Source: Lacticigenium naphthae DSM 19658
GTDB lineage: Bacteria; Bacillota; Bacilli; Lactobacillales; Carnobacteriaceae_A
Assembly: GCF_000425865.1 (NCBI RefSeq)
Contig: NZ_AUEG01000012.1
Coordinates: forward strand, 1-54,340
Direction: 5' to 3'
Length of the DNA stretch: 54,340 bases
Below the pieces are notes generated by a model that did no database searches, had not been told where the DNA came from, and saw nothing but the letters and a program-made list of their open reading frames with translations. Below are positions 1 through 54,340 of the stretch, piece after piece (the stretch's first letter is position 1; every line of letters starts with the position of its first letter). The translations under genes and the position numbers were made by a program.

Positions 1-243
1 CTCCATCACCGAATCAGGCAACTAATTTTAAAGAGATGGAAAAATCCACGTACTAAGATTAGCAGATTAATGCGCTTAGGTCTAGATATGGACAGTGCTA
101 AGCGTATTGGCTACTCCAGAAAGAAATACTGGAGACTGTCAAAAACACCTGAGGTTCATTGGGTGCTTACAACGAAAAGACTCTACCGGTGGAACGTAGT
201 TTCACTACGTAACCTGGCAGAGTCTGCTTACTTAAGATATTGA
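1..243 (+). CDS. ltrA: Group II intron reverse transcriptase/maturase, C-terminal fragment
   Basis: Eighty codons are open from the first base to TGA at 241-243. The translation starts LHHRIRQLILKRWKNPRTKI and ends VVSLRNLAESAYLRY. This matches the C-terminal end (group II maturase-specific domain, RRLR..W.W..W.KPRT type) of intron-encoded LtrA-like proteins, which bind domain IV of the intron RNA and assist splicing and retrohoming. The reverse transcriptase domain is upstream of the window, so whether the whole protein is intact cannot be judged. The frame is clean, with no stops or shifts, so nothing here suggests decay. The truncation is only the window edge. Confidence 0.88.
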   Translation, partial: LHHRIRQLILKRWKNPRTKISRLMRLGLDMDSAKRIGYSRKKYWRLSKTPEVHWVLTTKRLYRWNVVSLRNLAESAYLRY

Positions 244-320
244 ACCGCCGTATACGGAACCGTACGTACGGTGGTGTGAGAGGACGGTAAATAAATTAAT
301 TATTTACCTCCTACTCGATT
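1..320 (+). mobile_element. Group II intron, 3' end (maturase C-terminus, domains V and VI)
   Basis: The window opens inside a bacterial group II intron. An open frame runs from base 1 to a stop at 241-243 and encodes a maturase C-terminus. It is followed by a domain V hairpin at about 244-275 (ACCGCCGTATACGG, then CGTACGTACGGTGGT) and a domain VI-like hairpin GGTAAATAA/TTATTTACC. The element ends with CTCCTACTCGATT at about 308-320, the usual type of 3' end for the bacterial class C group. The 5' part lies outside the window, so I cannot see its insertion site. The exact last base is uncertain by one or two. A group II intron 5' end occurs at the other end of the window, so the two may be copies of one family. 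Confidence 0.9.
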
Positions 321-381
321 CGAAAAATGAAAATAAACAGTGATTATTTTCAAGAAATCTGATTGTAACCGCCAACACGAC

Positions 382-409
382 TTGAAATTAATAATATTGA
401 GCGTATGAT
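382..409 (+). promoter_or_regulatory. Promoter for the PII-like/antiporter operon
   Basis: A -35 box TTGAAA (382-387) and a -10 box TATGAT (404-409) are separated by 16 bases, about 30 bases before the first gene. It lies just downstream of the intron end, so the operon need not depend on read-through from the intron. Confidence 0.6.
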
Positions 410-439
410 TGAGGTTGGACAGGGAAGGAGGACTAATAA

Positions 440-784
440 ATGGAAGAGAATGTATTATTTGTAATTGTATTAAATCGATTAGAATTGTTGGATGATTTGT
501 TACTTGCGTTTAATGATAATGTTGGTCAAGCTGCGACAGTGATCGATTCTGTCGGAATGGCACAACGTTTGTCTCAATTAAGTGAACCGCAAATAATTGC
601 GACCTTGAGACCATTAATTATTTCCGATCAAGCGGAGAACAAAACTATCTACAGTGTGATTCCACGCGCGAGTTTGCAGGAAGCACGGAAAACAGTACGG
701 AAAGTCCTGAGCGACATTGAAAAACCAAATACAGGGATTATGTTTGCTTTACCCTTAATATTTCAAGAAGGCATTCAATTATAA
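440..784 (+). CDS. PII-like signalling protein next to an antiporter
   Basis: A 114-residue protein of the small PII-like (ferredoxin-like fold) family. Visible marks are the N-terminal beta strand LFVIVLNRLELLDDLL, the segment ATVIDSVGM around residues 32-40, and a C-terminal stretch IEKPNTGIMFALPL, which corresponds to the usual KPGTGI.F.LP ending of this family. PII proteins sense nucleotides or metabolites and bind a partner transporter or enzyme. It is translated from ATG with a strong GGAAGGAGG site, and the antiporter gene starts 26 bases after its stop. The arrangement suggests that it regulates that antiporter; this is inference. The ligand cannot be read from the sequence. The family is usually listed as a conserved hypothetical or P-II family protein. 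Confidence 0.72.
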   Translation: MEENVLFVIVLNRLELLDDLLLAFNDNVGQAATVIDSVGMAQRLSQLSEPQIIATLRPLIISDQAENKTIYSVIPRASLQEARKTVRKVLSDIEKPNTGIMFALPLIFQEGIQL

Positions 785-810
785 AAAAATAAAATGAAGA
801 AGGTATAAAG

Positions 811-2022
811 TTGGAAATATCGATTGTGTTGTATATTGCTATTATTCTTTTGGTTGGGTTATTGTTTGGCCGTTTAGCGACGATAATTCATTTACCAAGT
901 GTAACAGGTTACTTAATAGGTGGATTGATAGCAGGGCCCTCATTTTTTAATGGATTAACTACAGAAATGTTGGAACATTTTGGGGTTGTTTCGGAAATGG
1001 CATTAGCGTTTATTGCCTTTACAATTGGTCTATCGTTTAAAAAAAGTTACTTTAAACGTGTAGGATTTAAGCCAGTGGTTATTGCTTTTTCTGAAGCTAC
1101 TTTTGCTGTTCTTATTGTTACCAGTGGACTTTTATTTATCGGATTGGATCCTGCCTTTGCCATTGTTTTAGGAGCGATTGCAGCCGCAACCGCACCAGCC
1201 GCAACGATTCTTGTTATTAAGGAATTTAAGGCAAAAGGTCCTGTTACTGACATGTTAATGAGCGTTGTTGCATTAGATGATGCAATTGCTTTAATTCTAT
1301 TTGGTTTCGCAGCTACTTTAGCAAAAACCTTTATGCAGGTTCAAGGAGAATTTTCAGTCTTCTTTTCAATATTGCAACCGTTTCTTGATATCTTTTTAGC
1401 GGCTATATTGGGCGGGCTATTAGGATGGGCAATGAAATGGCCATTAAAGGTTTTTCAGTCAAATGGAAATCAATTAGGTATTCTCATTGCTTTTGTATTC
1501 TTGTCTAGCGGAATATCATCATTGATGGGTATATCTGAATTGCTTACTACGATGATGATGGGTGCAATTTTAACAAACGTTTCTTCAGTCTCGAACACTA
1601 TAGGAGACTTGGCAGATCGTTTAACGCCCCCGTTATATCTGATGTTTTTTGTAATTGCTGGAGCAGAACTCAATATTGCAATTATTCCTTCAGTAGGATT
1701 AGTCGGTTCGGTGTATATTGTTTTAAGAGTTGTCGGAAAAATGTTAGGAACTTATGTTGGTGCACAAGTTGCTCATGCACCTAAAGAGGTAAGTCGCTAT
1801 CTGGGAGCTACATTAATTCCTCAAGCAGGGGTCGCCATTGGGTTAACTTCTGTTGCAGAGACGCTTATTCCTCTTTATGCTCCACAAATAAAAGCAGTAG
1901 TTTTAGTGGGGACGTTAGTGTGTGCAATCGTTGGACCATTGGCAACAAAAATTGCATTGACTAAAGCGGGAGAAATTGATTCTCCTATTAAAAAAACGCA
2001 AAGTGTACATCAGTCAATTTGA
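811..2022 (+). CDS. CPA2-family cation:proton antiporter
   Basis: A 403-residue integral membrane protein with about 12 hydrophobic segments, matching the Na+/H+ exchanger domain of the CPA2 (KefB/NapA-like) family. The N-terminal helix pattern with LPSVTGYLIGGLIAGPS and the DDAIALILFG motif (residues about 156-165) are typical; the Asp pair is the expected ion-binding site. It exchanges K+ or Na+ for protons at the cytoplasmic membrane; which ion is not decided by sequence. The start is TTG with an AAGAAGG site seven bases upstream. Unlike many relatives it ends right after the membrane domain: there is no RCK/TrkA-N or TrkA-C domain. The PII-like gene directly upstream may supply the missing regulatory function. 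A terminator follows. Confidence 0.85.
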   Translation: MEISIVLYIAIILLVGLLFGRLATIIHLPSVTGYLIGGLIAGPSFFNGLTTEMLEHFGVVSEMALAFIAFTIGLSFKKSYFKRVGFKPVVIAFSEATFAVLIVTSGLLFIGLDPAFAIVLGAIAAATAPAATILVIKEFKAKGPVTDMLMSVVALDDAIALILFGFAATLAKTFMQVQGEFSVFFSILQPFLDIFLAAILGGLLGWAMKWPLKVFQSNGNQLGILIAFVFLSSGISSLMGISELLTTMMMGAILTNVSSVSNTIGDLADRLTPPLYLMFFVIAGAELNIAIIPSVGLVGSVYIVLRVVGKMLGTYVGAQVAHAPKEVSRYLGATLIPQAGVAIGLTSVAETLIPLYAPQIKAVVLVGTLVCAIVGPLATKIALTKAGEIDSPIKKTQSVHQSI

Positions 2023-2067
2023 TTATTCTAAAAGAGTAAAAACAAGAAATACAGTAGTAATTTTATA

Positions 2068-2116
2068 AAAAAGCGTCTGGTTGGATAGGAAAACTATTTA
2101 CTCAGACGCTTTTTGT
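2068..2116 (+). terminator. Terminator after the antiporter gene
   Basis: Arms AAAAAGCGTCTG and CAGACGCTTTTT enclose a loop of about 23 bases and end in a T-run. This separates the antiporter operon from pncB. Confidence 0.85.
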
Positions 2117-2149
2117 ATTTTGTCTGGTTTGAACGGAATCACAGTATAT

Positions 2150-2177
2150 TTGTGTGAAATATATGCTATGATTATAC
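2150..2177 (+). promoter_or_regulatory. Probable promoter for pncB-nadE
   Basis: TTGTGT (2150-2155) and TTATAC (2172-2177) are 16 bases apart, 33 bases before the ATG. TATGAT at 2167 is an alternative -10 with no good -35. I do not see a convincing NiaR or NrtR operator. Confidence 0.4.
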
Positions 2178-2209
2178 ACATAATGAGTGATTAAAGGGAG
2201 GAAAAAGAA

Positions 2210-3673
2210 ATGGTACGAAAATATATCGATGACAGTATGGCGTTACATACTGATCTATATCAAATCAATATGATGAAAACCTATTGGGAAAAAGGAAATG
2301 CGAACAAGAGAGCGGTGTTTGAAGTTTATTATAGAGAAAATCCTTTTGGTATCGGCTACACCATTTATGCGGGACTAGAACGAATAGTTGATTATTTGAA
2401 AGAGTTACACTTCTCTGAATCCGACCTAGCTTACTTGAGAGAAGAAGAAAACTTCCCTAAGGATTTTTTGGATTATTTACGGAATTGGACATTTAAAGGT
2501 ACAGTACGTTCGTTTAAAGAAGGTGAAGTAGCATTTGCCAATGAACCCATTATACAAGTTGAAGGGCCTTTAGCCGACTGTCAATTAGTAGAAACAGCCA
2601 TTTTAAATATTGTGAATTTTCAAACATTGATCGCCACAAAAGCTGCGCAAATCAAAAGTGTGGCTGGGAAAGATTCAGTACTAGAATTTGGTGCCCGCCG
2701 TGCGCAAGAAATGGATGCAGCTATTTGGGGTGCTCGAGCTACTTTCATAGGCGGATGTGATGCAACAAGTAATACACGGGCAGCGAAAATTTTTGGCATG
2801 AAAGCAAGTGGAACCCATGCACATTCTCTTGTGCAAGCTTATCGAGATGAGTACAGTGCTTTTAAAGCGTATGCGGAAACTCATAAAGATTGTGTTTTCT
2901 TAGTAGACACCTACGACACTTTAGAAACAGGTGTCCCGAATGCCATAAAAGTTGCTAAAGAAATGGGAAATCAAATCAACTTTTTGGGTGTTCGCTTAGA
3001 TAGTGGAGATTTGTCTTATTTATCCAAACGTGTACGTCAACAGTTAGATGAAGCAGGATTTCCAGATGCAAAAATTTACGTTTCAAATAGTTTAGATGTT
3101 GAAACCATCTTGAACTTAAAGATGCAAGGAGCTAAGATAGACGTTTGGGGTGTAGGGACCAAACTCATTACGGCATTTGATCAGCCGGCACTAGGAGCGG
3201 TATATAAATTAGTCTCCATAGAAGATAATGAAGGTGAAATGCAACACACATTAAAGTTGACCAGTAACGCTTCTAAAATTTCTACTCCCGGTAAAAAACA
3301 AGTCTGGCGGATAATCAATAAAGAAGATGGAAAGTCTGAAGGAGATTATGTTGCACTAGAGGAAGAAGAACCAGAAAAACAAAAAGAAATCTTTATGTTC
3401 CACCCTCAATATACGTATATCAATAAAACTGTTTCCAATTTTGAAGCAAAACCATTAATGGAGGACATAATCATAGATGGAGAAATTGTTAAGGAGTTAC
3501 CTGATTTACTTGATATCAAGGCTTATGCACAAGCAAGTCTTTCTGCCATTTGGGAAGAACACACGCGCATTTTAAATCCAGAGCCATATCCAGTTGATTT
3601 ATCGCAAACGCTATTTGATGTCAAACTGGAAACTATTCAATACTTTAAAAATAAAATAAAAAATTACAAATAA
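2210..3673 (+). CDS. pncB: Nicotinate phosphoribosyltransferase
   Basis: A 487-residue enzyme that joins nicotinate and PRPP, at the cost of ATP, to form nicotinate mononucleotide: the entry step of the Preiss-Handler NAD salvage route in the cytosol. Recognisable segments are the N-terminal TDLYQINMMKTYW, the GARRAQEMDAAIWGARAT stretch near residues 162-179, SGTHAHSLVQAY near 198-210 and VRLDSGDL near 260. Length agrees with the long Firmicute form. The start ATG has a good GGGAGG site. It is followed after a short gap by nadE, and together the pair covers salvage from nicotinate and the final amidation to NAD; the adenylyltransferase NadD is not in this window. Confidence 0.95.
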   Translation: MVRKYIDDSMALHTDLYQINMMKTYWEKGNANKRAVFEVYYRENPFGIGYTIYAGLERIVDYLKELHFSESDLAYLREEENFPKDFLDYLRNWTFKGTVRSFKEGEVAFANEPIIQVEGPLADCQLVETAILNIVNFQTLIATKAAQIKSVAGKDSVLEFGARRAQEMDAAIWGARATFIGGCDATSNTRAAKIFGMKASGTHAHSLVQAYRDEYSAFKAYAETHKDCVFLVDTYDTLETGVPNAIKVAKEMGNQINFLGVRLDSGDLSYLSKRVRQQLDEAGFPDAKIYVSNSLDVETILNLKMQGAKIDVWGVGTKLITAFDQPALGAVYKLVSIEDNEGEMQHTLKLTSNASKISTPGKKQVWRIINKEDGKSEGDYVALEEEEPEKQKEIFMFHPQYTYINKTVSNFEAKPLMEDIIIDGEIVKELPDLLDIKAYAQASLSAIWEEHTRILNPEPYPVDLSQTLFDVKLETIQYFKNKIKNYK

Positions 3674-3708
3674 TTTTTATCCTCAACTTCTAAGGAGTGA
3701 ATGAATCC

Positions 3709-4542
3709 ATGATTTCAGAAACGCAAAAGAAAATCATTGCGAAAATGAAAGTTTCTCCTCAAATTGTTCCAGCAAAAGAAGCAAGAAATACAATAGACTT
3801 AATGAAAGAATATTTAAAAAAGCATCCTTTTTTAAAAACATTTGTACTCGGGATCAGCGGAGGACAAGATTCTACCCTTTTAGGTAAACTGGCTCAAATG
3901 ACAATGATAGAAATGCGTAAGGAAACGGGAAATAGCGATTATCAATTTATCGCCGTTCGCTTACCCTATGGGGAACAAGTGGATGAGTCTGATGCAATGG
4001 ATGCAATTGAATGGATGCAAGCAGATGTAACTTACCGTGTGAATATCCAAAAAGCGGTCGATCATACGACAAAATCTTTGCAGAATTCAGGAATAGTGAT
4101 CAGTGATTTTAATGAAGGCAATATCAAAGCACGCCAACGGATGATCGTTCAATATGCAATAGCAGGCGATAAAAAAGGAATTGTTTTAGGTACCGACCAT
4201 TCAGCTGAAAGTGTTACCGGATTTTACACAAAATATGGGGACGGTGGAACAGACTTAAATCCATTATTTCGCTTAAATAAACGTCAAGGAAAAGAAATAC
4301 TGCGTTATTTAAAAGCACCAGAACATCTGATAGATAAAGTTCCCACAGCAGATTTAGAAGATGATCGACCTGGACTAGCTGATGAAGTAGCCTTGGGAGT
4401 TACGTATGATGCCATTGATGATTACCTAGAGGGAAAAGAAGTATCCGAGAAAGATGCAAAGATAATTGAGAAATGGTTTGAACAAACGAAACACAAACGA
4501 CATATGCCGATTACAATCTTCGATGATTTTTGGAAAACTTAA
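3709..4542 (+). CDS. nadE: Ammonia-dependent NAD synthetase
   Basis: NH3-dependent NAD synthetase, 277 residues, which amidates nicotinate adenine dinucleotide to NAD through an adenylate. The PP-loop ATP motif is GISGGQDST near residues 49-57. [20 protein letters not shown] and the [16 protein letters not shown] segment are family hallmarks. I chose ATG 3709 over an in-frame GTG at 3697 because the TAAGGAG site (3691-3697) overlaps that GTG and stands at a usual distance from 3709, and because the shorter protein aligns with the E. coli NadE N-terminus (MTLQQQIIKALG-like). There is no glutaminase domain, so it must use free ammonia. It is the second gene of the pncB operon and is followed by a terminator. 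Confidence 0.95.
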
Positions 4543-4565
4543 AATTGTAAATCAGTTAAGGATTA

Positions 4566-4598
4566 GGAAGTGTGAGTATATGCTCACGCTCCTTTTTT
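4566..4598 (+). terminator. Terminator between nadE and the LtaS-like gene
   Basis: GGAAGTGTGAG and CTCACGCTCC pair around a TATATG loop (with a small bulge), followed by TTTTTT. It ends directly in front of the AAAGGA ribosome site of the next gene. That makes the GTG at 4572, inside the stem, an unlikely start. Confidence 0.75.
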
Positions 4599-4613
4599 GA
4601 AAGGAATGAAAAA

Positions 4614-6473
4614 ATGCAGGAATTGAGAAATCTATTTAAAAAGCCTAGATGGTTCGTGATACTGGGAACGGTAATCGGGATAGTCACCATTGGACATCTA
4701 TTGTTGCAAACCTTTCAAAACGATTTCGATTTCTCTGTGGCAGTAGCTTTTGCGTTCCAATGGCATGTGGAACTTTTTTTGTTAAGTTCATTTATCCTTT
4801 TTATAGTATTTATATGGCTGTACAGTCTAATAGGTCACATTGTTTTAACAAGTATGATCTATTTGATCACAACGCTCGTCATTGGAATAATAACATTACA
4901 AAAAATGTCAATGCGTGGGGAGCCCTTGTATCCTTCTGATATAGAGATGATCAATGAAGTTTCGTTTTTATTGAAGATGGCTGGTCCTCTAACAACAGTG
5001 ATGTTAGGAATAGTATTAATGAGTATATTTATTGGAGCAATACTGTGGAAAAAGAAGACTTCAGGATTACAGCAAATAACTTTTTATAAGAAGCATAAAA
5101 AAAGACGTGTTCTCTTATTCATACTCTCTACACTGTTACTTTATTATGTGGGTCAGTTCAATAATCAAACAAATAAAGTTAGAGCTGTCTACGATCAATA
5201 CGCATATTGGATACCCTATTCTCAAGATATGAATTATTATAATAACGGATTCGTTGCTGGGTTTCTTTATAATTTATCCGGAGAAAGTATTGGAAATCCT
5301 GATCAGTATTCGAAGAAAACAATAGCAGAGATAGCCAGTACTTATCAAAAAGTGGCAGAAGAAGTAAATCAAGATAGAATGGAAACCTTAGATGATACAA
5401 ACATCATATTTATCATGAATGAAAGTTTTAGTGATCCCTATGAAATTTCAAAAATGACCAAATATAATGATCCTATTCCGTATTATCGAAAAATAGCAGG
5501 AGAAACAGTTAGTGGATTTACATTGGCTCCGGCTTATGGGGGCGGAACAGCAAACAGTGAGTTTGAAGCATTGACTGGTTTCTCTTTAGAACCATTAGCG
5601 CCAACTATTTCGACACCGTATACCCAATTAGTATCGGAACTAGACAATATGCCTTCTTTAGCTAAATCTTTTAAAGAGAAAGGGTTATATGCAACAGCGA
5701 TTCATCCATTTAATACTACAATGTATAAACGAAGAGAAGCCTATGAAAAACTAGGGTTTGATGAGTTTATTTATGATGATACGATGACGCATACTGCTAC
5801 ACTATCAAAAGATGGCTATATTTCGGATCGTTCTGCCTACAAAGAAATTTTCCATGTCATGGAACAAACTGTGGAAAAAGACTTTATTCATTTGGTAACA
5901 ATGCAGAATCACACACCTTATGCTAATAAATATGATGAAGAAGAACTCGTGTTTGAATCTCGTTCCAATCGGAAACAAATTGAAGGCTATTTTCAAGATT
6001 TACATCATAGCGATTTAGCTCTCAAACAATTAATTGAAGCCGCTGAAAGCTATCCAGAAGAAATGGTCATCGTATTCTGGGGAGATCATCTTCCGAGTAT
6101 CTATGGAGAAGAAGTGAAATCTGCAATGATTCAAGAAGAACAGTACAAGACACCTTATTTTATTTTTTCTTCAGAAAAAATAGAAAAGATAACCAATGAA
6201 AATAAATGGATCAGTCCACAGTTTCTCTATATAGAACTACTGGATATGAAAAAACAAAAGATAACTCCTTACCAGGCATTCTTAAAAACTTTATCTAAAG
6301 AAGTTCCTGCTTTTGAAAAAGGAATGTATTATGATAAGACAACCAGTAGATTCGTGGAAGATGAGTCTTTGCTGAGTGGGAGAGGACAGCTATTGTTAAA
6401 GCAGTTGCATGCTATTCAATATGATGTAATAAAAGGAGAAAATTTTTTACACCGCCTTCACTTTTTTGAGTGA
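4614..6473 (+). CDS. LtaS-like phosphoglycerol transferase (sulfatase fold)
   Basis: A 619-residue membrane enzyme of the LTA synthase/alkaline phosphatase superfamily. Five hydrophobic helices occupy roughly residues 15-200 (the last before the extracellular domain), then the sulfatase domain follows. Catalytic and metal residues are visible: Glu270 in MNESFSDP, the nucleophile Thr312 in GGGTANSEFEALTG, HPFNTTMYKRR, HTPY, and Asp491-His492 in FWGDHLP. Such enzymes move glycerol phosphate from phosphatidylglycerol to a glycolipid or polymer at the outer face of the membrane. ATG 4614 is preferred because it has an AAAGGA site and lies past the terminator. Whether it makes lipoteichoic acid, primes it, or decorates another polymer is not decided by sequence. 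A terminator overlaps its last codons. Confidence 0.85.
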   Translation: MQELRNLFKKPRWFVILGTVIGIVTIGHLLLQTFQNDFDFSVAVAFAFQWHVELFLLSSFILFIVFIWLYSLIGHIVLTSMIYLITTLVIGIITLQKMSMRGEPLYPSDIEMINEVSFLLKMAGPLTTVMLGIVLMSIFIGAILWKKKTSGLQQITFYKKHKKRRVLLFILSTLLLYYVGQFNNQTNKVRAVYDQYAYWIPYSQDMNYYNNGFVAGFLYNLSGESIGNPDQYSKKTIAEIASTYQKVAEEVNQDRMETLDDTNIIFIMNESFSDPYEISKMTKYNDPIPYYRKIAGETVSGFTLAPAYGGGTANSEFEALTGFSLEPLAPTISTPYTQLVSELDNMPSLAKSFKEKGLYATAIHPFNTTMYKRREAYEKLGFDEFIYDDTMTHTATLSKDGYISDRSAYKEIFHVMEQTVEKDFIHLVTMQNHTPYANKYDEEELVFESRSNRKQIEGYFQDLHHSDLALKQLIEAAESYPEEMVIVFWGDHLPSIYGEEVKSAMIQEEQYKTPYFIFSSEKIEKITNENKWISPQFLYIELLDMKKQKITPYQAFLKTLSKEVPAFEKGMYYDKTTSRFVEDESLLSGRGQLLLKQLHAIQYDVIKGENFLHRLHFFE

Positions 6474-6488
6474 AGAGGTGTTTTTTTT
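6449..6488 (+). terminator. Terminator overlapping the 3' end of the LtaS-like gene
   Basis: ACACCGCCTTCACT and GAGTGAAGAGGTGT pair, followed by eight T. The stop codon lies within the right arm, so the stem begins inside the coding sequence. Confidence 0.85.
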
Positions 6489-6555
6489 GTTTAGTGTAGA
6501 AAAATCCCTCTGGTGCATTCTTATGAAAAAAATTAACTATACGTGATTGTAACTA

Positions 6556-6584
6556 TTGCTAATTTGGTATAGACCATTTATACT
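6556..6584 (+). promoter_or_regulatory. nagA promoter with a NagR operator in the spacer
   Basis: -35 TTGCTA (6556-6561) and -10 TATACT (6579-6584) stand exactly 17 bases apart. The spacer holds TTGGTATAGACCAT (6564-6577), a near-palindrome of the dre type bound by NagR/YvoA GntR regulators (TGGTnTAGACCA-like). Repressor bound here would block polymerase directly; glucosamine-6-phosphate or GlcNAc-6-phosphate is the known inducer in the family. Confidence 0.8.
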
Positions 6585-6619
6585 ATAAACGAAGTCTATT
6601 TCGCAAAGGAGAATGCAAA

Positions 6620-7780
6620 ATGGCAAGACTAATTACAAATAAGACGATTTTTACAGGAATAGAGAAAATAGAAAATGGATATATTCGATTCGATGATAAG
6701 ATAGTTGCACTAGGAACAATGGAGGACTTCGTGAAACATTCGGATGATGAAGAAATTTCTAGCACCGCTACTTCGATTGTCCCGGGTTTCATAGACGTCC
6801 ACAGTCATGGAGGATATGGAATTGATAGCATGGATGGAGATCCCAAGAAAATCAATGAAATGATACAAAAAATGTTTCAAGAAGGAATTACGAGTTACTT
6901 TCCTACTACCATGACACAATCTTCGGAAGCGATAGAAAAAGCATTAGCTGGAATTAGGGAAGCTGCCCAAACAAACCCCGTCATACAAGGGATTCATTTA
7001 GAGGGTCCGTACATTTCACCTGTACATAAAGGAGCTCAATCTGAACAGTTTATCAAAGTTGCTGACGCTGAACAAATGAAAAAATGGGTTGAAACAAGTG
7101 GAGGTTTGATTCGTCTAGTTACTTATGCTCCTGAAACTGGGGATGTAAGTGATTTTGAAAACTACTGCCAAAACAATAATATTGTCCTTTCTGTTGGGCA
7201 TTCCGATGCCAAACGCGAATTATTAAAGGATTCAAAAGTTAGTCATGTGACACATTTGTATAATGCTCAGAGGGGGTTACATCATCGCGAACCGGGTGTA
7301 ACCGGGCATGGATTACTTGAAAATTCAGTAACTGTAGAAATGATCGTAGATGGATTTCATATCGATCCCGATATGGTTCGTTTAGCTTATTTAGCCAAGG
7401 GTGCAGATGGCATTGAATTGATCACTGACTCAATGCGTGCAAAGGGTCTTATTGAAGGTGAAAGCGAACTTGGTGGTCAAAAGGTAATCGTGAAAAACAA
7501 ACAAGCCCGCTTAGAGAATGGAGTATTGGCTGGAAGTGTATTAGAATTTTCTGATGCATTTAAAAATATGATCAAATTTACAGGCTGCAGCGTTGAAGAG
7601 GCTGTAAAAATGAGTTCGGTAAATCAAGCAAAAGAATTTTCTTTAATTCAGAAGGGAACATTGGAGATAGGGAAAGATGCTGACTTAGTATTAATGGATT
7701 CTTTATTTACGGTCCTCGAAACAATTAGTTTAGGAAAAAGAGTGTTTGACCGATCAAATCTGAAAGGTGATGAAAGATAA
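6620..7780 (+). CDS. nagA: N-acetylglucosamine-6-phosphate deacetylase
   Basis: A 386-residue amidohydrolase that removes acetate from GlcNAc-6-phosphate to give glucosamine-6-phosphate, in the cytosol. Visible metal and substrate motifs are [16 protein letters not shown] (residues about 58-73), [29 protein letters not shown], and the catalytic Asp in ELITDSM. Its length is normal. It has its own GGAG site 11 bases before the ATG and shares its stop with the nagB start (TAATG). It is the first gene of a three-gene operon for amino sugar use and cell-wall sugar recycling, controlled by the NagR-type operator in its promoter. The residues around THLYNAQ differ slightly from the common THLFNAM, which is not expected to matter. 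Confidence 0.95.
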
Positions 7781-8481
7781 TGGAAGTAATTATAATGAAA
7801 GATAAAATTCAAGGTGGAAAAAAAGCCTGTGACATAGTGAAAAATGAACTAGATAAAGGAGCAGGTGTTTTTGGATTAGCAACAGGAAGTAGTCCGGAAA
7901 CTTTGTACGAGGAATTAAGAAAGAGTGATATTGATTTTTCTGATTCTATTTCTATAAATTTGGATGAATATGTAGGAATACCTGCAGATCATCCACAAAG
8001 TTACCATATGTTCATGCAGAAGCATTTATTTAACGACAAACCCTTTAAAAAGAGCTATTTACCGGATGGCATGGCTGATGCAAAAGAGGAAATTGAACGG
8101 TATAATGAGATCCTGGAGAAAAATCCAATCGACTTACAAATTTTGGGGATCGGAACAAACGGTCATATTGGGTTTAATGAACCCCATACCCCTTTCAATT
8201 TGAGGACACATAAAGTCAAATTGACAAAGGAAACGATTGAAGCAAATAAACGTTTCTTCGAAAGAGAAAAAGATGTTCCGAAAGAAGCATACTCAATGGG
8301 GGTCCAGTCTATACTTGAAGCAAAAAAAGTGATTCTACTAGCTTATGGTGATCAAAAGGCTGATGTTGTAAAACAAATGATCGAGGGACCCGTTACCGAA
8401 GAAATACCCGCAAGTGCTCTTCAAACACATCCGGATGTAACGATCATTTTGGATGAGCAAGCAGCGAAATTGTTGAGTTAA
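7780..8481 (+). CDS. nagB: Glucosamine-6-phosphate deaminase
   Basis: A 233-residue isomerase/deaminase that converts glucosamine-6-phosphate to fructose-6-phosphate and ammonia, feeding glycolysis. Key motifs are LATGSSPE (phosphate loop, residues about 34-41), NLDEYVG with the catalytic Asp, and [13 protein letters not shown] with the catalytic His and Glu. It has the short Firmicute length and lacks the C-terminal allosteric tail of the E. coli enzyme. Its ATG overlaps the nagA stop by one base, which implies translational coupling. The nagR gene follows 18 bases later. Confidence 0.95.
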
Positions 8482-8499
8482 CAATTAGGAGGAAAAAAA

Positions 8500-9213
8500 G
8501 TGCCAAAGAAAACGCCTGTTTATATACGAATTCATAACGATATCCGAAACAGAATTGAATCTCATAAATGGGAAGTAGGCGATAAAATCCCTTCAGAAAG
8601 AGATTTAGCAATTGACTTTGGAGTTAGTAGAATGACTGTACGACAAGCCGTACAGTCCCTTGTTGAAGAAGGGATTCTGGAAAGAAAAGTCGGTTCGGGA
8701 ACCTTTGTTTCTAGAGAAAAAGTAAAAGAGAAAATGAGCGGGATACAAGGATTTACTGACACTATATTACAGCAAGGAAGAGTACCATCAAGTAAAGTAA
8801 TGGCATACCACGTAAAACCTGCAAGCTCGAGTGAGAGCGATAAACTTCAGATAAAAGAAGGGGCAGAGGTGTTGAAAATGGAACGTATTCGTTTTGCTGA
8901 TGATATTCCCATCTGTTACGAGGTCGCCTCGATTCCTTTAGCCATTATTAAAAACCTGAACAAAAAACAGATAACTCAATCACTGTATCACACACTCAAA
9001 AATGAAAAAAACATCAGTATTAAGCGTGCAGAACAAACGGTATCTGCCATGTTGGCTTCAGAAAGTACTGCAGAATTACTTGATTTAAAGAAAGGTGAGG
9101 CCATTTTACGCTTAAGACAAGTTAGTTTTGATCAAATGAACCAGCCAATAGAATACGTTCGAACACAATATGCAGGTAATCGCTTCGAGTTTTATTTGGA
9201 AGCAAAAAAATAA
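8500..9213 (+). CDS. nagR: GntR-family repressor of the nag operon (NagR/YvoA type)
   Basis: A 237-residue regulator with an N-terminal GntR winged helix (residues about 8-75; GDKIPSERDLAIDFGVSRMT is characteristic) and a C-terminal UTRA effector domain of the HutC subfamily (from about 90; FADDIPICYEVASIP, YVRTQYAGNRFEFYLE). It resembles YvoA/NagR, which binds phosphorylated amino sugars. It starts with GTG behind AGGAGG. As the last gene of the operon it would repress its own transcription through the dre-like site at 6564-6577. A convergent bidirectional terminator follows. Confidence 0.88.
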   Translation: MPKKTPVYIRIHNDIRNRIESHKWEVGDKIPSERDLAIDFGVSRMTVRQAVQSLVEEGILERKVGSGTFVSREKVKEKMSGIQGFTDTILQQGRVPSSKVMAYHVKPASSSESDKLQIKEGAEVLKMERIRFADDIPICYEVASIPLAIIKNLNKKQITQSLYHTLKNEKNISIKRAEQTVSAMLASESTAELLDLKKGEAILRLRQVSFDQMNQPIEYVRTQYAGNRFEFYLEAKK

Positions 9214-9246
9214 AAAAAGACTGAGAATTTTTCAGTCTTTTTTTTG
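9212..9246. terminator. Bidirectional terminator between nagR and the rpiR-like gene
   Basis: AAAAAAGACTGA and TTCAGTCTTTTTTT pair. A-runs on one side and T-runs on the other let it work for nagR (+) and for the convergent regulator gene (-). Confidence 0.85.
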
Positions 9247-9275
9247 TGCAGTATATAAAGATAGTATCCTGTTTA

Positions 9276-10064
9276 CTATTCGTATAATTTGTAATATCTA
9301 TGCATCAGGATCTCGATGAACATGAGCAATTTATATTTACCACTTTGCTCTTTATCATGGTTACCTAATTGAACTATTTCATCGAATAAAGAGGCCATCT
9401 TCATTTCGGGATTTTGTGTGATCAATAAAGATGTGGCTTTCGATGAAGTTATAGCTAGTGTCAGATCCTTCTGCATGACATATGAACCTTCTAAAGAAAT
9501 AAAAATAGCTAAATCATTTTTATCTAAAGATCGACTAGCAATCAATTGATTGCTTAATTGGGGATAATATTCAACTAGTTTACCATTTGTTAAAAGCATG
9601 TGTTGCAATATTTCAGCCATGGTACCCGGAATAAATGTGGCGTAGATATGCACTCTTTTTGCAGAGTGTATCTGATTGCAGATGCCATCTAACTTTTCTA
9701 AGGAAATTTTCTGAATGAAATCTCCTAAATCTTCAGTCACTTTTTCTAAATCTTTTTTAAAAGCTTGAGGATTAGTATAAGAATCGGTCTGACTCGCTTT
9801 TAAATCAATTTTCATTTCTTCTCTTTCAATAAAAGTTTCCATATAGCTTTTTTTAAATCCGCTGAAACCGTCGAATCCTAAATTATGCGTGAATCTTGTA
9901 ACGCTTGCTTTAGAGATATGACATTCAGTTGCAATTTTATTTATAGTTAAATCCTTTAAATACAAATTATTCAAAAGATATTTGGCGATGATGATATCGA
10001 TATCAGAGTCAGTAGGTGAAACATTTATAATATTTTGAAGTATAGATATTAATCCTCCACTCAT
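9276..10064 (-). CDS. RpiR-family transcriptional regulator
   Basis: A 262-residue regulator with an N-terminal HTH_6 domain (residues about 1-75, INKIATECHISKASVTRFTHNLGF being the recognition region) and a C-terminal SIS sugar-phosphate domain (about 110-245). This is the MurR/RpiR family layout. It is divergent from a phospho-beta-glucosidase and an EIIC gene, so it most likely controls them, sensing a phosphorylated sugar. The ATG has an AAAGGAG site. Palindromes of the GAAA/TTTC type in the shared upstream region are candidate operators. The SIS domain seems rather divergent: I do not see a textbook GxGxS phosphate loop, so the effector may differ. Confidence 0.82.
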   Translation of the reverse strand: MSGGLISILQNIINVSPTDSDIDIIIAKYLLNNLYLKDLTINKIATECHISKASVTRFTHNLGFDGFSGFKKSYMETFIEREEMKIDLKASQTDSYTNPQAFKKDLEKVTEDLGDFIQKISLEKLDGICNQIHSAKRVHIYATFIPGTMAEILQHMLLTNGKLVEYYPQLSNQLIASRSLDKNDLAIFISLEGSYVMQKDLTLAITSSKATSLLITQNPEMKMASLFDEIVQLGNHDKEQSGKYKLLMFIEILMHRYYKLYE

Positions 10065-10116
10065 CCACTATTCTCCTTTATTTATGTTTTGAAATCCTGT
10101 TTTTTTAGATAGCTCG

Positions 10117-10183
10117 ATTATAACATATTTCAGTTGGTCCTGTTTTTACATGAAACAAATTTCATAATAAGATACCGCTTTCA
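10117..10183. promoter_or_regulatory. Divergent regulatory region: rpiR-like promoter, palindromic operator, cre-like site
   Basis: Reading left, an extended -10 (TGTTATAAT on the - strand; core 10117-10122) serves the regulator. At 10150-10165 lies the palindrome ATGAAA-CAAA-TTTCAT. At 10170-10183 AGATACCGCTTTCA matches the CcpA cre consensus except for two positions. TTTCA-TCTAT-TGAAA (10179-10193) follows. GAAA/TTTC palindromes are common RpiR-family targets. Confidence 0.55.
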
Positions 10184-10212
10184 TCTATTGAAACAGTACA
10201 GTGTGGAATCAC

Positions 10213-10221
10213 TGGTATACT
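10213..10221 (+). promoter_or_regulatory. Extended -10 promoter of the phospho-beta-glucosidase gene
   Basis: TGG-TATACT is an extended -10 element 23 bases before the ATG; no good -35 is present, which fits a regulated promoter. Confidence 0.5.
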
Positions 10222-10243
10222 CAAGACAAGGAGGGGATATACA

Positions 10244-11608
10244 ATGAAAAAAGATTTTTATTGGGGTAATTCTGTATCAAGTATGCAAACTGAAGGAGCA
10301 TGGGATACAGCAGGTAAAGGCAAGTCGGTTTATGATATTAAAAAAGCTACTGAAAATTCATCCGATTGGAAGGTAGCTATTGATGAGTACAATCGTTACG
10401 AAGAAGATTTTGATTTGATGGAAGATTTGGGCATGAATATGTATAGATTCCAAATATCGTGGAGCAGGGTCAATCCTACTGGAGACGGTGAATGGAACGA
10501 AGAAGGTATTCAGCATTACGATAGATTTATTGATGCATTAATTGAAAGAGGTATCGAACCAATGATTTGCCTCTATCATTTTGATATGCCACTTGATTTA
10601 GCCGAGAAAAACAATGGATTTCTTTCAAAAGATACAGTGGATGCTTTTGAAAGATATGGCATTGAAATGGTTAAAAGATTTGGACATAAAGTGAAGCACT
10701 GGTTAACTTTTAATGAGCAAACCGTTTTTTATATTTTACCAGAAGTATTCGAAGCTTCAGGTTATCTAAAGGGTGAAAAAACTACGCAAGAAGTCTATCA
10801 GATTCAACACAATACGATGATGGCACACACATATGTGGCAAATTATATTCATGATCATACGGATTGTAAGATTAGTGGGATGTTAGCCTATCAAGAAGTC
10901 TATCCGCTCACCTCTCATCCAGAAGATGTATTCTTAACTAGGGAATTTGATGAGTATGTGAATTTTAATTTGTTGGAAGCCTTCGTCAATGGTAGATATC
11001 TGGATTCGTACCATGCGTATATAAAAAATAATAATATTGAAGTGGACACTTCAGAAAAAGAATGGAATGCATTGAAACGATTGCGTTCAGACTATTTAAC
11101 GTTTAGTTATTACGCATCCAATGTTCTCGATCACACTAAAATACCCAAAGATGCTCTGCCAGGAGAATATTTGGAATATGGGAAAGTGGATAATCCCTAT
11201 TTGGAATCAACCGAATGGAACTGGCAAATCGATCCAAAAGGTTTTAGAAATGTATTGAACAAAATGTATTCAAGATATCATGTACCTGTTTTTCCTACTG
11301 AAAATGGTATCGGAGTAATGGAAGAATGGGATGGGAAGAACGAAATCCAAGATGATTACAGAATTGAGTATCACCGTGAACATATCCAAGCCATGAAAGA
11401 TGCTATACAAATAGATGGTGTTGATGTATTAGGTTATCTAGGTTGGGGGCTAATAGATATATTGAGTTCCAAAGGAGATATGCGGAAGAGATATGGAGTC
11501 GTTTATGTGAACCGGGACAATAAAGATTTGAAAGACTTAGCACGTATCCCTAAAAAGAGTTATAAATGGTTGAAAAAAGTTATTCATTCAAATGGAGAAG
11601 AACTATAA
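10244..11608 (+). CDS. GH1 6-phospho-beta-glucosidase
   Basis: A 454-residue glycoside hydrolase family 1 enzyme. The acid/base is Glu158 in LTFNEQ and the nucleophile Glu353 in PTENGIG. The N-terminal FYWGNSVSSMQTEGAW is the family start. The 6-phospho type is suggested by the SSKGDMRKRYGVVYVN loop, where Ser and Lys/Arg would hold the phosphate, and by the EIIC gene 16 bases downstream. It would hydrolyse phosphorylated beta-glucosides after PTS uptake, in the cytosol. The usual TFNEP/TFNEI motif is TFNEQ here, which may shift aglycone preference. Exact substrate (cellobiose-P, arbutin-P, galactoside-P) cannot be told. Confidence 0.88.
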   Translation: MKKDFYWGNSVSSMQTEGAWDTAGKGKSVYDIKKATENSSDWKVAIDEYNRYEEDFDLMEDLGMNMYRFQISWSRVNPTGDGEWNEEGIQHYDRFIDALIERGIEPMICLYHFDMPLDLAEKNNGFLSKDTVDAFERYGIEMVKRFGHKVKHWLTFNEQTVFYILPEVFEASGYLKGEKTTQEVYQIQHNTMMAHTYVANYIHDHTDCKISGMLAYQEVYPLTSHPEDVFLTREFDEYVNFNLLEAFVNGRYLDSYHAYIKNNNIEVDTSEKEWNALKRLRSDYLTFSYYASNVLDHTKIPKDALPGEYLEYGKVDNPYLESTEWNWQIDPKGFRNVLNKMYSRYHVPVFPTENGIGVMEEWDGKNEIQDDYRIEYHREHIQAMKDAIQIDGVDVLGYLGWGLIDILSSKGDMRKRYGVVYVNRDNKDLKDLARIPKKSYKWLKKVIHSNGEEL

Positions 11609-11624
11609 AAAGGAGTGAAAGAAA

Positions 11625-12932
11625 ATGAAAGAAAAGCTCAAAAAATTTATGGAAGCTTTTGTAAATATAGCAATTAAAATTGGGAATCAAGTACATTTAA
11701 GATCGATTCGGGATGCTTTTGCCACAATTATTCCGCTGTTTATTTTAGCAGGGCTAGCTGTTTTAGTTAATTGGGCAGTTTTACCTTGGTTTTTATCAGA
11801 AGATGCACTCGTTACTGCGCAACGCTTTGGTACCAGCATAACGCGAGGAACTTTAGACATTGCCGGGTTATTACTTGCACCTACGATAGCCTATTTTTTA
11901 GCGAAAAACAAAAAATTTGATAATCCTATTTCTGTCGCAGTTATTTCTTTGGCAACGTTTATCGCCATGATGCCTTTGCAATTGATGGGAACTTCTACAG
12001 CAGGGGTCGAGGTGGAACTTGATGGTTACCTTAGTTTCTCTAATTTAGGAACTCAATCCATGTTTGCCGGTATTATTATCGGGCTATTAGCAGCCGAAGT
12101 ATTATTGAAATTCAATAAAATAGAAGCAATAAAAATTAACTTGGGAGAACAAGTACCTTCCGCTGTAGCGAAATCATTTAATGTGTTACTTCCCGCTATT
12201 TTCACTATATCGTTATTCGCAGGAGTATCCTTATTCTTAAGTTTAGTTTTTGGAATGGATCTAATTTCGCTTATAGTAAACTTGATACAAGAACCATTGC
12301 GTAAAATCGGGACAAGTTTAGGAGGATATCTATTACTTTATAGTCTGGGTAATTTACTTTTCTCCTTTGGCATCCATCAATCTGTTATCAATGGACCTTT
12401 TACAGAACCATTTATGACACAAAACATCAATGAAAATATGACGGCATTTAACGAAGGACTTGAGGTACCTCACATTTTAACGTTGAGTTTCCAGACAGCT
12501 TTTGCTCAAATGGGTGGAACAGGTTCTACCATTTCGCTTATCATTGCTGTATTTATATTCTCAAAAATTTCCGCATACAAAGAAATTGCAAAACTTTCTC
12601 TTGCGCCCGGTATATTTGAAATCAATGAACCGATTATTTTTGGGCTTCCGATCGTTTTTAATTTACCGATGATGATTCCCTTTGTATTACTTCCAATAAT
12701 ACAGACATTGATCGCTTATGCAGCTACTGCAGCAGGCTTGATCAGTAGAACGGTTGTGTATATTCCCTGGGTCACCCCACCAGTCATCAGTGGCTGGCTA
12801 GCAACTGGGGGAGACTGGCGGGCCTCGGTGTTGCAAATAATCTTAATCACACTGGGTGTTCTAGTATATTTACCATTCTTGAAAATTAGCGAACAAGTAC
12901 TTGTTCGTCAAGCAGAATTGGAAAATAAATAA
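11625..12932 (+). CDS. PTS EIIC permease, lactose/cellobiose family
   Basis: A 435-residue membrane permease of the lactose/cellobiose PTS family (CelB/LicC-like), with about ten hydrophobic helices. Landmarks are NQVHLRSIRDAFATIIPLFI at residues 22-41 and the conserved APGIFEINEPIIFGLPIVFN loop (about 326-345), which carries the substrate-binding Glu. It has a good AAGGAG site and closely follows the glucosidase, so the two are co-transcribed. No EIIA or EIIB gene is near; those subunits must be encoded elsewhere and shared. Substrate is inferred as a beta-glucoside from the neighbour. A long terminator follows. Confidence 0.9.
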   Translation: MKEKLKKFMEAFVNIAIKIGNQVHLRSIRDAFATIIPLFILAGLAVLVNWAVLPWFLSEDALVTAQRFGTSITRGTLDIAGLLLAPTIAYFLAKNKKFDNPISVAVISLATFIAMMPLQLMGTSTAGVEVELDGYLSFSNLGTQSMFAGIIIGLLAAEVLLKFNKIEAIKINLGEQVPSAVAKSFNVLLPAIFTISLFAGVSLFLSLVFGMDLISLIVNLIQEPLRKIGTSLGGYLLLYSLGNLLFSFGIHQSVINGPFTEPFMTQNINENMTAFNEGLEVPHILTLSFQTAFAQMGGTGSTISLIIAVFIFSKISAYKEIAKLSLAPGIFEINEPIIFGLPIVFNLPMMIPFVLLPIIQTLIAYAATAAGLISRTVVYIPWVTPPVISGWLATGGDWRASVLQIILITLGVLVYLPFLKISEQVLVRQAELENK

Positions 12933-12936
12933 AACA

Positions 12937-12992
12937 AACAAGAGATTTCACAAACCAATTTAAAATAATAGGTTTGTGGAATCTCTTGTTTT
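12937..12992 (+). terminator. Strong terminator after the EIIC gene
   Basis: Twenty-base arms AACAAGAGATTTCACAAACC (12937-12956) and its complement (12971-12990, one G-T pair) enclose a 14-base AT loop and end in TTTTAT. Confidence 0.88.
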
Positions 12993-13019
12993 ATAATTCA
13001 AATAGAAGGGGGAGTTAAC

Positions 13020-14630
13020 GTGGTGAAATTAAATTTAAATAGTTTGCAGGAAAAAGCAAATTGGCAAGATAGAGGATTTGAATTACCTCAATACGATGTG
13101 AAAGAAATAAGGAATAATACGATTCAGAATCCTACTTGGGTTCATTTTGGTGCCGGAAATATATTTCGTGCATATCAGGCAAGGTTAAACCAAGAATTAC
13201 TAAATCGAGGCTATACGGATACTGGCTTGATTGCAATAGAAGGATATGATACAGAAATCATACCCAAAGTATACGCACCCTACGATAATTTAAGTATTGT
13301 CGTAATATTGAAAGCAGATGGGGATTTTGAAAAGCATGTATTGGGGAATGTCGCTGAAGCATTAGATATGCAAAGTGCAGACTATCAACGGGTAATTGAA
13401 GTTTTTTCTAAGCCCTCTCTACAGATGATCAGTTTTTCCATTACTGAAAAAGGATATAACATAAAAAATAATCAAGGGGATTATATTGCTCAAGTTAGGA
13501 AAGATATAAAAGAAGGCCCGAATAAAGCCAAGAGTTACATGGGAAAGATTTCTGCATTATTGCACAAGCGGTTTTTGGAGGGTGCGTACCCGATATCTTT
13601 AGTTAGTATGGACAACATTTCTAAAAATGGTTCTATCTTAAAAAGAAATGTAATCGGAATTGCCGAAGAGTGGGAAAAGAGAGACTCCGTCTCTCGTGCA
13701 TTTGTGAATTATATAAAAGATGAAAGCCAAGTATCTTTTCCATGGACAATGATCGATAAAATCACACCTTATCCGGATAGAAATATCCAAAAAATGCTAG
13801 AGAAAGACGGGATAGAAAATATGGATCTCGTTGTAACAAGCTCTCACACAACGACTGCTCCGTATGTTAATACAGAAGAATTAGAGTATCTAGTGATAGA
13901 AGATAACTTTCCAAACGGAAGACCACCACTTGAGAAAGTAGGCGTCATATTTACTGATCAAGAGACAGTTCATAAAGTTGAAACTATGAAAGTAACGACT
14001 TGCTTAAATCCTTTACACACGAGTTTAGCTATTTTTGGTTCTTTACTAGGCTTTACTTCGATTTCAGAAGAGATGAAGGATCAGGACCTAAGAGGCTTTG
14101 TTACCAAAATGGCCTATGAGGAAGCTCTGCCCGTGGTAGAAGATCCAAAAATAATTGATCCAAAGGTGTTTTTGGAGGAGGTGTTATTAAGATTTTCGAA
14201 TCCATATATTCCGGATACTCCGCAAAGGATAGCAACAGATACTTCTCAATTAATGGCTATTCGTTTTGGTAAAACGATTCAATCTTATGTGGAAAGAGAA
14301 GATAAAGATGTAAGAACTTTAGATTTCATTCCGCTCGTAATAGCTGGATGGTGTAGATATCTAATGGGTGTGGATGATAATGGAAACGTATTTGACATAA
14401 GCCCAGATCCCTTATTGAATGATTTGCGCCCTCACCTTAAGAATCTGAAAGTTGGAAATAAAGGAAATGTTACCGAACAACTCCGGCCTATTTTGAGTAG
14501 AAGTGAAATCTTTGGTGTCGATTTATATAAGATTGGATTGAATATTACAATCGAAAAACATTTTGAAAAAATGATCAAAGAATATGGAGCAGTTCGAAAA
14601 ACTATTCAATCTGTTTTGACAGAGTCATAA
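13020..14630 (+). CDS. Mannitol dehydrogenase / fructuronate reductase family oxidoreductase
   Basis: A 536-residue protein of the long-chain mannitol dehydrogenase family (UxuB/MtlD/UxaB relatives). The N-terminal Rossmann part carries WVHFGAGNIFRAYQARL (residues about 40-56), the expected NAD-binding region. SMDNISKNG near 198 and the Lys region in the C-terminal domain also fit. It would interconvert a keto sugar acid or ketose and its polyol with NAD(P)H; fructuronate to mannonate is one possibility. It sits after a strong terminator with its own GAAGGGGG site and starts GTG (13020, or the next GTG at 13023). No uxuA, uxaC or kdg genes are near, so the assignment to hexuronate use is weak. 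Confidence 0.8.
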   Translation: MVKLNLNSLQEKANWQDRGFELPQYDVKEIRNNTIQNPTWVHFGAGNIFRAYQARLNQELLNRGYTDTGLIAIEGYDTEIIPKVYAPYDNLSIVVILKADGDFEKHVLGNVAEALDMQSADYQRVIEVFSKPSLQMISFSITEKGYNIKNNQGDYIAQVRKDIKEGPNKAKSYMGKISALLHKRFLEGAYPISLVSMDNISKNGSILKRNVIGIAEEWEKRDSVSRAFVNYIKDESQVSFPWTMIDKITPYPDRNIQKMLEKDGIENMDLVVTSSHTTTAPYVNTEELEYLVIEDNFPNGRPPLEKVGVIFTDQETVHKVETMKVTTCLNPLHTSLAIFGSLLGFTSISEEMKDQDLRGFVTKMAYEEALPVVEDPKIIDPKVFLEEVLLRFSNPYIPDTPQRIATDTSQLMAIRFGKTIQSYVEREDKDVRTLDFIPLVIAGWCRYLMGVDDNGNVFDISPDPLLNDLRPHLKNLKVGNKGNVTEQLRPILSRSEIFGVDLYKIGLNITIEKHFEKMIKEYGAVRKTIQSVLTES

Positions 14631-14640
14631 AGGAAAAGCC

Positions 14641-14675
14641 AAAAGAGAGCAGAAAAAAATTCTGCTCTCTTTTTA
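14641..14675. terminator. Bidirectional terminator between convergent genes
   Basis: AAAAGAGAGCAGAA and TTCTGCTCTCTTTTT pair tightly. A and T runs on both sides serve the dehydrogenase gene (+) and the LCP gene (-). Confidence 0.88.
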
Positions 14676-14694
14676 ATTGTATAGAATAACTAGT

Positions 14695-15666
14695 TCATTC
14701 GCTGGAGGAAGAATCTTGGGTTCCGCGAATTTCTAAAGATTCTTTTAGGATTGCCTGAATGTCACCTAAACTATCGGGCTCTATTTGTAGCATACTTGCA
14801 CCATAAACTTCTATAGGATACCATGCAAACGTATGAGTAGAAATAGACAAATCCTCAGATAAAGCTACTTTAGAAACAGAAACGATTTCGTTGAAAGTTA
14901 AATCAGTTTTAATATTCTTGCCGGCTGCTTCAATTACTTTTGTATAGTTTGGAACGGAGTCCAAGCGAGCCATTTTTTTGAGAATGGCTTCAATAATCAA
15001 CTGCTGCCGTTCGCCTCGTTTTACATCATTATCAATTTTTCTTGTGCGAGCAAGCGCTAAAGTCTGTTCTCCAGTTAGTTCTTGAGTTCCTTCTACTAGT
15101 TTAAGAGGGTTAGGATTGTTATGCGTATTTTTCTCAGAAAAAGTTATCGGAACATACATTTCCACACCACCGATAGCATCTACCACATCAATAAAAGCAT
15201 CAAAGTTCAAAGTTATATAGTAGTGGATCGGAACATCCAATAAATTTTCTACGGTTTCAATTGTTGCTTGTTCTTCTCCTTCTTGGTAAGCAAAATTCAC
15301 TCGGTTTTCTCCAATTATTTGTCCGTGAGAATAGATATCAGTTAGAGTATCTCTGGGTATACTTACCATATTCAATTCGCTGGTCTGTGGATTAATGACG
15401 ACATAAATCAGCGCATCCGCTCGAGTATTAGGTAGCTGGCGTGATTCATTATTGTCGATCCCCATGATCAAAAAAGAAGTGGGTTCCTCAATTGGATTAA
15501 CAACTACCTTCGTTGATCGCTCAACTTCTTGATAAGAATTGGATACGGTCTTTTGAGCGGTGGCCAACATTATTGCTACATAGATAGCTGATACTAAAAT
15601 AATTATGAAAAGGGGAATAAGGATCCATGACCACATTGTTTGTGTATATTTTGATTTTTTTGGCAT
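14695..15666 (-). CDS. LytR-CpsA-Psr family wall-polymer ligase
   Basis: A 323-residue LCP protein: a short cytoplasmic head, one transmembrane helix (residues about 11-33), then the extracellular LCP domain. Typical motifs are LIMGIDNNE, the Arg/Asp pair in TRADALIYVVINP, VSIPRDT, the NRVNFAYQ segment, and LARTRKIDNDVKRGERQQ, whose Arg residues contact the pyrophosphate. LCP enzymes transfer teichoic acids or polysaccharides from undecaprenyl pyrophosphate to peptidoglycan. I start at ATG 15666 because the AAAGGA site lies nine bases upstream; a TTG at 15684 overlaps that site. It probably forms an operon with the yigZ-like gene upstream (53-base gap). Confidence 0.9.
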   Translation of the reverse strand: MPKKSKYTQTMWSWILIPLFIIILVSAIYVAIMLATAQKTVSNSYQEVERSTKVVVNPIEEPTSFLIMGIDNNESRQLPNTRADALIYVVINPQTSELNMVSIPRDTLTDIYSHGQIIGENRVNFAYQEGEEQATIETVENLLDVPIHYYITLNFDAFIDVVDAIGGVEMYVPITFSEKNTHNNPNPLKLVEGTQELTGEQTLALARTRKIDNDVKRGERQQLIIEAILKKMARLDSVPNYTKVIEAAGKNIKTDLTFNEIVSVSKVALSEDLSISTHTFAWYPIEVYGASMLQIEPDSLGDIQAILKESLEIRGTQDSSSSE

Positions 15667-15718
15667 TGTAATTAATCCTTTCAACTAATGACTTCCTTCA
15701 ATAGTCAGACTATAAGAT

Positions 15719-16351
15719 TTAAATTGGGATCTCCATATATTTTTTCTCTTTTAATTGATAGTTTCCCTGATCATTTAGCCACTGAGTCGTTTCTGAAATG
15801 AAATTTTGGGTTTGAACAATAGGAACGTAACAGACAAATGTTACTTTGTCTGTGTATTGGATATCACGTAAAATATAAGAAGACTCTTTCAAAGAATTTT
15901 CTGTTTTACCGCTCAGAGTATAAGGAACGGTTAAATGGATTTCTTGATAAAGAGAACGTTCCACTACCCCAAGTTCCTTTACTGCTTCACTGACAGCTGT
16001 GCTGTATGCACGAACCAAACCGCCTTTGCCCAATTTTATTCCACCAAAATAACGTGTAACTACTGCCGTCACATTTTTTAATTCTTGTTTTTTTAATACA
16101 TCTAGCATAGGAACTCCAGCAGTCCCACTTGGTTCTCCATCGTCATGAGCACGTTGATGCTCATCGTGTTCACCAATAATGTAAGCAGAACAATTATGGT
16201 TGGCTTTCTTTTCCTTTTGCTTGATTTGTTGAATAAATCTTGTTGCTTCTTCTTCGGTTGCTGTTCTTTTTAAGTGACAAATAAAACGAGATTTTTTTAA
16301 AATTATTTCATGTGAGCCGTCTGTTCTGATAGTCTTAAATTTTTCTAACAT
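15719..16351 (-). CDS. yigZ: YigZ/IMPACT family protein
   Basis: A 210-residue protein with an N-terminal UPF0029/IMPACT domain and a C-terminal DUF1949 domain. Hallmarks are KSRFICHLKRTATEEEA near the N-terminus, NHNCSAYIIGE, DDGEPSGTAGVPML and VTRYFGGIKLGKGGLVRAY. The eukaryotic relative IMPACT binds Gcn1; the bacterial role is not settled, with proposals including a translation-linked or nucleic-acid-binding role. ATG 16351 is chosen because GGAGG lies about 11 bases upstream; earlier in-frame starts have no ribosome site. It is divergent from the degV-type gene, whose promoter overlaps its 5' flank. Confidence 0.9.
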   Translation of the reverse strand: MLEKFKTIRTDGSHEIILKKSRFICHLKRTATEEEATRFIQQIKQKEKKANHNCSAYIIGEHDEHQRAHDDGEPSGTAGVPMLDVLKKQELKNVTAVVTRYFGGIKLGKGGLVRAYSTAVSEAVKELGVVERSLYQEIHLTVPYTLSGKTENSLKESSYILRDIQYTDKVTFVCYVPIVQTQNFISETTQWLNDQGNYQLKEKKYMEIPI

Positions 16352-16384
16352 CCGTTTGTTTTCCTCCATATAAAGAATAATCTG

Positions 16385-16393
16385 TGCTATAAT
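16385..16393 (+). promoter_or_regulatory. Extended -10 promoter for the degV-type gene
   Basis: TGC-TATAAT, a perfect extended -10, lies 60 bases before the ATG. It sits just upstream of the divergent yigZ-like start. Confidence 0.6.
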
Positions 16394-16452
16394 CATACCA
16401 TTGCTGTCTAGGTAAAAACTAGGCGAAAAACAAAAGAGGAGGTGACATCTAG

Positions 16453-17304
16453 ATGAAAATTGCTATTGTCACTGATAGTACGGCTTATTTAACTACTGAA
16501 CAATATGAAAAATATACTATCTTTAAGCTACCTTTGTCTGTCATTCTCAATGAAAAAGTCTATAAAGAAGAAGTAGATATCACAGCAAAAAGCTTCTTTG
16601 AGCAAACACGAACATTAGATGTTTTGCCAACGAGTTCGCAACCTTCTGTAGGAGAAATGGTTAAATTATATACTCAGTTATCGAAAGAGTATGATGCAAT
16701 TATTAGTATACATTTATCAAGTGAAATTAGTGGAACTTATCAAAATGCTTGCAGTGTTGCAGATATGTTAGAAGAAATCAATATTTTTCCATTTGACTCT
16801 GGATTAACCTGTGCTGCGCAAGGATTTATGGCTCGAACAGCCTCATTGATGGCCGAAAAAGGAGCCACAGTTGAAGAGATTTTAGTAACTCTTACGGAAT
16901 TAAAAGAAAAAACAGGAATATATTTTGTGGTAGATGACTTAACTTACCTCGTTCGAGGTGGACGTCTATCGAATGCAGCCGGTGCAATGGGGACATTATT
17001 AAAAATAAAACCAGTATTGACTTTTGAAGAAGAGCAAATAAAAGTTTTTGAAAAAATTCGGACAAAGAAGAAAGCTTTAGCTCGAATCGAAAAGCAATTG
17101 GCACAAAACCTTAGTGAGGTAAATTATCCCATTCGAGCGGCTATTGTGCATGCAAACTGTCTTGAAGAAGCAAAAGAATGGAAAGAAAAATTAGAAGCTA
17201 GCTATCCTGCCGTTCATTTTGAAATTAGTCATTTTGGACCAGTAATTGGTGTGCACGTCGGTGAAAATGCTCTTGGATTAACATGGACTGAAGATAAAGA
17301 GTAA
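16453..17304 (+). CDS. DegV-family fatty-acid-binding protein
   Basis: A 283-residue DegV domain protein. The N-terminal IVTDSTAYL, the TSSQPSVGE lipid-headgroup motif (residues about 59-67), HLSSEISGTYQNA and the RGGRLSNAAGAMGTLLKIKP segment are all typical. DegV (FakB) proteins hold a fatty acid while a FakA kinase phosphorylates it for phospholipid synthesis, in the cytosol. No kinase gene is nearby, so it probably uses a shared FakA encoded elsewhere. It has an excellent AGGAGGTGA site, is monocistronic, and ends in a terminator. Confidence 0.92.
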   Translation: MKIAIVTDSTAYLTTEQYEKYTIFKLPLSVILNEKVYKEEVDITAKSFFEQTRTLDVLPTSSQPSVGEMVKLYTQLSKEYDAIISIHLSSEISGTYQNACSVADMLEEINIFPFDSGLTCAAQGFMARTASLMAEKGATVEEILVTLTELKEKTGIYFVVDDLTYLVRGGRLSNAAGAMGTLLKIKPVLTFEEEQIKVFEKIRTKKKALARIEKQLAQNLSEVNYPIRAAIVHANCLEEAKEWKEKLEASYPAVHFEISHFGPVIGVHVGENALGLTWTEDKE

Positions 17305-17320
17305 AAAATTGAGGGATAAA

Positions 17321-17355
17321 AAGGACTTCAGCAAAATTTGCTGAAGTCTTTTTTC
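17321..17355 (+). terminator. Terminator after the degV-type gene
   Basis: GGACTTCAGCAAA and TTTGCTGAAGTCTT pair, then a T-run. It isolates degV from comFA. Confidence 0.88.
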
Positions 17356-17389
17356 GTATATTTTTTTATCACACTATGGAGGAAATAGT

Positions 17390-18754
17390 ATGCAAAAAAA
17401 TCTGCTCATGGGCCGTCAATTATTAAAAGAAGAAATAGAGAAAAATTGCGTAAATGAAGATAAATGGGAAGACAATGCCATTTTAAAAAAAATATCTGGA
17501 TTCACAAAAATAGAGGGAAGCTGGAAATGCAATCGCTGTGGTGAAGAAAAGGAAAAAATGCGTGGAAATGTCCCGTGTACATGTGGAAAGGACTGTTTTT
17601 ATTGTAAGAACTGTATTCAAATGGGGAGGGTGAAAAAATGTAGTATGTTCTATAGTCAAGAGGAAAAAAATGATTTCTTCGTTTCTGCCCCCTGTTTAAC
17701 ATGGATAGGCAGCCTGTCTAAACAACAATACCGAGGATCACAAATCATAAAAAAAGCAATTCAAGAAAACAATGAGCAATTAGTTTGGGCTGTGACCGGA
17801 GCAGGGAAAACAGAGATGCTGTTTGAAGGTATCGAATGGGGCTTGATACACAACAAACGGATATGCATAGCTTCTCCCCGTTTAGACGTGTGTTTAGAAT
17901 TAGCCCCCAGAATAAAAGAAGCTTTTAAAGAGGTTCCGCTTAGTGTTTTGCATGGAAAAATGGAGGGAAATTATCAGTATACCCCACTTGTAATTGCCAC
18001 CACACATCAACTATTTCGATTTAAACAAGCATTCGATGTTCTGATTATTGACGAAATGGACGCATTCCCTTATGAGAGAGATGAGAGTCTACACTATGCA
18101 AGTCAAACAGCGAGAAAAAGCATCTCTGCTTTGATTTATTTGACAGCAACTCCCAATCAAGCGGTTCAAAAGCAAATCTTTGCTCATCAAATGGATTCCG
18201 TCCAACTTCCTGTGCGCTATCATCAAAAGCCACTGGTTGTTCCGCAAGTAAAATATATAAGAAACTTAGATCGAAAATTACTAACTCGAAATACGAATCA
18301 ATACTTATTCAAATGGATGCAGATGAAAATGGAAAACAAAAAGAAGTTTCTCATATTTTTTCACTCTATTGAAGTGATGGATACGTGTGCCAAATATTGG
18401 GAAACAGTTTTTCCGGAAGCGGTTTTTAAAACTGTGAGCTCTGAATCTACTGAAAGAAAAGAAACGGTAAGGATAATGAGAGAGGAACAACTAGATTTTT
18501 TAATGACAACAACTATTCTCGAGAGAGGAGTTACATTCAAAAATATTGATGTAGTTGTACTACATGCGGAAAATCATCTCTTTACAGAGTCCTCACTGGT
18601 TCAAATCGCAGGTAGAGTTGGAAGAAATGCGGATTTTTCTACAGGTGAGATCGTATTTATTCACGAAGGGATGACAACGGCTATTCGAAAAGCTATTAAA
18701 CAAATTAAAAGAATGAATGCCTTGGCTAGGAAAGAAGGATACTTAGAACAATGA
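17390..18754 (+). CDS. comFA: Competence ATPase ComFA
   Basis: A 454-residue DEAD-box-like ATPase that helps draw single-stranded DNA through the competence channel at the inner membrane. An N-terminal four-Cys zinc site (CNRCGEEKEKMRGNVPCTCG and CFYCKNC, residues about 44-75) precedes the helicase core: Walker A AVTGAGKTE, Walker B IIDEMDAF, motif III TATPN, motif V ILERGVTFKNIDVVVLHAE and motif VI QIAGRVGRN. Everything expected is present, so the gene looks functional. It overlaps comFC by four bases (ATGA). I saw no clear ComK or cin box upstream; the gap to the degV terminator is short. Confidence 0.93.
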   Translation: MQKNLLMGRQLLKEEIEKNCVNEDKWEDNAILKKISGFTKIEGSWKCNRCGEEKEKMRGNVPCTCGKDCFYCKNCIQMGRVKKCSMFYSQEEKNDFFVSAPCLTWIGSLSKQQYRGSQIIKKAIQENNEQLVWAVTGAGKTEMLFEGIEWGLIHNKRICIASPRLDVCLELAPRIKEAFKEVPLSVLHGKMEGNYQYTPLVIATTHQLFRFKQAFDVLIIDEMDAFPYERDESLHYASQTARKSISALIYLTATPNQAVQKQIFAHQMDSVQLPVRYHQKPLVVPQVKYIRNLDRKLLTRNTNQYLFKWMQMKMENKKKFLIFFHSIEVMDTCAKYWETVFPEAVFKTVSSESTERKETVRIMREEQLDFLMTTTILERGVTFKNIDVVVLHAENHLFTESSLVQIAGRVGRNADFSTGEIVFIHEGMTTAIRKAIKQIKRMNALARKEGYLEQ

Positions 18755-19428
18755 TGGATTGTCTATTATGTGGAAGTATTATTCAAGAAAAGTTAAGTAT
18801 AAGTAAGATTGTTTCATTTTATTCATTTCCGGAAAAACAATGTTGTGAACGGTGTTCAAAATTATTCCAATCCACGGAAATGGTACAGGTAGATTTAAAA
18901 AAGCGAGTGTATACTTCTTTAGATCAATATGATCACACCGCTGAATCGGACAGATTACTTTGTTATCAAGAAGTACACGATCGGAAACTGATACTGTACC
19001 AAAATAATTCATTCTTTCAAGATTGGCTCTATCGCTATCAAATTCTAGGAGATTATGAAATAGGAAAAGTGATGACTGAACAACTCAACGCTGTCTTTTT
19101 TAAAAATAGAGATAGTTTGCTTTTCCCCGTTCCTAATCCATTTAAGAAATACGGAAAAATTGGTTACGAACTTAACGAATCTCTTTTAAATTTTGCTCAA
19201 CTGTCTTATGTAGGAATAAATCATCAGAAAGAAACAGAAGGGGCAATCGAAGACACATTTTATATTATGAATAAATCCAGCCAAACAGAAAAGAAATCAA
19301 TTGATTTAAAGGACCGATCCCTTATCCTCTTTTCTATAGAAGGTGAAAATAGTGAAGAATATCAGGCGATTATTGATTTGTGTTTTGAGAAAAAAGTAAA
19401 GCAACTGATACTTTTTACTTTAGCATGA
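18751..19428 (+). CDS. comFC: ComFC-like protein without a recognisable PRPP loop
   Basis: A 225-residue protein in the comFC position. The N-terminal Cys pairs remain (CLLCGS near residue 4, CCERC near 31), as in zinc-binding ComFC. The C-terminal phosphoribosyltransferase half is badly degraded: at residue 191 onwards, where ComFC has a VLLIDDVYTTGAT-type loop, the sequence is LILFSIEGENSEEYQ, without the acidic pair or the TTG. The GFNQ region before it is also altered (KIGYELNESLL). The fold may persist, since the final LILFTLA strand is kept, but PRPP binding looks lost. It is translationally coupled to comFA. The frame is open throughout, so this is divergence rather than simple pseudogene decay. 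Confidence 0.78.
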   Translation: MMDCLLCGSIIQEKLSISKIVSFYSFPEKQCCERCSKLFQSTEMVQVDLKKRVYTSLDQYDHTAESDRLLCYQEVHDRKLILYQNNSFFQDWLYRYQILGDYEIGKVMTEQLNAVFFKNRDSLLFPVPNPFKKYGKIGYELNESLLNFAQLSYVGINHQKETEGAIEDTFYIMNKSSQTEKKSIDLKDRSLILFSIEGENSEEYQAIIDLCFEKKVKQLILFTLA

Positions 19429-19461
19429 AATGAGAAAACTGAAATTTAACATTTGGATTTC

Positions 19462-19490
19462 TTGAGTTATAAAACGCTATCATATATAAT
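19462..19490 (+). promoter_or_regulatory. hpf promoter
   Basis: TTGAGT (19462-19467) and TATAAT (19485-19490) are exactly 17 bases apart: a strong housekeeping promoter. Transcription should begin near 19497. Confidence 0.8.
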
Positions 19491-19493
19491 GAG

Positions 19494-19551
19494 GTTAAGC
19501 ATAAGCAATCGAGTGGTCCGATTGCCAATGCTTGACCTGATGAAAAATCAG
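19494..19551 (+). other. Structured 5' leader of hpf
   Basis: At the predicted transcript start, GTTAAGCAT (19494-19502) pairs with ATGCTTGAC (19528-19536), and inside it GCAATCG (19505-19511) pairs with CGATTGC (19519-19525). A second small hairpin CTGAT-GAAAA-ATCAG (19537-19551) lies just before the ribosome site. This may stabilise the message or control hpf translation. I do not recognise it as a named RNA family. Confidence 0.55.
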
Positions 19552-19568
19552 TGAAAGGGGAGATCGTG

Positions 19569-20126
19569 ATGTTAAGATACAATATCCGCGGAGAAAATAT
19601 AGAGGTGACACAAGCTATAAGGGAATATGTTGAGAAAAAAGTCGGGAAAATTGAAAAATATTTCCATGATGTACCAGAAGCAAATGCTCACGTTAATTTA
19701 AAAACATATTCTGATAAAACAGCAAAAGTCGAGGTCACAGTTCCGCTCCCTTACATTGTTTTGCGTGCGGAAGAAACTTCTCCAGATTTATACGGGAGTG
19801 TAGATTTGGTTGTGGATAAATTAGAGCGTCAAATGCGTAAGTATAAAACAAAAATTAATCGTAAAGCGAGAACTACTGGATTGGTTGAACAACCCACTTA
19901 TGAATTTGATAATCTCGGAGATGAAGCTGAAGGTGAAGAAGATTTTGACGCAGCTATTGTAAGAACAAAACGCTTATCTTTGAAACCCATGGGTGCAGAT
20001 GAAGCTGTTTTGCAAATGGATATGCTCGGGCATAATTTCTTCATTTTTGAAGATGCCGAAACAAATGGGACAAGCATTGTTTATAAACGTAAAGATGGGA
20101 AGTATGGTTTAATTGAAACAGATTAA
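19569..20126 (+). CDS. hpf: Long-form ribosome hibernation promoting factor
   Basis: A 185-residue long HPF/YfiA. The N-terminal domain (residues about 1-105; LRYNIRGENIEVTQAIREYV) binds the 30S subunit in the mRNA/tRNA path. After an acidic linker, the C-terminal domain (about 125-185; VRTKRLSLKPMGADEAVLQM) dimerises to give inactive 100S ribosomes in stationary phase. ATG 19569 is used because AGGGGAG lies just ahead; a GTG at 19551 has none. Its own promoter and folded leader suggest separate control. The position comF-hpf-secA is conserved in Firmicutes. Confidence 0.95.
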   Translation: MLRYNIRGENIEVTQAIREYVEKKVGKIEKYFHDVPEANAHVNLKTYSDKTAKVEVTVPLPYIVLRAEETSPDLYGSVDLVVDKLERQMRKYKTKINRKARTTGLVEQPTYEFDNLGDEAEGEEDFDAAIVRTKRLSLKPMGADEAVLQMDMLGHNFFIFEDAETNGTSIVYKRKDGKYGLIETD

Positions 20127-20149
20127 ACAGACATTTATTCCAAAGAAAT

Positions 20150-20187
20150 GAAGGTTGAGGCGAAAGTCTTGACCTTCTTTTCTTTTT
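20150..20187 (+). terminator. Terminator after hpf
   Basis: GAAGGTTGAG and CTTGACCTTC pair over ten positions (two G-T pairs), followed by TTTTCTTTTTT. Confidence 0.85.
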
Positions 20188-20211
20188 TACATAAAAAGGA
20201 GAGTTGATTTC

Positions 20212-20251
20212 ACGGAATATCGGAGAAAGAATGGATTCCGTTCTTTTTTTT
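20212..20251 (+). terminator. Second terminator-like hairpin before secA
   Basis: ACGGAAT (20212-20218) and ATTCCGT (20235-20241) pair, followed by a T-rich run (TTCTTTTTTTT). It may back up the hpf terminator or end a very short RNA. Confidence 0.55.
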
Positions 20252-20263
20252 AACTCGTGAAAG

Positions 20264-20312
20264 TGTTAGAATGTAACAGTATGAAAAAGTGGGTCAGTTT
20301 ATAGTTTGACCC
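20264..20312 (+). promoter_or_regulatory. secA promoter and leader hairpin
   Basis: TGT-TAGAAT (20264-20272) is an extended -10. Downstream, GGGTCA (20291-20296) and TGACCC (20307-20312) form a hairpin in the roughly 90-base secA leader. Confidence 0.45.
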
Positions 20313-20368
20313 AAGTACACGACTGTAGATAATTTCAGTATAGAAAGTGATGAAAGAGGAGAATTTAG

Positions 20369-22840
20369 ATGGCTAATTTTTTGCGTAGGCTATTTGAAAA
20401 CGATAAAAAAGAGTTAAAGCGCTATGAAAAAATATCGTTGAAAATAGAAAGTTTTGCAGATGAAATGGCTGCATTGTCAGACGAAGAATTAAAAGCAAAG
20501 ACACCTGTATTTCAGCAACGGTATCAACAAGGTGAAGATTTAGAACAATTATTGCCAGAAGCATTCGCTACGATTCGAGAAGCTGCGAAACGTGTTTTAG
20601 GTATGTATCCATTCAAGGTCCAATTAATGGGTGGGATTGCTTTACACGAAGGAAATATTGCAGAAATGAAAACTGGTGAAGGGAAAACCTTAACTGCAAC
20701 CATGCCTGTGTATTTGAATGCTCTTTCCGGGGACGGTGTACACGTTGTAACGGTCAATGAATATCTTGCTACACGTGATGCAACGGACATGGGAGAGTTA
20801 TACCGCTGGATGGGGATGAGAGTGGGATTAAATCTCAACTCTAAATCAACAGATGAAAAACGTGATGCTTATTTAGCTGACATCACATACACCACAAACA
20901 ATGAGTTAGGTTTTGACTATCTTAGAGACAACATGGTCGTCTATAAGGAACAAATGGTCCAACGCCCCTTGAATTTTTCGATCATCGATGAAGTGGACTC
21001 CATATTAGTGGATGAAGCACGTACTCCCTTGATTATTTCTGGTCAAGCAAGTAAATCGACAACCTTCTATACACGCTGTGATTTTTTCGTCAAAGGCTTG
21101 AAAGAGGAAGACGATTTTATGATAGATATCCAATCTAAAACTGTTTCCTTAACAGAACAAGGAATTGAAAAAGCTGAAAAAACATTCCGTGTAAATAATT
21201 TATATGATATTGAAAATCAAACGCTTGTTCACCATATTGATCAAGGTTTAAGAGCGAACTATATTATGCTTTTGGATATTGATTACGTAGTTGATGAGGA
21301 TCAAATAAAAATCGTTGACCAGTTTACTGGACGTATTATGGAAGGCCGTCGTTATTCAGATGGGTTACATCAGGCCATCGAAGCAAAAGAGGGCGTAGAA
21401 ATCCAAAATGAATCCAAGACAATGGCAACTATTACCTTCCAAAACTTCTTTAGAATGTATCGGAAATTATCGGGCATGACCGGAACAGCTAAAACAGAAG
21501 AAGAAGAATTCCGCGAAATTTATAATATGAATGTGGTCGCTATTCCCACCAACCGTCCGATTATTCGTGATGATAAACCAGATTTACTTTACCCAACATT
21601 AGAAAGTAAGTTTAAGGCAGTAGTAGAAGAAATAAAAAAACGACATCAAAAAGGACAGCCAATTCTGGTTGGGACCGTTGCCGTAGAAACATCAGAATAT
21701 ATCAGTAAACAATTGGACAAAGCGGGGGTTCCGCATGCCGTATTGAATGCAAAAAATCACTTTAGAGAAGCAGAAATCATTACTAGTGCAGGTCAAAAAG
21801 GTGCAGTAACAATAGCGACCAACATGGCCGGTCGTGGGACTGATATCAAATTGGGTGCAGGAGTAAAAGAACTAGGTGGCCTAGCTGTCATAGGCACAGA
21901 GCGTCATGAATCACGGAGGATCGATAATCAGTTACGTGGTCGTTCGGGTCGTCAAGGAGATCCTGGTGCTTCTCAATTCTATCTTTCCCTTGAAGATACA
22001 TTAATGAAACGATTTGGTTCTGAACGCATTCAAAATGTATTGCAACAATTAAAAATTCAAGAAGACGATGCAGTCATTCAAAGCAAAATGATCAGTCGCC
22101 AAGTTGAGTCTGCACAAAAACGTGTAGAAGGAAATAATTACGATACACGGAAAAATGTCTTGAAGTATGATGATGTCATGCGTGAACAAAGGGAAGTTAT
22201 TTACGGTGAAAGACAGACTGTAATCATGGAAGAAGAATCTCTTAAACATGTATCGATGCCTATGATTAAACGAACTATTGAACGAATCGTTCAGTTGAAT
22301 ACACAAGGTGAACAAAAACAATGGAACTTGAGACACATCGCGGATTTTGCACATGCGTCTATCTGTCTTCCGGAAGATTTAAAGGAAGAAGAGCTACAAG
22401 GTAAATCTGCTAAAGAAATAAATGAGTTGCTCGTTTCTATTGCCGAAGATGTCTATGCAGAGAAAGAAAAACAACTAAACGGCCAAGAACAAATTCTTGA
22501 ATTTGAAAAAGTAGTCATCTTGCGTGTAGTTGATAGTAAGTGGACAGATCATATTGACCAAATGGACCAATTACGCCAAGGAATCGGACTTCGTTCATAT
22601 GGACAAACAAATCCATTGACCGAATACCAACAAGAAGGATTTAAATTATTCGAAGAAATGATTGCGGCTATTGATTTTGAAGTTACTCGTTTGTTAATGA
22701 AATCTCAAATTAGACAGAATCTTCAAAGAGAGCAAAGTGGTAAACGAACAACTAGACCGGTGCATGCACAACCAACAGATAACCAACGGAAAAAAGGCCC
22801 GATTTTAAATCAAGAACGCAATTCAACAATGGGTGGATAA
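20369..22840 (+). CDS. secA: Preprotein translocase ATPase SecA
   Basis: The 823-residue motor that pushes secreted proteins through SecYEG. Domains are in normal order: NBD1 with EMKTGEGKT (Walker A, residues about 99-107) and [20 protein letters not shown], the preprotein cross-linking domain, NBD2 with [13 protein letters not shown] and the [20 protein letters not shown] segment, then the helical scaffold and wing. The C-terminus ends in [12 protein letters not shown]: the usual Cys-rich zinc finger (CPCGSGKKFKNCH type) is missing. It is not needed for ATPase function, so the enzyme should work. It has its own promoter and a GAGGAG site, with a terminator after it. Confidence 0.97.
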
Positions 22841-22851
22841 TATTGCAGAAT

Positions 22852-22893
22852 AAAAAGAAAGAGAAAAAGCAAATGCTCTTTCTCTTTCTTTTT
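22852..22893 (+). terminator. Terminator after secA
   Basis: AAAAGAAAGAGAAAAAGCA pairs with TGCTCTTTCTCTTTCTTTT, ending in T-rich sequence. Confidence 0.8.
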
Positions 22894-22918
22894 AATACAC
22901 TTTAGGAGGATTTTATTA

Positions 22919-24020
22919 ATGGAAATGAGCGAAATTAGAAATTTATTGGAAAATGCCGAAAAAAAAATAACTGACTTTAGGGGGTCTCTTTGACTTAGAG
23001 AAAATTGAACAAGATATAGATGAGTACAATCAACGGATGGCTGAGCCAAGTTTTTGGGATGATTCCCAACATGCTCAAGAAGTTATTAATGAAGCTAACG
23101 TCATCAAAGAAAAACATCAAGCATTCAAAAAATTAGAAAAACAAATAGAAGAACTAAATATGTTAGTAGAAATGCTAGCTGAAGAAGCAGATCCGGAATT
23201 AAGAGATGAATTGGAATCCGGAATCAAAAAGTTAGATCATGAAATCCAAGAATATGAATTAGATATGTTATTAAGTGAGCCGTATGATAAAAATAATGCG
23301 ATCCTTGAATTGCATCCAGGAGCTGGCGGTACGGAATCGCAAGACTGGGGAAGTTTATTGTTGCGTATGTATATGCGCTGGGCAGATAAAAAAGGATTTA
23401 AGGTTGAAACTTTAGATTATCAAGACGGTGAAGAAGCTGGAATAAAATCGGCTACTCTTTTAATAAAAGGGCATAATGCCTATGGGTTTCTAAAAGCTGA
23501 AAGGGGAGTCCATCGTTTGGTGCGGATATCTCCATTTGATTCTGCTGGTCGAAGACATACTTCGTTTGTCTCGGTTGATGTTGTACCCGAAATTGATGAT
23601 GACGTCGATATAGAAATTAATGCCGATGACTTACGAGTGGATACGTTTAGAGCAAGTGGTGCTGGAGGACAGCATATCAATAAAACAGATTCAGCCGTAC
23701 GCTTGACACATATTCCGACTGGATTTGTGACTTCCAGTCAAGCCGGTCGTTCTCAGTTGAAAAATAAAGAACAAGCAATGAGTATGTTAAAAGCAAAACT
23801 TTATCAAAAAGAAGTAGAAGAACAAGAGAGAGAAATGGCTGAATTACGTGGAGAACAAATGGAAATAGGTTGGGGATCACAAATCAGGTCATACGTATTC
23901 CATCCGTATTCAATGGTAAAAGATCACCGAACAAACGAAGAAACGGGTAATATTGATAATGTAATGGATGGAGATTTAGATCCATTCATAGAAGCATTTT
24001 TGCGAAGCAAATTAAATTGA
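22919..24020 (+). CDS. prfB: Peptide chain release factor 2, with programmed +1 frameshift
   Basis: RF2, 366 residues after frameshifting, which ends translation at UGA and UAA. The gene begins at ATG 22919 behind AGGAGGA; 24 codons are read before an in-frame TGA at 22991. The shift site is textbook: AGGGGG (22979-22984), then CTT-TGA-C, so ribosomes slip +1 and continue at GAC 22992. The rest shows the SPF anticodon-like motif ([16 protein letters not shown]) and the catalytic GGQ ([18 protein letters not shown]). When RF2 is scarce the stop is read poorly and shifting rises, so it regulates itself. Reading only the long downstream frame would lose the first 40 residues. A terminator follows. 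Confidence 0.97.
22979..22994 (+). promoter_or_regulatory. RF2 programmed +1 frameshift site
   Basis: AGGGGG-TCT-CTT-TGA-C: internal Shine-Dalgarno-like element, three-base spacing, slippery CTT and the in-frame stop followed by C. Confidence 0.97.
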
Positions 24021-24033
24021 TTCTAATTTGTCG

Positions 24034-24067
24034 AAAAACTGTCAAACATTTGTTTGTCAGTTTTTTG
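24034..24067 (+). terminator. Terminator after prfB
   Basis: AAAACTGTCAAACA and TGTTTGTCAGTTTT pair with one T-T mismatch and end in T-run. Confidence 0.8.
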
Positions 24068-24390
24068 CTATATATATTTTGTGTCAGTGCTCAATTCCCA
24101 ATAAAAATACTAAAAAAACAATAAATTAAACACGAAAACCCAAAAAAAACAGTTTTTAGCGGTGAAATGGTGAAATGTTAGTTAGTTATTAAGGGCCAAG
24201 ATTTACTTGCCGAAAATATAACAGTTGCTTTTTATACTGAAATAAGAATGTAATATGATTTAAACAGATTTTCTTTTAAAAAATGATATAATTAGAAAGG
24301 TTAAGGGAAGAGTTTGTCAGTCGATCAATTGCAATAGGAAGAAAATTGTAGGATAGAGAGAAAAAATCTAAAAAGTAGATAGGTGATAGA
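24068..24390 (+). promoter_or_regulatory. AT-rich upstream region of ftsEX with an extended -10 promoter
   Basis: This 323-base gap holds no plausible gene. TGA-TATAAT at 24284-24292 is an extended -10, which would give a leader of about 90 bases. The part before it (24070-24280) is AT-rich with A-runs and no hairpin or repeat that I can support. ftsE follows behind an AGGTGAT site. Confidence 0.5.
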
Positions 24391-25077
24391 ATGATTGAAA
24401 TGTCTAATGTCTATAAAAAATATTCAAATGGTATTACAGCAATCAATGGATTGAATATTAAGATAGACCAGGGCGAATTTGTCTATGTAGTTGGACCCAG
24501 CGGAGCAGGGAAATCTACTTTCGTCAAGATGATGTACAGAGAAGAAGTACCCACCCAAGGAAAAATTCAAGTAGGTAAATTTAATTTAGTAAATATGAAA
24601 CAAAAAGATATTCCATATTTAAGAAGATATGTGGGAGTAGTCTTTCAGGACTTTAAATTACTTCCCCGTTTAACAATTTATGAAAATGTAGCATATGCCA
24701 TGGAAGTAGTAGAAAAAAATCCTAAAGTCATTCAAAAAAGAGTTTTAGAAGTTCTTGAATTAGTCGGTCTGAAGCACAAAGTTCGCATGTTCCCAAATGA
24801 ATTATCTGGGGGAGAACAACAACGTGTTGCAATAGCACGGGCCATCGCAAACATGCCAAGTATTCTAATTGCTGATGAACCAACAGGAAACTTAGATCCT
24901 GAGACAGCCTGGGAAATTATGGAAGTTTTAGAAGAAATCAACAATCAAGGCACAACGATTATTATGGCTACACATAATAGTACCATTGTTAACCGCATGA
25001 AGCATCGCGTTCTTGCAGTTGAAAATGGACGTATTGTCCGAGATCAAGCGGAAGGAGAATACGGATATGAGAGCTAG
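24391..25077 (+). CDS. ftsE: Cell division ATPase FtsE
   Basis: A 228-residue ABC ATPase that partners with FtsX to control wall hydrolases at the septum. Visible motifs are Walker A GPSGAGKST (residues about 36-44), the Q-loop VVFQDFKLLP, the signature LSGGEQQRV, Walker B ILIADEPTGNLD and the switch His in MATHN. It is complete and canonical. Its end overlaps ftsX by 11 bases, so the two are translated together. Confidence 0.96.
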   Translation: MIEMSNVYKKYSNGITAINGLNIKIDQGEFVYVVGPSGAGKSTFVKMMYREEVPTQGKIQVGKFNLVNMKQKDIPYLRRYVGVVFQDFKLLPRLTIYENVAYAMEVVEKNPKVIQKRVLEVLELVGLKHKVRMFPNELSGGEQQRVAIARAIANMPSILIADEPTGNLDPETAWEIMEVLEEINNQGTTIIMATHNSTIVNRMKHRVLAVENGRIVRDQAEGEYGYES

Positions 25078-25954
25078 AACATCAGGAAGACACATTAGAG
25101 AAGCGTTTAAAAGTGTGAAAAGGAACGGTTGGATGTCTTTAGCCGCAGTTAGTGCAGTAGCAGTTACATTATTATTGGTCGGAAGTTTTATTGCGATTCT
25201 TTTTAACGTTAACAAGCTAGCATCCGATATAGAAAATGACGTCAGTGTAAGAGTGTATGTCGATTTAGCTGCTGACGAAGAACAACGAGTAGCTTTAGGA
25301 GAAAATCTTGAAAAGATCGAACAAGTAGAGTCAATCGAATACTCTTCTAAAAAAAATGAACTGGATCAAGTAGTAGGTTCATACGGAGATGAATTTAATT
25401 TATTCGAAGGAGACGACAATCCATTGCGAGATGTCTATATTATCAATACGCTTAAACCGGAAGACACAGCTGAAGTTGCCAGTGAGGTAGCAGAAATGGA
25501 TAATGTGGCTGAAGTAAATTACGGCGGTGCTGAAGCGGATAGACTCTTTGAATTAATGGGTACAGCAAGAAATGTAGGAGCAATTGTTGTGTTAGCGTTG
25601 ATCCTTACAGCTGTGTTCTTAATCTCGAACACGATCCGAATCACAATCTTTTCTAGAAGAACTGAAATTGAAATCATGAAATTAGTAGGAGCTACGAATT
25701 GGTTCATTCGCTGGCCATTTGTTATCGAAGGCGCGATAATCGGTTTAATTGGAGCATTGGTTCCCGTGAGTATTATAACTTTCGTTTATATTAATGGGTT
25801 TGATACCATTATGAAATATTTAGCCGGGACTTACTTTTCGTTGCTCAATCCAGCTCCTTTCCTTATTTATTTAAATGCACTCATGCTAGGGATAGGAATA
25901 TTAATAGGAGCTATTGGATCTATCTTATCGATCAGAAAATTTTTAAAAGTATAA
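25067..25954 (+). CDS. ftsX: Cell division membrane protein FtsX
   Basis: A 295-residue membrane partner of FtsE. The pattern is one N-terminal helix (residues about 24-47), an extracellular loop of about 120 residues that docks the hydrolase or activator, and three C-terminal helices of the FtsX permease domain (with FSRRTEIEIMKLVGATNWFIRWPFVIEGA). ATG 25067 lies inside the end of ftsE with AAGGAG ahead. FtsX has no transport function; it couples ATP hydrolysis by FtsE to an extracellular coiled-coil partner. The next gene encodes a secreted coiled-coil protein, the likely partner. Confidence 0.95.
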   Translation: MRARTSGRHIREAFKSVKRNGWMSLAAVSAVAVTLLLVGSFIAILFNVNKLASDIENDVSVRVYVDLAADEEQRVALGENLEKIEQVESIEYSSKKNELDQVVGSYGDEFNLFEGDDNPLRDVYIINTLKPEDTAEVASEVAEMDNVAEVNYGGAEADRLFELMGTARNVGAIVVLALILTAVFLISNTIRITIFSRRTEIEIMKLVGATNWFIRWPFVIEGAIIGLIGALVPVSIITFVYINGFDTIMKYLAGTYFSLLNPAPFLIYLNALMLGIGILIGAIGSILSIRKFLKV

Positions 25955-26002
25955 AAAGTGTGAAAGTAGACTCACTCAAGATTCATTTAAGGAGGGATCC
26001 AA

Positions 26003-27049
26003 GTGAAACTGTCAATTGCCAAATCGCTTATCGTTTTAGCTTGTAGCGGAATGTTCTTTTTCCAAACAGTTGAATCTGTTCAAGCTGAAGAAAATCAGAC
26101 GAATTTTCCAAATGGAGTTGAATACTTTTGGGATCTCTCAACTGAAGAGCAAGTTGAAATAGATAAAGATGTAAAATTACAGCAGTTAGTAGAAGCAAAG
26201 AACAAAGTAGAACAACGGCAAAAAAAATGGAAAAAGCACTACCATGAAGCAGAAGAAAGACATACCGAATTGAAAAAGGAAAAAGAACAGTGGAGCCAGG
26301 CCCAAAAGGCCGCAGTTGAAGCTGAAAAAGAGGAAACATTCTTATCCAAAATCTTTTCCCAGTTTCCTTTAGTTCCAGAAAAAGAAACTGATGGAAAAGA
26401 AAAAGAGGACATGACGCTAGAGGACTTTGATTATCAACTCACTACAATAGGAAACGAATTGAGGATCATTGCAGCACAGTTGGAAAGAGTCAAGAATCAA
26501 TCGGATGAACTTACTCAGTTCAGAGAAGATATCATTACTAATTCTGCTATTGAAAAAGCTGCTTATGAAGAAATGAAAAATATTTCCGAAGAGATAGAAG
26601 AAGAAGATATCGAGATAGAAGAACAGACTGAAGAACAGATCGAAGAAAAAAAAGATGAAGTATCTTCCAGAAAAATATTTGATGAACCACAATCAAATGA
26701 GTTAGTAGCTCAGGCAGTGAACCTTATTGGTATAGAGTATGTATTCGGAGGGTCATCGCAAGACGGATTTGATAGTTCCGGTCTGGTAGAATATATATTT
26801 AAAGAAACAGGTTTCGATATGCAATCCACTGTTTCTTCCCAACTCATGCAAGTCGAGAAAGTGAACCAAATAGAAATGCAACCCGGAGATTTAGTTTTTT
26901 TTAATCAGACGGGAAGAATAGATCATGTAGGCATTTATTTAGGTAATGACGAATTTATTAGTGCACAACCGACAAAGGGTGTCGTAGTGGAAAATATTCA
27001 ATCGGATTATTGGTTTAATAATTTAAGTTCTGTTGGCCGAGTTTCATAA
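26003..27049 (+). CDS. Secreted coiled-coil protein with an NlpC/P60-like domain lacking the catalytic Cys
   Basis: A 348-residue protein starting GTG behind AAGGAGGG. A signal peptide (residues about 1-28, cleaved near VQAEEN) leads into a long charged coiled coil (about 45-215, split by a hinge near 110-150), then an NlpC/P60-type domain (about 230-348). In active members the motif is FDCSG; here residues 256-260 read F-D-S-S-G, so Ser258 (AGT, 26774-26776) takes the place of the Cys nucleophile. His308 of DHVGIYLG is kept, but the third residue, His in FIHAS, is Ser320 in FISAQ. The domain should therefore not cleave peptidoglycan. Lying 48 bases after ftsX it resembles CwlO or PcsB in layout, and EnvC in being a degenerate hydrolase next to FtsEX. 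A role as an activator or scaffold is inference. Confidence 0.85.
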   Translation: MKLSIAKSLIVLACSGMFFFQTVESVQAEENQTNFPNGVEYFWDLSTEEQVEIDKDVKLQQLVEAKNKVEQRQKKWKKHYHEAEERHTELKKEKEQWSQAQKAAVEAEKEETFLSKIFSQFPLVPEKETDGKEKEDMTLEDFDYQLTTIGNELRIIAAQLERVKNQSDELTQFREDIITNSAIEKAAYEEMKNISEEIEEEDIEIEEQTEEQIEEKKDEVSSRKIFDEPQSNELVAQAVNLIGIEYVFGGSSQDGFDSSGLVEYIFKETGFDMQSTVSSQLMQVEKVNQIEMQPGDLVFFNQTGRIDHVGIYLGNDEFISAQPTKGVVVENIQSDYWFNNLSSVGRVS

Positions 27050-27081
27050 AAATCCCCCTAAAAAATGAATGAGTAGAGCGA

Positions 27082-27117
27082 TAAAAAGAGCAGACATTAA
27101 ATCTGCTCTTTTTTTGT
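27082..27117 (+). terminator. Terminator after the NlpC/P60-like gene
   Basis: AAAAAGAGCAGA and TCTGCTCTTTTT pair around CATTAAA, followed by T-run. Confidence 0.88.
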
Positions 27118-27258
27118 TCTTGTCGCATAGTAATAAATGAAATCAGGAGAATAACTTTGTTGTTTTAATTCTATTTATTTATGGGTACAATAGATTAAGA
27201 AGAAATGTACCTTAAAAAGCAATTCAGATTTTTATAAATTATGAGGATGGTGCAAGTA

Positions 27259-28455
27259 ATGTTTGGAAATATACTGACCGCAATAGGATTATTTTTTATT
27301 CAACCTACATTTATTGTGGGAATAGTATTAGCGATTTTATCAGCACAAAGAAGATTGAAATATGAACGATTAACTATGCGTACAGCTATTTTTCGGGAAT
27401 ATAGAGAAGTGAGACTGTTTCTAATGGGAGGTTTGGTAGCTGGATTGGTTGGGTCACTTATTGCATTGGGCATTGGGATGCCGTTCACACTCGACTGGAT
27501 CATATTGTTTCAGATCATTAATATTCTTTTACTTGGTATGGGATATAGATTTATCCATCCACTCTTTAGCTTTTCGTTGACTACACTGATACTGGCAAGT
27601 GCCACATATTTGATTGAACCAAATAGTCTACAGTTTATAGCCACAAGTTGGTTTAGCCCGATCAATCAGGGAATGGCTACCCTATTCACTTTGGGTCAGT
27701 CTACAGGTATACTCACTTTGGTGTTTCTACTATTTTCATTAATGATATTAAAAAAAGTAGCTTCTCAAAACTATACCCCTCATTTTCGCTCTTCTAAACG
27801 TGGGAAAATCATTGCGAATTATCAAATGAAACCTTTTTGGTTGATACCGTTACTCTTAGTTGTTCCAGGCGAAAGTTTTGGTGCACTCTTTGATTGGTGG
27901 CCAGTTTTCTCTATAGGAAATGAAACCTTCTCATTTTTCTTTTTACCTATATTAGCAGGATTCCGCTATACGGCTCAAGCACAACACCCAATTGAAGCCA
28001 CAGATAAAATCATCAAAGAATTAATTCCCACAGCTTTAATAAGCGGAGCACTATTAGTCGCTTCTTACTGGATGCCGATACTCAGTCTAGTTAATGCCGG
28101 AGTGGTATTTCTGTTAACGTTTATTATTTTTTACCGTCACCGTTTACGCGAACGCGAATGGAGTTTTCGATTTGGACCTCCTGAAGAAGGTGTAAAGGTC
28201 ATTGCCATAAGACCAGATACGCCCGCTGCCAAAATGGGACTACAGATTGGGGATACTATTGTCGTCTGCAACAACCAGAAGGTATATGATGCCGACTCTT
28301 TATACCAAGCACTATCTCAAACAAGCGTTTATTGTCATTTGAAAATCAAGCAAGCCGATGGAGAGTTGCGATTAGCAGAGACCGCAGTTTACGATGACGC
28401 CCCTCATGATATGGGAATTGTTACACTGTCTCAAATAACTATACCAAGAAAGTAG
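27259..28455 (+). CDS. Polytopic membrane protein with C-terminal PDZ domain (MinJ-like)
   Basis: A protein of about 398 residues with roughly eight hydrophobic helices in the first 300 residues and a C-terminal PDZ domain (about 305-390; VKVIAIRPDTPAAKMGLQIGD). This layout matches Bacillus MinJ, a topology protein linking DivIVA to MinD, and the position behind ftsEX suits it. No protease residues are seen, so it is probably an adaptor rather than an enzyme. The start is uncertain: ATG 27241 has no ribosome site, while ATG 27259 has GAGGATGG somewhat upstream; I prefer the latter. phoP follows after seven bases. Identity as MinJ rests on layout, not on close sequence match. Confidence 0.72.
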   Translation: MFGNILTAIGLFFIQPTFIVGIVLAILSAQRRLKYERLTMRTAIFREYREVRLFLMGGLVAGLVGSLIALGIGMPFTLDWIILFQIINILLLGMGYRFIHPLFSFSLTTLILASATYLIEPNSLQFIATSWFSPINQGMATLFTLGQSTGILTLVFLLFSLMILKKVASQNYTPHFRSSKRGKIIANYQMKPFWLIPLLLVVPGESFGALFDWWPVFSIGNETFSFFFLPILAGFRYTAQAQHPIEATDKIIKELIPTALISGALLVASYWMPILSLVNAGVVFLLTFIIFYRHRLREREWSFRFGPPEEGVKVIAIRPDTPAAKMGLQIGDTIVVCNNQKVYDADSLYQALSQTSVYCHLKIKQADGELRLAETAVYDDAPHDMGIVTLSQITIPRK

Positions 28456-28462
28456 GAATGAC

Positions 28463-29185
28463 ATGAAAAAAGTACTGATTGTTGATGATGAGCAGTCGAT
28501 TCTCACTTTATTATCTTTTAATTTAAAAAAAGAAGGGTATGCAGTAGATACAGCTTTAGACGGACAAGAAGGCTATCAACTTGCTAAGAAAAATCAGTAT
28601 GATTTCATCATTTTGGATTTGATGCTCCCAACAATGGATGGCATGGAAATTTGTAAAAGTTTGAGACAAGATAAAATTGAAACACCCATTTTGATGTTAA
28701 CCGCAAAAGATAGTGAAATCGATAAGATAATCGGTTTGGAAATTGGCGCCGACGATTACATGACTAAACCCTTTAGTCCCAGAGAAGTATTTGCACGTAT
28801 GAAAGCAATTTTGAGGAGAAGTAAAAACAATTCTCCTTCCGATGAAAGCAAACCGGAAGAAGCAGAGGATCAGCAAGAAGAAATTCGTGTAGGCGATATC
28901 GTTATTTATCCGACCCAGTATGAAGTGATTGTACGTGGAGACAAGATTGAATTTACGCCCAAAGAATTTGAACTGCTTGTGTATTTAGTGAAAAGGAAAA
29001 ATCGCATTCTAAGTAGAGAGCAACTCTTGAATGCGATTTGGGATATCGATTTTGCTGGTGAAACACGTATAGTTGATGTGCACATCAGCCATCTTAGAGA
29101 AAAAATCGAAGAGAATACGAAAACCCCCCTATATATTAAGACTGCACGAGGGTTTGGTTACAAATTTGAGGTTCCAAAAGAATGA
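28463..29185 (+). CDS. phoP: PhoP-type response regulator
   Basis: A 240-residue OmpR/PhoB-family regulator. The receiver domain has the acidic pocket (VDDEQ), the phospho-acceptor Asp52 in LDLMLPTMDG, and the Lys in TKPFSPRE; the winged-helix domain (about 140-238) ends with VDVHISHLREKIEE and RGFGYKFE. It overlaps the kinase gene by four bases (ATGA). Its place directly before two pst operons with TTTACA direct repeats in their promoters identifies it as the phosphate regulator; by sequence alone WalR/VicR would be close. A long Ser/Glu-rich linker of about 20 residues separates the domains. Confidence 0.88.
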   Translation: MKKVLIVDDEQSILTLLSFNLKKEGYAVDTALDGQEGYQLAKKNQYDFIILDLMLPTMDGMEICKSLRQDKIETPILMLTAKDSEIDKIIGLEIGADDYMTKPFSPREVFARMKAILRRSKNNSPSDESKPEEAEDQQEEIRVGDIVIYPTQYEVIVRGDKIEFTPKEFELLVYLVKRKNRILSREQLLNAIWDIDFAGETRIVDVHISHLREKIEENTKTPLYIKTARGFGYKFEVPKE

Positions 29186-30951
29186 GACAACTTAGAAAAA
29201 GGATTATATTGATTTCTTTAGGTATTTTTTCTCTGTTTGCTATTTTATTTGGTTTTTATGCTATTTCTCTCGTTGAGGAGACATCTTTTCAACAGCAGAA
29301 AGAATCTGTGCAAAATCAATTAGCAACATTGACGAGTCAATTAAACTTGGAGTTAGATAGTGGAGCGTCGATTTCAGAATTAAATAAAAATCTGGAGTGG
29401 GCTTCTCAAGCCATTTCAGAGCGAGTAACGCTAATAAATTTGGCTGGAGTCGTTTTGTATGATAGTCACGCAGAAGTGGCTACTCTGGAAAATCACTTCG
29501 ACAGAGATGAAGTACAAGATGCATTGAATACAGGTGAAAAAGGAACGGATACAAGAATAAGTGAAAGTACGAATGAGCAACTGTATTATGTAGCAGAACC
29601 TCTTCGGGACGTGGAAAATCAAATTCAAGGAATCATACGATTATCTAAGCCGATTGATGAGATGAGTGAGGTCGTGTCTCAAATTGAACAATCACTAGTT
29701 TTATTCGTTGGAATCTCTTTAGTGGTTACTACTCTCTTTACAACACGCTGGACCAAAAAGATAGCTGGTCCCATTGAAGAAATAAAAGATGTAGCAGAAG
29801 ACTTAGCTAATCATGACTATTCTTCACGCTATATGGGAAGGTCATTTGGAGAAATTGATGCTTTAGGAAACACTGTGAATGAATTGGCTACGAGTTTAGA
29901 TAGTCAATTAGAGGAAATCACACGGAATGACGAACAGTTAAGAGAATTGATCAACCATCTGGTTATTGGCGTTTTACTGATAGACGAAGAACGAAATATT
30001 GAAATGGTCAATCCTGCGATGAACGGGGTTCTTACAGAAAATGCATACGATAAAATCGGTAAATCTTATGTAGAAATTATTAAAAGTTCTGGATTGGCTC
30101 GTCTAATTGAGGAAGCATATACTTCCGGGGAAAATCAGCACGATGAAATCTATTTTTACTATCCAAATGAAAAAATTGTGGATGCAAATGTGCTGCCTAT
30201 CTCTGATCGAGAGAAAAACACAGTTCAATTAATCGTTCTGCTTTATGATATTACTCAAATCAGGCAGTTAGAAAAAGTGAGAACTGATTTTGTTGCGAAT
30301 GCTTCTCACGAATTGAAAACACCCATTACAGCTCTAAAAGGATTTACAGAGACTCTGTTAGATGGTGCTCTTGAGGATCGTGAAACATTGATTGAATTTT
30401 TAAATATCATATATAAAGAAAGCACACGGTTAGATTTAATGGTGAATGATATTCTGCAGTTATCTAAATTAGAACATCATCAAATACCTTTAAATAAACA
30501 ACAAGTATCGATAAAAGATTCGGTGGAATCAGTTTTTGAGATTGTAAAACAAAAAGCAATGGAAAAGCAGATTTCTCTCCAAGTACGGGAGATAGAATCT
30601 TTTAAACTGCGAGTAGATCCCAATCAACTAAACCAAATATTGATGAATTTAATTACGAATGCAGTTACGTACACTTCAGAAAATGGAACGGTAACAGTTG
30701 TCATTGATAAAACCTCAACAGAAGCCATAATTGAAATCAGTGACACTGGGATGGGAATACCTTTACAGGAACAACCGCGTATATTTGAACGCTTCTACCG
30801 TGTGGATAAAGCAAGAAGTCGAAATTCTGGAGGGACAGGGCTCGGACTTTCAATTGTTAAGTATTTAGTTGAAAACCTAAGAGGTGAAATCGAAGTAAAA
30901 AGTCAACTTGGGTTAGGCTCGACGTTTACTGTGCGATTACCTCTGGACTAA
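29182..30951 (+). CDS. phoR: PhoR-type sensor histidine kinase
   Basis: A 589-residue membrane kinase: helix 1 (about 7-29), an extracellular domain of about 130 residues, helix 2 (about 166-187), HAMP, a PAS domain (about 255-360; VIGVLLIDEERNIEMVNPAM), the HisKA dimerisation helix with His376 in ASHELKTP, and the HATPase domain with the N box (NLITNAVTY), ISDTGMGIP and GGTGLGLSIVK. It phosphorylates PhoP. The extracellular part looks like the sCACHE-type region of PhoR. Signal probably reaches it through PhoU and the Pst complex encoded downstream. A terminator separates it from pstS1, so the pst genes have their own promoters. Confidence 0.9.
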   Translation: MRQLRKRIILISLGIFSLFAILFGFYAISLVEETSFQQQKESVQNQLATLTSQLNLELDSGASISELNKNLEWASQAISERVTLINLAGVVLYDSHAEVATLENHFDRDEVQDALNTGEKGTDTRISESTNEQLYYVAEPLRDVENQIQGIIRLSKPIDEMSEVVSQIEQSLVLFVGISLVVTTLFTTRWTKKIAGPIEEIKDVAEDLANHDYSSRYMGRSFGEIDALGNTVNELATSLDSQLEEITRNDEQLRELINHLVIGVLLIDEERNIEMVNPAMNGVLTENAYDKIGKSYVEIIKSSGLARLIEEAYTSGENQHDEIYFYYPNEKIVDANVLPISDREKNTVQLIVLLYDITQIRQLEKVRTDFVANASHELKTPITALKGFTETLLDGALEDRETLIEFLNIIYKESTRLDLMVNDILQLSKLEHHQIPLNKQQVSIKDSVESVFEIVKQKAMEKQISLQVREIESFKLRVDPNQLNQILMNLITNAVTYTSENGTVTVVIDKTSTEAIIEISDTGMGIPLQEQPRIFERFYRVDKARSRNSGGTGLGLSIVKYLVENLRGEIEVKSQLGLGSTFTVRLPLD

Positions 30952-30989
30952 TAGAGTTAAACTGCGTTGCCATACAAAAATGCATAATA

Positions 30990-31028
30990 AAAAAGACTGT
31001 GACACAAAAATGTGTTCAGTCTTTTTTT
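30990..31028 (+). terminator. Terminator after phoR
   Basis: AAAGACTGTGACACA and TGTGTTCAGTCTTT pair around an A-loop, then T-run. Confidence 0.85.
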
Positions 31029-31052
31029 CTTGTACACATTTAAATTAGTCAA

Positions 31053-31130
31053 TTAACTATATTTTTACAAATGTTTACAGAATGTTTACAGGAAATTCGT
31101 TCGATATTTATAACAAACCTTTAGTATAAG
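31053..31130 (+). promoter_or_regulatory. PhoP box and promoter of the first pst operon
   Basis: Four direct repeats in phase with the helix: TTAACT (31053), TTTACA (31064), TTTACA (31074), TTTACA (31085), at steps of 11, 10 and 11 bases. This fits the Firmicute PhoP box (TTAACA-like hexamers with 4-6 base spacers). Two -10 candidates: TTATAA at 31108-31113, which puts the last hexamer at -35 with a 17-base spacer, or TATAAG at 31125-31130. Confidence 0.85.
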
Positions 31131-31180
31131 AGTTGTGGACGAGAGAGTTGTCCGAATCTAAAATAAAAGGGGTATGAAAA

Positions 31181-32146
31181 ATGGAATGGAATAAAATTGC
31201 AAAATTGACAACAACCTTAGGAGTAACTTTGGTGTTAGCAGCATGTGGAAATGAAGCGACGAATGGAGACACGAACGAAGCAGAAGGCGAAACAACAAAT
31301 AGCCTTTCTGGTTCAGTACAAGTAGATGGATCATCTACGGTATTTCCTATTATGGAAGCTGTTGCAGAGGAATTTTCAATGGAATACCCTGAAGCTCAAG
31401 CGACCATTGGTGTATCCGGAACTGGCGGAGGAATGGAAAAGTTCATCGCTGGAGAAACAGATATCAGCAATGCTTCTCGTCCAATGAAAGAAGAAGAGGC
31501 TACGATGCTTGAAGAAGCAGGAATCGAGTCTACAGAATTCAGAATTGCTCTTGACGGATTATCCGTAGTTGTTCATCCTTCCAACGACTGGGTCGATTAT
31601 CTTACTGTAGAAGAATTGAAATCCATTTGGCTTGAAGAAAGTGATGTAGAAACTTGGGCAGATGTGAGAAGTGAATGGCCAGAAGAAAAAATTGAATTGT
31701 TTAGTCCTGGAACAGATTCTGGAACCTATGATTATTTTGATGAAGTAATCTTAGATGGGGAACAAATTGATAGAGAAGCTTCTTTATCCGAAGATGATAA
31801 CATTTTAGTTCAAGGCGTAATGGGATCTGAAAATGGATTGGCATACTTCGGTTATGCATATTACGCAGAAAATGAAGGAAATGTAAAAATTGTTCCAATA
31901 GAGAATGGTGAAGGCGAAGTAGTGACACCTAGTAGTGAAACTGTTCAAGATGGATCGTATGAACCATTATCAAGACCTTTATTCTTCTATGTGAATAACG
32001 AATCCATAAAAGATGATACAGTATATGAGTTCACTAAATATACCTTAGAAATGGCAGGAGATATGGCTACGGAAGTTGGCTATGTTGCCTTGGAAGATTC
32101 CATTTATACAGAAAGTTTAGAAACTCTCGAAAACTTAAGAGAATAG
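31181..32146 (+). CDS. pstS1: Phosphate-binding lipoprotein PstS (first copy)
   Basis: A 321-residue substrate-binding lipoprotein. The signal ends in VLAAC, so Cys22 should be lipidated and anchored outside the membrane. Phosphate-binding elements are VDGSSTVFPIMEAVAEEF, VSGTGGGMEKF and SPGTDSGTYDYF. It hands phosphate to the PstCA channel. It is rich in acidic residues. Its own message starts at the PhoP-box promoter; a weak hairpin separates it from pstC1, which may let pstS1 be made in excess. It differs clearly from the second PstS in this window. Confidence 0.95.
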   Translation: MEWNKIAKLTTTLGVTLVLAACGNEATNGDTNEAEGETTNSLSGSVQVDGSSTVFPIMEAVAEEFSMEYPEAQATIGVSGTGGGMEKFIAGETDISNASRPMKEEEATMLEEAGIESTEFRIALDGLSVVVHPSNDWVDYLTVEELKSIWLEESDVETWADVRSEWPEEKIELFSPGTDSGTYDYFDEVILDGEQIDREASLSEDDNILVQGVMGSENGLAYFGYAYYAENEGNVKIVPIENGEGEVVTPSSETVQDGSYEPLSRPLFFYVNNESIKDDTVYEFTKYTLEMAGDMATEVGYVALEDSIYTESLETLENLRE

Positions 32147-32218
32147 AATGGATCGAAACAATTAAGCGAATAAAAAATATAGAATGAAGACCAAATGAAT
32201 CGATGAGTAATGTAGAGA

Positions 32219-32254
32219 AAAATGTCCATCGTGGAGTTCCTCGTTGGACATTTT
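32219..32254 (+). terminator. Leaky hairpin between pstS1 and pstC1
   Basis: AAAATGTCCA (32219-32228) and TGGACATTTT (32245-32254) pair; the following TTTTACTTATCTTT is only a broken T-run. Probably a partial terminator or processing hairpin, giving more PstS than PstC. Confidence 0.6.
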
Positions 32255-32279
32255 ACTTATCTTTAAGGAGTGTTAAATT

Positions 32280-33209
32280 GTGCAATCACCCATACGAGAA
32301 AGGATCAAACAAAATAAAGCCAAACAATCATCTCTGAACAAGATCGAAGTGATCATGCCAAAATTATTTTTATTGATGGCATCATTTTCAATTCTTGTTA
32401 CGGTTGGAATCATATTCACATTATTTAAAGAAACCGTATTGTTTTTTTCAGAGGTTTCTTTTATTGATTTTATAACTGGGACAGAATGGTATCCTTTTTT
32501 TGGAAATGATCCAAGCTATGGTATTTGGCCTTTACTATCAGGTACATTTACAATAGCTGCAATCGCAATGTTAGTGGCAGTACCTGTTGGTTTAGCTTCG
32601 GCAATTTATCTTAGTGAATATGCGAGCGAAAGAAAAAGAAAAATATTGAAACCCATTTTAGAAGTGCTGGCAGGCGTACCAACGGTTGTTTACGGTTTGT
32701 TTGCATTAACTTTCGTAACACCTCTTCTTCAAACATTTATAGAAGATTTGTCTATTTTTAATGCATTAAGTCCAGGAATTGTGGTAGGAATAATGATCAT
32801 TCCTCAAATCACATCATTGTCTCAAGAATCAATGAATGCTGTTCCTCAATCCATGCGCGATGCTGCCTTCGCTCTTGGAGCAACAAGATTAGAAGTTGCC
32901 TTAAAGGTTGTTATCCCGGGCTCGTTCAGTGGGATTGTTTCTTCGCTTGTTTTAGGTTTATCTCGTGCAATTGGTGAAACAATGATTGTGTCAACTGCTG
33001 CAGGATCAACTCCAAATTTGGGCTTTACTCCAACAGAATCTATCCAGACAATGACTTCATATATCGTTCAAGTAAGTATGGGCGATGCTACGTATGGTTC
33101 GACGATCTATTACAGTATTTATGCAGTCGGAATGACGTTATTTATATTTACATTGGTAATGAATGTGCTGGCCAACCATATTTCGCGTCGATATAGGGAG
33201 GTTTATTGA
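32280..33209 (+). CDS. pstC1: Phosphate ABC transporter permease PstC (first copy)
   Basis: A 309-residue inner-membrane permease with six helices. The EAA-type cytoplasmic loop, which contacts PstB, is visible at SMRDAAFALGATRLEVALKV. It starts with GTG seven bases behind AAGGAGTG and overlaps pstA1 (TGATG). With PstA it forms the phosphate channel. Confidence 0.95.
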   Translation: MQSPIRERIKQNKAKQSSLNKIEVIMPKLFLLMASFSILVTVGIIFTLFKETVLFFSEVSFIDFITGTEWYPFFGNDPSYGIWPLLSGTFTIAAIAMLVAVPVGLASAIYLSEYASERKRKILKPILEVLAGVPTVVYGLFALTFVTPLLQTFIEDLSIFNALSPGIVVGIMIIPQITSLSQESMNAVPQSMRDAAFALGATRLEVALKVVIPGSFSGIVSSLVLGLSRAIGETMIVSTAAGSTPNLGFTPTESIQTMTSYIVQVSMGDATYGSTIYYSIYAVGMTLFIFTLVMNVLANHISRRYREVY

Positions 33210-34087
33210 TGAAAAATAAAATAATTGTACCAAATGAAAAGCAAATCTCAAAAAGGATTTTAAAAAATAAATTTGCAAAAGGAATCTTTTTCGCCGCAAC
33301 ACTCTTCGGGATGGTTGTTTTAGCGACATTGATCATTCGGATTTTGACACAGGGAATCGGCTATTTGAATATTGATTTCCTTACCAACTATGCTTCCAGA
33401 AGACCAGAAGATGCTGGAATTAAAGCTGCTATCATGGGAACTATTTGGGTCATGTCTATTACGATCCCCGTCTCCCTGATATTGGGTGTGAGCACATCAA
33501 TTTATTTAGAAGAATATGCTCCAAAAAATAAGTTTACACGTTTTATTGAATTGAATCTAGCTAATTTGGCTGGAGTTCCATCAGTAGTCTTCGGTCTGCT
33601 CGGTCTGACTATGTTTGTTCGCTTTTTCCAAATGGGTAGAAGTATTCTTGCTGGAGGATTTACAATGGCTCTGCTCATATTGCCCGTCATCGTTGTGGCA
33701 TCTAAAGAAGCAATACGGTCTATCCCTCAGGAACAATATGAAGCTGCCTATGCAATGGGTGCTACAAAGTGGCAAATTATTCGAACTGTTGTGATTCCTG
33801 CAGCTACACCAGGAATTTTAACTGGGGCTATACTTTCCTTATCTAGAGGAGTAGGAGAAACAGCGTCATTACTCATGATTGGAGCAATGACATTCATAGC
33901 CTATGTTCCTGATTCGGTGTTAGACGGATTTACTGTCTTGCCTATTCAAATATTTAATTGGGCAAGTAGACCACAAGCTGAGTTCCAATCTGTCGCAGCA
34001 GCAGGGAGTATTGTTTTACTCCTGATTCTAATTATAATGAATTCCTTGGCAATTTTGATTCGCAACAAATACTCAAAACGTTATTAA
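33209..34087 (+). CDS. pstA1: Phosphate ABC transporter permease PstA (first copy)
   Basis: A 292-residue six-helix permease, partner of PstC1. The EAA loop is [21 protein letters not shown] use ATG 33209, which overlaps the pstC1 stop and has AGGGAGG at the right distance, instead of the TTG three bases earlier. The pair has the usual coupled translation. Confidence 0.95.
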
Positions 34088-34100
34088 TAGGAGGAAGAGC

Positions 34101-34874
34101 ATGAATGATGTAAAAAATACCCATCCAGTATATACGATTAAAGATTTTAATTTGTGGTATGGAGAGACGCAGGCTCTAAAAAATATCTCGCTAGAAATTC
34201 CAGAAAAACAAGTCACTGCAATAATTGGACCTTCCGGATGTGGTAAATCTACTTTTATTAAAACTTTAAATCGAATGGTGGAACTGATTCCTTCTGTTAA
34301 GATGGAAGGTTCCATTCACTATAAAAATGAGGACATATTTAAACCCAATGCAAAAGTTGAATCATTACGTACGGAAGTAGGGATGGTTTTTCAAAAACCA
34401 AATCCTTTTCCGAAATCAATCTATGATAACATTGCATACGGACCACGCATTCATGGAATTAAAGATAAAAAAACTCTTGATGAAGTTGTTGAAAAAAGTT
34501 TGAAAGGCGCAGCCTTGTGGGAAGAAGTAAAAGATCGATTAAATGAAAATGCATTCGGTCTTTCAGGTGGCCAACAGCAACGGTTATGTATAGCCAGAGC
34601 TATGGCAGTTGAACCAGAAGTCATTTTGATGGACGAACCAACTTCAGCGTTAGATCCCCTATCAACCGCTAAAGTGGAAGAATTGATTCATGAATTGAAG
34701 AATGATTACAGTATCATTATCGTGACACACAATATGCAACAGGCTGCCCGTATTTCAGATAAGACAGCATTCTTCTTAAATGGAGAAGTAATAGAATTTG
34801 ATGCGACTGAAAAAATGTATTCAAATCCTCATGACAAACGAACAGATGATTATATTTCAGGAAAATTTGGTTAG
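34101..34874 (+). CDS. pstB1: Phosphate ABC transporter ATPase PstB (first copy)
   Basis: A 257-residue ATPase that powers PstCA. Walker A is GPSGCGKST, the signature [14 protein letters not shown], Walker [14 protein letters not shown], and the switch His in VTHNMQQA. All are canonical. phoU1 follows after ten bases. Confidence 0.96.
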
Positions 34875-34884
34875 GAGTGAAAAT

Positions 34885-35562
34885 GTGAGAAAAACTTTTG
34901 AATCAGAACTAGATGCGTTACACGAAGGCTATATACAAATGAGTATGAATGTAATTGAGGCAATACACATGGCTGTAAAAGCTTTTGTAAATCACGATAA
35001 AGAATTAGCTAAACAAGTGATTGAAAATGACCCGCTAATTAACCAAAAGGAATCACAATTAGAAAAAAGAAGTATCGAGCTGATTGCTTTGCAGCAACCT
35101 GTATCTTCGGATTTAAGAAAAATCATAACCGTGATGAAAGCTAGTGCAGATTTGGAACGAATGGGAGATCATGCAGTAAGCATTGCAAAATCAACTATTC
35201 GAGTGAAAGGAAACAAACGTACTTTTTCAATTGAAGAGGACATAGCTAATTTATCTGAAATAGTTACAAACAGAGTTGAATCAGTTGCGGAAGCTTTTAT
35301 ACAATATGATGAAGAAAAAGCGAAAAAAATTGCTTCTAAAGATAAAGAAATAGATGATTTAGCTTACTCTATCTATCACTCTTCCATAGAAGAGATGAAA
35401 CAAGATAACGAAATTGTTTTAGGAGCAACGGATTACATCCTTGTATCCGGATATTTAGAACGGATTGGAGATTATGTGACGAATATTTGCGAATGGATCG
35501 TCTTCTTGCGTACTGGAGAGATCGTCGAGTTAAATACACATAATTATATAGATAGAAAATAA
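34885..35562 (+). CDS. phoU1: Phosphate signalling protein PhoU (first copy)
   Basis: A 225-residue protein of two three-helix bundles with the metal-binding motif repeated (ADLERMGDHAVSIAKS and YLERIGDYVTNICEW). PhoU links the state of the Pst transporter to PhoR, switching the kinase off when phosphate is ample. Start is GTG 34885, directly after TAGGAGTG; longer frames begin inside pstB1 without a ribosome site. Very similar in layout to PhoU2 at the end of the second operon. Confidence 0.94.
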   Translation: MRKTFESELDALHEGYIQMSMNVIEAIHMAVKAFVNHDKELAKQVIENDPLINQKESQLEKRSIELIALQQPVSSDLRKIITVMKASADLERMGDHAVSIAKSTIRVKGNKRTFSIEEDIANLSEIVTNRVESVAEAFIQYDEEKAKKIASKDKEIDDLAYSIYHSSIEEMKQDNEIVLGATDYILVSGYLERIGDYVTNICEWIVFLRTGEIVELNTHNYIDRK

Positions 35563-35597
35563 TAAGCTAATTATTCTATAAAGAGTAAATTAATAGG

Positions 35598-35647
35598 TAT
35601 CTTTGCTTGTCGTTGGTATACTAATGATAAGCGAAGATATTTTTTTG
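35598..35647 (+). terminator. Terminator after phoU1
   Basis: TATCTTTGCTT and AAGCGAAGATA pair around a 20-base loop, then seven to eight T. This makes the two pst clusters separate operons. Confidence 0.8.
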
Positions 35648-35680
35648 ATTTCCCCTTACTTTTTGCTCACTTTAATATTC

Positions 35681-35755
35681 TTTACATAAAATTTACATTC
35701 TTTATATAGATAATTTACAAACTTTTCGTACACTTAAAAAAGACTGCAATAATAT
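35681..35755 (+). promoter_or_regulatory. PhoP box and promoter of the second pst operon
   Basis: TTTACA at 35681, 35692 and 35714, with a degenerate TATATA at 35703: a strict 11-base period, as in the first operon. The probable -10 is TAATAT at 35750-35755; there is no good -35, as expected for an activated promoter. Confidence 0.8.
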
Positions 35756-35776
35756 AGCTCACAGGAGGGTTTTTAT

Positions 35777-36646
35777 ATGAAATTAAAACGGATGATTACC
35801 ACGACCACAATTACTATAGCAGGACTATTTCTCGGTGCCTGTGGACCGGTTGTTGAACAAGAATCTATCACAGTAGTAGGGTCAACAGCGATGCAGCCTT
35901 TAGTTGAAGCTGCCGGAGAACAATTTTCATCTGAAAATCTAGGTAAATATATAAATGTGCAAGGTGGCGGAAGTGGGACAGGGCTAAGCCAAATTTCTGC
36001 TGGAGCCGTTGATATTGGGAATTCAGATGTCTTTGCTGAACAAAAAGATGAGATTGATGCCTCAAAATTAGAAGATCATCTGGTAGCAGTTGTAGGGATT
36101 GGTCCTATCGTGAATCCGGAGGTAGATGTCGACGACGTTAGCTTAGATGAACTGGCAAAAATTTTCACAGGGGAAATTACAAATTGGTCGGAATTAGGTG
36201 GAAAAGATCGAAAAATAGTCGTAATCAATCGCGCAAGTGGAAGTGGCACACGTGGGGCTTTTGAGTCTATCATTTTTCAAGAAGGCCAAAAAAGCATGAT
36301 CACTCAAGAGCAAGAAGCCAATGGAACTGTGCGTTCGATCGTTTCTTCTACCCCAGGAACAATCAGCTATGTTGCTTTTCCGTATTTTGATGACTCCATC
36401 AAGGCGTTACATGTTAATGGATTTGAACCCGTTGATGAAAATGTTTATACGAATGATTGGGTGATTTGGGCCTATCAACACATGTATACTAATGGTGAAG
36501 CGGAAGGATTAACAAAAGAATTTATAGACTATATGCTAAGTGACACGACTCAAGAGAATCTAGTCCCTCGTGTGGGGTATATTCCAGTTTCTAAAATGGA
36601 AGTGGAACGTGACTTAGATGGGAATGTAACAGATATTGAGAAATAA
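35777..36646 (+). CDS. pstS2: Phosphate-binding lipoprotein PstS (second copy)
   Basis: A 289-residue lipoprotein; the lipobox is FLGAC, with Cys22. Binding elements are VVGSTAMQPLVEAA, QGGGSGTGLSQIS and RASGSGTRGAF. The last is the classic Ser/Arg/Gly phosphate-contact motif, more typical than the corresponding region of the first copy. It is first in a six-gene operon with its own PhoP box. Confidence 0.94.
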   Translation: MKLKRMITTTTITIAGLFLGACGPVVEQESITVVGSTAMQPLVEAAGEQFSSENLGKYINVQGGGSGTGLSQISAGAVDIGNSDVFAEQKDEIDASKLEDHLVAVVGIGPIVNPEVDVDDVSLDELAKIFTGEITNWSELGGKDRKIVVINRASGSGTRGAFESIIFQEGQKSMITQEQEANGTVRSIVSSTPGTISYVAFPYFDDSIKALHVNGFEPVDENVYTNDWVIWAYQHMYTNGEAEGLTKEFIDYMLSDTTQENLVPRVGYIPVSKMEVERDLDGNVTDIEK

Positions 36647-36690
36647 CAAGCAATAATTTAGTTGATCGTTAACAAAGGAGGAATTTGATC

Positions 36691-37611
36691 ATGGAAGAAA
36701 CAGTACAGCATTTTAAAAAACGTTCACCTAAAAGAAAACAAGAACGTTTTGGAAAAACGATTAGTTTAGTTGCCACGATATTTATAGTAAGCATTGTTTT
36801 TTCAATATTATTTTTTGTAGCCAGTAGAGGGTTACGCACCTTTACCGAACACGGAGTTTCTGCAATTGATTTTTTTGCAGGAACTGCTTGGCGCCCAGGA
36901 GAAGTGAGTGATGCAGGTGAACCTTTAGTCGGAGCATTCCCTATGATTGCTGGATCATTTTTAGTAACTATCTTCTCGGCATTACTAGCTACTCCTTTTG
37001 CATTGGGTGCAGCCATATTCATGACCGAAATTTCTCCGAAAACCGGGAAAAAATATTTGCAGCCGGTCATTGAATTGCTTGTGGGTATCCCTTCTGTAGT
37101 ATATGGTTTTATTGGATTAACAGTTATTGTTCCTTTTATAAGACAAATATTTGGCGGAACAGGGTTCGGGGTTTTGGCAGCTACTTTAGTGCTATTTGTT
37201 ATGATTTTACCTACAACGACCAGTATGGCTGTAGATACGTTGAATGCAGTTCCTAGATATTACCGAGAAGCGTCTTTTGCAATGGGAGCCACCCGTTGGC
37301 AAACGATCTATAAGGTTGTTTTAAGAGCAGCAAGTCCAGGTTTGCTGACAGCTGTGATCTTTGGAATGGCGCGTGCTTTTGGAGAAGCTTTGGCTGTCCA
37401 AATGGTTATTGGGAATGCGGCGCTGGTCCCTGATAGTCTCACAACACCTGCTTCAACCTTGACAAGTATTTTAACTATGAACATGGGGAATACTGTGTTG
37501 GGAACTTTAGAAAATGATGTCTTGTGGTCTTTAGCCACTATCTTACTGTTCATGTCATTGTTCTTTAATATATTGACAAGATGGATAGGCAAGAAAGGAG
37601 CAATGAAGTAA
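36691..37611 (+). CDS. pstC2: Phosphate ABC transporter permease PstC (second copy)
   Basis: A 306-residue six-helix permease. The EAA loop is YYREASFAMGATRWQTIYKV. ATG 36691 stands nine bases after AAAGGAGG. The N-terminal cytoplasmic part is Lys/Arg-rich. It overlaps pstA2 by one base (TAATG). Confidence 0.94.
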   Translation: MEETVQHFKKRSPKRKQERFGKTISLVATIFIVSIVFSILFFVASRGLRTFTEHGVSAIDFFAGTAWRPGEVSDAGEPLVGAFPMIAGSFLVTIFSALLATPFALGAAIFMTEISPKTGKKYLQPVIELLVGIPSVVYGFIGLTVIVPFIRQIFGGTGFGVLAATLVLFVMILPTTTSMAVDTLNAVPRYYREASFAMGATRWQTIYKVVLRAASPGLLTAVIFGMARAFGEALAVQMVIGNAALVPDSLTTPASTLTSILTMNMGNTVLGTLENDVLWSLATILLFMSLFFNILTRWIGKKGAMK

Positions 37612-38495
37612 TGACACCTAAAAAAGCTGATAAAATTGCGGTAAATGTATTGTATGGCTTGTCAGGAATCATTGTTCTGATTTTAGCGAGTTTACTTACT
37701 TATATACTAGTTCGCGGAGTCCCTCAATTTTCAATAGAATTTTTTACTCAACCTGCTAAAACTTTCGAAGTAGGAGGAGGGATCATTATCCAATTGTATA
37801 ATTCCTTTTATCTACTCTTGCTTACGCTATTAATTAGTACACCTGTAGCAATGGGTGCTGCTATTTATCTTTCGGTATATGCACCTCAAAATTCCTTTAC
37901 GACATTTGTGCGTACAGCGATTGAAGTATTAAGTTCTCTCCCTTCAATTGTTGTGGGACTTTTCGGATTTTTAATGTTTGTAGTTCAGTTTAAACTTGGT
38001 TTTTCAATATTATCTGGTGCGTTGGCATTAATGATTTTCAATCTCCCCTTATTGACGCGCACCATTGAAGATTCCCTCACGGCAATTCCTTCTTCTCAAA
38101 GAGAAGGTGGGTTAGCTTTGGGGTTATCAAAATGGGAAACAGTCACACGCATAATCCTCCCGGCAGCAATGCCTGGAATCATTACCGGTGTAATTTTATC
38201 TGCCGGACGAATCTTTGGAGAAGCTGCTGCTTTGATTTATACTGCAGGGCAAAGCGCTCCAGCGCTAGATTTTACAAATTGGAATCCAATGTCGATTACA
38301 AGTCCATTGAATATTATGCGTCCAGCCGAAACATTGGCAGTCCATATTTGGAAAATCAATAGTGAAGGATTGATGCCGGACGGACCTGATGTCTCAGCTG
38401 GAGCTTCAGCCGTATTAATATTGGCTGTGCTCTCATTTAATTTACTTGCGCGTTATTTAGGGAAAAAAATACAGAAAAAAATTACTTCAGCATAG
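37611..38495 (+). CDS. pstA2: Phosphate ABC transporter permease PstA (second copy)
   Basis: A 294-residue permease paired with PstC2; EAA loop SQREGGLALGLSKWETVTRI. ATG 37611 shares a base with the pstC2 stop and has AAAGGAG ahead, whereas the longer frame begins inside pstC2. Two ATPase genes, not one, follow. Confidence 0.94.
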   Translation: MTPKKADKIAVNVLYGLSGIIVLILASLLTYILVRGVPQFSIEFFTQPAKTFEVGGGIIIQLYNSFYLLLLTLLISTPVAMGAAIYLSVYAPQNSFTTFVRTAIEVLSSLPSIVVGLFGFLMFVVQFKLGFSILSGALALMIFNLPLLTRTIEDSLTAIPSSQREGGLALGLSKWETVTRIILPAAMPGIITGVILSAGRIFGEAAALIYTAGQSAPALDFTNWNPMSITSPLNIMRPAETLAVHIWKINSEGLMPDGPDVSAGASAVLILAVLSFNLLARYLGKKIQKKITSA

Positions 38496-38518
38496 AAGTA
38501 GACTAAGGAGGAAATGGG

Positions 38519-39337
38519 ATGGCGGTCAATCCGGAAGAAACTGATTTAAATAAAAAACATATTGTTACGTTGAACGAGAAGGAACCCTTAGCTATTTCGA
38601 CTAAAGACTTACATGTTTATTATGGGAAATTTGAAGCAATTAAAGGGGTATCATTGGAGTTCGAAAAAAATAAAATCACCTCTCTAATTGGTCCTAGTGG
38701 GAGCGCAAAGTCGACATATCTGCGCTCTTTAAACCGAATGAATGATGAAATTTCAAGTGCAAAAGTAACAGGAGAAATCTTGTATAAGAATGTGAATATC
38801 AATGATCCAGAAGTGGATGTCTATACGACTCGAAAACAAATTGGAATGGTATTCCAAAGTCCGAATCCATTTAGCAAGTCAATTTATGAAAATATTGCTT
38901 TTGGTTTAAAAAGACATGGAGTAAAGGGGAAAGAAACACTTGATAAAGCTGTGGAAACAAGTCTGAAACAAGCGGCTCTATGGGACCAGGTTAAGGATAA
39001 ACTCAATCAAAGTGCCTTAGCTTTGTCAGGCGGGCAACAGCAACGGTTATGTATTGCTCGAGCTATCGCTTTGAAACCTGAAATCTTGTTGTTAGATGAA
39101 CCAGCTAGTGCGCTTGATCCGATTTCAACGAGTCAAGTAGAAGAAACTTTAATTGAATTAAAAGAAAATTATACTATTATTATTGTCACACATAATATGC
39201 AACAGGCTTCACGGATAAGTGACCGAACAGCTTTCTTCTATTTGGGGCACGTACTTGAATATGATGAAACAAGAAAAATCTTTACGAATCCGACTATTCA
39301 GGCAACAGAAGATTACGTGTCTGGACATTATGGTTAG
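38519..39337 (+). CDS. pstB2: PstB ATPase with altered Walker A motif
   Basis: A 272-residue PstB with about 20 extra N-terminal residues compared with its neighbours. The Walker A reads GPSGSAKST: Ala63 stands just before the catalytic Lys64, where Gly is nearly invariant (GCA codon, 38705-38707). The signature [14 protein letters not shown], Walker [14 protein letters not shown] and the switch His in VTHNMQQA are normal. The change could weaken ATP binding or turnover, so it may be the less active half of a PstB2-PstB3 heterodimer. That pairing is inference from the adjacent, canonical pstB3. Confidence 0.9.
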
Positions 39338-39351
39338 AAAGGAGGAGGCAG

Positions 39352-40110
39352 ATGAATGAACAAATCGTTTCTACGGAAAACGTACATTTATATTACGGTG
39401 ATTTTGAAGCATTAAAAGGAATCTCAATGGAATTCTACGATAACCAAATCACCGCATTAATTGGTCCATCTGGTTGTGGAAAGTCTACGTATCTAAGATT
39501 AATCAATAGAATGAATGATTTAATACCAGGAGTGAAGATAACCGGAAAAGTAAATTACGATGGTAAAAATGTGTACGATGAAGGCACCGATACAGTAGAG
39601 TTAAGAAAAAAAATAGGAATGGTATTCCAACAACCCAATCCTTTTCCTTTTTCTATTTATGAAAATGTGGCATATGGATTAAAAATTGCTGGAATGAAAG
39701 ATAAAAATAAAATCGATGAAATTGTCGAAAGAAGTTTAAGAAAAGCAGCGATTTGGAATGAAGTAAAGGATAAACTGGATGAAAATGCGTTAGCCTTATC
39801 AGGCGGACAACAACAAAGAGTCTGCATTGCTCGGGTGTTGGCTATTGAACCTGATGTAATTCTTTTAGACGAGCCGACTAGTGCGTTAGATCCCATTTCT
39901 AGTGGAAAAATTGAAAGAATGCTTGAAGAATTAAAAAAAGAATATACAATTATTATTGTTACGCATAACATGCAACAAGCTTCACGTATTTCCGACCGAA
40001 CAGCCTTTTTTTTAGATGGGAATTTGATTGAGGTTGATGATACCCGGAAAATTTTTACGAATCCTGAAAAGAAAGAAACCGAAGATTACATTTCTGGAAG
40101 ATTTGGATAG
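39352..40110 (+). CDS. pstB3: Phosphate ABC transporter ATPase PstB (third copy)
   Basis: A 252-residue PstB with fully canonical motifs: [36 protein letters not shown] and VTHNMQQA. It follows pstB2 by 14 bases with an AAAGGAGG site. With pstB2 it gives the second operon two ATPases, a layout also known from streptococci and enterococci. Confidence 0.95.
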
Positions 40111-40148
40111 TTGAGGTATAATAGAAAAGAAAAGGTGGTAGAGAATAT

Positions 40149-40832
40149 ATGAGACGAGCGTATGAAGAAGAATTGAATCGACTCCATGCAAGCTTCTTCC
40201 GTATGGGGCGTGCAGTTAATGAAGCCATTCACCAATCTGTCAAAGCTTTTGTTAATCACGATAAAGAACTAGCTAAAAAAGTCATTGAACAAGATAAAGA
40301 AATTAACGAAATGGAACATGAATTAGAACAAGCGTGCATTGAATTAATTGCTTTACAGCAACCGGTAACAACCGATTTAAGAAAAATAATTACTGTGATG
40401 AAAGCAAGTGCGGATTTAGAGCGCATGGGAGATCATGCAGTAAGCATTAGTAAATCTACTATCCGAGTTAAAGGGAGCAAACGGATTTACGAAATAGAGG
40501 CAATGATTTCTGAAGCAGGCGACAGAGTAGAGAAAATGGTCCAAGAAGTTTTAGATGCTTTCGTCGATTCTGATGATGAAAAAGCTATCCGAGTAGCAAA
40601 TGAGGACCTGGAAATTGATGAATTAACGCGAGATATTCATCGGATATCTATCGAAGAAATGAAAAAAGATCCAGATATTGTGCTTGGAGCTACAGATTAC
40701 ATGTTGGCAAGTACGTATGTTGAGCGAATAGGGGATTATGTTACGAACATTTCTGAATGGATTTTGTACTTAAATTCTGGAAAAATACAAGAATTGAATA
40801 CACACCATAATATTGATGATTTAAACAACTGA
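40149..40832 (+). CDS. phoU2: Phosphate signalling protein PhoU (second copy)
   Basis: A 227-residue PhoU with both metal motifs (ADLERMGDHAVSISKS and YVERIGDYVTNISEW). It ends the second pst operon. Two PhoU proteins in one cell could report separately on the two transporters or share the control of PhoR. A strong terminator follows two bases after its stop. Confidence 0.94.
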   Translation: MRRAYEEELNRLHASFFRMGRAVNEAIHQSVKAFVNHDKELAKKVIEQDKEINEMEHELEQACIELIALQQPVTTDLRKIITVMKASADLERMGDHAVSISKSTIRVKGSKRIYEIEAMISEAGDRVEKMVQEVLDAFVDSDDEKAIRVANEDLEIDELTRDIHRISIEEMKKDPDIVLGATDYMLASTYVERIGDYVTNISEWILYLNSGKIQELNTHHNIDDLNN

Positions 40833-40834
40833 AC

Positions 40835-40877
40835 AAAGGGGCGAAAAGGGTAGTTTATACTTTTTCGCCCCTTTTTA
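40835..40877 (+). terminator. Terminator after phoU2
   Basis: AAAGGGGCGAAAA and TTTTTCGCCCCTTT pair, followed by T-run. Confidence 0.9.
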
Positions 40878-40879
40878 TT

Positions 40880-41299
40880 TAACTATCCGTCTAAAAATAC
40901 TTTGGATTTCATACGAACTAATATATATTAAAGACGTTCTAAGTAGATCCTGGAGATTCCAGATAAGCATCTACTTATCTTTTGTTGCAATAGGAGCAAA
41001 TACATTTTACACATGATTAACAAGAAGAGTATCTTCTACGAATGAAACTACACTCGACCTGTACACGCTTGAAGAGGTTGTAGCCTAGATGGAAATGTGT
41101 TTTATCGGTATTGTCTCAGCGAAAGTGAGTGTCAGGGAGACAACGGTAGACAGTCATGAGAAAGTCAAAAAATAGCGGGCTCCTTCTTCCTTACAAAACG
41201 ATGCACTTCACAAACGAATAGATTGGGGATGATGAAGAACGGACAAAGTGATCCAGAGTAGAATAAAAGGTGAATTACCAGTATTATCCAATGAAAACT
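40880..41299 (+). other. Unexplained intergenic region, candidate small RNA
   Basis: These 420 bases contain no convincing reading frame on either strand. A promoter-like pair TTGGAT (40902-40907) and TATATT (40924-40929), 16 bases apart, precedes a stable hairpin: AAGTAGAT (40941-40948) with ATCTACTT (40969-40976), and inside it CTGGA with TCCAG; ATCTTTTG follows. Further on TTGTCTC (41111-41117) and GAGACAA (41137-41143) pair, flanked by two CGGTA copies. It does not match RNase P, tmRNA, SRP, T-box or a riboswitch that I know. It may be a short RNA, or decayed DNA. Confidence 0.4.
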
Positions 41300-41328
41300 T
41301 TGCTTTATTTCTGTACGTGTGCTAATAT
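41300..41328 (+). promoter_or_regulatory. Promoter of the YfbR-like gene
   Basis: TTGCTT (41300-41305) and TAATAT (41323-41328), 17 bases apart, with an extended TG. The leader is about 28 bases, so the region before it is not part of this message unless transcription reads through. Confidence 0.7.
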
Positions 41329-41362
41329 TGTAAAAATTTACTCATGAAGGGGATGGAGCAAT

Positions 41363-42028
41363 ATGGGAATGCATCATTACATTAAAAGTTTAAGTGATTT
41401 GGAAAATATTTACCGGTGTCCAGGGAAGTTTAAATATGAAGAACACTCTGTAGCGGCTCATTCATTCAAGGTGACGCAAATAGCCCAATTCCTTGGTACA
41501 GTTGAAGAGCGAGAAGGATCAGAAATTAACTGGCGTAGACTCTATGAGAAAGCTTTAAACCATGATTATACAGAATTGTTTATTGGAGATATCAAGACAC
41601 CTGTAAAATATGCAGACCCTGCGTTAAGAGAACATTTGGCTAATGTAGAAGAGTCGATGACCCAGTCTTTTATTTATAATGAAATTCCTACTGAATATAG
41701 AGCGATCTATACTAAACGGTTGAAAGAAGGGAAGGATGAAACATTAGAGGGGAAAATTTTATCTGTCGCAGATAAAATCGACTTGCTATATGAATCCTTT
41801 GGAGAAATACAAAAAGGAAATCCTGAAAAATTATTCACGGAAATTTTCCAGGAATCGCTCACTACAATATTATTGTTTAAAAGCATGAATAGTGTTCAAT
41901 ATTTTTTAAAGAGTGTGTTGCCAGATTTGTTGAGTGGAGATTTCACTAATCAAGAAGAACTCCACACTCTTTCAAAGCAGATCCTTTCAGATCACGAAGT
42001 GGAACAAACGTTCGCAATTGATATTTGA
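41363..42028 (+). CDS. HD-domain nucleotidase (YfbR-like)
   Basis: A 221-residue HD-superfamily phosphohydrolase. The metal ligands are seen as EEHSVAAHSF (His), ALNHDYTELFIGDIKTPVKYA (His-Asp and the following acidic pair) and a later Asp in SVADKIDLLYE. This resembles YfbR, a 5'-deoxyribonucleotidase that acts on dNMPs. It would trim deoxynucleotide pools. Its last codons hold an SOS box and the -35 of the uvrA promoter, so DNA repair may be its context. The substrate is inferred from family only. Confidence 0.82.
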   Translation: MGMHHYIKSLSDLENIYRCPGKFKYEEHSVAAHSFKVTQIAQFLGTVEEREGSEINWRRLYEKALNHDYTELFIGDIKTPVKYADPALREHLANVEESMTQSFIYNEIPTEYRAIYTKRLKEGKDETLEGKILSVADKIDLLYESFGEIQKGNPEKLFTEIFQESLTTILLFKSMNSVQYFLKSVLPDLLSGDFTNQEELHTLSKQILSDHEVEQTFAIDI

Positions 42029-42040
42029 TTATGCTAAAAT
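42001..42040 (+). promoter_or_regulatory. SOS (LexA/DinR) box overlapping the uvrA promoter
   Basis: GGAACAAACGTTCG (42001-42014) has both half-sites GAAC-N4-GTTC of the Firmicute LexA box. It overlaps a -35 TTCGCA (42011-42016); the -10 TAAAAT (42035-42040) is 18 bases on and has an extended TG. LexA bound here would block the promoter. Confidence 0.8.
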
Positions 42041-42046
42041 AACAAT

Positions 42047-42322
42047 AGATATAAGCAGGGACCGGAGTGGAAAAAGCTTTCAGACCATCATAGGAATCCC
42101 CATACTCTGTCCGAAAGTTTCCAGATCCGGAAACTTTACTTCTGCGAATATATGGTTATCTTTGAACTGCTAAAGCAGTATCGTGAAGCGAACGTAAAGT
42201 CTGCTCTATAGAGCACATTGTGAAGGGACAACAGTTGTAAAATAACTAGAAGTTGTAAATTTTTTCAACTTTGCTCTTTCAGCAATGAATAAAATTTATA
42301 TAAAGTAAAGGAAGTACAGGAA
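42047..42322 (+). ncRNA. Long structured leader of uvrA
   Basis: The transcript from the SOS promoter has about 275 bases before uvrA. Stems visible: GGAC and GAGT (42059-42068) with ACTC and GTCC (42104-42112); AAAGTTTCC (42114-42122) with GGAAACTTT (42129-42137); ACTGC (42166-42170) with GCAGT (42175-42179); CTCTATAGAG near 42211; and AAGTTG with CAACTT near the end. It contains no good reading frame. It may be a regulatory leader or a separate RNA. I do not recognise a known family. Confidence 0.5.
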
Positions 42323-45181
42323 ATGGCAAATGACAAAATAGTAGTGCATGGTGCCCGCTCGCATAATTTAAAAAATATTGACTTAACAATTCCCCGAGAT
42401 AAACTAGTGGTCATGACAGGTCTGTCAGGTTCTGGGAAGAGTTCTTTGGCTTTTGATACATTGTATGCAGAAGGCCAACGCCGCTATGTGGAAAGTTTGT
42501 CTTCTTATGCACGCCAATTTTTAGGCCAAATGGATAAACCTGATGTTGATAGTATTGATGGGCTCAGTCCGGCAATTTCTATTGATCAGAAAACAACTAG
42601 TAATAATCCACGTTCTACCGTGGGGACCGTTACAGAAATAAATGATTATTTTCGTTTGCTGTACGCTCGAGTCGGAACACCAATATGCCCCAATGATGGA
42701 ATAGAAATTTCCAGTCAATCAGTCGAACAAATGGTCGATCGTTTAATGGAATATCCAGAACGTACGAAGGCTCAAATATTAGCGCCTATTATTTATGAAA
42801 AAAAAGGACAGCACAAAAAAGTTTTGGAAAAAATCAAAACAGGTGGCTATGTCCGTTTAAAAATTGATGGAGAAATGTACGATATCTCAGATGAAATTGA
42901 ATTAGATAAAAACAAAATGCATTCCATATCCGTTGTCATTGACCGGATCGTTTTGAAAGATGGAATACGGTCACGATTATTCGAATCCTTGGAAACAGCT
43001 CTGGGACTTGCTGATGGCTATGCCATTGCCGATATAGTCGGCCAAGAGGAAGTTTTATTCAGTGAACATTACGCGTGTCCGTATTGCGGATTTACGGTTC
43101 CGGATTTAGAGCCACGCCTATTTTCTTTTAACGCACCTTTTGGAGCTTGTCCGGAATGTGATGGGTTGGGGACAAAATTAGAAGTAGATTTAGAACTTGT
43201 CATCCCCGATTCAAAATTAAGTTTAGAGGAAGGCGCTTTACTTCCATGGAATCCGATCAGCACACAGTATTACCCACAAATGTTAAAACAAGCGTGTGAA
43301 ACTTTTTCTATTGATATGAGTGTTCCATTCAAGGAGTTACCAAAAAAAGATAAAGATCTCGTTTTATATGGTTCGGGCAATAAAAAATTTCATTTTTTTT
43401 ACAAAAATGAATTTGGCAATGTTCGAGATACAGATATTCCATTTGAAGGTGTCATTCACAATGTACATCGTCGCTACCATGAAACAAATAGCGATTATAC
43501 ACGTAATCAAATGCAACAATATATGACCGAACTAAATTGTCCAAGTTGTCAGGGACTACGCTTAAATCCTCAAGCACTTTCTGTAAAGGTTGAAGAAAAA
43601 AGTATAGGTGAAGTCAGTTTGTACTCTGTTGATGAGGCAATTTCATTTTTCGAAGGACTTGACTTGAGTGAAAAAAATCAGACTATTGCTCAACCCATTC
43701 GAAAAGAAGTATTGGATCGGTTGCACTTTTTGAAGAATGTTGGATTAGAATATTTAACATTAAGCCGCAAAGCAGGAACTTTATCTGGTGGAGAAGCCCA
43801 AAGAATCCGATTAGCCACCCAAATCGGGTCAAATTTATCCGGGGTATTGTATATTTTGGATGAACCATCCATTGGTTTGCATCAACGTGATAACAACCGC
43901 TTAATTGATTCTTTGAAAAAAATGCGTGATCTAGGAAATACGCTGATAGTTGTCGAACACGACGAGGATACAATGCGGGCTGCAGATTTCCTTGTTGATA
44001 TCGGACCAGGAGCCGGGGAAAAAGGTGGAGAAATTGTTGCCATAGGCTCCCCTAAAGATGTTGAAAAGAATAAAAAATCTTTGACCGGTGCCTATTTGTC
44101 AGGTAAGAAATTTATTCCAGTTCCTTCTGAACGTAGGAGAGAAGACCTAGGTACGATTCGCATTGAAGGTGCAGAAGCTAATAATCTTCAGAACATCTCT
44201 GTCGATTTTCCATTGGGTCGTTTTATTGCTGTGACCGGTGTAAGCGGTTCTGGAAAAAGCACTTTGGTGAATGAGACGTTGAAAAAAGCGTTGGCCAGAG
44301 AAGTCGGTCGCTCGAAACAACGTCCGGGTAAATTTAAAAAGATTACCGGATATGAAAATTTGGAAAAAGTGGTCAGTATCGATCAAAGTCCGATTGGAAG
44401 AACACCGAGGAGCAATCCGGCTACGTATACAAGCGTATTCGATGATATCCGCGATTTATTTGCTAAAACAAACGAAGCAAAAATTCGTGGATATAAAAAA
44501 GGACGTTTTAGTTTCAATGTTAAGGGTGGTCGTTGCGAGGCATGTAAAGGCGATGGCATCTTGAAAATCGAAATGCACTTTTTACCGGACGTCTATGTTC
44601 CTTGTGAAATTTGTCATGGGACGCGGTATAATTCTGAGACATTAGAAGTTCGTTATAAAGGGAAAAACATTTCAGAAGTATTGGATATGACTATAGAAGA
44701 AGCGGTAGACTTTTTTGAAAACATTCCAAAAATTCACCGGAAATTGCAAACGATCATTGATGTTGGCTTAGGGTATATGACACTTGGTCAACCTGCGACT
44801 ACCTTATCAGGTGGAGAAGCTCAGCGGATGAAATTAGCGAGTGAATTGCACAAACGTTCCAACGGACAAAATTTCTATATCTTAGATGAACCAACGACTG
44901 GCTTACACACTGATGATATTGCAAGATTGTTACAAGTATTAGATAGACTAGTTGAAGCGGGTAATACGGTCTTAGTAATTGAGCATAATTTAGATGTGAT
45001 CAAATCAGCCGACTATTTAATCGATCTGGGACCTGAAGGCGGAGCAGGTGGCGGAAAGGTTTTAGCTACTGGGACACCAGAAGAAATAAGTGAAGTAAAA
45101 GAAAGTTACACAGGTCATTATTTAAAAGAAGTTTTAGAACGAACGTTAAGAAATCAGGAACGAAGCAAGAAAAAAAAATAA
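42323..45181 (+). CDS. uvrA: Excinuclease ABC subunit A
   Basis: The 952-residue damage-recognition ATPase of nucleotide excision repair, working with UvrB. It has two ABC halves: [13 protein letters not shown] (residues about 31-43) and [13 protein letters not shown] (about 640-652), signatures [12 protein letters not shown] and [12 protein letters not shown], and two Cys4 zinc modules (CPYCGF with [16 protein letters not shown] with CEICHG). All complete. uvrB is not adjacent, unlike the uvrB-uvrA pair common in relatives, so it must be elsewhere. Controlled by the SOS box upstream. A long terminator follows. Confidence 0.97.
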
Positions 45182-45187
45182 ACTTAC

Positions 45188-45234
45188 AATACAAACGGAG
45201 ATGGACCAATGGTTCATCTCCGTTTGTATTTTAT
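45188..45234 (+). terminator. Terminator after uvrA
   Basis: AATACAAACGGAGATG (45188-45203) pairs fully with CATCTCCGTTTGTATT (45215-45230), then TTATT. Confidence 0.9.
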
Positions 45235-45283
45235 TGTAGAAAAAATTTAATATCCAAAAAATAGTCCTATAAAATAGTAATTA

Positions 45284-45358
45284 TCATAGGCAGGTAAAAT
45301 AATTCTAAAATTTATCATTCTTAAGACCTATGACAAAAATAATAATTTCCTCCATACT
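45284..45358 (+). promoter_or_regulatory. Promoter region of the liaXYZ-like operon with an inverted repeat
   Basis: ATGACA (45330-45335) and CATACT (45353-45358) are 17 bases apart. TCATAGG (45284-45290) and CCTATGA (45327-45333) form an inverted repeat whose right half covers the -35. A LiaR or similar regulator could bind here; I cannot confirm the site. Confidence 0.5.
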
Positions 45359-45412
45359 GTATATAACGATAAAATAATGGCTAGATTGAATTTTTTAAAG
45401 GAGGAATCATCC

Positions 45413-46948
45413 ATGCAAGAACGTGAACGGATTTTGGAATTAGTAAGAACGGGCGTATTGTCGACTGAGGAAGCCTTAGATTTACTAGAAAATTTAGAAA
45501 AAAGTAAAAAAGCTTCTTCAAATGGAACAACAATGAAGAAATCAAAAACAAATGTTGAGGACGAGTTTGATTCAAGTGATGTTGAGAAAGAAGAAATGAA
45601 GTCTGAACAGTCAGTTGAAACGAAAAAGAAATTGCATGATTATGAGAAAGAAATTGAAGCATTAGCAAATGAGGCATCTGCCTATTCAGTTGAATTGGAT
45701 CGTCTAAATAGAGAGATCAATCAGGTAGAAGCAGAACGTATGGAAATTCAAGAGCAGATACTTGTTTATGAAACAAAGGAAGATTTAGATGATGGTCAGG
45801 GAAAAGACTCATCAGAGATGGAAGAATTAACGGAACAGTTGGAAGATTTGGATGAAAAGAAAGATGATCTGCTAGAAGAAAAAGAGGAGTTTGTGGAAAA
45901 ATTGCATTCAGTAAAAATGAAGCAGTGGAAAACACAAGCAAAACGTTTTTCTGAAAAAGTAGATATTCCAACTGAATGGAAAGAAACGGCAAACGAAACA
46001 GTAAGCCAAGTAAGTGATAAAGTAACTAAAGCCGGAACAGAATTTTCAAAAGTCATGAAAGAGACCTTTGGAAATGTTGTGGACAATGTTGATTGGAAAG
46101 AAATGAATATACGCGTCCCTAAAATAGCCACAACAAAGTTTTCTAAAACATTTTCATTCAAGGATACAAAAGCTACCATTTTAGATTTCAAAATTGCAAA
46201 TGGAAATGTAAAGTTTTTTGCACATGATAGCCAAGAAATAAAAATTCAAGCAGATGTAAAATTGTATGGAAAAATGGAAGAAGCCACTCCAGAAGCGGCT
46301 TTTGAAGAGAGAAGCACGGTGGAAGTGGATGAAGATAAATTTACTTTCTATGTTCCTAATAAACGGGTCCGCGTCAACCTAACTGTGTATCTTCCTAAAC
46401 GTATATATGACTATACTGCAGTAAATATGTTGAACGGAGATGTTTCCTTTAAAGAATTTGAAGGAAAAGACGTTTATGTCAAGAGCACAAATGGAGATAT
46501 GAAATTCGAAGAATTTTCTGTTGTCATGCTAGAAACAAAAGGGACAAATGGAAACGTAGTGATAGTGGATAGCGAAATACGTGATTTACTCGTTAGTTCG
46601 ATCAACGGGGATATCGTGTTGAAAGGATCCTCTATAGGTAGCCAACTTTCAACAATTAATGGAACAATTCGAGCAACGTTAACTGGTGAAAACCTTAAAA
46701 GATTGGAAGCTACCTCAGTCAATGGAATGATAAAAATTGCAATTCCTAAAGAATTTGAAGTTGAAGGAGAAGCCAAAACAAATTTTGGTAAAATTTACAA
46801 TCGTATTAGTGACTGTGAAATTGTAGATGAGAAGAAAGAAAAAACGAATCAATATATGAAATTTAGAAGAACAACTGTTGGTGACGTTTTAAAATTAGAG
46901 CTAAAAACAACAGCAGGAAATATATTATTAAAAGATGCGGATAAATAA
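45413..46948 (+). CDS. liaX: LiaX-like DUF4097 protein
   Basis: A 511-residue protein. The N-terminus MQERERILELVRTGVLSTEE (an SHOCT-like helical motif) is that of enterococcal LiaX. An acidic coiled coil (about 40-165) follows, then a beta-rich DUF4097 domain with repeated short strands and NGDV/NGDI/NGTI turns (about 260-505). LiaX senses daptomycin and antimicrobial peptides at the cell envelope in Enterococcus and feeds into LiaFSR. The start at ATG 45413 has AAAGGAGGA; an earlier in-frame ATG overlaps that site. No signal peptide is visible. The next two genes match LiaY and LiaZ in kind and order. Confidence 0.87.
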   Translation: MQERERILELVRTGVLSTEEALDLLENLEKSKKASSNGTTMKKSKTNVEDEFDSSDVEKEEMKSEQSVETKKKLHDYEKEIEALANEASAYSVELDRLNREINQVEAERMEIQEQILVYETKEDLDDGQGKDSSEMEELTEQLEDLDEKKDDLLEEKEEFVEKLHSVKMKQWKTQAKRFSEKVDIPTEWKETANETVSQVSDKVTKAGTEFSKVMKETFGNVVDNVDWKEMNIRVPKIATTKFSKTFSFKDTKATILDFKIANGNVKFFAHDSQEIKIQADVKLYGKMEEATPEAAFEERSTVEVDEDKFTFYVPNKRVRVNLTVYLPKRIYDYTAVNMLNGDVSFKEFEGKDVYVKSTNGDMKFEEFSVVMLETKGTNGNVVIVDSEIRDLLVSSINGDIVLKGSSIGSQLSTINGTIRATLTGENLKRLEATSVNGMIKIAIPKEFEVEGEAKTNFGKIYNRISDCEIVDEKKEKTNQYMKFRRTTVGDVLKLELKTTAGNILLKDADK

Positions 46949-46994
46949 AATTTTGAAACCAAACTTCTTCGGAGAATACAGACTCGAATTTTTT

Positions 46995-47003
46995 TGGTAT
47001 ACT
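46995..47003 (+). promoter_or_regulatory. Possible internal promoter before the PspC gene
   Basis: TGG-TATACT is an extended -10, 22 bases before the ATG. It could add transcription of liaY-liaZ. Confidence 0.4.
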
Positions 47004-47024
47004 AATTAACAGAGGTGAATAAAA

Positions 47025-47321
47025 ATGGGGAAAAGATTAACAAAATCATCAGATGATCAAGTGTTTTTTGGAGTAATTGGAGGAATTGGCGAATTCTTTG
47101 GTATTGACCCAACCATTCTTCGTGTGATTGTAGCAGTAATGACTTTTATTGGAGTAGGTTCCACTATTCCATTGTATATATTACTGGCGATCTTATTGCC
47201 TGAAGATAATATTTCTAAGAAAAAATCAAATAAAAAAACAGCTTTTACTCAAAAAGATTCTACAGAGAGAAAACGGAAAGAAGTTAAAGGCGTCGACGAA
47301 GACGACTGGAGTGATTTTTAA
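47025..47321 (+). CDS. liaY: PspC-domain membrane protein (LiaY-like)
   Basis: A 98-residue protein with a PspC domain: the short KSSDDQVFFGVIGGIGEFFG helix, then one or two hydrophobic segments (about 30-62), and a Lys/Asp-rich cytoplasmic tail. PspC proteins respond to membrane damage; in Enterococcus LiaY links LiaX to lipid-domain remodelling. It is one base short of contact with liaZ: the stop is followed at once by the GTG of the next gene. Confidence 0.87.
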   Translation: MGKRLTKSSDDQVFFGVIGGIGEFFGIDPTILRVIVAVMTFIGVGSTIPLYILLAILLPEDNISKKKSNKKTAFTQKDSTERKRKEVKGVDEDDWSDF

Positions 47322-47660
47322 GTGAAATGGTGGCAAAGGATTTTAATTAATGCAATCTTGTTTTTAACGCTAGCTGGATTGTACGGTGGATTTTATGTAG
47401 AAAGCGTCTGGGTAGCTATCGGAGCAAGTATTGTCTTAGGGATCCTAAACTTGGTTGTAAAACCGATTTTGTTTTTACTCTCTTTGCCAATTACACTCAT
47501 TACATTTGGGCTGTTTAGTATTGTGATAAATGCAATCATGTTAAACTTAACCGCCTTTTTTGTGGGTTCCGGTTTTGCATTTGCATCCTTTGGGGCTTCG
47601 CTTTTTGTAGCCTTATCATTGTCTATCTTGAATACCTTCATACAATCGATGAAAGAGTGA
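47322..47660 (+). CDS. liaZ: Phage holin family 4 membrane protein (LiaZ-like)
   Basis: A 112-residue protein with four hydrophobic helices and the motif LNLVVKPILFLLSLPITLIT of the family-4 holin/superfamily YvlD. No lysin gene is present, so a phage origin is unlikely; relatives are membrane-stress proteins. GTG start follows GGAGTGA by seven bases. Third gene of the LiaXYZ-type operon, ended by a terminator. Confidence 0.87.
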   Translation: MKWWQRILINAILFLTLAGLYGGFYVESVWVAIGASIVLGILNLVVKPILFLLSLPITLITFGLFSIVINAIMLNLTAFFVGSGFAFASFGASLFVALSLSILNTFIQSMKE

Positions 47661-47687
47661 TCGTCAGGCGAACAGAATATAATAGGG

Positions 47688-47719
47688 AGACTTGAGGACA
47701 TGTCCTCAAGTCTTTTTTT
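47688..47719 (+). terminator. Terminator after the liaXYZ-like operon
   Basis: AGACTTGAGGACA and TGTCCTCAAGTCT form a perfect 13-base palindrome, then T-run. Confidence 0.9.
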
Positions 47720-47812
47720 AATTTAATACGACCATTCTAATTGATTGAATGTCAACTTGAAAAAGCGAACAGGGATCAAAAGCACAATACAATCGAAGCT
47801 AAGAAGTTCGGC

Positions 47813-47818
47813 TATAAT
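47813..47818 (+). promoter_or_regulatory. Possible -10 of the hprK promoter
   Basis: TATAAT lies 83 bases before hprK. No clear -35 is visible. TAGAAT near 47835 is an alternative. Confidence 0.35.
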
Positions 47819-47900
47819 CGACCGATGGAATATGATAGAATGGATTATGTATACGATTTAATCAGCAGATAAACAAGTAAATAGAGAAGAGGAATTAAAT

Positions 47901-48842
47901 ATGACGAATAGTGTATCCGTCAAACAACTAGTGGACGCAATGGAAGACATCACTGTAATAAGTGGAGAAGAATATTTGAATCGCAATATACCCGTCAGTG
48001 ATTTATCGCGACCAGGGTTGGAATTGACTGGCTATTTTTCTTATTATCCCCAAGACCGCATTCAATTATTGGGGAAAACAGAAATCTCATTCACAGATAA
48101 GATGACGAGTGAAGAGCGGACAATTGTCATGCGGAAAATGTGTCAAGATGAGACACCTGCTTTCCTCATTGCTAGGGGAATGATCCCACCAGAAGAATTG
48201 ATTAAAGCTGCTAAAGAAAAAGAAATCCCAGTACTGTCATCCCCTCGTTCAACAACTCGTTTAGCAAGCAATATCACAAATTTTTTAGAAGAAAAGTTAG
48301 CTGAAAGATTGTCTGTTCACGGGGTACTGGTAGATATTTATGGAATGGGTGTTATTATTACAGGAGATAGTGGAATAGGAAAAAGTGAAACAGCCTTGGA
48401 ACTTATTCAACGTGGACACCGTTTAGTTGCAGATGATAGAGTCGAATTGTATATGTTAGACGAACGCCGGATCGTGGGAGAACCACCTGAAATTTTAAGA
48501 AATTTAATTGAAATTAGAGGAGTTGGCGTCGTTGACGTAGTCAACTTATTCGGAGTGGGAGCAGTACGCTTAACTAAATCAGTCGACTTGGTCGTGAATT
48601 TAGAATTATGGGATCGCAATAAAGAATACGATCGGTTGGGTTCGAATTTGGATAGTCTACGGGTCTTTAATGTGGATGTTCAAAAAATAAACATACCCGT
48701 TAGGACTGGTCGCAATCTTGCTATTATTATTGAAATGGCAGCAATGAACACGCGAGCAAAAGCGATGGGTTACGATGCTACACGGACATTTGAACGCAAC
48801 TTGGAAAAGTTGATTCAGAAGAATTCTATGGAAAATATATAA
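47901..48842 (+). CDS. hprK: HPr kinase/phosphorylase
   Basis: A 313-residue bifunctional enzyme that phosphorylates HPr on Ser46, giving the CcpA co-repressor, or removes it with inorganic phosphate. The P-loop is GDSGIGKSE (residues 155-163); the HprK signature EIRGVGVVDVVNLFG and the C-terminal helix are present. It is the hub of catabolite control and would set activity at the cre-like site near 10170. It heads an operon with lgt and a HAD phosphatase, the usual Firmicute order. Confidence 0.97.
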   Translation: MTNSVSVKQLVDAMEDITVISGEEYLNRNIPVSDLSRPGLELTGYFSYYPQDRIQLLGKTEISFTDKMTSEERTIVMRKMCQDETPAFLIARGMIPPEELIKAAKEKEIPVLSSPRSTTRLASNITNFLEEKLAERLSVHGVLVDIYGMGVIITGDSGIGKSETALELIQRGHRLVADDRVELYMLDERRIVGEPPEILRNLIEIRGVGVVDVVNLFGVGAVRLTKSVDLVVNLELWDRNKEYDRLGSNLDSLRVFNVDVQKINIPVRTGRNLAIIIEMAAMNTRAKAMGYDATRTFERNLEKLIQKNSMENI

Positions 48843-48861
48843 TTTTGGAGGACGTTGATTC

Positions 48862-49695
48862 ATGCAAACAATTTTAGGAGCTATTGATCCAACAGCATTC
48901 ACCTTGGGCCCACTATCGGTTCAATGGTATGGCGTTATTATTGCTCTCGGTATCTTTTTAGCTGTATGGCTAAGTATTCGCGAAGCAGAAAAATTAGGAT
49001 TGGAAGAAGACAGTATAATCGACTTAGCCTTATGGATCATTCCATTTGGATTCGTCGGAGCGCGATTGTATTATGTCATTTTCGAATTGGATTATTACCT
49101 TCAAAATCCAAGTAGTATTTTAGCTATTTGGGAAGGTGGTATTGCCATTTACGGAGGATTGATAGCTGGATTCATCACTTTACTCGTATATAGTAAAAAG
49201 AAAAATTATTCACCATGGCTGATTGTTGATATATTGGCCCCTCATGTTTTACTGGCACAAGCGATTGGAAGATGGGGAAATTTTATTAACCAAGAAGCTC
49301 ACGGAGGCGAAGTTACCCGTGATTTCTTAGAAAGTATATTCTTGCCAGAATTTATTATTGATCAAATGAATATTAACGGGACATATTACCATCCGACTTT
49401 CCTATACGAATCTCTGTGGAGTTTGATAGGGATCGGTTTACTGATCGTCTTGCGAAATCGCGAGCACTTCTTTAGGAGGGGCGAAGTTGCGTTGGCTTAT
49501 GTAATGTGGTATTCCTTTGGACGTTTCTTTATCGAAGGAATGCGTACGGATAGCCTATATTTCTTCAGTACTTCTATACGGGTATCTCAAATCCTCTCAG
49601 TATTCTTGTTTATTGGAGCAGCAGCGATTATGTACTATCGCAGAACACAAATGTATCCGCCCGTGCCCTTTTATGAAGAAAAGGCAAAAAAATAG
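48862..49695 (+). CDS. lgt: Prolipoprotein diacylglyceryl transferase
   Basis: A 277-residue membrane enzyme with seven helices that adds diacylglycerol to the lipobox Cys of lipoproteins. Hallmarks are the active-site segment RWGNFINQEAHGGE (about 137-150), the IAIYGGLIAGF helix, the HPTFLYESLWSL segment and RFFIEGMRTDSLY. Both PstS proteins in this window would be substrates. Gap to hprK is 19 bases. Confidence 0.97.
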   Translation: MQTILGAIDPTAFTLGPLSVQWYGVIIALGIFLAVWLSIREAEKLGLEEDSIIDLALWIIPFGFVGARLYYVIFELDYYLQNPSSILAIWEGGIAIYGGLIAGFITLLVYSKKKNYSPWLIVDILAPHVLLAQAIGRWGNFINQEAHGGEVTRDFLESIFLPEFIIDQMNINGTYYHPTFLYESLWSLIGIGLLIVLRNREHFFRRGEVALAYVMWYSFGRFFIEGMRTDSLYFFSTSIRVSQILSVFLFIGAAAIMYYRRTQMYPPVPFYEEKAKK

Positions 49696-49715
49696 TTTAT
49701 GAATGAGGAGAAGAA

Positions 49716-50378
49716 ATGATTTACGACACGATATTATTTGATTTTGATGGCACATTGGCTGATAGTAATGAGTTAATCAATCGAACACATCTGAGAGTGC
49801 TAAATGAACGGTTTCCAGGAGTATACAATGAAGAATCGGTTCGGCAGTTCAATGGTCCTTCTTTGGACGATGTTTATGGCCTACTCGACCCCGATCATGC
49901 AGAAGAGTTGATCCGGCGTTACCGGGAATACAATGCCGAATTACATGATGACATGATTCAATTATTTGATGGTGTAGCAGAGGAATTAGCCAGGCTAAAA
50001 GACCAGGGTGTAACCTTGGCTATAGTTTCTACTAAACGTAAAGACGTTCTACAAAAAGGAATTGATGTGCTAGGACTACATGAGTATTTTGCTGTAGTTA
50101 TCGGGGGGGATGATTATACGTATTATAAACCGAACCCGGAACCTATCTACTGCGCTATGGCTGAATTGAATGCCTTACATGGACGAACAATCATGGTGGG
50201 GGATAATGGACATGATATTCAAGCGGCTAAGAATGCCGGTATTCCAGGTGTTTTTGTTCGTTGGTCACAAAAAACAGTGGCAGAAATAGAACAATTTCAA
50301 CCGGATGCAGTCATCGAATCGATGGCCGATTTGTCCGTTTTAATTGAAAAAGGACTTTCCTTTACCCACAATGAATGA
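49716..50378 (+). CDS. HAD-superfamily phosphatase (PpaX/phosphoglycolate phosphatase type)
   Basis: A 220-residue HAD hydrolase: motif [10 protein letters not shown] (Asp nucleophile near residue 8), motif II VSTKRK, motif III with the Lys in YYKPNPEP and motif [17 protein letters not shown]. Cap of the C1 helical type. In Bacillus the gene at this place is PpaX, a pyrophosphatase that consumes the PPi formed by HprK phosphorylase activity. Its location supports that role; phosphoglycolate phosphatase is an alternative. gpsA follows by 19 bases. Confidence 0.85.
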
Positions 50379-50397
50379 GATGAAAAGGGGAAATATA

Positions 50398-51399
50398 ATG
50401 AAAAAAACAATTACTGTTTTAGGAGCAGGGTCTTGGGGAACAGCATTAGCTACTGTTTTACAGGCAAATGGACATATCGTTCGCTTGTGGGGAAATAATA
50501 CTAAACAGATAAAAGAAATAAATGAAAAACATACCAATACACACTACCTAAAAAACTTTACGGTACCGAAAGAAATTAAGGCTACAGTGGATTTGAAAGA
50601 AGCATTAGCAGATACGGATGCAATCTTGTTCGTTGTTCCAACAGGGGCAATGCGTTCAGTTGCTCAGCAAGTGCAAGCACTATTAACTGAACCTAAACTG
50701 ATCATTCATGCGAGTAAAGGCTTGGAACAAAATACGTACTTACGGATTTCTGAAATCTTAAGTGAAGAAATTCCAGCAGCAAAAAGGAAAGCAATCGTTG
50801 CCTTGTCTGGACCTAGTCATGCTGAAGAGGTTGCAAAAAAAGATCTTACAACCATTACAGCCGCCTCAACTGATAGTAAAGCAGCAATAGAAGTACAAGA
50901 ACTATTCATGAACGATTACTTCAGAGTGTATACGAATAAAGATATTGTAGGGGTGGAATTAGGTGCCGCGCTTAAAAACATTATTGCTATAGGAGCTGGC
51001 GCCCTTCATGGACTCGGGTTCGGAGATAATGCAAAAGCAGCTTTGATGACTCGAGGCTTAGCAGAAATCAGTCGCCTAGGTGTGGCATTTGGGGCAGATC
51101 CCATAACGTTTTTAGGCTTAAGTGGCGTAGGTGATTTAATTGTTACCTGTACAAGTATCCATTCGCGCAACTGGCGAGCAGGAAATATGTTGGGAAAAGG
51201 GAAAAATCTGGATACAGTATTAGATGAAATGGGCATGATCGTTGAAGGTGTGTACACAACTAAAGCCGTCTATGAAATGGCCCAAGAAAAAGAAATTGAT
51301 ATGCCAATCACGACCGCAATTTATAATGTATTGTATAAAGACGCAGATGTGAAAGACACCGTATTAAAATTGATGCAAAGAGAAGGAAAATCAGAATAA
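50398..51399 (+). CDS. gpsA: NAD(P)-dependent glycerol-3-phosphate dehydrogenase
   Basis: A 333-residue enzyme making sn-glycerol-3-phosphate from dihydroxyacetone phosphate for phospholipids. Nucleotide loop [11 protein letters not shown] (residues 8-18), [18 protein letters not shown], the catalytic Lys in [13 protein letters not shown] and the [10 protein letters not shown] motif. ATG 50398 with AAGGGGA is used; the longer frame begins inside the HAD gene. Provides the glycerol backbone also used by the LtaS-like enzyme. Confidence 0.96.
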
Positions 51400-51418
51400 T
51401 TCATGGAGGGATTTAGTT

Positions 51419-52390
51419 ATGCAAAAAGTAAGAAAAGCGGTTATTCCCGCAGCCGGACTTGGTACAAGATTTTTACCTGCCACAAAAGCGATGGCAAAAG
51501 AAATGTTACCTATTGTGGATAAACCAACTATTCAGTTTATTGTAGAAGAAGCCATAAATTCAGGTATAGAGGATATTTTGATCATCACTGGAAAAAGTAA
51601 ACGTCCGATTGAAGATCATTTCGACTCGAACCCTGAATTGGAAGAAAACCTAAGAGCAAAAGATAAACTGGACTTGCTTGAATTAGTGGAAGAAACTACT
51701 GGGTTAAACTTGTTTTTTGTCCGTCAATCTTATCCAAAAGGTTTGGGTCATGCAGTTTTACAAGCGAAAGCATTTGTAGGCAATGAACCTTTCGTGGTCA
51801 TGTTAGGTGACGATATCATGAAAGACGATGTGCCATTAACAAAACAATTAATTGATAGTTATGAAAAAACGCATGCATCCAATATTGCTGTAATGAAAGT
51901 TCCACATGAAGAGACTTCTCGTTATGGTATTATTGATCCTGAAACAGAACTGGAAAACGGATTGTATAACGTGCGTAAGTTTGTGGAAAAACCAAATCCA
52001 GATGATGCACCAAGTGATTTGGCAATTATTGGAAGGTACTTGCTTACTCCAGAGATTTTTGATATCTTGGAAAAACAAGAACCCGGTGCTGGAGGAGAAA
52101 TCCAGTTAACTGATGCGATAGATACCTTAAACAAAACACAGAGGGTTTTTGCTCATGAATTTAAGGGCGACCGGTTTGATGTTGGGGACAAGTTTGGATT
52201 CTTGAAAACGAGTATTCAGTACGGATTAACTCATCCACAAATCAAGGACGATTTAAAAGCATTCATCCTAGAATTATCAAAAGAATTAGAAGACAAAGGG
52301 GAAATCGATACCCATTTTGACGGCATAACACAACTGAATGTGGACGAGAAGGCAAAAAGTCATAAAAGCACAAAAAAAGATAAAAAGTAA
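51419..52390 (+). CDS. galU: UTP-glucose-1-phosphate uridylyltransferase
   Basis: A 323-residue nucleotidyltransferase that forms UDP-glucose for glycolipid anchors, teichoic acid decoration and galactose metabolism. N-terminal [19 protein letters not shown] (residues 11-29), the VMLGDD Mg-site and [19 protein letters not shown] are characteristic. The Lys-rich tail (about 310-323) is a typical variable end. Nineteen bases after gpsA with a GGAGGG site. A hairpin without a T-run lies after it. Confidence 0.95.
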
Positions 52391-52414
52391 TTCTTGCGGG
52401 AGAATCGGTGCAAT

Positions 52415-52446
52415 AGAGCTGGGAAAAATTAAACTTTCCCAGCTCT
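52415..52446 (+). terminator. Hairpin after galU without a T-tract
   Basis: AGAGCTGGGAAA (52415-52426) and TTTCCCAGCTCT (52435-52446) pair perfectly, but GATGC follows rather than T. It shares AGAGCTGGG with the trxB terminator. It may stabilise the message end or be a terminator remnant. Confidence 0.5.
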
Positions 52447-52485
52447 GATGCTATCGTCCGTTTACTTACTTTTTGTAAAAAAGAC

Positions 52486-52514
52486 TACCCTTGGGGGTAT
52501 TTTTGTGGTATAAT
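52486..52514 (+). promoter_or_regulatory. Promoter of the TPR-trxB unit with a CsoR/CstR-like palindrome
   Basis: TACCCTTGGGGGTA (52486-52499) is a GC-cored palindrome set in AT-rich DNA, close in form to CsoR/CstR operators. An extended -10 TGG-TATAAT ends at 52514, nine bases on from the palindrome. The palindrome plus TTTTTG could instead be a short galU terminator. Confidence 0.5.
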
Positions 52515-52543
52515 AATTTTGGGTCGACAAAGGAGAAAAAAGA

Positions 52544-52969
52544 GTGGTTAAAGATAATAAAAGCACAATTATTCATGTAGTCCCTTCAAGTAGTCTTTAT
52601 TATGACCGCGGGCTAAAAGCCTATGATGAAAATCATATTGATAAAGCGCAAAAATATTTTGAAAGAGGCGTCTCGCTGGCAGAAACAGAAGACGATAGAA
52701 TTTTCGGTAAGTGTCAACTTGCATTATTATATCAACATAATGGTAACTTTCAAGTATCCATTGATATGTTAAATGAATTACTAGAAGAAAAACCGACTCG
52801 GTATCCTGAGTTGTATTTTTTTCAAGCAAACAATTACGCTTTTGTAGAAAATTATGAGAAGGCACTGCATTTAACAGAGTTATATATTCGTACCGATCCG
52901 GATGGACAATATTTAGATGAAGCAAAAGAAATTAAAGAAATGATTGAATACGAAATGTCCGGAATGTAA
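52544..52969 (+). CDS. Small TPR-repeat protein
   Basis: A 141-residue protein with about three tetratricopeptide units (residues about 18-130): YYDRGLKAYDENHIDKAQKY, then CQLALLYQHNGNFQVSIDML and YFFQANNYAFVENYEKALHL. TPR proteins form a helical scaffold for protein partners. No enzymatic motif and no signal peptide. GTG start behind AAAGGAG. It lies 57 bases before trxB with no terminator between, so they may be co-transcribed. The partner is unknown. Confidence 0.82.
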   Translation: MVKDNKSTIIHVVPSSSLYYDRGLKAYDENHIDKAQKYFERGVSLAETEDDRIFGKCQLALLYQHNGNFQVSIDMLNELLEEKPTRYPELYFFQANNYAFVENYEKALHLTELYIRTDPDGQYLDEAKEIKEMIEYEMSGM

Positions 52970-53026
52970 CCAGAGCAATCCAAAAAATATAAGTAGTAGG
53001 TAGACTGAAAGGAGATTTTTGTAAGA

Positions 53027-54007
53027 ATGGAAACAGTAGAAACAATTTATGATGTTATCGTAATCGGTGCAGGACCAGGTGGGTTAACAGCAGGATTGTA
53101 TGCATCTCGCTCTAACTTGAAAACCTTAATGCTAGAAAGAGGTCTTCCCGGTGGTCAAATGAACAATACTGCTGAAATTGAAAACTATTCAGGGTTTAAA
53201 AGTATTATGGGGCCAGACCTTTCAACAAAAATGTTCGAAGGTGCGAAACAGTTTGGAGCAGAATATGCCTACGGTGATGTGAAAGAAATCATCGATGGAA
53301 GAGAATTTAAACAAATTGTAACAAGCAATAAAACTTTCAAGACTCGTTCAATCATCATTGCTACAGGAGCAGAGCATAAAAAACTGGGTGTTCCTGGAGA
53401 AGCTGAATTCAATGGCCGTGGAGTTTCTTATTGTGCTGTTTGTGATGGTGCTTTCTTCCGCAACAAAGACATTGTAGTTGTGGGTGGAGGAGATTCCGCA
53501 GTCGAAGAGGGAGTCTATTTAACACAATTCGCAAACAAAGTGACAATTATCCATCGCAGAGATGCATTACGTGCACAAAAAATCCTTCAAGAACGTTCAT
53601 TTAATAATGATAAAGTTGAATTTGTTTGGGATACGGTTGTAGAAGAAATCAAGGGCGACGTTATCAAAACCAATGCAGTTCATTTGCGTAATGTAAAAAC
53701 AAATGAAACAACAGAATTCCCAGCTGATGGCGTATTTATCTACGTTGGATTGTTGCCAAATTCAGATCAATTCCGTTCTTTAGGTATTACAGATGCAGAG
53801 GGTTGGATTGAAACGAATGAGACGATGGAGACAAAAATCCCAGGTATCTTCGCTATTGGAGATGTTAGAAAAACTCCATTACGTCAAGTCGCCACAGCAG
53901 TGGGTGATGGAAGTCTTGCAGGAAATGCAGTCTTTAATTATGTTGAAGAATTAAGTGAAAATTTACAAAAAGAAAAAACTGTTTCAGTAGATTTACCAAT
54001 AAATTAA
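53027..54007 (+). CDS. trxB: Thioredoxin reductase
   Basis: A 326-residue flavoenzyme that passes electrons from NADPH to thioredoxin. FAD loop GAGPGGLTAGLYASRS (residues about 14-29), redox pair Cys136-Ala-Val-Cys139 in SYCAVCDGAFF, NADPH loop VVGGGDSAVEEG and the FAD motif AIGDVRKTPLRQVATAVGDG. Complete. Its terminator is the insertion point of the group II intron at the window's end. Confidence 0.96.
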   Translation: METVETIYDVIVIGAGPGGLTAGLYASRSNLKTLMLERGLPGGQMNNTAEIENYSGFKSIMGPDLSTKMFEGAKQFGAEYAYGDVKEIIDGREFKQIVTSNKTFKTRSIIIATGAEHKKLGVPGEAEFNGRGVSYCAVCDGAFFRNKDIVVVGGGDSAVEEGVYLTQFANKVTIIHRRDALRAQKILQERSFNNDKVEFVWDTVVEEIKGDVIKTNAVHLRNVKTNETTEFPADGVFIYVGLLPNSDQFRSLGITDAEGWIETNETMETKIPGIFAIGDVRKTPLRQVATAVGDGSLAGNAVFNYVEELSENLQKEKTVSVDLPIN

Positions 54008-54011
54008 AGTG

Positions 54012-54042
54012 AAAGAGCTGGGGAAACCCCAGCTCTTTTTTT
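54012..54042 (+). terminator. trxB terminator
   Basis: AAAGAGCTGGGG and CCCCAGCTCTTT pair around AAA, followed by T-run. The intron begins two bases later. Confidence 0.92.
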
Positions 54043-54043
54043 G

Positions 54044-54340
54044 GTGCGCCCGGCATGGGCGACAACTTGGTGGTGAAAGTCCACTACAGACTTGGCAGTA
54101 GGAACTGTTAGCGAAAGTCAAGGGTGTCCGCCGTGAGGCGGAATCTGAAGGAAGACGGACGCAAATGCTTGCACTGACGAACAGAAACTTCATACAAAGG
54201 CTGAATCAGGACGGATGAGCTTGCCAAACAAAGCGAAGTCCGATACTGCCCGAATCCTGTACAGTAAATGGAGCAGTGACATGAGCAGAAGGTTGTCGTT
54301 CTTACCCGGGGAGGTCTCGTCAGCGCTTAGTAGTAACAAC
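54044..54340 (+). mobile_element. Group II intron, 5' end (bacterial class C type)
   Basis: From GTGCGCCCGGCATGGG (54044) to the window edge the sequence matches the conserved 5' end and domain I of class C group II introns: GGTGGTGAAAGTCCACTACAG, GGCAGTAGGAACTGTTAGC and AAGGGTGTCCGCCGTGAGG. Class C introns typically land just behind rho-independent terminators, and here the trxB terminator hairpin and T-run lie immediately upstream. The reverse transcriptase gene would start past the window. It lies on the same strand as the intron at the window's start and could be a copy of the same family. Confidence 0.9.

Follow-up and report, generated by a model that had tools for sequence, protein, structure and literature searches.

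A probably non-catalytic NlpC/P60 protein encoded behind ftsX in Lacticigenium naphthae, with an eroded PcsB-type coiled coil

Introduction

What becomes of an FtsEX-linked cell wall hydrolase when its catalytic cysteine is replaced and its gene stays beside ftsX? This question is raised by a gene in a stretch of 54,340 nucleotides from Lacticigenium naphthae DSM 19658 (assembly GCF_000425865.1, contig NZ_AUEG01000012.1, forward strand), hereafter the window; the genome comprises 2.13 Mb in 32 contigs. Two contacts of FtsX with coiled coils have been described: PMC11627006 describes coiled-coil residues 114-160 of EnvC as engaging FtsX, and PMC6355983 reports that pneumococcal FtsX binds PcsB via its coiled-coil domain. 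A sequence-only reading of the window had proposed that the gene encodes a secreted protein with an intact coiled coil and an NlpC/P60 domain that has lost two active-site residues independently, retained for a non-catalytic role and perhaps constituting a counterpart of EnvC built from another hydrolase fold. We followed up this proposal using domain and homologue searches, structure prediction, phylogenetic trees and an analysis of sequence constraint.

Results

The gene is a 348-codon open reading frame with a GTG start at 26003-27049, immediately 3' of ftsX according to the sequence and the list of open reading frames, and all features described here between 24391 and 28455 lie on the forward strand. 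The gene order ftsE, ftsX and this frame, as proposed, is visible in the sequence. The ftsE gene (24391-25077), encoding the ATPase of FtsEX, matches Pfam ABC_tran and is 85% identical to its orthologue in a related genome, G003. The ftsX gene (25067-25954, its start being placed by alignment with relatives) matches FtsX_ECD at 75.4 bits as well as the FtsX permease domain, and shows 76% identity to G003. A probable ribosome-binding site, AGGAGG, occupies 25990-25995, 7 bases upstream of the GTG start. Downstream, a terminator-like hairpin of 12 pairs with a T tail (27083-27113) is weak evidence by itself, as two such sites occur in the region against 1.4 expected. It is followed by a gene for a membrane protein with a PDZ domain (27241-28455; PDZ_2/PDZ_6), a syntenic neighbour in relatives that we take to be MinJ-like. 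Over 24391-32146, these four genes are succeeded by genes for a two-component pair resembling PhoP/PhoR and for a PstS-like binding protein, and parts of this longer order are found again in several related genera.

The protein begins with a probable Sec signal peptide at residues 1-26 (26003-26080), read by eye with cleavage at VQA/EE. Cys14 (VLAC, 26042-26044) is readable as a weak lipobox, and a lipoprotein would be membrane-anchored; none of 22 aligned relatives has a Cys at this position. The C-terminal domain was assigned to residues 231-348 (26693-27046), within which Pfam NLPC_P60 covers residues 244-344 (90.4 bits, E 8.7e-26) as the sole Pfam domain at E 0.001. AlphaFold2 predicted this domain with pLDDT means of 89-96, and Foldseek matched it to MepS, LytE and SagA, which bears out the proposed NlpC/P60-like fold. 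The replacement of the catalytic Cys by Ser258 (codon AGT, 26774-26776) and the retention of the catalytic-site His308 (CAT, 26924-26926) were likewise borne out. The same Cys-to-Ser replacement is seen in the PDB, where MepS chain 7v6s_A has DSSG and chains 8xud_I and 2k1g_A have DCSG; the Ser in 7v6s_A was presumably engineered for inactivation.

The second proposed loss did not survive the alignment. Ser320 (AGT, 26960-26962) had been taken to replace the His of the triad; this candidate was rejected because the site is Gly in 28 Cys-bearing loci (FIGAQ/FIGSQ) and Asn in 8 Listeria proteins (MINAQ), with His in none of them. The third catalytic residue of SagA is His506 (PMC6483599). Gly320Ser is a real change, common to this protein and its G003 counterpart. 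Given Ser here and Gly in the Cys-bearing relatives, site 320 is uninformative on a third polar residue; Gln322 is kept. Only the Cys is therefore a loss relative to Cys-bearing relatives, rather than one of two independent losses. The relatives that the sequence-only reading named as potential counter-evidence, carrying both Cys and His, were found to have the Cys, with Gly or Asn instead of the His.

The replacement of the Cys is rare among the linked relatives that were read. A domain search over 395 genomes of the order matched 98 genomes at E 1e-18, and residues were read in the best 30 loci, all of which contain ftsX. Cys occupies the site in 28 of these loci, Ser in one (this genome) and Tyr in one (G003), so Ser258 is not shared by any other of these 30 loci, and Ser320 is shared with G003. 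Excluding the window's own, 22 of 23 ftsX-linked loci carry Cys, with G003 (Tyr) as the exception. In a second genome scan, an NlpC/P60 gene stood next behind ftsX in 22 of the best 80 loci, all with FDCSG: 14 from Alkalibacterium, Marinilactibacillus, Atopostipes, Desemzia and Pisciglobus and 8 from Listeria. Several of these loci probably lie on the same contigs as those from the homologue search with the 348-residue protein, and one further match of the second scan, L148, is distant and incomplete with FDCSG. Moreover, 19 of 36 loci gathered by CC_PcsB and hydrolase searches have an NlpC/P60 domain, and all 19, including this genome's own paralogue, have the Cys. The order ftsE, ftsX, NlpC/P60 gene and PDZ protein gene recurs in many related genomes. 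Among 27 genomes of the family, the linked gene is Cys-bearing in 18, Cys-less in 2 and absent behind ftsX in 7, which marks it as dispensable in the family. It was not found behind ftsX in G005, G001 and G007, and G005 gave zero matches to the 348-residue protein at E 0.001. The search for gene remnants behind ftsX in the seven genomes without the gene returned weak matches only, the best (E 0.021) covering 36 residues in a 2.7-kb stretch of G005. This genus and that of G003 were each represented by a single genome.

The coiled coil, proposed to be intact, was found to be eroded. The CC_PcsB model matched neither the 348-residue protein nor the linked protein of G003 at a search threshold of E 5, where the program's filters remove most matches above about 0.1. 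The same search returned 65-82 bits for four linked orthologues and the paralogue, all five Cys-bearing. In the alignment, the segment retains residual homology with a shortened hairpin tip. The AlphaFold2 model of the hairpin (residues 47-209, 26141-26629) has helices at 47-118 and 139-209 with a disordered tip at about 119-138, and ten-residue pLDDT means are mostly 51-72 in the arms and 38-50 in the tip. The Marinilactibacillus orthologue was modelled with longer arms, mostly at pLDDT 76-93, and a tip helix at 117-125, itself of low confidence (pLDDT 53-66), which is absent from the model of our protein. The reading of an intact coiled coil was rejected on these grounds. The linked protein of G003 has 191 residues, and its coiled-coil segment is wholly absent.

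Kinship between this genome (G000) and G003 was considered using several trees. The FtsX tree did not resolve it and placed the long-branched G001 far away. A quick SecA tree grouped G000, G003 and G001 with SH-aLRT 100, and a pair of G000 and G003 alone was not rejected (p-AU 0.449). The paralogue domains of the two genomes form a pair at 94/95 in a set of just five paralogues, that of G003 being a fragment. In the domain tree, the linked proteins of both genomes group with each other on long branches, apart from every other sequence including the paralogues (82/79), a placement that is not reliable; consequently, the orthology of the linked proteins rests on synteny. The branch of the linked NlpC/P60 domain measures 1.43 here and 0.46 in G003, against a median end branch of 0.05. 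The corresponding values are 0.077 and 0.15 for FtsX, 0.24 and 0.16 for SecA, and 0.13 in both genomes for the paralogue domain. These comparisons indicate that the linked protein evolved fast, and most of all in this genome.

Despite this rate, the domain retains most of its conserved positions. We defined as constrained those positions that are invariant in all, or all but one, of 21 Cys-bearing orthologues, a set excluding L015 (a domain duplicate of L014) and L018 (missed in the BLAST step). The protein keeps 35 of the 44 constrained positions and agrees with the majority residue at 15 of the 69 variable ones (Fisher, 1.6e-9); the G003 protein scores 39 and 29, respectively (4.9e-7). As a control, each of the 21 orthologues compared with the rest loses 0 to 4 constrained positions. 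Beside 258, eight constrained residues have changed here (272, 275, 277, 292, 316, 320, 324 and 343), of which Val277 and Ser320 are common to both proteins. In neutral simulations of substitutions only, without indels, a domain at 1.43 replacements per residue acquired a mean of 4.7 stops and stayed stop-free in 1 of 200 runs; at the 0.46 of G003, the mean was 2.1 stops and 17 of 200 runs were stop-free, making this a weak test for G003. The codon-position GC of the linked gene resembles that of its neighbors. Selection on the fold can be argued from the kept constrained positions, the open frame, the simulation and the codon-position GC, and the protein is apparently kept under selection, as judged from its sequence, although the conservation may in part be older than the loss of the Cys.

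The genome also contains other wall hydrolases, in keeping with the expectation that an active enzyme should exist elsewhere. CC_PcsB occurs in all 27 family genomes, and four CC_PcsB proteins are found here, the 348-residue protein not being among them. One is the paralogue at C1:320078, which is the sole other NLPC_P60 match in the genome, has an intact Cys (FDCSG) and aligns with PcsB 4CGK over residues 2-268 (E 1e-27). Two are M23 proteins (C1:345864 and C2:100342) with the zinc motifs HxxxD and HxH. The fourth, at C3:65091 (L190:1935-3071), is a weaker match of 38.5 bits; this protein of 378 residues has a PcsB-like coiled coil and, at its C-terminus, a region matching EntA-D wall-binding family models that presumably is what is called a 3D domain. 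Three Amidase_3 proteins complete this inventory. An amidase or CHAP partner had been suggested; amidases are thus present, and the only CHAP match in the genome overlaps the paralogue. The candidate substitute hydrolases differ between lineages, since the NlpC/P60 paralogue of G003 is an N-terminally truncated, Cys-intact domain fragment at the syntenic place (L196:1509-1838, G003:C40). In G003, either neither NlpC/P60 hydrolase of the pair is intact, or the assembly is broken.

Discussion

Our findings are better explained by a hydrolase that is escaping from FtsX control of the PcsB type than by a clean Gram-positive EnvC. The proposal of a retained, non-catalytic role is supported as probable by the replaced Cys, the kept constrained positions and the open frame, and from its sequence the protein is probably non-catalytic. 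RipD (Rv1566c) of mycobacteria is a noncatalytic NlpC/P60 protein that binds peptidoglycan, as described in PMC12067865. That the 348-residue protein is a RipD-like peptidoglycan binder of this kind is the explanation that we favor, with belief and doubt about evenly balanced. A non-catalytic wall binder is suggested by the combination of a retained groove with a missing nucleophile, in a protein that probably has a signal peptide and whose gene adjoins ftsX. The ancestor, encoded immediately after ftsEX, would have been a secreted PcsB/SagA-type hydrolase with a PcsB coiled coil and an NlpC/P60 domain. Hydrolase duty may have been abandoned in this lineage as the nucleophile became Ser here and Tyr in G003, while the coiled-coil tip, the presumed grip of FtsX, eroded here and the entire coiled coil disappeared in G003. 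The linked gene would nonetheless have stayed in the ftsEX unit with its NlpC/P60 groove preserved, and its product could be a secreted binder of stem peptides that occupies or marks wall in the vicinity of FtsEX or acts as a competitor of active enzymes. FtsEX-controlled cutting would then probably be performed by the other PcsB-type coiled-coil proteins, namely the NlpC/P60 paralogue, the two M23 proteins and the one of 3D type. We infer each of these elements, namely the absence of catalysis, peptidoglycan binding, the loss of FtsX control and the identity of the replacing protein. Kept FtsX control is possible, yet less likely given the erosion of the tip here and the loss of the coiled coil in G003.

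The gene might alternatively be in the course of decay, redundant with other PcsB-type hydrolases, with one base substitution having recently removed its Cys and too little time having passed for the frame to close. We regard this as doubtful, though it deserves serious consideration. The family's trend towards losing the linked gene, which 7 of the 27 genomes lack behind ftsX, fits decay equally, and the vanished coiled coil in G003, the reduction of the Cys-intact G003 paralogue to a domain fragment and the branch of 1.43 in the linked domain, compared with 0.13 for the paralogue domain and 0.077 for FtsX, all point in the same direction. However, constrained positions are kept far better than variable ones, the frame remains open over 348 codons, the codon-position GC is neighbor-like, the ribosome-binding site is kept, and the domain persists in two divergent lineages. 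Plain decay therefore fits poorly with constrained positions and a frame maintained despite fast evolution.

The role first proposed, that of a Gram-positive adaptor in the manner of EnvC, would have FtsX move the coiled coil so that an exposed dead NlpC/P60 domain switches on a separate hydrolase. The linkage to ftsX, the replaced catalytic Cys, a predicted antiparallel helical hairpin (of low confidence, with a disordered tip) and the presence of three Amidase_3 and two M23 proteins as possible targets are consistent with this idea. Nevertheless, the presumed docking tip is what has eroded: CC_PcsB finds no match and the tip helix is missing. In EnvC, coiled-coil residues 114-160 make the contact with FtsX (PMC11627006). 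Furthermore, the domain is kept in G003 without any coiled coil, and the four other PcsB-type coiled-coil proteins could themselves be direct FtsEX clients, so that no dead adaptor is required. The idea is thus weakened, and we consider it unlikely.

More improbable still is an otherwise active enzyme whose codon 258 reads AGT instead of TGT through a mistake in sequencing or a mutation of this strain: AGT lies one base from TGT and a single assembly represents the genus, but the coiled coil is eroded, eight other constrained residues have changed, and G003 also lacks the Cys and shares Val277 and Ser320. It is least probable, to the point of being hard to credit, that the protein is still an enzyme with Ser258 as the nucleophile or with new chemistry, as might be argued from the retention of His308, Asp257, Ser259 and most constrained positions, given Tyr at the same site in G003, the presumably engineered, inactivating Cys-to-Ser in the MepS chain and the failure of SagA C443A, albeit with Ala rather than Ser, to yield products from peptidoglycan (PMC6483599).

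On the favored reading of a non-catalytic wall binder, the gene of an FtsEX-linked hydrolase has remained beside ftsX while its product is losing the catalytic residue along with the module presumed to bind FtsX. Comparing this genome with G003 and with intact relatives separates catalysis from docking and raises the question whether a dead client is tolerated by FtsEX or even benefits it. Should the protein bind the wall without cutting it, a Gram-positive parallel to RipD would sit beside the division machine; should the EnvC-like reading prove true, the principle of EnvC would have been invented a second time, with a different hydrolase fold, in a Gram-positive lineage and within the ftsEX operon.

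There are known examples both of a dead NlpC/P60 domain, in RipD, and of a dead hydrolase domain linked to FtsEX, in EnvC, where the fold is LytM. Among the matches listed in a search of titles and abstract openings of the open-licence literature, an FtsEX-linked dead NlpC/P60 protein, that is, the combination of the two behind ftsX in a Gram-positive lineage, was not found. With EnvC of E. coli, the protein shares a helical hairpin, here predicted with low confidence, that is associated with FtsEX and joined to a hydrolase domain that is dead in EnvC and probably dead here (EnvC as described in PMC11627006). It differs in having an NlpC/P60 fold rather than a LytM (M23) fold that lacks zinc ligands, in its eroded tip and in the presence of other PcsB-type proteins in the genome. 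In both RipD and our protein, the NlpC/P60 fold is kept and the catalytic Cys is replaced. The triad of RipD reads Ala83-Ser132-Glu144 and a C-terminal pentapeptide repeat follows (PMC12067865), whereas the 348-residue protein keeps His308 and ends with the domain, and its score of 39.2 bits against the NCBIfam model NlpC_inact_RipD falls far below the cut-off of 215. The closest comparison is with the PcsB/SagA-type hydrolases, which combine CC_PcsB with NlpC/P60 or CHAP. Unlike them, the 348-residue protein lacks the catalytic Cys, a CC_PcsB match and the predicted helix at the hairpin tip; like them, it has a signal peptide (by eye), a coiled coil and a C-terminal papain-fold domain, its gene lies directly behind ftsX, and synteny makes it an orthologue of the linked NlpC/P60 genes.
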